10,524 bases of DNA from Flavobacterium sp. (GTDB taxonomy: Bacteria; Bacteroidota; Bacteroidia; Flavobacteriales; Flavobacteriaceae). Positions 1 through 10,524 of the stretch are shown in pieces. The stretch's first letter is position 1; each line of letters starts with the position of its first letter. The translations under genes were made by a program, and so were the position numbers. Below the pieces are notes generated by a model. It did not search any database, was not told the origin of the DNA, and saw nothing but the letters and a program-made list of their open reading frames with translations. The stretch spans positions 1 through 10,524 of the forward strand of contig JAHRWO010000167.1 of the NCBI GenBank assembly GCA_019105125.1, in the 5' to 3' direction.

Positions 1-805
1 CATCCAAATAGGTGTCTAATTCGTAATTCAAACAACACTTTAATTTACCACATTGTCCCGCTAACTTTTGTGGATTTAATGATAATTGTTGATAACGTGC
101 TGCCGAAGTATTCACACTTCTAAAATCAGTCAACCAAGTAGAACAACAAAGTTCTCTTCCGCATGAACCAATTCCACCTAAACGAGCGGCTTCTTGACGG
201 AAACCAACTTGCTTCATTTCGATTCTAATTTTGAATTCTTGTGCAAATTCTTTAATTAACTGACGGAAATCTACACGATCATTTGCTGTGTAATAAAACG
301 TTGCTTTTGAACCATCGCCTTGAAATTCTACATCCGAAATTTTCATTTCTAATTTCAAATTGATAGCGATTTCACGAGCACGCATACGAACTGCTTCTTC
401 TTTATTTCTAGCTTCTGTCCAAATATCAATATCGCGTTGTGATGCTTTTCTGTAAATTTTAGCTAATTCCTTATCTGGATTTTCGCCTTTCTTTTTCATT
501 TGAATTTTTACCAATTCGCCTGTTAAAGTCACAATTCCGATGTCGTGTCCTGGTGAAGCTTCAGTAGCGACAATATCTCCAATAGCTAACGTTAGCTTTT
601 CTGTATTTCTAAAAAACTCTTTTCTACCGTTTTTAAAGCGAATTTCTGCCGCATCAAATGGTTCTTGTCCACCTGGCAACGTCATGTTTGACAACCAATC
701 GAAAACCGAAAGTTTATTGCAGCTATCGGTGCCGCAAGTCCCGTTATTATTACATCCTTTTGGTGTGCCATCTTTTGCACCCGTGGAACAGTTTGTACAT
801 GCCAT
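1..805 (-). CDS. ricT: PSP1/RicT-family Fe-S regulatory protein, C-terminus cut by window edge
   Basis: The gene starts at ATG 805-803 and runs off the left edge; 268 residues are visible. The PSP1 core covers roughly residues 55-260, with cysteine motifs CGRELCC (215-221) and CGKLKCC (252-258) typical of the YaaT/RicT family. In Bacillus subtilis, RicT joins RicA and RicF in an Fe-S-carrying complex that directs RNase Y mRNA cleavage and affects development; whether that holds here is inference, since neither partner is in the window. The N-terminus adds a cysteine-rich stretch (C3, C6, C18, C24, C29) that I recall from Bacteroidota homologues but not from the Bacillus protein. An out-of-frame ATG at 800-798 is not the start. 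It lies downstream of the terminated ferredoxin operon, has its own candidate promoter at 867-900, and was probably around 400 residues in full. The family assignment is very secure; the role less so. Confidence 0.9.
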   Translation of the reverse strand, partial: MACTNCSTGAKDGTPKGCNNNGTCGTDSCNKLSVFDWLSNMTLPGGQEPFDAAEIRFKNGRKEFFRNTEKLTLAIGDIVATEASPGHDIGIVTLTGELVKIQMKKKGENPDKELAKIYRKASQRDIDIWTEARNKEEAVRMRAREIAINLKLEMKISDVEFQGDGSKATFYYTANDRVDFRQLIKEFAQEFKIRIEMKQVGFRQEAARLGGIGSCGRELCCSTWLTDFRSVNTSAARYQQLSLNPQKLAGQCGKLKCCLNYELDTYLD

Positions 806-866
806 AATTTTGAATATATGTTGATTGTCCGTTTGTTGGACTACGTTTCTAAAATGTTTTTGAGCG

Positions 867-900
867 TAAAGATATTGATTTTTTGTGGAAACTTTCAAAA
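867..900 (-). promoter_or_regulatory. Candidate ricT promoter, Bacteroidota type
   Basis: On the minus strand TATCTTTA (874-867) is one base off the -7 consensus TAnnTTTG, and a TTTTG (900-896) sits 21 bases upstream of it as the -33 element. Transcription would begin near 860-863 and give a leader of about 55 nt before the ATG at 805. The spacer is slightly longer than the usual 17-20 bases, so the match is moderate. It lies downstream of the preceding operon's terminator, where a new promoter is needed. Confidence 0.4.
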
Positions 901-909
901 ATCAATATC
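871..909. repeat. Perfect 13-bp inverted repeat over the ricT promoter
   Basis: GATATTGATTTTT (871-883) is the exact reverse complement of AAAAATCAATATC (897-909), with a 13-base spacer. The arms overlap both core elements of the proposed ricT promoter. No T-run follows the repeat on either strand, so it does not look like a terminator, and it lies upstream of the expected transcription start. An operator for a dimeric regulator is the simplest reading; it could also be chance in AT-rich DNA. Confidence 0.6.
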
Positions 910-927
910 GAAGTTCGCCAAAAAGAA

Positions 928-961
928 AAAACCTATCTCATAGTTAAACGAAATAGGTTTT
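928..961 (-). terminator. Intrinsic terminator of the trhO-U32-ferredoxin operon
   Basis: Read on the minus strand, AAAACCTATTTC (961-950) pairs with GAGATAGGTTTT (939-928), a 12-bp stem with one T-G wobble and a 10-base loop, followed by the T-rich tail TTTTTTCTTTTT. It starts 25 bases after the ferredoxin stop codon. The plus-strand flank is not T-rich, so termination should act on the minus strand. Confidence 0.85.
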
Positions 962-985
962 CATATAGTATTGTAAAACAAAAAT

Positions 986-1216
986 TTAGGTTTCTTTTAC
1001 GGTAATAATATGTACCGGACAAGCTTTTGCAGCTAATTCACAATTTTCAACAATCGTATGATCGGGTGATTTTAAGGTGTGAAAACCTTTCGAATCAACC
1101 GATTTAATTAATACTGATTTTCCGTCTTTTTTGGACATTTGAAATTGTGCAGGTGCCATTTCAACGCAATAATTGCAACCAATGCATTTGTCTCTTTGTA
1201 GCGTAACAATGACCAT
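986..1216 (-). CDS. Small [4Fe-4S] ferredoxin, last gene of the tRNA-hydroxylase operon
   Basis: This is a 76-residue soluble ferredoxin, probably an electron carrier in the cytoplasm. C11, C14 and C17 (CIGCNYC) together with C66-P67 form the usual CxxCxxC...CP ligand set for one 4Fe-4S cluster. C59 is a fifth cysteine, and there is no complete second ligand set, so one cluster is expected. The ATG (1216-1214) overlaps the TAA of the upstream U32 gene in the sequence TAATG, so translation is almost certainly coupled. That linkage suggests it supplies electrons to, or helps assemble the cluster of, the U32 enzyme. I recall that the E. coli ferredoxin YfhL is implicated in U32-type RNA hydroxylation, which would fit, but the partnership here is inferred from gene order only. 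The terminator at 928-961 follows. Confidence 0.85.
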   Translation of the reverse strand: MVIVTLQRDKCIGCNYCVEMAPAQFQMSKKDGKSVLIKSVDSKGFHTLKSPDHTIVENCELAAKACPVHIITVKET

Positions 1217-2457
1217 TAGTTTTCTACAATTTTATACATTTTGTCCGATAAACGAATGCGGAATGGCACTTTTAAAGTACAACTATCACCTTTGGTAGCT
1301 TTTTCGGAAACAGCGTCATTTACGTATAATTCTTCCAAAACCAATTCTTGCGCTCCCGTTGATGGACCTGTGATTAAAATTTTATCGCCTTTTTTAATGT
1401 CGTAAGCTTCGATTTTGAATTCGGCTATGCTTGATTTTGGGAAATAATGCATTCCTTTACCCACATAAACTTTTTTCTGAGTAGCATTAGAACCTGGGTT
1501 ATCTGACCATTCGCCTAATTTTTGTCCCAAATAATAACCACTCCAAAAACCACGATTGTAAACGGTTGCCAATGCTTCCATCCAAGTGTTGATTTTTTCT
1601 TTCGTAAATGTTCCTTCGTAATACGAATCGATAGCTTCTCGATACGTTTTGATAACGGTTGCTACATAATCAGCAGCACGACCACGACCTTCAATTTTTA
1701 AAACTTTGATTCCTGAATCGATAACTTGATCTAGAAAATCTAAGGTACATAAGTCTTTTGGCGACATCATGTATTCGTTATCAATTTCGATTTCAAAACC
1801 AGATTCTTGATCGATAACCGTGTATTTTTTACGACAATTTTGTTTGCAAGCACCACGATTGGCAGAAGAATTATGCGAATGTAAACTCAAATAACATTTT
1901 CCTGAAACCGCCATACACAAAGCGCCGTGACCAAAAATTTCAATCTCTACCAAATTGCCGCTTGGTCCTTTTATTTGCTCTTTTTCGATATCATCGGTGA
2001 TTTTCTTTACTTGACGTAAACTCAACTCACGAGACAGAACAATCGTATCGGCAAACATCGCGTAGAATTTTACGGTTTCGATGTTCGTTACATTCAATTG
2101 GGTGGAAATATGGACTTCCATTCCCATCGTACGAGCTGTCATAATCACCGCTTGATCAGATGCGATTACAGCTGTAATGCCTGCTTCTTTGGCTTTAGCT
2201 AAAAGTGTTTTTACAATCGATAAATCATGATCGTAAATAATGGTATTTAAAGTTAGATAGGTTCTAACATTTTTTTCGTTACAACGACGCGCAATTTCTG
2301 GTAAATCGTCTAAAACGAAATTTACGGTTGCACGTGCGCGCATATTTAATTGTTCAACACCAAAATAAATGGAATCGCAACCATTATCTAAAGCTGCTTG
2401 CATGGATTCGAAATTTCCGGCAGGCGCCATCAATTCTATTCTTCCAGAAGTTGTCAT
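1216..2457 (-). CDS. Peptidase U32-family Fe-S RNA hydroxylase, TrhP-like
   Basis: The protein has 413 residues. The N-terminal part (about 6-300) is a U32-type barrel: it opens with IELMAPAGNFESM and carries the family signature around residues 172-191 (EIFGHGALC...GKCYLS). Probable 4Fe-4S ligands are C181, C188, C204 or C208, and C237, a spacing close to that known for UbiU. Despite the family name, characterised bacterial members hydroxylate RNA or quinones: TrhP (prephenate-dependent 5-hydroxyuridine at tRNA U34), RlhA (23S rRNA C2501) and UbiU. The length, the C-terminal domain at 328-413 and the adjacent trhO favour a TrhP role. The motif SANRGACKQNCR also resembles RlhA, so the exact substrate is unsettled and no symbol is given. 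Both gene junctions are TAATG overlaps, with trhO upstream and ferredoxin downstream. Its C-terminal domain matches the end of TrhO. Confidence 0.85.
   Translation of the reverse strand: MTTSGRIELMAPAGNFESMQAALDNGCDSIYFGVEQLNMRARATVNFVLDDLPEIARRCNEKNVRTYLTLNTIIYDHDLSIVKTLLAKAKEAGITAVIASDQAVIMTARTMGMEVHISTQLNVTNIETVKFYAMFADTIVLSRELSLRQVKKITDDIEKEQIKGPSGNLVEIEIFGHGALCMAVSGKCYLSLHSHNSSANRGACKQNCRKKYTVIDQESGFEIEIDNEYMMSPKDLCTLDFLDQVIDSGIKVLKIEGRGRAADYVATVIKTYREAIDSYYEGTFTKEKINTWMEALATVYNRGFWSGYYLGQKLGEWSDNPGSNATQKKVYVGKGMHYFPKSSIAEFKIEAYDIKKGDKILITGPSTGAQELVLEELYVNDAVSEKATKGDSCTLKVPFRIRLSDKMYKIVEN
1219..1476 (-). other. U32-type C-terminal domain, copy in the U32 protein
   Basis: These are residues 328-413 of the U32 protein. 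They align without gaps to residues 368-452 of TrhO, with about 40 identities in 85 columns counted by hand. Anchors are GDKILI-GP-TG, the VN pair and PFR-RLSDK. In this family the region corresponds to the U32 C-terminal domain, which I recall as a small beta-barrel. Confidence 0.85.
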
Positions 2458-3815
2458 TAGCTGATAATTTTAAATAATTTATCTGATAATCTTACTCTAA
2501 AAGGTAAAGCAAAAGTTACTTTATCACCTTGTTTTGCTTGATTGGCTTCCGTTCCATTAACAAACATTTTTTCCACAACAAATTCCTCATTTCCAGTAGT
2601 AGGTCCTGAAATTAATATCTTGTCTCCTACATTCAATTCGTTATTTTCGATTTGAAAAAGGCCTACTTGAGCTTTAACGTAGTAATGTTGAGCTTTTCCT
2701 AAAATCACTTTTTTAACTTTGATTTTTTGGCGAATATCTTTAACCGGTTTCACTGTTGCAATTGGAGCATCAGGCAATTCACCTGATTTTTTAAATTTCA
2801 ACGCTTCGGATTTTCCTTTACGGAATACTTTATTTCCAACTTGTTTTCCGCTTCTCAATTTTACTTGTTCGGCTAATGGTAAATGTGTGATTTCTAAACA
2901 TTCAGTAGAACAACAATTTTCCATGGCTGCTTTACATTCGTCACATTGAATGAATAGTAAATGACAACCATCGTTAGCGCAATTGGTATGATTATCGCAA
3001 GGTTTCCCACATTGGTGACATTGAGAAATAATATCTTCAGTAATTCGTTCTCCTAAACGATTATCAAATACGAAATTCTTACCAATAAATTTACTTTCCA
3101 AACCTTCCTCTTTGATTTGTTTGGCGTAATTGATGATTCCACCTTCAAGCTGAAATACATTTTTAAAACCTTGATGTTTGAAATACGCAGATGCTTTTTC
3201 GCAACGAATACCTCCGGTGCAATACATCACTAGATTTTTATCTTCTTTGAAATCTTTTAATTGCTCGTTAATGATAGGTAAACTTTCTCTAAAAGTTTCT
3301 ACATCTGGAGTAATTGCACCTTTAAAATGACCGATTTCACTTTCATAGTGATTTCTAAAATCGACTACAATCGTGTTTGGATCTTCTAAAATTTGATTGA
3401 ATTCTTTCGCTTTTAAATGCACTCCAATATTGGTTACATCAAACGTTTCGTCGTTCAAACCATCGGCTACAATTTTATCACGAACTTTTACCGTTAATTT
3501 TAAAAACGAATGGTCGTCGTGTTCTACAGCGACATTCAAACGAATGCCACGCATAAAATCATAGGCTTCTAAAGTTTCTCTAAAAGCTTCGAAGTTTTCG
3601 GCAGGAACACTCATTTGAGCATTGATTCCTTCTTTGGCTACATAGGTACGACCAAGAGCATCGAGTTTGTTCCATTCGATAAATAAATCGTCGCGAAATT
3701 TTTTGGGATCTTCAATTTTGGCATACGCATAGAAAGATAATGTTAATCGTTGTTTACCCGCTAAATCAATTAGCTCTTTTCTTTCTTCTGCGCTTAAGGT
3801 GTTGTACAGTTGCAT
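2457..3815 (-). CDS. trhO: Oxygen-dependent tRNA uridine(34) hydroxylase TrhO with an extra C-terminal domain
   Basis: TrhO (formerly YceA, UPF0176) uses O2 to hydroxylate U34 of certain tRNAs to 5-hydroxyuridine, the precursor of the wobble modifications cmo5U and mo5U. This 452-residue protein has the family N-terminal domain (about 25-118), a rhodanese domain (about 145-240) with active-site loop CTGGIRC (C199, C205), and the conserved cysteine-rich block at 266-306 (C266, C269, C273, C279, C284, C291, C294, C301, C302, C306). A lysine-rich linker (about 320-366) then leads to residues 368-452, absent from the roughly 350-residue E. coli enzyme as I recall it and clearly homologous to the end of the neighbouring U32 protein. 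It is the first gene of a three-gene operon with a promoter at 3873-3902. Its stop codon shares one base with the next start codon. Confidence 0.93.
   Translation of the reverse strand: MQLYNTLSAEERKELIDLAGKQRLTLSFYAYAKIEDPKKFRDDLFIEWNKLDALGRTYVAKEGINAQMSVPAENFEAFRETLEAYDFMRGIRLNVAVEHDDHSFLKLTVKVRDKIVADGLNDETFDVTNIGVHLKAKEFNQILEDPNTIVVDFRNHYESEIGHFKGAITPDVETFRESLPIINEQLKDFKEDKNLVMYCTGGIRCEKASAYFKHQGFKNVFQLEGGIINYAKQIKEEGLESKFIGKNFVFDNRLGERITEDIISQCHQCGKPCDNHTNCANDGCHLLFIQCDECKAAMENCCSTECLEITHLPLAEQVKLRSGKQVGNKVFRKGKSEALKFKKSGELPDAPIATVKPVKDIRQKIKVKKVILGKAQHYYVKAQVGLFQIENNELNVGDKILISGPTTGNEEFVVEKMFVNGTEANQAKQGDKVTFALPFRVRLSDKLFKIIS
2460..2714 (-). other. U32-type C-terminal domain fused to TrhO
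   Basis: These are residues 368-452 of TrhO, the second copy of the domain that ends the U32 protein. Codon choice differs strongly between the copies, so this is an old domain transfer or duplication and not a recent DNA repeat. A lysine-rich linker separates it from the cysteine-rich TrhO core. Confidence 0.85.
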
Positions 3816-3819
3816 GCTA

Positions 3820-3829
3820 TAAACGTTTA
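3820..3829. repeat. 10-bp palindrome just upstream of the trhO start
   Basis: TAAACGTTTA is a perfect 10-bp palindrome that ends 4 bases before the trhO ATG. It lies in the transcribed leader, in the ribosome entry region, with no Shine-Dalgarno sequence nearby. It may be a protein site or chance. Confidence 0.3.
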
Positions 3830-3846
3830 AGTGAGAATTATGTTAT

Positions 3847-3867
3847 GAATTCTAAATGGAAGAATTC
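3847..3867 (-). promoter_or_regulatory. Hairpin at the 5' end of the trhO operon leader
   Basis: GAATTCT (3847-3853) and AGAATTC (3861-3867) form a 7-bp stem with a 7-base loop. The predicted transcription start for trhO (about 3866-3869) falls at the edge of this repeat, so the mRNA would begin with the stem-loop. That is a known way to protect a 5' end; a DNA operator is the alternative. Confidence 0.4.
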
Positions 3868-3872
3868 GGGCA

Positions 3873-3902
3873 CAAAGGTAATAAAATTGATTAAAAATCA
3901 AA
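3873..3902 (-). promoter_or_regulatory. trhO operon promoter, Bacteroidota type
   Basis: On the minus strand a perfect TTTG (3902-3899) is followed after 18 bases by a perfect TAnnTTTG, TACCTTTG (3880-3873). This gives a leader of about 50 nt. The spacer and the -33 box contain TTGATT-TTT-AATCAA, a 6-bp inverted repeat (3887-3901), which could be an operator. It diverges from the recA promoter. Confidence 0.75.
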
Positions 3903-3935
3903 TCTTTAATAGTATTTCAAAACATATTAACATTT

Positions 3936-3966
3936 TTTGTATCGAATAAAAAAAGATGTATTTTTA
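3936..3966 (+). promoter_or_regulatory. recA promoter, Bacteroidota type
   Basis: TTTG (3936-3939) is followed after 19 bases by TATTTTTA (3959-3966), one mismatch from TAnnTTTG. Transcription should start near 3970-3973, only 10-13 nt before the ATG at 3983. This placement excludes the upstream in-frame ATG at 3956, which lies inside the promoter. I see no LexA-type operator. Confidence 0.65.
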
Positions 3967-3982
3967 CGAAAAATATTTTATT

Positions 3983-4987
3983 ATGAGCTCAGATAAAGAC
4001 GCAAAATTAAAAGCCTTACAACTAACATTAGACAAACTTGACAAAACGTACGGAAAAGGAACCGTAATGAAATTAGGTGATAGCGCTGTTGAAGAAGTTG
4101 AAGCTATTCCGTCAGGTTCATTAGGTGTTGATTTGGCTCTTGGTGTAAACGGTTACCCAAGAGGAAGAATCATAGAAATCTACGGACCAGAATCGTCAGG
4201 TAAAACCACGTTAACATTACACGCCATTGCAGAAGCTCAAAAAGCGGGTGGAATTGCAGCATTTATTGATGCTGAACACGCATTTGACCGTTTTTATGCT
4301 GAGAAATTAGGGGTTGATATTGACAATTTAATTATTTCGCAACCTGATAATGGTGAACAAGCATTAGAAATTGCCGAGAGTTTAATTCGTTCAGGAGCAG
4401 TTGATATCGTTGTAGTTGACTCGGTTGCTGCTTTAACTCCAAAAAGCGAGATTGAAGGCGACATGGGAGATTCTAAAATGGGATTACATGCTCGTTTAAT
4501 GTCGCAAGCTTTGAGAAAGTTAACAGGTACCATTCACAAAACCAATTGTACCGTATTTTTCATTAACCAGTTACGTGATAAAATTGGGGTAATGTTTGGA
4601 AATCCAGAAACCACAACAGGTGGAAACGCATTAAAATTCTATGCTTCGGTTCGTATAGATATTCGTAAATCGACACAAATTAAAGATGGCGAAAACGTAA
4701 TTGGAAATCGAACTAAAGTTAAAATCGTTAAGAACAAAGTAGCGCCACCATTTAGAACAGCTGAATTTGATGTTATGTACGGAGAAGGAATTTCTAAAGT
4801 AGGTGAAATTTTAGACTTAGCCGTAGAATTTGAAATAATCAAGAAAAGTGGTTCTTGGTTTAGTTATGGAGAAACTAAGTTGGGTCAAGGTAGAGATGCT
4901 GTGAAAGTGTTAATTAAAGACAATCCAGAATTGATGGATGAATTAGAACAAAAAATAAAAGAAACCATCAAAGAAAACCATGGTTAA
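3983..4987 (+). CDS. recA: Recombinase RecA
   Basis: RecA forms filaments on single-stranded DNA and catalyses ATP-dependent strand exchange in recombinational repair and transformation. The protein has 334 residues starting [12 protein letters not shown]. Visible motifs are Walker A GPESSGKT, the Walker B segment [11 protein letters not shown], the L1-loop region around [34 protein letters not shown] leading into L2 ([12 protein letters not shown]), and a short acidic C-terminal tail. I chose ATG 3983 over the in-frame ATG at 3956: the nine extra residues (MYFYEKYFI) are not part of the family N-terminus, and 3956 lies within the promoter. The gene has its own promoter and a terminator 7 bases after the stop codon, so it is monocistronic, divergent from the trhO operon. 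The dprA gene in this window encodes a protein whose family loads RecA during transformation. Confidence 0.98.
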
Positions 4988-4993
4988 CAAATT

Positions 4994-5017
4994 ATCCCGA
5001 TTTATTCGGGATTTTTT
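4994..5017 (+). terminator. recA intrinsic terminator
   Basis: ATCCCGA (4994-5000) pairs with TCGGGAT (5006-5012) around a TTTAT loop, and the run continues TTTTT to 5017. The stem begins 7 bases after the recA stop codon. It has high GC content for this region and points along the plus strand. Confidence 0.85.
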
Positions 5018-5075
5018 AATTTTAGACGCAACCATTTTATTAAAACCGAATCTTAATCAAAAATACTTAGAATAA

Positions 5076-5477
5076 ATGAAAAGAATAATTTTACTTTTAA
5101 GCTTTATTTTTCTATTTAATTCCTGTGAACCCGACGGCTACAATTATCGCGTAGACGTATTACCGGTTGAGTCAGTTGTAATTCCAACTGAATTTACATT
5201 GGGTGAAACTTATCAAATTACAATGCGCTATTACAGGCCTACGAATTGTCATAGTGCATATGGAATTTACTATGAAAAAGATTTAAACATTAGAACTTGT
5301 GCCGTAAAAAATTTAGTTGAAGAACGCGGAAATTGCGGAACTTTAGAAAACGTACTCGTTGAAGAAACCTTTAATTTTAAAGTAACTAACACGGGCAACT
5401 ATATCTTTAAATTTTGGACAGGCGAAGATGCAGACGGAAACAATACTTTCATGACTTATGACATTCCTGTAAACTAA
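5076..5477 (+). CDS. Small lipoprotein of unknown function, first gene of the sigma-factor operon
   Basis: The protein has 133 residues. Residues 1-16 are a lipoprotein signal peptide (basic KR, hydrophobic IILLLSFIFLF, then NS before C17), so C17 should be lipidated after signal peptidase II cleavage. The mature part is about 116 residues, with three further cysteines (C58, C75, C87) and alternating hydrophobic residues that suggest a small beta-sandwich, especially from about 97 to the end. Acidic residues soon after the cysteine (CEPDG) might act as a surface-export signal of the Bacteroidota kind, but the match is weak. I do not recognise the family. The stop codon is 11 bases before the TTG start of the sigma gene, so the two are probably cotranscribed, and the lipoprotein could be a sensor or target of that system. 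No convincing promoter is visible in the 58 bases between the recA terminator and this gene. Confidence 0.75.
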   Translation: MKRIILLLSFIFLFNSCEPDGYNYRVDVLPVESVVIPTEFTLGETYQITMRYYRPTNCHSAYGIYYEKDLNIRTCAVKNLVEERGNCGTLENVLVEETFNFKVTNTGNYIFKFWTGEDADGNNTFMTYDIPVN

Positions 5478-5488
5478 CCCTTCAAAAA

Positions 5489-6031
5489 TTGATCTTAGAG
5501 CAACTGATAAAAGAATGCTGTAATCATAATAGAAAAGCACAAGAGCAACTCTATCGCTTATTAGCGCCAAAATTGTTTTCTGTTTGCTTGAAATATTCGC
5601 GCAACTATGAAGAAGCTCAAGACAATTTACAAGAAGGTTTTTTAATACTTTTTGAAAAGATTAATCAATTTAAAAACATAGGTTCTTTTGAAGGATGGGC
5701 AAAACGAATTTTTATCAACTTCATTCTTCAACAGTACCGAAAGCAAAATGTGTTTGAAATTATTTCAGAAAATATAGTTGATGATGCTGAAATTGAAATC
5801 GATGAAGAAAATATTAGTTTGGAATTTTTAACTCAAATTATTCAAGAATTACCCGATAGATATAGATTGGTTTTTAACCTTTATGTTTTAGATGGATATT
5901 CACACAAAGAAATAGCAGATTTGCTTAATATAACAATAGGAACTTCAAAATCAAATTTGGCAAGAGCGAAAGCAATCCTAAAAAACAAGATTGAAGTCTA
6001 TAAAAATTTTGAAGTAAAAAAAAGTAAATGA
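5489..6031 (+). CDS. ECF-type RNA polymerase sigma factor with a TTG start
   Basis: The protein has 180 residues with the two-domain layout of ECF sigma factors. Region 2 is at about 18-86 (AQEQLYRLLAPKLF, SRNYEEAQDNLQEGF, GSFEGWAKRIFINF), followed by an acidic linker (97-110). Region 4 is at about 113-167, with the helix-turn-helix around SHKEIADLLNITIGTSKSNL for -35 recognition. There is no ATG or GTG anywhere near the N-terminus; the frame upstream is open only to 5462, and homology begins right after 5489, so TTG in the context CAAAAATTG is the best start. It follows the lipoprotein gene by 11 bases and overlaps the next gene by ATGA. ECF sigma factors are normally held inactive by a cotranscribed membrane anti-sigma factor, and the next gene is the obvious candidate. 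The target promoters are not evident here. Confidence 0.9.
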   Translation: MILEQLIKECCNHNRKAQEQLYRLLAPKLFSVCLKYSRNYEEAQDNLQEGFLILFEKINQFKNIGSFEGWAKRIFINFILQQYRKQNVFEIISENIVDDAEIEIDEENISLEFLTQIIQELPDRYRLVFNLYVLDGYSHKEIADLLNITIGTSKSNLARAKAILKNKIEVYKNFEVKKSK

Positions 6032-7569
6032 AAGAAAACAAAAATATAGAACGTCTTTTTCAAGAAAAATTCAAGGATTTTGAAGCCATTCCGCCTCATA
6101 ACTCTTGGGAAATCATTGCTGGTCGATTGAAAGAGAAAAAAAAGAAAAAAAGAGTGATTCCTTTTTGGTTTCAATTCTCTGAAATTGCTGCATCATTGTT
6201 TATAATTGGTGCTTTGATTTGGAATTTCTCAAAAAGCTCTCATACAACTGAAATCAGTGCTCCTAAAAACCAGACTGTTAACCGTAACAATGAAACTCGC
6301 AAATTATTGAAAAAAGAATCAATTGTAGAAGAAGTTCAAAAAACAAAAGAAAATCAGCAAAAACAATCACTAAATTCGGATAAAGACAAGCTCGAATCTG
6401 TAATAGTTTCAAATGAAAAATATAAAAAAACAAGAACAACTGAATCCAAAGTAGGAGAAAATTCAAAAAATAAAAACATTCAAAAATCAAAAATCACGCA
6501 TGAGGAAAATCTAATTTCTGATGCTGTAAAAATAAAAGTAAAATCGAAATCGGATAAAATCAATAATCCAATTGCAAACCAAACCAGGAAAAAATACGTA
6601 TTTAAAAATGATGATTTACTCAACAATTCTGGTGATAGGAAAAAGTCAGAAATCATATTTAAAAACAAATCATTTAATGAAACATTAATTTCAAAAAATG
6701 ATGAACATACCAAAAAACATAACTTTATTTCGAATGATATAGAGATTCAAGACAGTACGCTAGTGGCTGATATTTCGAATGAAACAAATCCATTAGAGGA
6801 ATTGCTTAAAGAAAAAGAGGAAGGGAAAAATGCAGATGAAAAAGAAAGAAGAAATAAATGGGCGATTAGCACAAATGCGTCGCCTGTTTATTTTAATTCT
6901 ATCGCACAAGGTTCTTCTTTAGACTCGCAATTTAATTTGAACGACAAAAGCTATGCAACAACTTTTAGTGTGGGAATTACAGGAATTTATTCGTTAACAG
7001 AGAAATTAAGTCTAAGATCAGGTATTAATACGATTGTGTTGCGTCACAATACTAACGATGTGTTTTTTGATGCTAGAATTAGTGATGTTTCTCAAAATAT
7101 TCCAACCATATCACGAAATGCAACGGGGTCGAATATGTTATTTACATCTAAAACAGATGTTCCAATATCGTTATCGGGCGATGTAGAAAATGTGAGTATT
7201 AGCAACAACTTGGGTTCACTAGAACAAAACATCAGTTACGTTGAAGTGCCTCTAGAATTAAGTTACAAACTACTCGATAAGAAATTTGGCATTGAAGTGA
7301 TTGGAGGAATGAGTACTTTGTTTTTAAATCAAAATAACATTTCATTAATTGCCAACGGTGTTGAAATGGAAATAGGAAGAGCAAACAATTTAAACGATAT
7401 ACATTTTAGTAGTAATGTCGGTTTGGGTTTTAGATATAGTTTCTGGAAAAGCTTTGATGCTAACTTCCAACCTATGTTTAAATACCAAATCAATACCCTC
7501 AGTGAAAACTTTGGAAATTTTAAACCTTATTTTATTGGTTTATATACTGGAGTTAGTTTTAGTTTTTAA
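6028..7569 (+). CDS. Single-pass membrane protein with C-terminal outer-membrane beta-barrel-like region; candidate anti-sigma factor
   Basis: The protein has 513 residues in three parts. Residues 1-43 form a probable cytosolic head (NIERLFQEKFKDFEAIPP, NSWEII) ending in the basic run KEKKKKKR. A hydrophobic segment at 53-66 (extended 44-67) is a likely inner-membrane helix, N-terminus inside. Residues 68-276 are a hydrophilic, low-complexity linker rich in K, N, S and E. Residues 277-513 show alternating strands (for example FSVGITGIYSLTEKLSLRSG, SYVEVPLELSYKLL, GLGFRYSFW) and end in phenylalanine (GVSFSF), as outer-membrane barrels do. The head resembles N-termini I recall from uncharacterised Bacteroidota proteins beside sigma factors. 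The ATGA overlap with the sigma gene implies coupled expression, hence the anti-sigma proposal, which is inference. If the membrane segment were cleaved as a signal peptide, it would be an ordinary outer-membrane protein, but I see no clear cleavage site. Confidence 0.8.
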   Translation: MKENKNIERLFQEKFKDFEAIPPHNSWEIIAGRLKEKKKKKRVIPFWFQFSEIAASLFIIGALIWNFSKSSHTTEISAPKNQTVNRNNETRKLLKKESIVEEVQKTKENQQKQSLNSDKDKLESVIVSNEKYKKTRTTESKVGENSKNKNIQKSKITHEENLISDAVKIKVKSKSDKINNPIANQTRKKYVFKNDDLLNNSGDRKKSEIIFKNKSFNETLISKNDEHTKKHNFISNDIEIQDSTLVADISNETNPLEELLKEKEEGKNADEKERRNKWAISTNASPVYFNSIAQGSSLDSQFNLNDKSYATTFSVGITGIYSLTEKLSLRSGINTIVLRHNTNDVFFDARISDVSQNIPTISRNATGSNMLFTSKTDVPISLSGDVENVSISNNLGSLEQNISYVEVPLELSYKLLDKKFGIEVIGGMSTLFLNQNNISLIANGVEMEIGRANNLNDIHFSSNVGLGFRYSFWKSFDANFQPMFKYQINTLSENFGNFKPYFIGLYTGVSFSF

Positions 7570-7590
7570 GCTTTTTTGGTTAAGCTTAAA
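7565..7590 (+). repeat. Hairpin overlapping the stop codon of the barrel protein gene
   Basis: TTTAAGCTT (7565-7573) pairs with AAGCTTAAA (7582-7590) around an 8-base loop. The TAA stop (7567-7569) lies in the left arm. It is the first of three hairpins in a row and has no T-run of its own. Confidence 0.55.
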
Positions 7591-7608
7591 TTTACAGTTA
7601 AGTTAAGT

Positions 7609-7630
7609 GTTTCATTCTAAAAAATGAAAC
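7609..7630. repeat. Second hairpin in the convergent intergenic region
   Basis: GTTTCATT (7609-7616) pairs with AATGAAAC (7623-7630) around a 6-base loop. It sits 2 bases before the terminator stem, so the two may stack in the transcript. The stem is AT-rich and the hairpin has no T-run. Confidence 0.5.
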
Positions 7631-7632
7631 TG

Positions 7633-7659
7633 AAAAAGTCCAATTGATTTGGACTTTTT
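7633..7659. terminator. Bidirectional terminator between the sigma operon and plsC
   Basis: AAAAAGTCCAA (7633-7643) pairs with TTGGACTTTTT (7649-7659) around TTGAT. The flanking A5 and T7 runs let it work on both strands. It serves the plus-strand sigma operon and the convergent acyltransferase gene, whose stop codon (7662-7660) directly abuts the stem. Confidence 0.85.
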
Positions 7660-8400
7660 TTATTTATTATCATTAAGTAACGGTTGTAAAATAATTTGTC
7701 TAACCTGATTTTTTAGCGTGTTTTTGTCTTCCAAAGTTTTGCCTTTAGTTTCAATTATTGGATAAATTTTAGCACGCATTTTTCCTGGACTTCCGCTAAA
7801 AAAAGTATACGAAAAACGCTTTTTATTGTCGAAAAACACCATCGGAACGATTGGTAAACCATGTTCTAAAGCAATTCTGAAAGCACCGTCTTTGAATTCG
7901 TCTAATACTATATGTTCTTCTGGAACACCACCTTCGGGAAAAATACAAATGCTCAATCCTTGATGAATTCTTTTCTGAGCACGTTCAAAAACCGCATAGC
8001 GACTTTTACTACTACTTCTATCAACCAAAATACAAACACGTTTATAGATAAATCCAAAAATCGGAATCTTAGCCAATTCTTTTTTTCCTACAAAAACAAA
8101 CGGATGATTTTTAACTGCAATCAACATCAACATAATGTCCGTCATTGAAGTATGATTGGCTACTAACATATAACTTTTTCCATCTTCAAAAACTTCATCA
8201 CCTTCTATTTTGTAATGGAATCCCATTCCAATTAAAATGAATTTTGCCCAAATACGTGCAATTCTAAAAAATAACGGATAGGTTTTTTCACTTAAAATCG
8301 TAGCCAAAATGAAGGGAAATAGTACAATAATGGGAACTAAAACCAAAATGTAGAACCAAATACGATATAAAAGGGTAAGCGGATATTTTAAAAATTTCAT
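7660..8400 (-). CDS. plsC: 1-acyl-sn-glycerol-3-phosphate acyltransferase, PlsC family
   Basis: PlsC-type enzymes transfer a second acyl chain to lysophosphatidic acid, giving phosphatidic acid for phospholipid synthesis at the inner membrane. The protein has 246 residues from ATG 8400. An N-terminal hydrophobic stretch (YRIWFYILVLVPIIVLFPFI) anchors it. It carries the catalytic HX4D motif (NHTSMTD), the FPEGG substrate-binding motif, and a conserved block around VGKKELAKIPIFG. An in-frame TTG four codons upstream (8412) would lengthen it to 250 residues; I prefer the ATG because a perfect -7 box at 8423-8430 puts the transcription start almost on that TTG. It converges on the sigma operon and diverges from trpS. 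Substrate specificity within the family, for instance ornithine-lipid synthesis, cannot be excluded from sequence alone. Confidence 0.88.
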   Translation of the reverse strand: MKFLKYPLTLLYRIWFYILVLVPIIVLFPFILATILSEKTYPLFFRIARIWAKFILIGMGFHYKIEGDEVFEDGKSYMLVANHTSMTDIMLMLIAVKNHPFVFVGKKELAKIPIFGFIYKRVCILVDRSSSKSRYAVFERAQKRIHQGLSICIFPEGGVPEEHIVLDEFKDGAFRIALEHGLPIVPMVFFDNKKRFSYTFFSGSPGKMRAKIYPIIETKGKTLEDKNTLKNQVRQIILQPLLNDNK

Positions 8401-8422
8401 TTTCTTCAGCAAATAATATTCC

Positions 8423-8452
8423 CAAAAGTAATGATTTTCGTAAAACTTCCAC
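8423..8452 (-). promoter_or_regulatory. Candidate plsC promoter
   Basis: On the minus strand TACTTTTG (8430-8423) is a perfect TAnnTTTG. At the expected 19-base spacing the -33 position reads GTG (8452-8450) instead of TTG, so the promoter is probably weaker than that of trpS. Transcription would start near 8416-8419, about 17 nt before the ATG at 8400. Confidence 0.5.
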
Positions 8453-8460
8453 TTTTTAGT

Positions 8461-8490
8461 TTTGCCTTTTTACATTATCCTTTACCTTTG
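8461..8490 (+). promoter_or_regulatory. trpS promoter, Bacteroidota type
   Basis: TTTG (8461-8464), 18 bases, then TACCTTTG (8483-8490): both boxes match the consensus exactly. Transcription should start near 8494-8497, leaving a leader of about 11-14 nt. That is too short for a tRNA-sensing leader or attenuator upstream of trpS. Confidence 0.8.
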
Positions 8491-8507
8491 CAAAAAACAG
8501 TTGAAAA

Positions 8508-9476
8508 ATGGCAAAAATCTTAACCGGAGTTCAAAGTACAGGAACACCACACTTAGGTAATTTATTAGGAGCAATTATTCCTGCTATTCAAATGGCAAAC
8601 AATCCTGATAACGAGTCTTTTCTTTTCATTGCTGATTTGCATTCGATTACGCAAATCAAAAATGGAGCAGAATTAAGACAAAATACATATAGTGTTGCGG
8701 CGGCTTGGCTGGCGTGTGGTTTAGATACGAATCGTGTAGTTTTTTACCGTCAATCAGATGTGCCTCAAACTACAGAGCTTTCTTGGTATTTGAGTTGCTT
8801 TTTTCCGTTCCAACGTTTGACATTAGCGCACTCTTTTAAAGATAAAGCGGATAGATTAGATGATGTCAATGCGGGATTATTTTCGTATCCAATGTTAATG
8901 GCGGCTGATATTTTATTGTATGATGCCAACTTTGTTCCTGTTGGAAAAGATCAATTGCAACATTTAGAAATTACGCGTGATGTAGCTTCGCGTTTTAATC
9001 ATCAAATGGGTGAAACGTTTGTATTACCTGAAGCTAAAATCGACGAACAAATCATGATTATTCCGGGAACAGACGGACAAAAAATGAGTAAATCGAGAAA
9101 CAATTTCATTAATATTTTTGTGGATGACAAAGCACTTCGCAAACAAATTATGGGAATTCAAACCGATAGTACACCATTAGAAGATCCAAAAAACCCAGAT
9201 ACTTGTAATTGTTTTGCTTTGTATAAATTGTTAGCAACACCTGAACAAACAGAAGTAATGAAAGCCAACTATTTAGGTGGAAATTACGGCTACGGTCACG
9301 CCAAACAAGAATTGTTTGAATTAATCGTTGAGAAATTCAAAACCGAAAGAGAAAAATACAATTACTACATCAACAACTTAGAAGAAGTAGATAAATTATT
9401 ATTAGAAGGTGCCGCAAAAGCAAGTGCTGTAGCAAATGGTGTTTTGAAAAGAGTTAGAGAGAAATTGGGTTACTAA
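8508..9476 (+). CDS. trpS: Tryptophan--tRNA ligase
   Basis: This is a class Ic aminoacyl-tRNA synthetase that attaches tryptophan to tRNA(Trp) using ATP, in the cytoplasm. The protein has 322 residues, a normal bacterial length. The HIGH-type motif is PHLGN (14-18), after GVQSTGT. The KMSKS loop is exact at 192-196. Between them lies the conserved block AGLFSYPMLMAADILLYDA (122-140) and VGKDQLQHLEITRD, which form the tryptophan and adenylate pocket and the dimer core. The C-terminal part (about 210-322) is the helical anticodon-binding domain. The ATG at 8508 sits just after a consensus promoter and matches the family N-terminus (MAKILTGVQ). It is monocistronic, with a bidirectional terminator 23 bases after the stop codon. 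Confidence 0.98.
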   Translation: MAKILTGVQSTGTPHLGNLLGAIIPAIQMANNPDNESFLFIADLHSITQIKNGAELRQNTYSVAAAWLACGLDTNRVVFYRQSDVPQTTELSWYLSCFFPFQRLTLAHSFKDKADRLDDVNAGLFSYPMLMAADILLYDANFVPVGKDQLQHLEITRDVASRFNHQMGETFVLPEAKIDEQIMIIPGTDGQKMSKSRNNFINIFVDDKALRKQIMGIQTDSTPLEDPKNPDTCNCFALYKLLATPEQTEVMKANYLGGNYGYGHAKQELFELIVEKFKTEREKYNYYINNLEEVDKLLLEGAAKASAVANGVLKRVREKLGY

Positions 9477-9499
9477 GAAAACTCAAAATTCAATAAAGT

Positions 9500-9537
9500 A
9501 AAACCTCAAAGTTTAGATTTCTAAATTTTGAGGTTTT
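9500..9537. terminator. Bidirectional terminator between trpS and dprA
   Basis: Positions 9500-9517 pair with 9520-9537 across an 18-bp stem with a single G-T wobble (9511/9526); only two bases separate the arms, so the tip will open in practice. The core is AAAACCTCAAA against TTTGAGGTTTT. The T-run to 9539 serves trpS and the A-run on the left serves the convergent dprA, which ends at 9545. Confidence 0.88.
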
Positions 9538-9544
9538 TTATTTA

Positions 9545-10524
9545 TCAAACCACCTCAAACATTTTTCCCGGCAAAGGTCGGATTACACCTTTTAATTCCA
9601 TATTTAACAAAATGGAAGAAATTCTGTAAATAGGAAAATCACATTCTAAAGCGATTATATCCATCATTTCTTTGCCTGTTTTTTGAAGGTAATCGTAAAT
9701 GATTTGCTCTTCATCAGTTAAGGTAACGAACAATTGCTTTTGTACTACTTTTTGAGATTCACGTTGCAATTCCCAATTCAAAATATAGACCAAATCAGCT
9801 GCCGAAGTGAGTAAATTAGCGCGTTGTGTTTTAATCAAATTGTTGCAGCCTTGACTGTATTTATCAGTCGTTCTTCCTGGAACAGCGAAAACATCTCGGT
9901 TGTAATCGTTAGCTAAATTAGCGGTTACTAATGAACCACCTCTTTCGGCACTTTCTATTACGATGGTAGCTTCGCTAATGCCGGCAACTATGCGATTTCG
10001 TTTGATGAAATTTTCTTTATCGGGATTGCTGCTGCTCCAAAATTCGGTTAAAAAGCCGCCTTTATGTTCCATTTTTGCCATGTACTTTTTGTGGGTTTTC
10101 GGATAAATTTGATTCAATCCGTGTGCTAAAAAACCAATGGTTTGCAATCCACAATCCATTGCCATTTGATGGGCGTAAATGTCCACACCATAAGCAAAAC
10201 CACTAACAATGATTGGATTTAGAGGTGAAATTTCTTCGATTAATTTCTTAGTAAATTCCATACCATACGTCGTGATTTGCCGCGTTCCGACAATACTGAT
10301 AATTCTTCGATTTTGTAAATCGATATTCCCCGCTTGAAATAAAAGAACGGGGCAATCAAAACAATGTTTTAATCTTTCGGGATAATTTTCTGATTGAAAA
10401 TACGTAGTAGAAATATTTTCTTTGGAAATAAATTGTAGCTCTGATTCTGCTTTTGCAAATACCGATTTGTCTTGTAAATTTTTAATTACAACCGAACCAA
10501 TGCCGTCAATTTTTTGAAGTTGGG
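9545..10524 (-). CDS. dprA: DNA-processing protein DprA (Smf), N-terminus cut by window edge
   Basis: DprA binds incoming single-stranded DNA during natural transformation and loads RecA onto it; it is widely conserved even in species not known to be competent. The frame is open from the right edge to TGA 9547-9545, with 325 visible residues; about 40 are probably missing. The first visible residues (LQKIDGIGS) are the end of a helix-hairpin-helix (SAM-like) domain. The Rossmann-type core follows with SIVGTR (76-81), SGFAYGVD (107-114), FIKRNRIVAG (172-181) and ESAERGGS (191-198). The last ~65 residues form the winged-helix domain (LTDEEQIIYDYL to the end). The Met at 10261 is internal: 87 residues of clear DprA sequence precede it. 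It converges on trpS across a shared terminator; its promoter is outside the window. Confidence 0.95.
   Translation of the reverse strand, partial: QLQKIDGIGSVVIKNLQDKSVFAKAESELQFISKENISTTYFQSENYPERLKHCFDCPVLLFQAGNIDLQNRRIISIVGTRQITTYGMEFTKKLIEEISPLNPIIVSGFAYGVDIYAHQMAMDCGLQTIGFLAHGLNQIYPKTHKKYMAKMEHKGGFLTEFWSSSNPDKENFIKRNRIVAGISEATIVIESAERGGSLVTANLANDYNRDVFAVPGRTTDKYSQGCNNLIKTQRANLLTSAADLVYILNWELQRESQKVVQKQLFVTLTDEEQIIYDYLQKTGKEMMDIIALECDFPIYRISSILLNMELKGVIRPLPGKMFEVV

Follow-up and report, generated by a model that had tools for sequence, protein, structure and literature searches.

Gene content and operon organization

The analyzed window, a 10,524-nucleotide stretch (L001) of a Flavobacterium sp. 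genome that is approximately 75% complete, carries on its forward strand a compact operon that encodes, from 5' to 3', a small lipoprotein, an ECF sigma factor, and an anti-sigma protein of the dual membrane-spanning (Dma) type. A predicted ECF-type promoter, CGCAACC-N16-ATCT (5027-5053; -35 element at 5027-5033 and -10 element at about 5047-5053), was identified by phylogenetic footprinting ahead of the first gene (5076-5477), whose 133-aa product has the lipobox FNSC with Cys17. After a gap of 11 bases follows the sigma factor gene (5489-6031; 180 aa, TTG start), which is overlapped through ATGA by the Dma-type gene (6028-7569; 513 aa, ATG start), the latter defined by its open reading frame, alignment, structural model, and profile matches. 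Reading by eye 3' of the Dma gene (7636-7661) pointed to a probable intrinsic terminator, in which a T run follows AAGTCCAA-TTGAT-TTGGACTT. The initial annotation had described the long reading frame and its overlap with the sigma gene, both of which are present in the sequence, and had overlooked the lipoprotein gene and the promoter.

The second gene product has the Pfam domains Sigma70_r2 (1.1e-13) and Sigma70_r4_2 (2.6e-16) and matches the sigma70-ECF family TIGR02937 (2.8e-27). Its score of 83 for TIGR02985, another sigma subfamily of Bacteroidetes, is below the cut-off of 126.

Anatomy of the Dma-type protein

The AlphaFold2 model of the 513-aa protein, built on a 29-row alignment (mean pLDDT 62, pTM 0.48), is consistent with five consecutive parts. 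The basic cytosolic head (residues 1-43; 6028-6156), the predicted sigma-binding part, was delineated by alignment, profile, and model and forms two helices (5-19 and 24-35); Pro22, Trp27, and Ile30 are invariant across the 29 aligned head sequences. The inner-membrane helix (residues 44-68; 6157-6231), initially placed at about 44-67, corresponds to model helix 47-68 and to the top-scoring 19-residue hydropathy window, which begins at residue 46; both the head and this helix were modeled at low confidence (pLDDT 44-64). A disordered periplasmic tether (residues 69-253; 6232-6786) follows, with pLDDT of approximately 30 over residues 68-253, and leads to a pre-barrel helix (residues 254-277; 6787-6858; 255-272 in the model) with the consensus NxLEELLKEKE, in which the majority frequency reaches 0.52 vs 0.32 in the tether.

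The C-terminal part (residues 278-513; 6859-7566) was modeled as an eight-stranded beta-barrel, in agreement with the barrel suspected at residues 277-513. By our own count from the strand list of the model, all eight strands lie within residues 278-512, mostly with pLDDT >90, and the chain ends in ...GVSFSF, with a final Phe. Barrel matches identify this half as OmpA-like, and the Pfam barrel matches of the protein itself stay below the gathering score (18.5 bits vs 27). We consider it very improbable that this domain is instead a periplasmic beta domain that forms no outer-membrane barrel.

The membrane helix and the barrel are separated by 209 residues, close to the approximately 210 first estimated, and this distance ranges from 146 to 373 residues in the 29 aligned sequences. 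The tether has a net charge of +10, and both its charge and its length differ among homologues. Compared with the closest relative, from Flavobacterium sp. HXWNR69, identity amounts to 95% in the head, 96% in the membrane helix, 49% in the linker, and 74% in the barrel. Conserved ends joined by a variable linker are the pattern expected of a tether that connects two working ends.

An OmpA-like C-terminal half would equally suit an ordinary outer-membrane protein that has a cleaved signal peptide and happens to lie beside an unrelated sigma gene. The N-terminus does not have the shape of a signal peptide, however, since the alignment shows 43 conserved residues, a Lys/Arg cluster among them, ahead of the hydrophobic helix; moreover, the head matches those of Bacteroides Dma-type proteins and the sigma partner is constant (see below), so that this explanation is scarcely credible. 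The Lys/Arg cluster predicts that the N-terminus lies inside. Just ahead of the membrane helix, Lys-rich codons create A-rich runs (A8, G, A7; 6136-6151), and slippage there would break the anti-sigma protein and free the sigma factor.

In the FecI-FecR type of regulation, an ECF sigma factor is controlled by a membrane anti-sigma protein that answers to an outer-membrane barrel. The window system resembles it in combining an ECF sigma factor, a membrane anti-sigma protein, and a predicted outer-membrane barrel control. In contrast to FecI-FecR, where the anti-sigma protein and the barrel are separate proteins, the flavobacterial protein joins both and has no match to the FecR domain (PF04773) at E up to 1; the single FecR match of its genome is located on another contig (C318).

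Relation to the Dma systems of gut Bacteroides

The initial annotation interpreted the protein as a possible envelope-spanning fusion of an anti-sigma factor with an outer-membrane barrel, and knew of similar architectures only as uncharacterized proteins. The first part is well supported by the anatomy described above and by profile matches of the head and the barrel, whereas the second is out of date, as the available parts of the literature already describe Reo from Phocaeicola vulgatus and Dma2 from Bacteroides thetaiotaomicron. A profile of 29 heads like that of the window protein, with the membrane helix excluded, matched a set of 24 Bacteroides-type heads, called Dma type by architecture and neighbors, with a score of 37.1 and a probability of 94%, whereas 100 shuffled controls reached a maximum of 14.5. 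Taken singly, 18 of these 24 proteins pass the inclusion threshold of the head profile, though weakly (best value 1.9e-5, 25 sequences searched). The barrel profiles matched with scores of 93.3 for five proteins (shuffled maximum 21.6) and 94.2 for 24 proteins. The window protein thus has head homology, a single inner-membrane helix with a long disordered tether, a predicted C-terminal barrel, and an adjacent ECF sigma gene. The window system is of a known kind, already described in gut Bacteroides, and is not new.

The accessible portion of its report describes Dma2 of B. thetaiotaomicron as an anti-sigma domain at the N-terminus that is joined through a helix and a disordered tether to a barrel, and states that the Dma2 phenotype depends on the sigma factor Das2 (PMC13088901). 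That portion concerns B. thetaiotaomicron, with 0 occurrences of 'Flavobacter' (PMC13088901). As far as described there, the Dma1/Dma2-Das1/Das2 systems share with the flavobacterial locus a head, an inner-membrane helix, a long disordered tether, and a barrel in one protein, as well as an adjacent gene for the cognate ECF sigma factor, and their own operon is a main target; unlike them, the flavobacterial operon opens with the gene of the 133-aa lipoprotein. The excerpts seen for P. vulgatus describe an anti-sigma protein predicted to span the periplasm and to end in a C-terminal barrel (PMC9308784), which was named Reo and is paired with EcfO (PMC13114119). Reo-EcfO, in Phocaeicola vulgatus and Bacteroides fragilis, is similar to the window system in its predicted periplasm-spanning anti-sigma protein with a barrel, in the upstream ECF sigma gene, and in lipoprotein genes in the regulon (PMC9308784, PMC13114119). 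As reported in those excerpts, however, its lipoproteins are NigD, to which the flavobacterial lipoprotein has no sequence relation. In Bacteroides ihuae (L110), a NigD gene is divergent from the sigma gene, which is followed by the gene of a 409-aa head-helix-tether-barrel protein; the window protein matches this type of protein in both head and barrel. At a locus from another family (L103), genes for a NigD_C protein and a serpin-like protein are divergent from a sigma-Dma pair with a 467-aa barrel protein. In a search of the open-access literature, none of the matches listed dealt with flavobacterial Dma proteins or the CGCAACC motif.

Distribution of sigma-Dma pairs

An ECF sigma gene lies immediately 5' of the Dma gene in all 66 full-length Dma genes read, a count in which a full-length reading frame was the criterion and five Bacteroides-type sigma factors were accepted by position and inspection. 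It leaves out L009-L013, L015, and L028-L030 (repeats, or loci of which the larger form was kept) and L025, a partial hit where no pair was read. Given this constant partner, the widely varying linker length, and the conservation of head and barrel relative to the linker, the architecture of the protein is, as judged by sequence comparison, more than chance. Evolutionary distances of the sigma and Dma proteins correlate at 0.94 against a permutation maximum of 0.16, a figure inflated by common descent. Tandem sigma-Dma pairs, two in number, occur at one locus (L157, genome G146).

The Dma protein is matched in 25 of 60 genomes, its own included, and profile matches were obtained in 75 of 296 genomes across the phylum, with many of these matches confined to the head. 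Of six phylum matches read outside the own genome, L061, L064, and L065 proved to be full sigma-Dma pairs, L063 is a short split version, and L060 and L062 are unrelated. This mixed outcome indicates that the 75 genomes include false and head-only matches.

A split counterpart occurs in the own genome (L059 at C12:3200-6500, and L236), where an ECF sigma gene is followed by genes for two proteins, first one of 228 aa that comprises head, helix, and tether but lacks a barrel, and then a separate one of 371 aa that has an apparent export signal; L063, from another genome, is similar. The L059 head matches the Dma head profile at 4.7e-06 (search of 25 sequences), so a head by itself is no proof of envelope spanning. 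The same arrangement speaks for a reading in which the barrel exists but periplasmic cleavage routinely splits the protein into an inner-membrane anti-sigma protein and a separate outer-membrane barrel that act as two proteins. We find this improbable, as the head, tether, and barrel are held in one frame at the loci read, where full-length reading frames were the criterion, and in the Bacteroides-type relatives. A second Dma subfamily (L140-L142, L150-L154) has heads like IEDIFSSMEDFSSVPPPELW, and its operon, with a CGCAACC promoter, opens with the gene of a lipoprotein of about 290 aa, often accompanied by a 132-aa exported protein.

The operon lipoprotein

The lipoprotein was modeled as a beta-sandwich (pLDDT 90). 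Acidic residues account for 41% of positions +2 to +6 vs 15% after residue 25. Acidic residues after the lipid-bearing Cys would fit a surface-export signal. Of 64 scorable pairs, 31 have a homologue encoded directly 5' of the sigma gene (accepted at profile E up to 1e-3, with L131 and L143 matching weakly), and each of these 31 homologues has a lipobox under the laxer rule. By the same rule, a lipobox protein of any kind is encoded directly upstream of the sigma gene in 48 of 64 pairs vs 46 of 277 control genes, a comparison in which the five Bacteroides-type loci stem from a NigD search and are biased; a stricter rule lowers the control to 36 of 277 but misses several true lipoproteins. Within the 'other' class, the lipobox was found in only 12 of 28. 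The gene order recA, lipoprotein, sigma, Dma, plsC, trpS was observed at 13 of 36 loci (L125-L160), with further genes interposed at one of the 13 (L131).

At E 5e-28 or better, Dma is matched in 16 of the 60 genomes in addition to the own genome, and all 16 encode the lipoprotein at E 2e-29 or better, adjoining the sigma-Dma pair at the loci read. At a locus from another family (L017), the lipoprotein gene is downstream of Dma rather than upstream, as if it travels with the pair. In four genomes (G005, G026, G028, G031), the lipoprotein gene is found beside recA with neither sigma nor Dma there, although G031 has another sigma-Dma pair elsewhere (L024), and the lipoprotein also occurs as stand-alone copies. 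The sigma and Dma genes therefore come or go jointly, while the lipoprotein is retained without the pair. Together with the absence of the strict promoter from the loci that lack the pair (see below), this pattern suggests that the lipoprotein is an output of the system rather than an obligate part of the sensor.

The constant company of lipoprotein and pair among close relatives, the downstream placement at L017, and the acidic residues after the lipid-bearing Cys would also fit a reading in which the lipoprotein made from the operon serves as the signal by binding the barrel from its extracellular or periplasmic side; the operon would then act as a homeostat keeping count of the surface lipoprotein it encodes. 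We hold this to be unlikely: the persistence of the lipoprotein in the four genomes and as stand-alone copies argues that it is useful without the sensor, and other Dma subfamilies have different upstream lipoproteins, mostly unmatched by the lipoprotein profile (L150 weakly, 8e-4).

A homology between the lipoprotein and NigD was considered and rejected at the level of sequence: none of 38 aligned members matched NigD_N or NigD_C at E up to 0.1, and the profile comparison scored 12.8, below the shuffled maximum of 18.5. The likeness of the beta-sandwich fold to NigD (PF12667/PF17415) is only a hint. Short NigD_C-only proteins from other families were inspected in 13 regions (L090-L102); at L090, a sigma-Dma-like pair is one gene away, and none was found in the other 12 within the stretches read. 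NigD_N was matched in 0 of 198 genomes of the phylum.

Promoter motif and putative regulon

The footprint CGCAACC-N15/16-ATC(T/C), with spacers that diverge between loci, was found upstream of the sigma gene and on the same strand at 39 of 47 sigma-Dma loci (L001-L008, L014, L016, L017, and L125-L160; L014 counted via the match G025:C7:174821). Two further loci have a near match (L127, L139), and the motif was not found at six (L155-L160). These loci are related by descent, and 39 of 47 is thus not a count of independent events. Left out of the count were L018-L027 and L065, all of which except L065 hold less than 1 kb upstream of sigma; eight of them were scanned, without a match. In the second subfamily (L140-L142, L150-L154), whose operon is longer, the motif is located farther out, at approximately 1 to 1.4 kb, where it precedes the first lipoprotein gene. 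The window has one match to the looser GCAACC pattern vs 0.03 expected.

The strict motif was absent from all five upstream stretches at the four loci that lack sigma and Dma, the only four pair-less genomes known; four of the five stretches still carry GCAACC, and L164, whose genome has another sigma-Dma pair (L024), is one base off the strict motif. The footprint and its strict absence where the pair is absent suggest, as the simplest reading, that the paired sigma factor recognizes the CGCAACC promoter and autoregulates its operon.

Unlike at the flavobacterial loci, the CGCAACC promoter was not found in Bacteroides within four NigD-sigma intergenic stretches (L109-L112) and one stretch upstream of NigD (L106). 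The motif also differs from the Bacteroides housekeeping elements, given as TTTG and TAnnTTTG in the available part of a study that also reports an EcfO recognition motif for B. fragilis (PMC7366714). An extra CGCAACC motif on the strand divergent from recA was observed at seven loci (L132, L134-L137, L139, L146), with a reading frame beginning about 230 bases downstream at L136 and L139. Elsewhere, two promoter copies approximately 180 bases apart (L221, L222, L223) have no reading frame of at least 60 aa starting within 250 bases downstream, and perhaps drive small RNAs.

The own genome, approximately 75% complete as noted, gave three matches to the GCAACC pattern vs three in the control, and the one-mismatch motif was not more common than in the control (12 vs 15). 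Eight of the 11 one-mismatch matches beyond the window are inside reading frames, sense or antisense, and one (C298:7086, L234) falls within the last part of a gene, with a lipoprotein gene about 110 bases farther on; none of the 11, including L225 and L228, was counted as a target. Given these control counts, the motif is convincing in this genome only at its own operon, and no wider regulon is visible by motif search.

Across 36 relatives of the same genus, the pattern with N14-16 spacers gave 148 matches vs 66 in the control: 78 vs 30 in 15 genomes with a close Dma, 31 vs 14 in six genomes with another Dma, and 39 vs 22 in 15 genomes without Dma (one of which, G028, has a weak partial match). 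As the excess extends to genomes without this Dma, the motif may be recognized by other sigma factors too. Further sites in the relatives lie upstream of lipoprotein and SusC-type receptor genes, including sites 133-205 bases 5' of SusC-type TonB-dependent receptor-like genes at L206, L212, L216, and L219; these come from 20 regions hand-picked for AT-rich spacers, with gene kinds judged by eye. Such sites would fit an envelope function.

Proposed mechanism

The anatomy of the protein, its profile homology, the operon linkage, the promoter footprint, and the co-absence of sigma and Dma with the strict promoter likewise absent were all observed. We very probably deal with an envelope-spanning Dma-type anti-sigma protein that holds the sigma factor, reports the state of the outer membrane, and belongs to an autoregulated operon with the lipoprotein as output. 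By likeness to the Bacteroides systems, the head would hold the sigma factor at the inner face of the inner membrane, where the helix anchors the protein; the disordered tether would cross the periplasm; and the OmpA-like barrel in the outer membrane would report its state. We infer the topology, the barrel insertion, the use of the promoter by the paired sigma factor, the signal, and the release step: a disturbance of the barrel or of the outer membrane would break the hold on the sigma factor through pull, misassembly, or proteolysis, and the freed sigma factor would transcribe the operon from the CGCAACC-N16-ATCT promoter. The products would be the lipoprotein and new Dma protein, the latter resetting the switch.

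A broader and rather doubtful extension is that each Dma lineage of Bacteroidota is coupled to a small surface lipoprotein of its own, namely the beta-sandwich family described here, a lipocalin-like set (judged by eye), or NigD in Bacteroides. Barrel, sigma factor, and lipoprotein would then form a closed homeostat, in which the envelope-spanning protein would sense the surface lipoprotein or the membrane state that it maintains and the sigma factor would make more lipoprotein from the CGCAACC promoter. In flavobacteria with larger genomes, the same promoter would carry the loop to SusC-type receptors and other outer-membrane genes.

Significance

In the portions of the literature available, trans-envelope anti-sigma proteins have been studied in gut Bacteroides and Phocaeicola. 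For B. thetaiotaomicron, the part of the report consulted gives a total of 50 ECF sigma factors (PMC12596196), a number that makes a direct test hard there. To this known kind of system, the present analysis adds the lipoprotein-sigma-Dma operon, its conserved promoter, and the co-absence of sigma and Dma in four relatives. The flavobacterial locus combines compactness, a predicted promoter, relatives that naturally lack the pair, and one candidate output gene, and would therefore be a convenient reporter system for the signal of the barrel.
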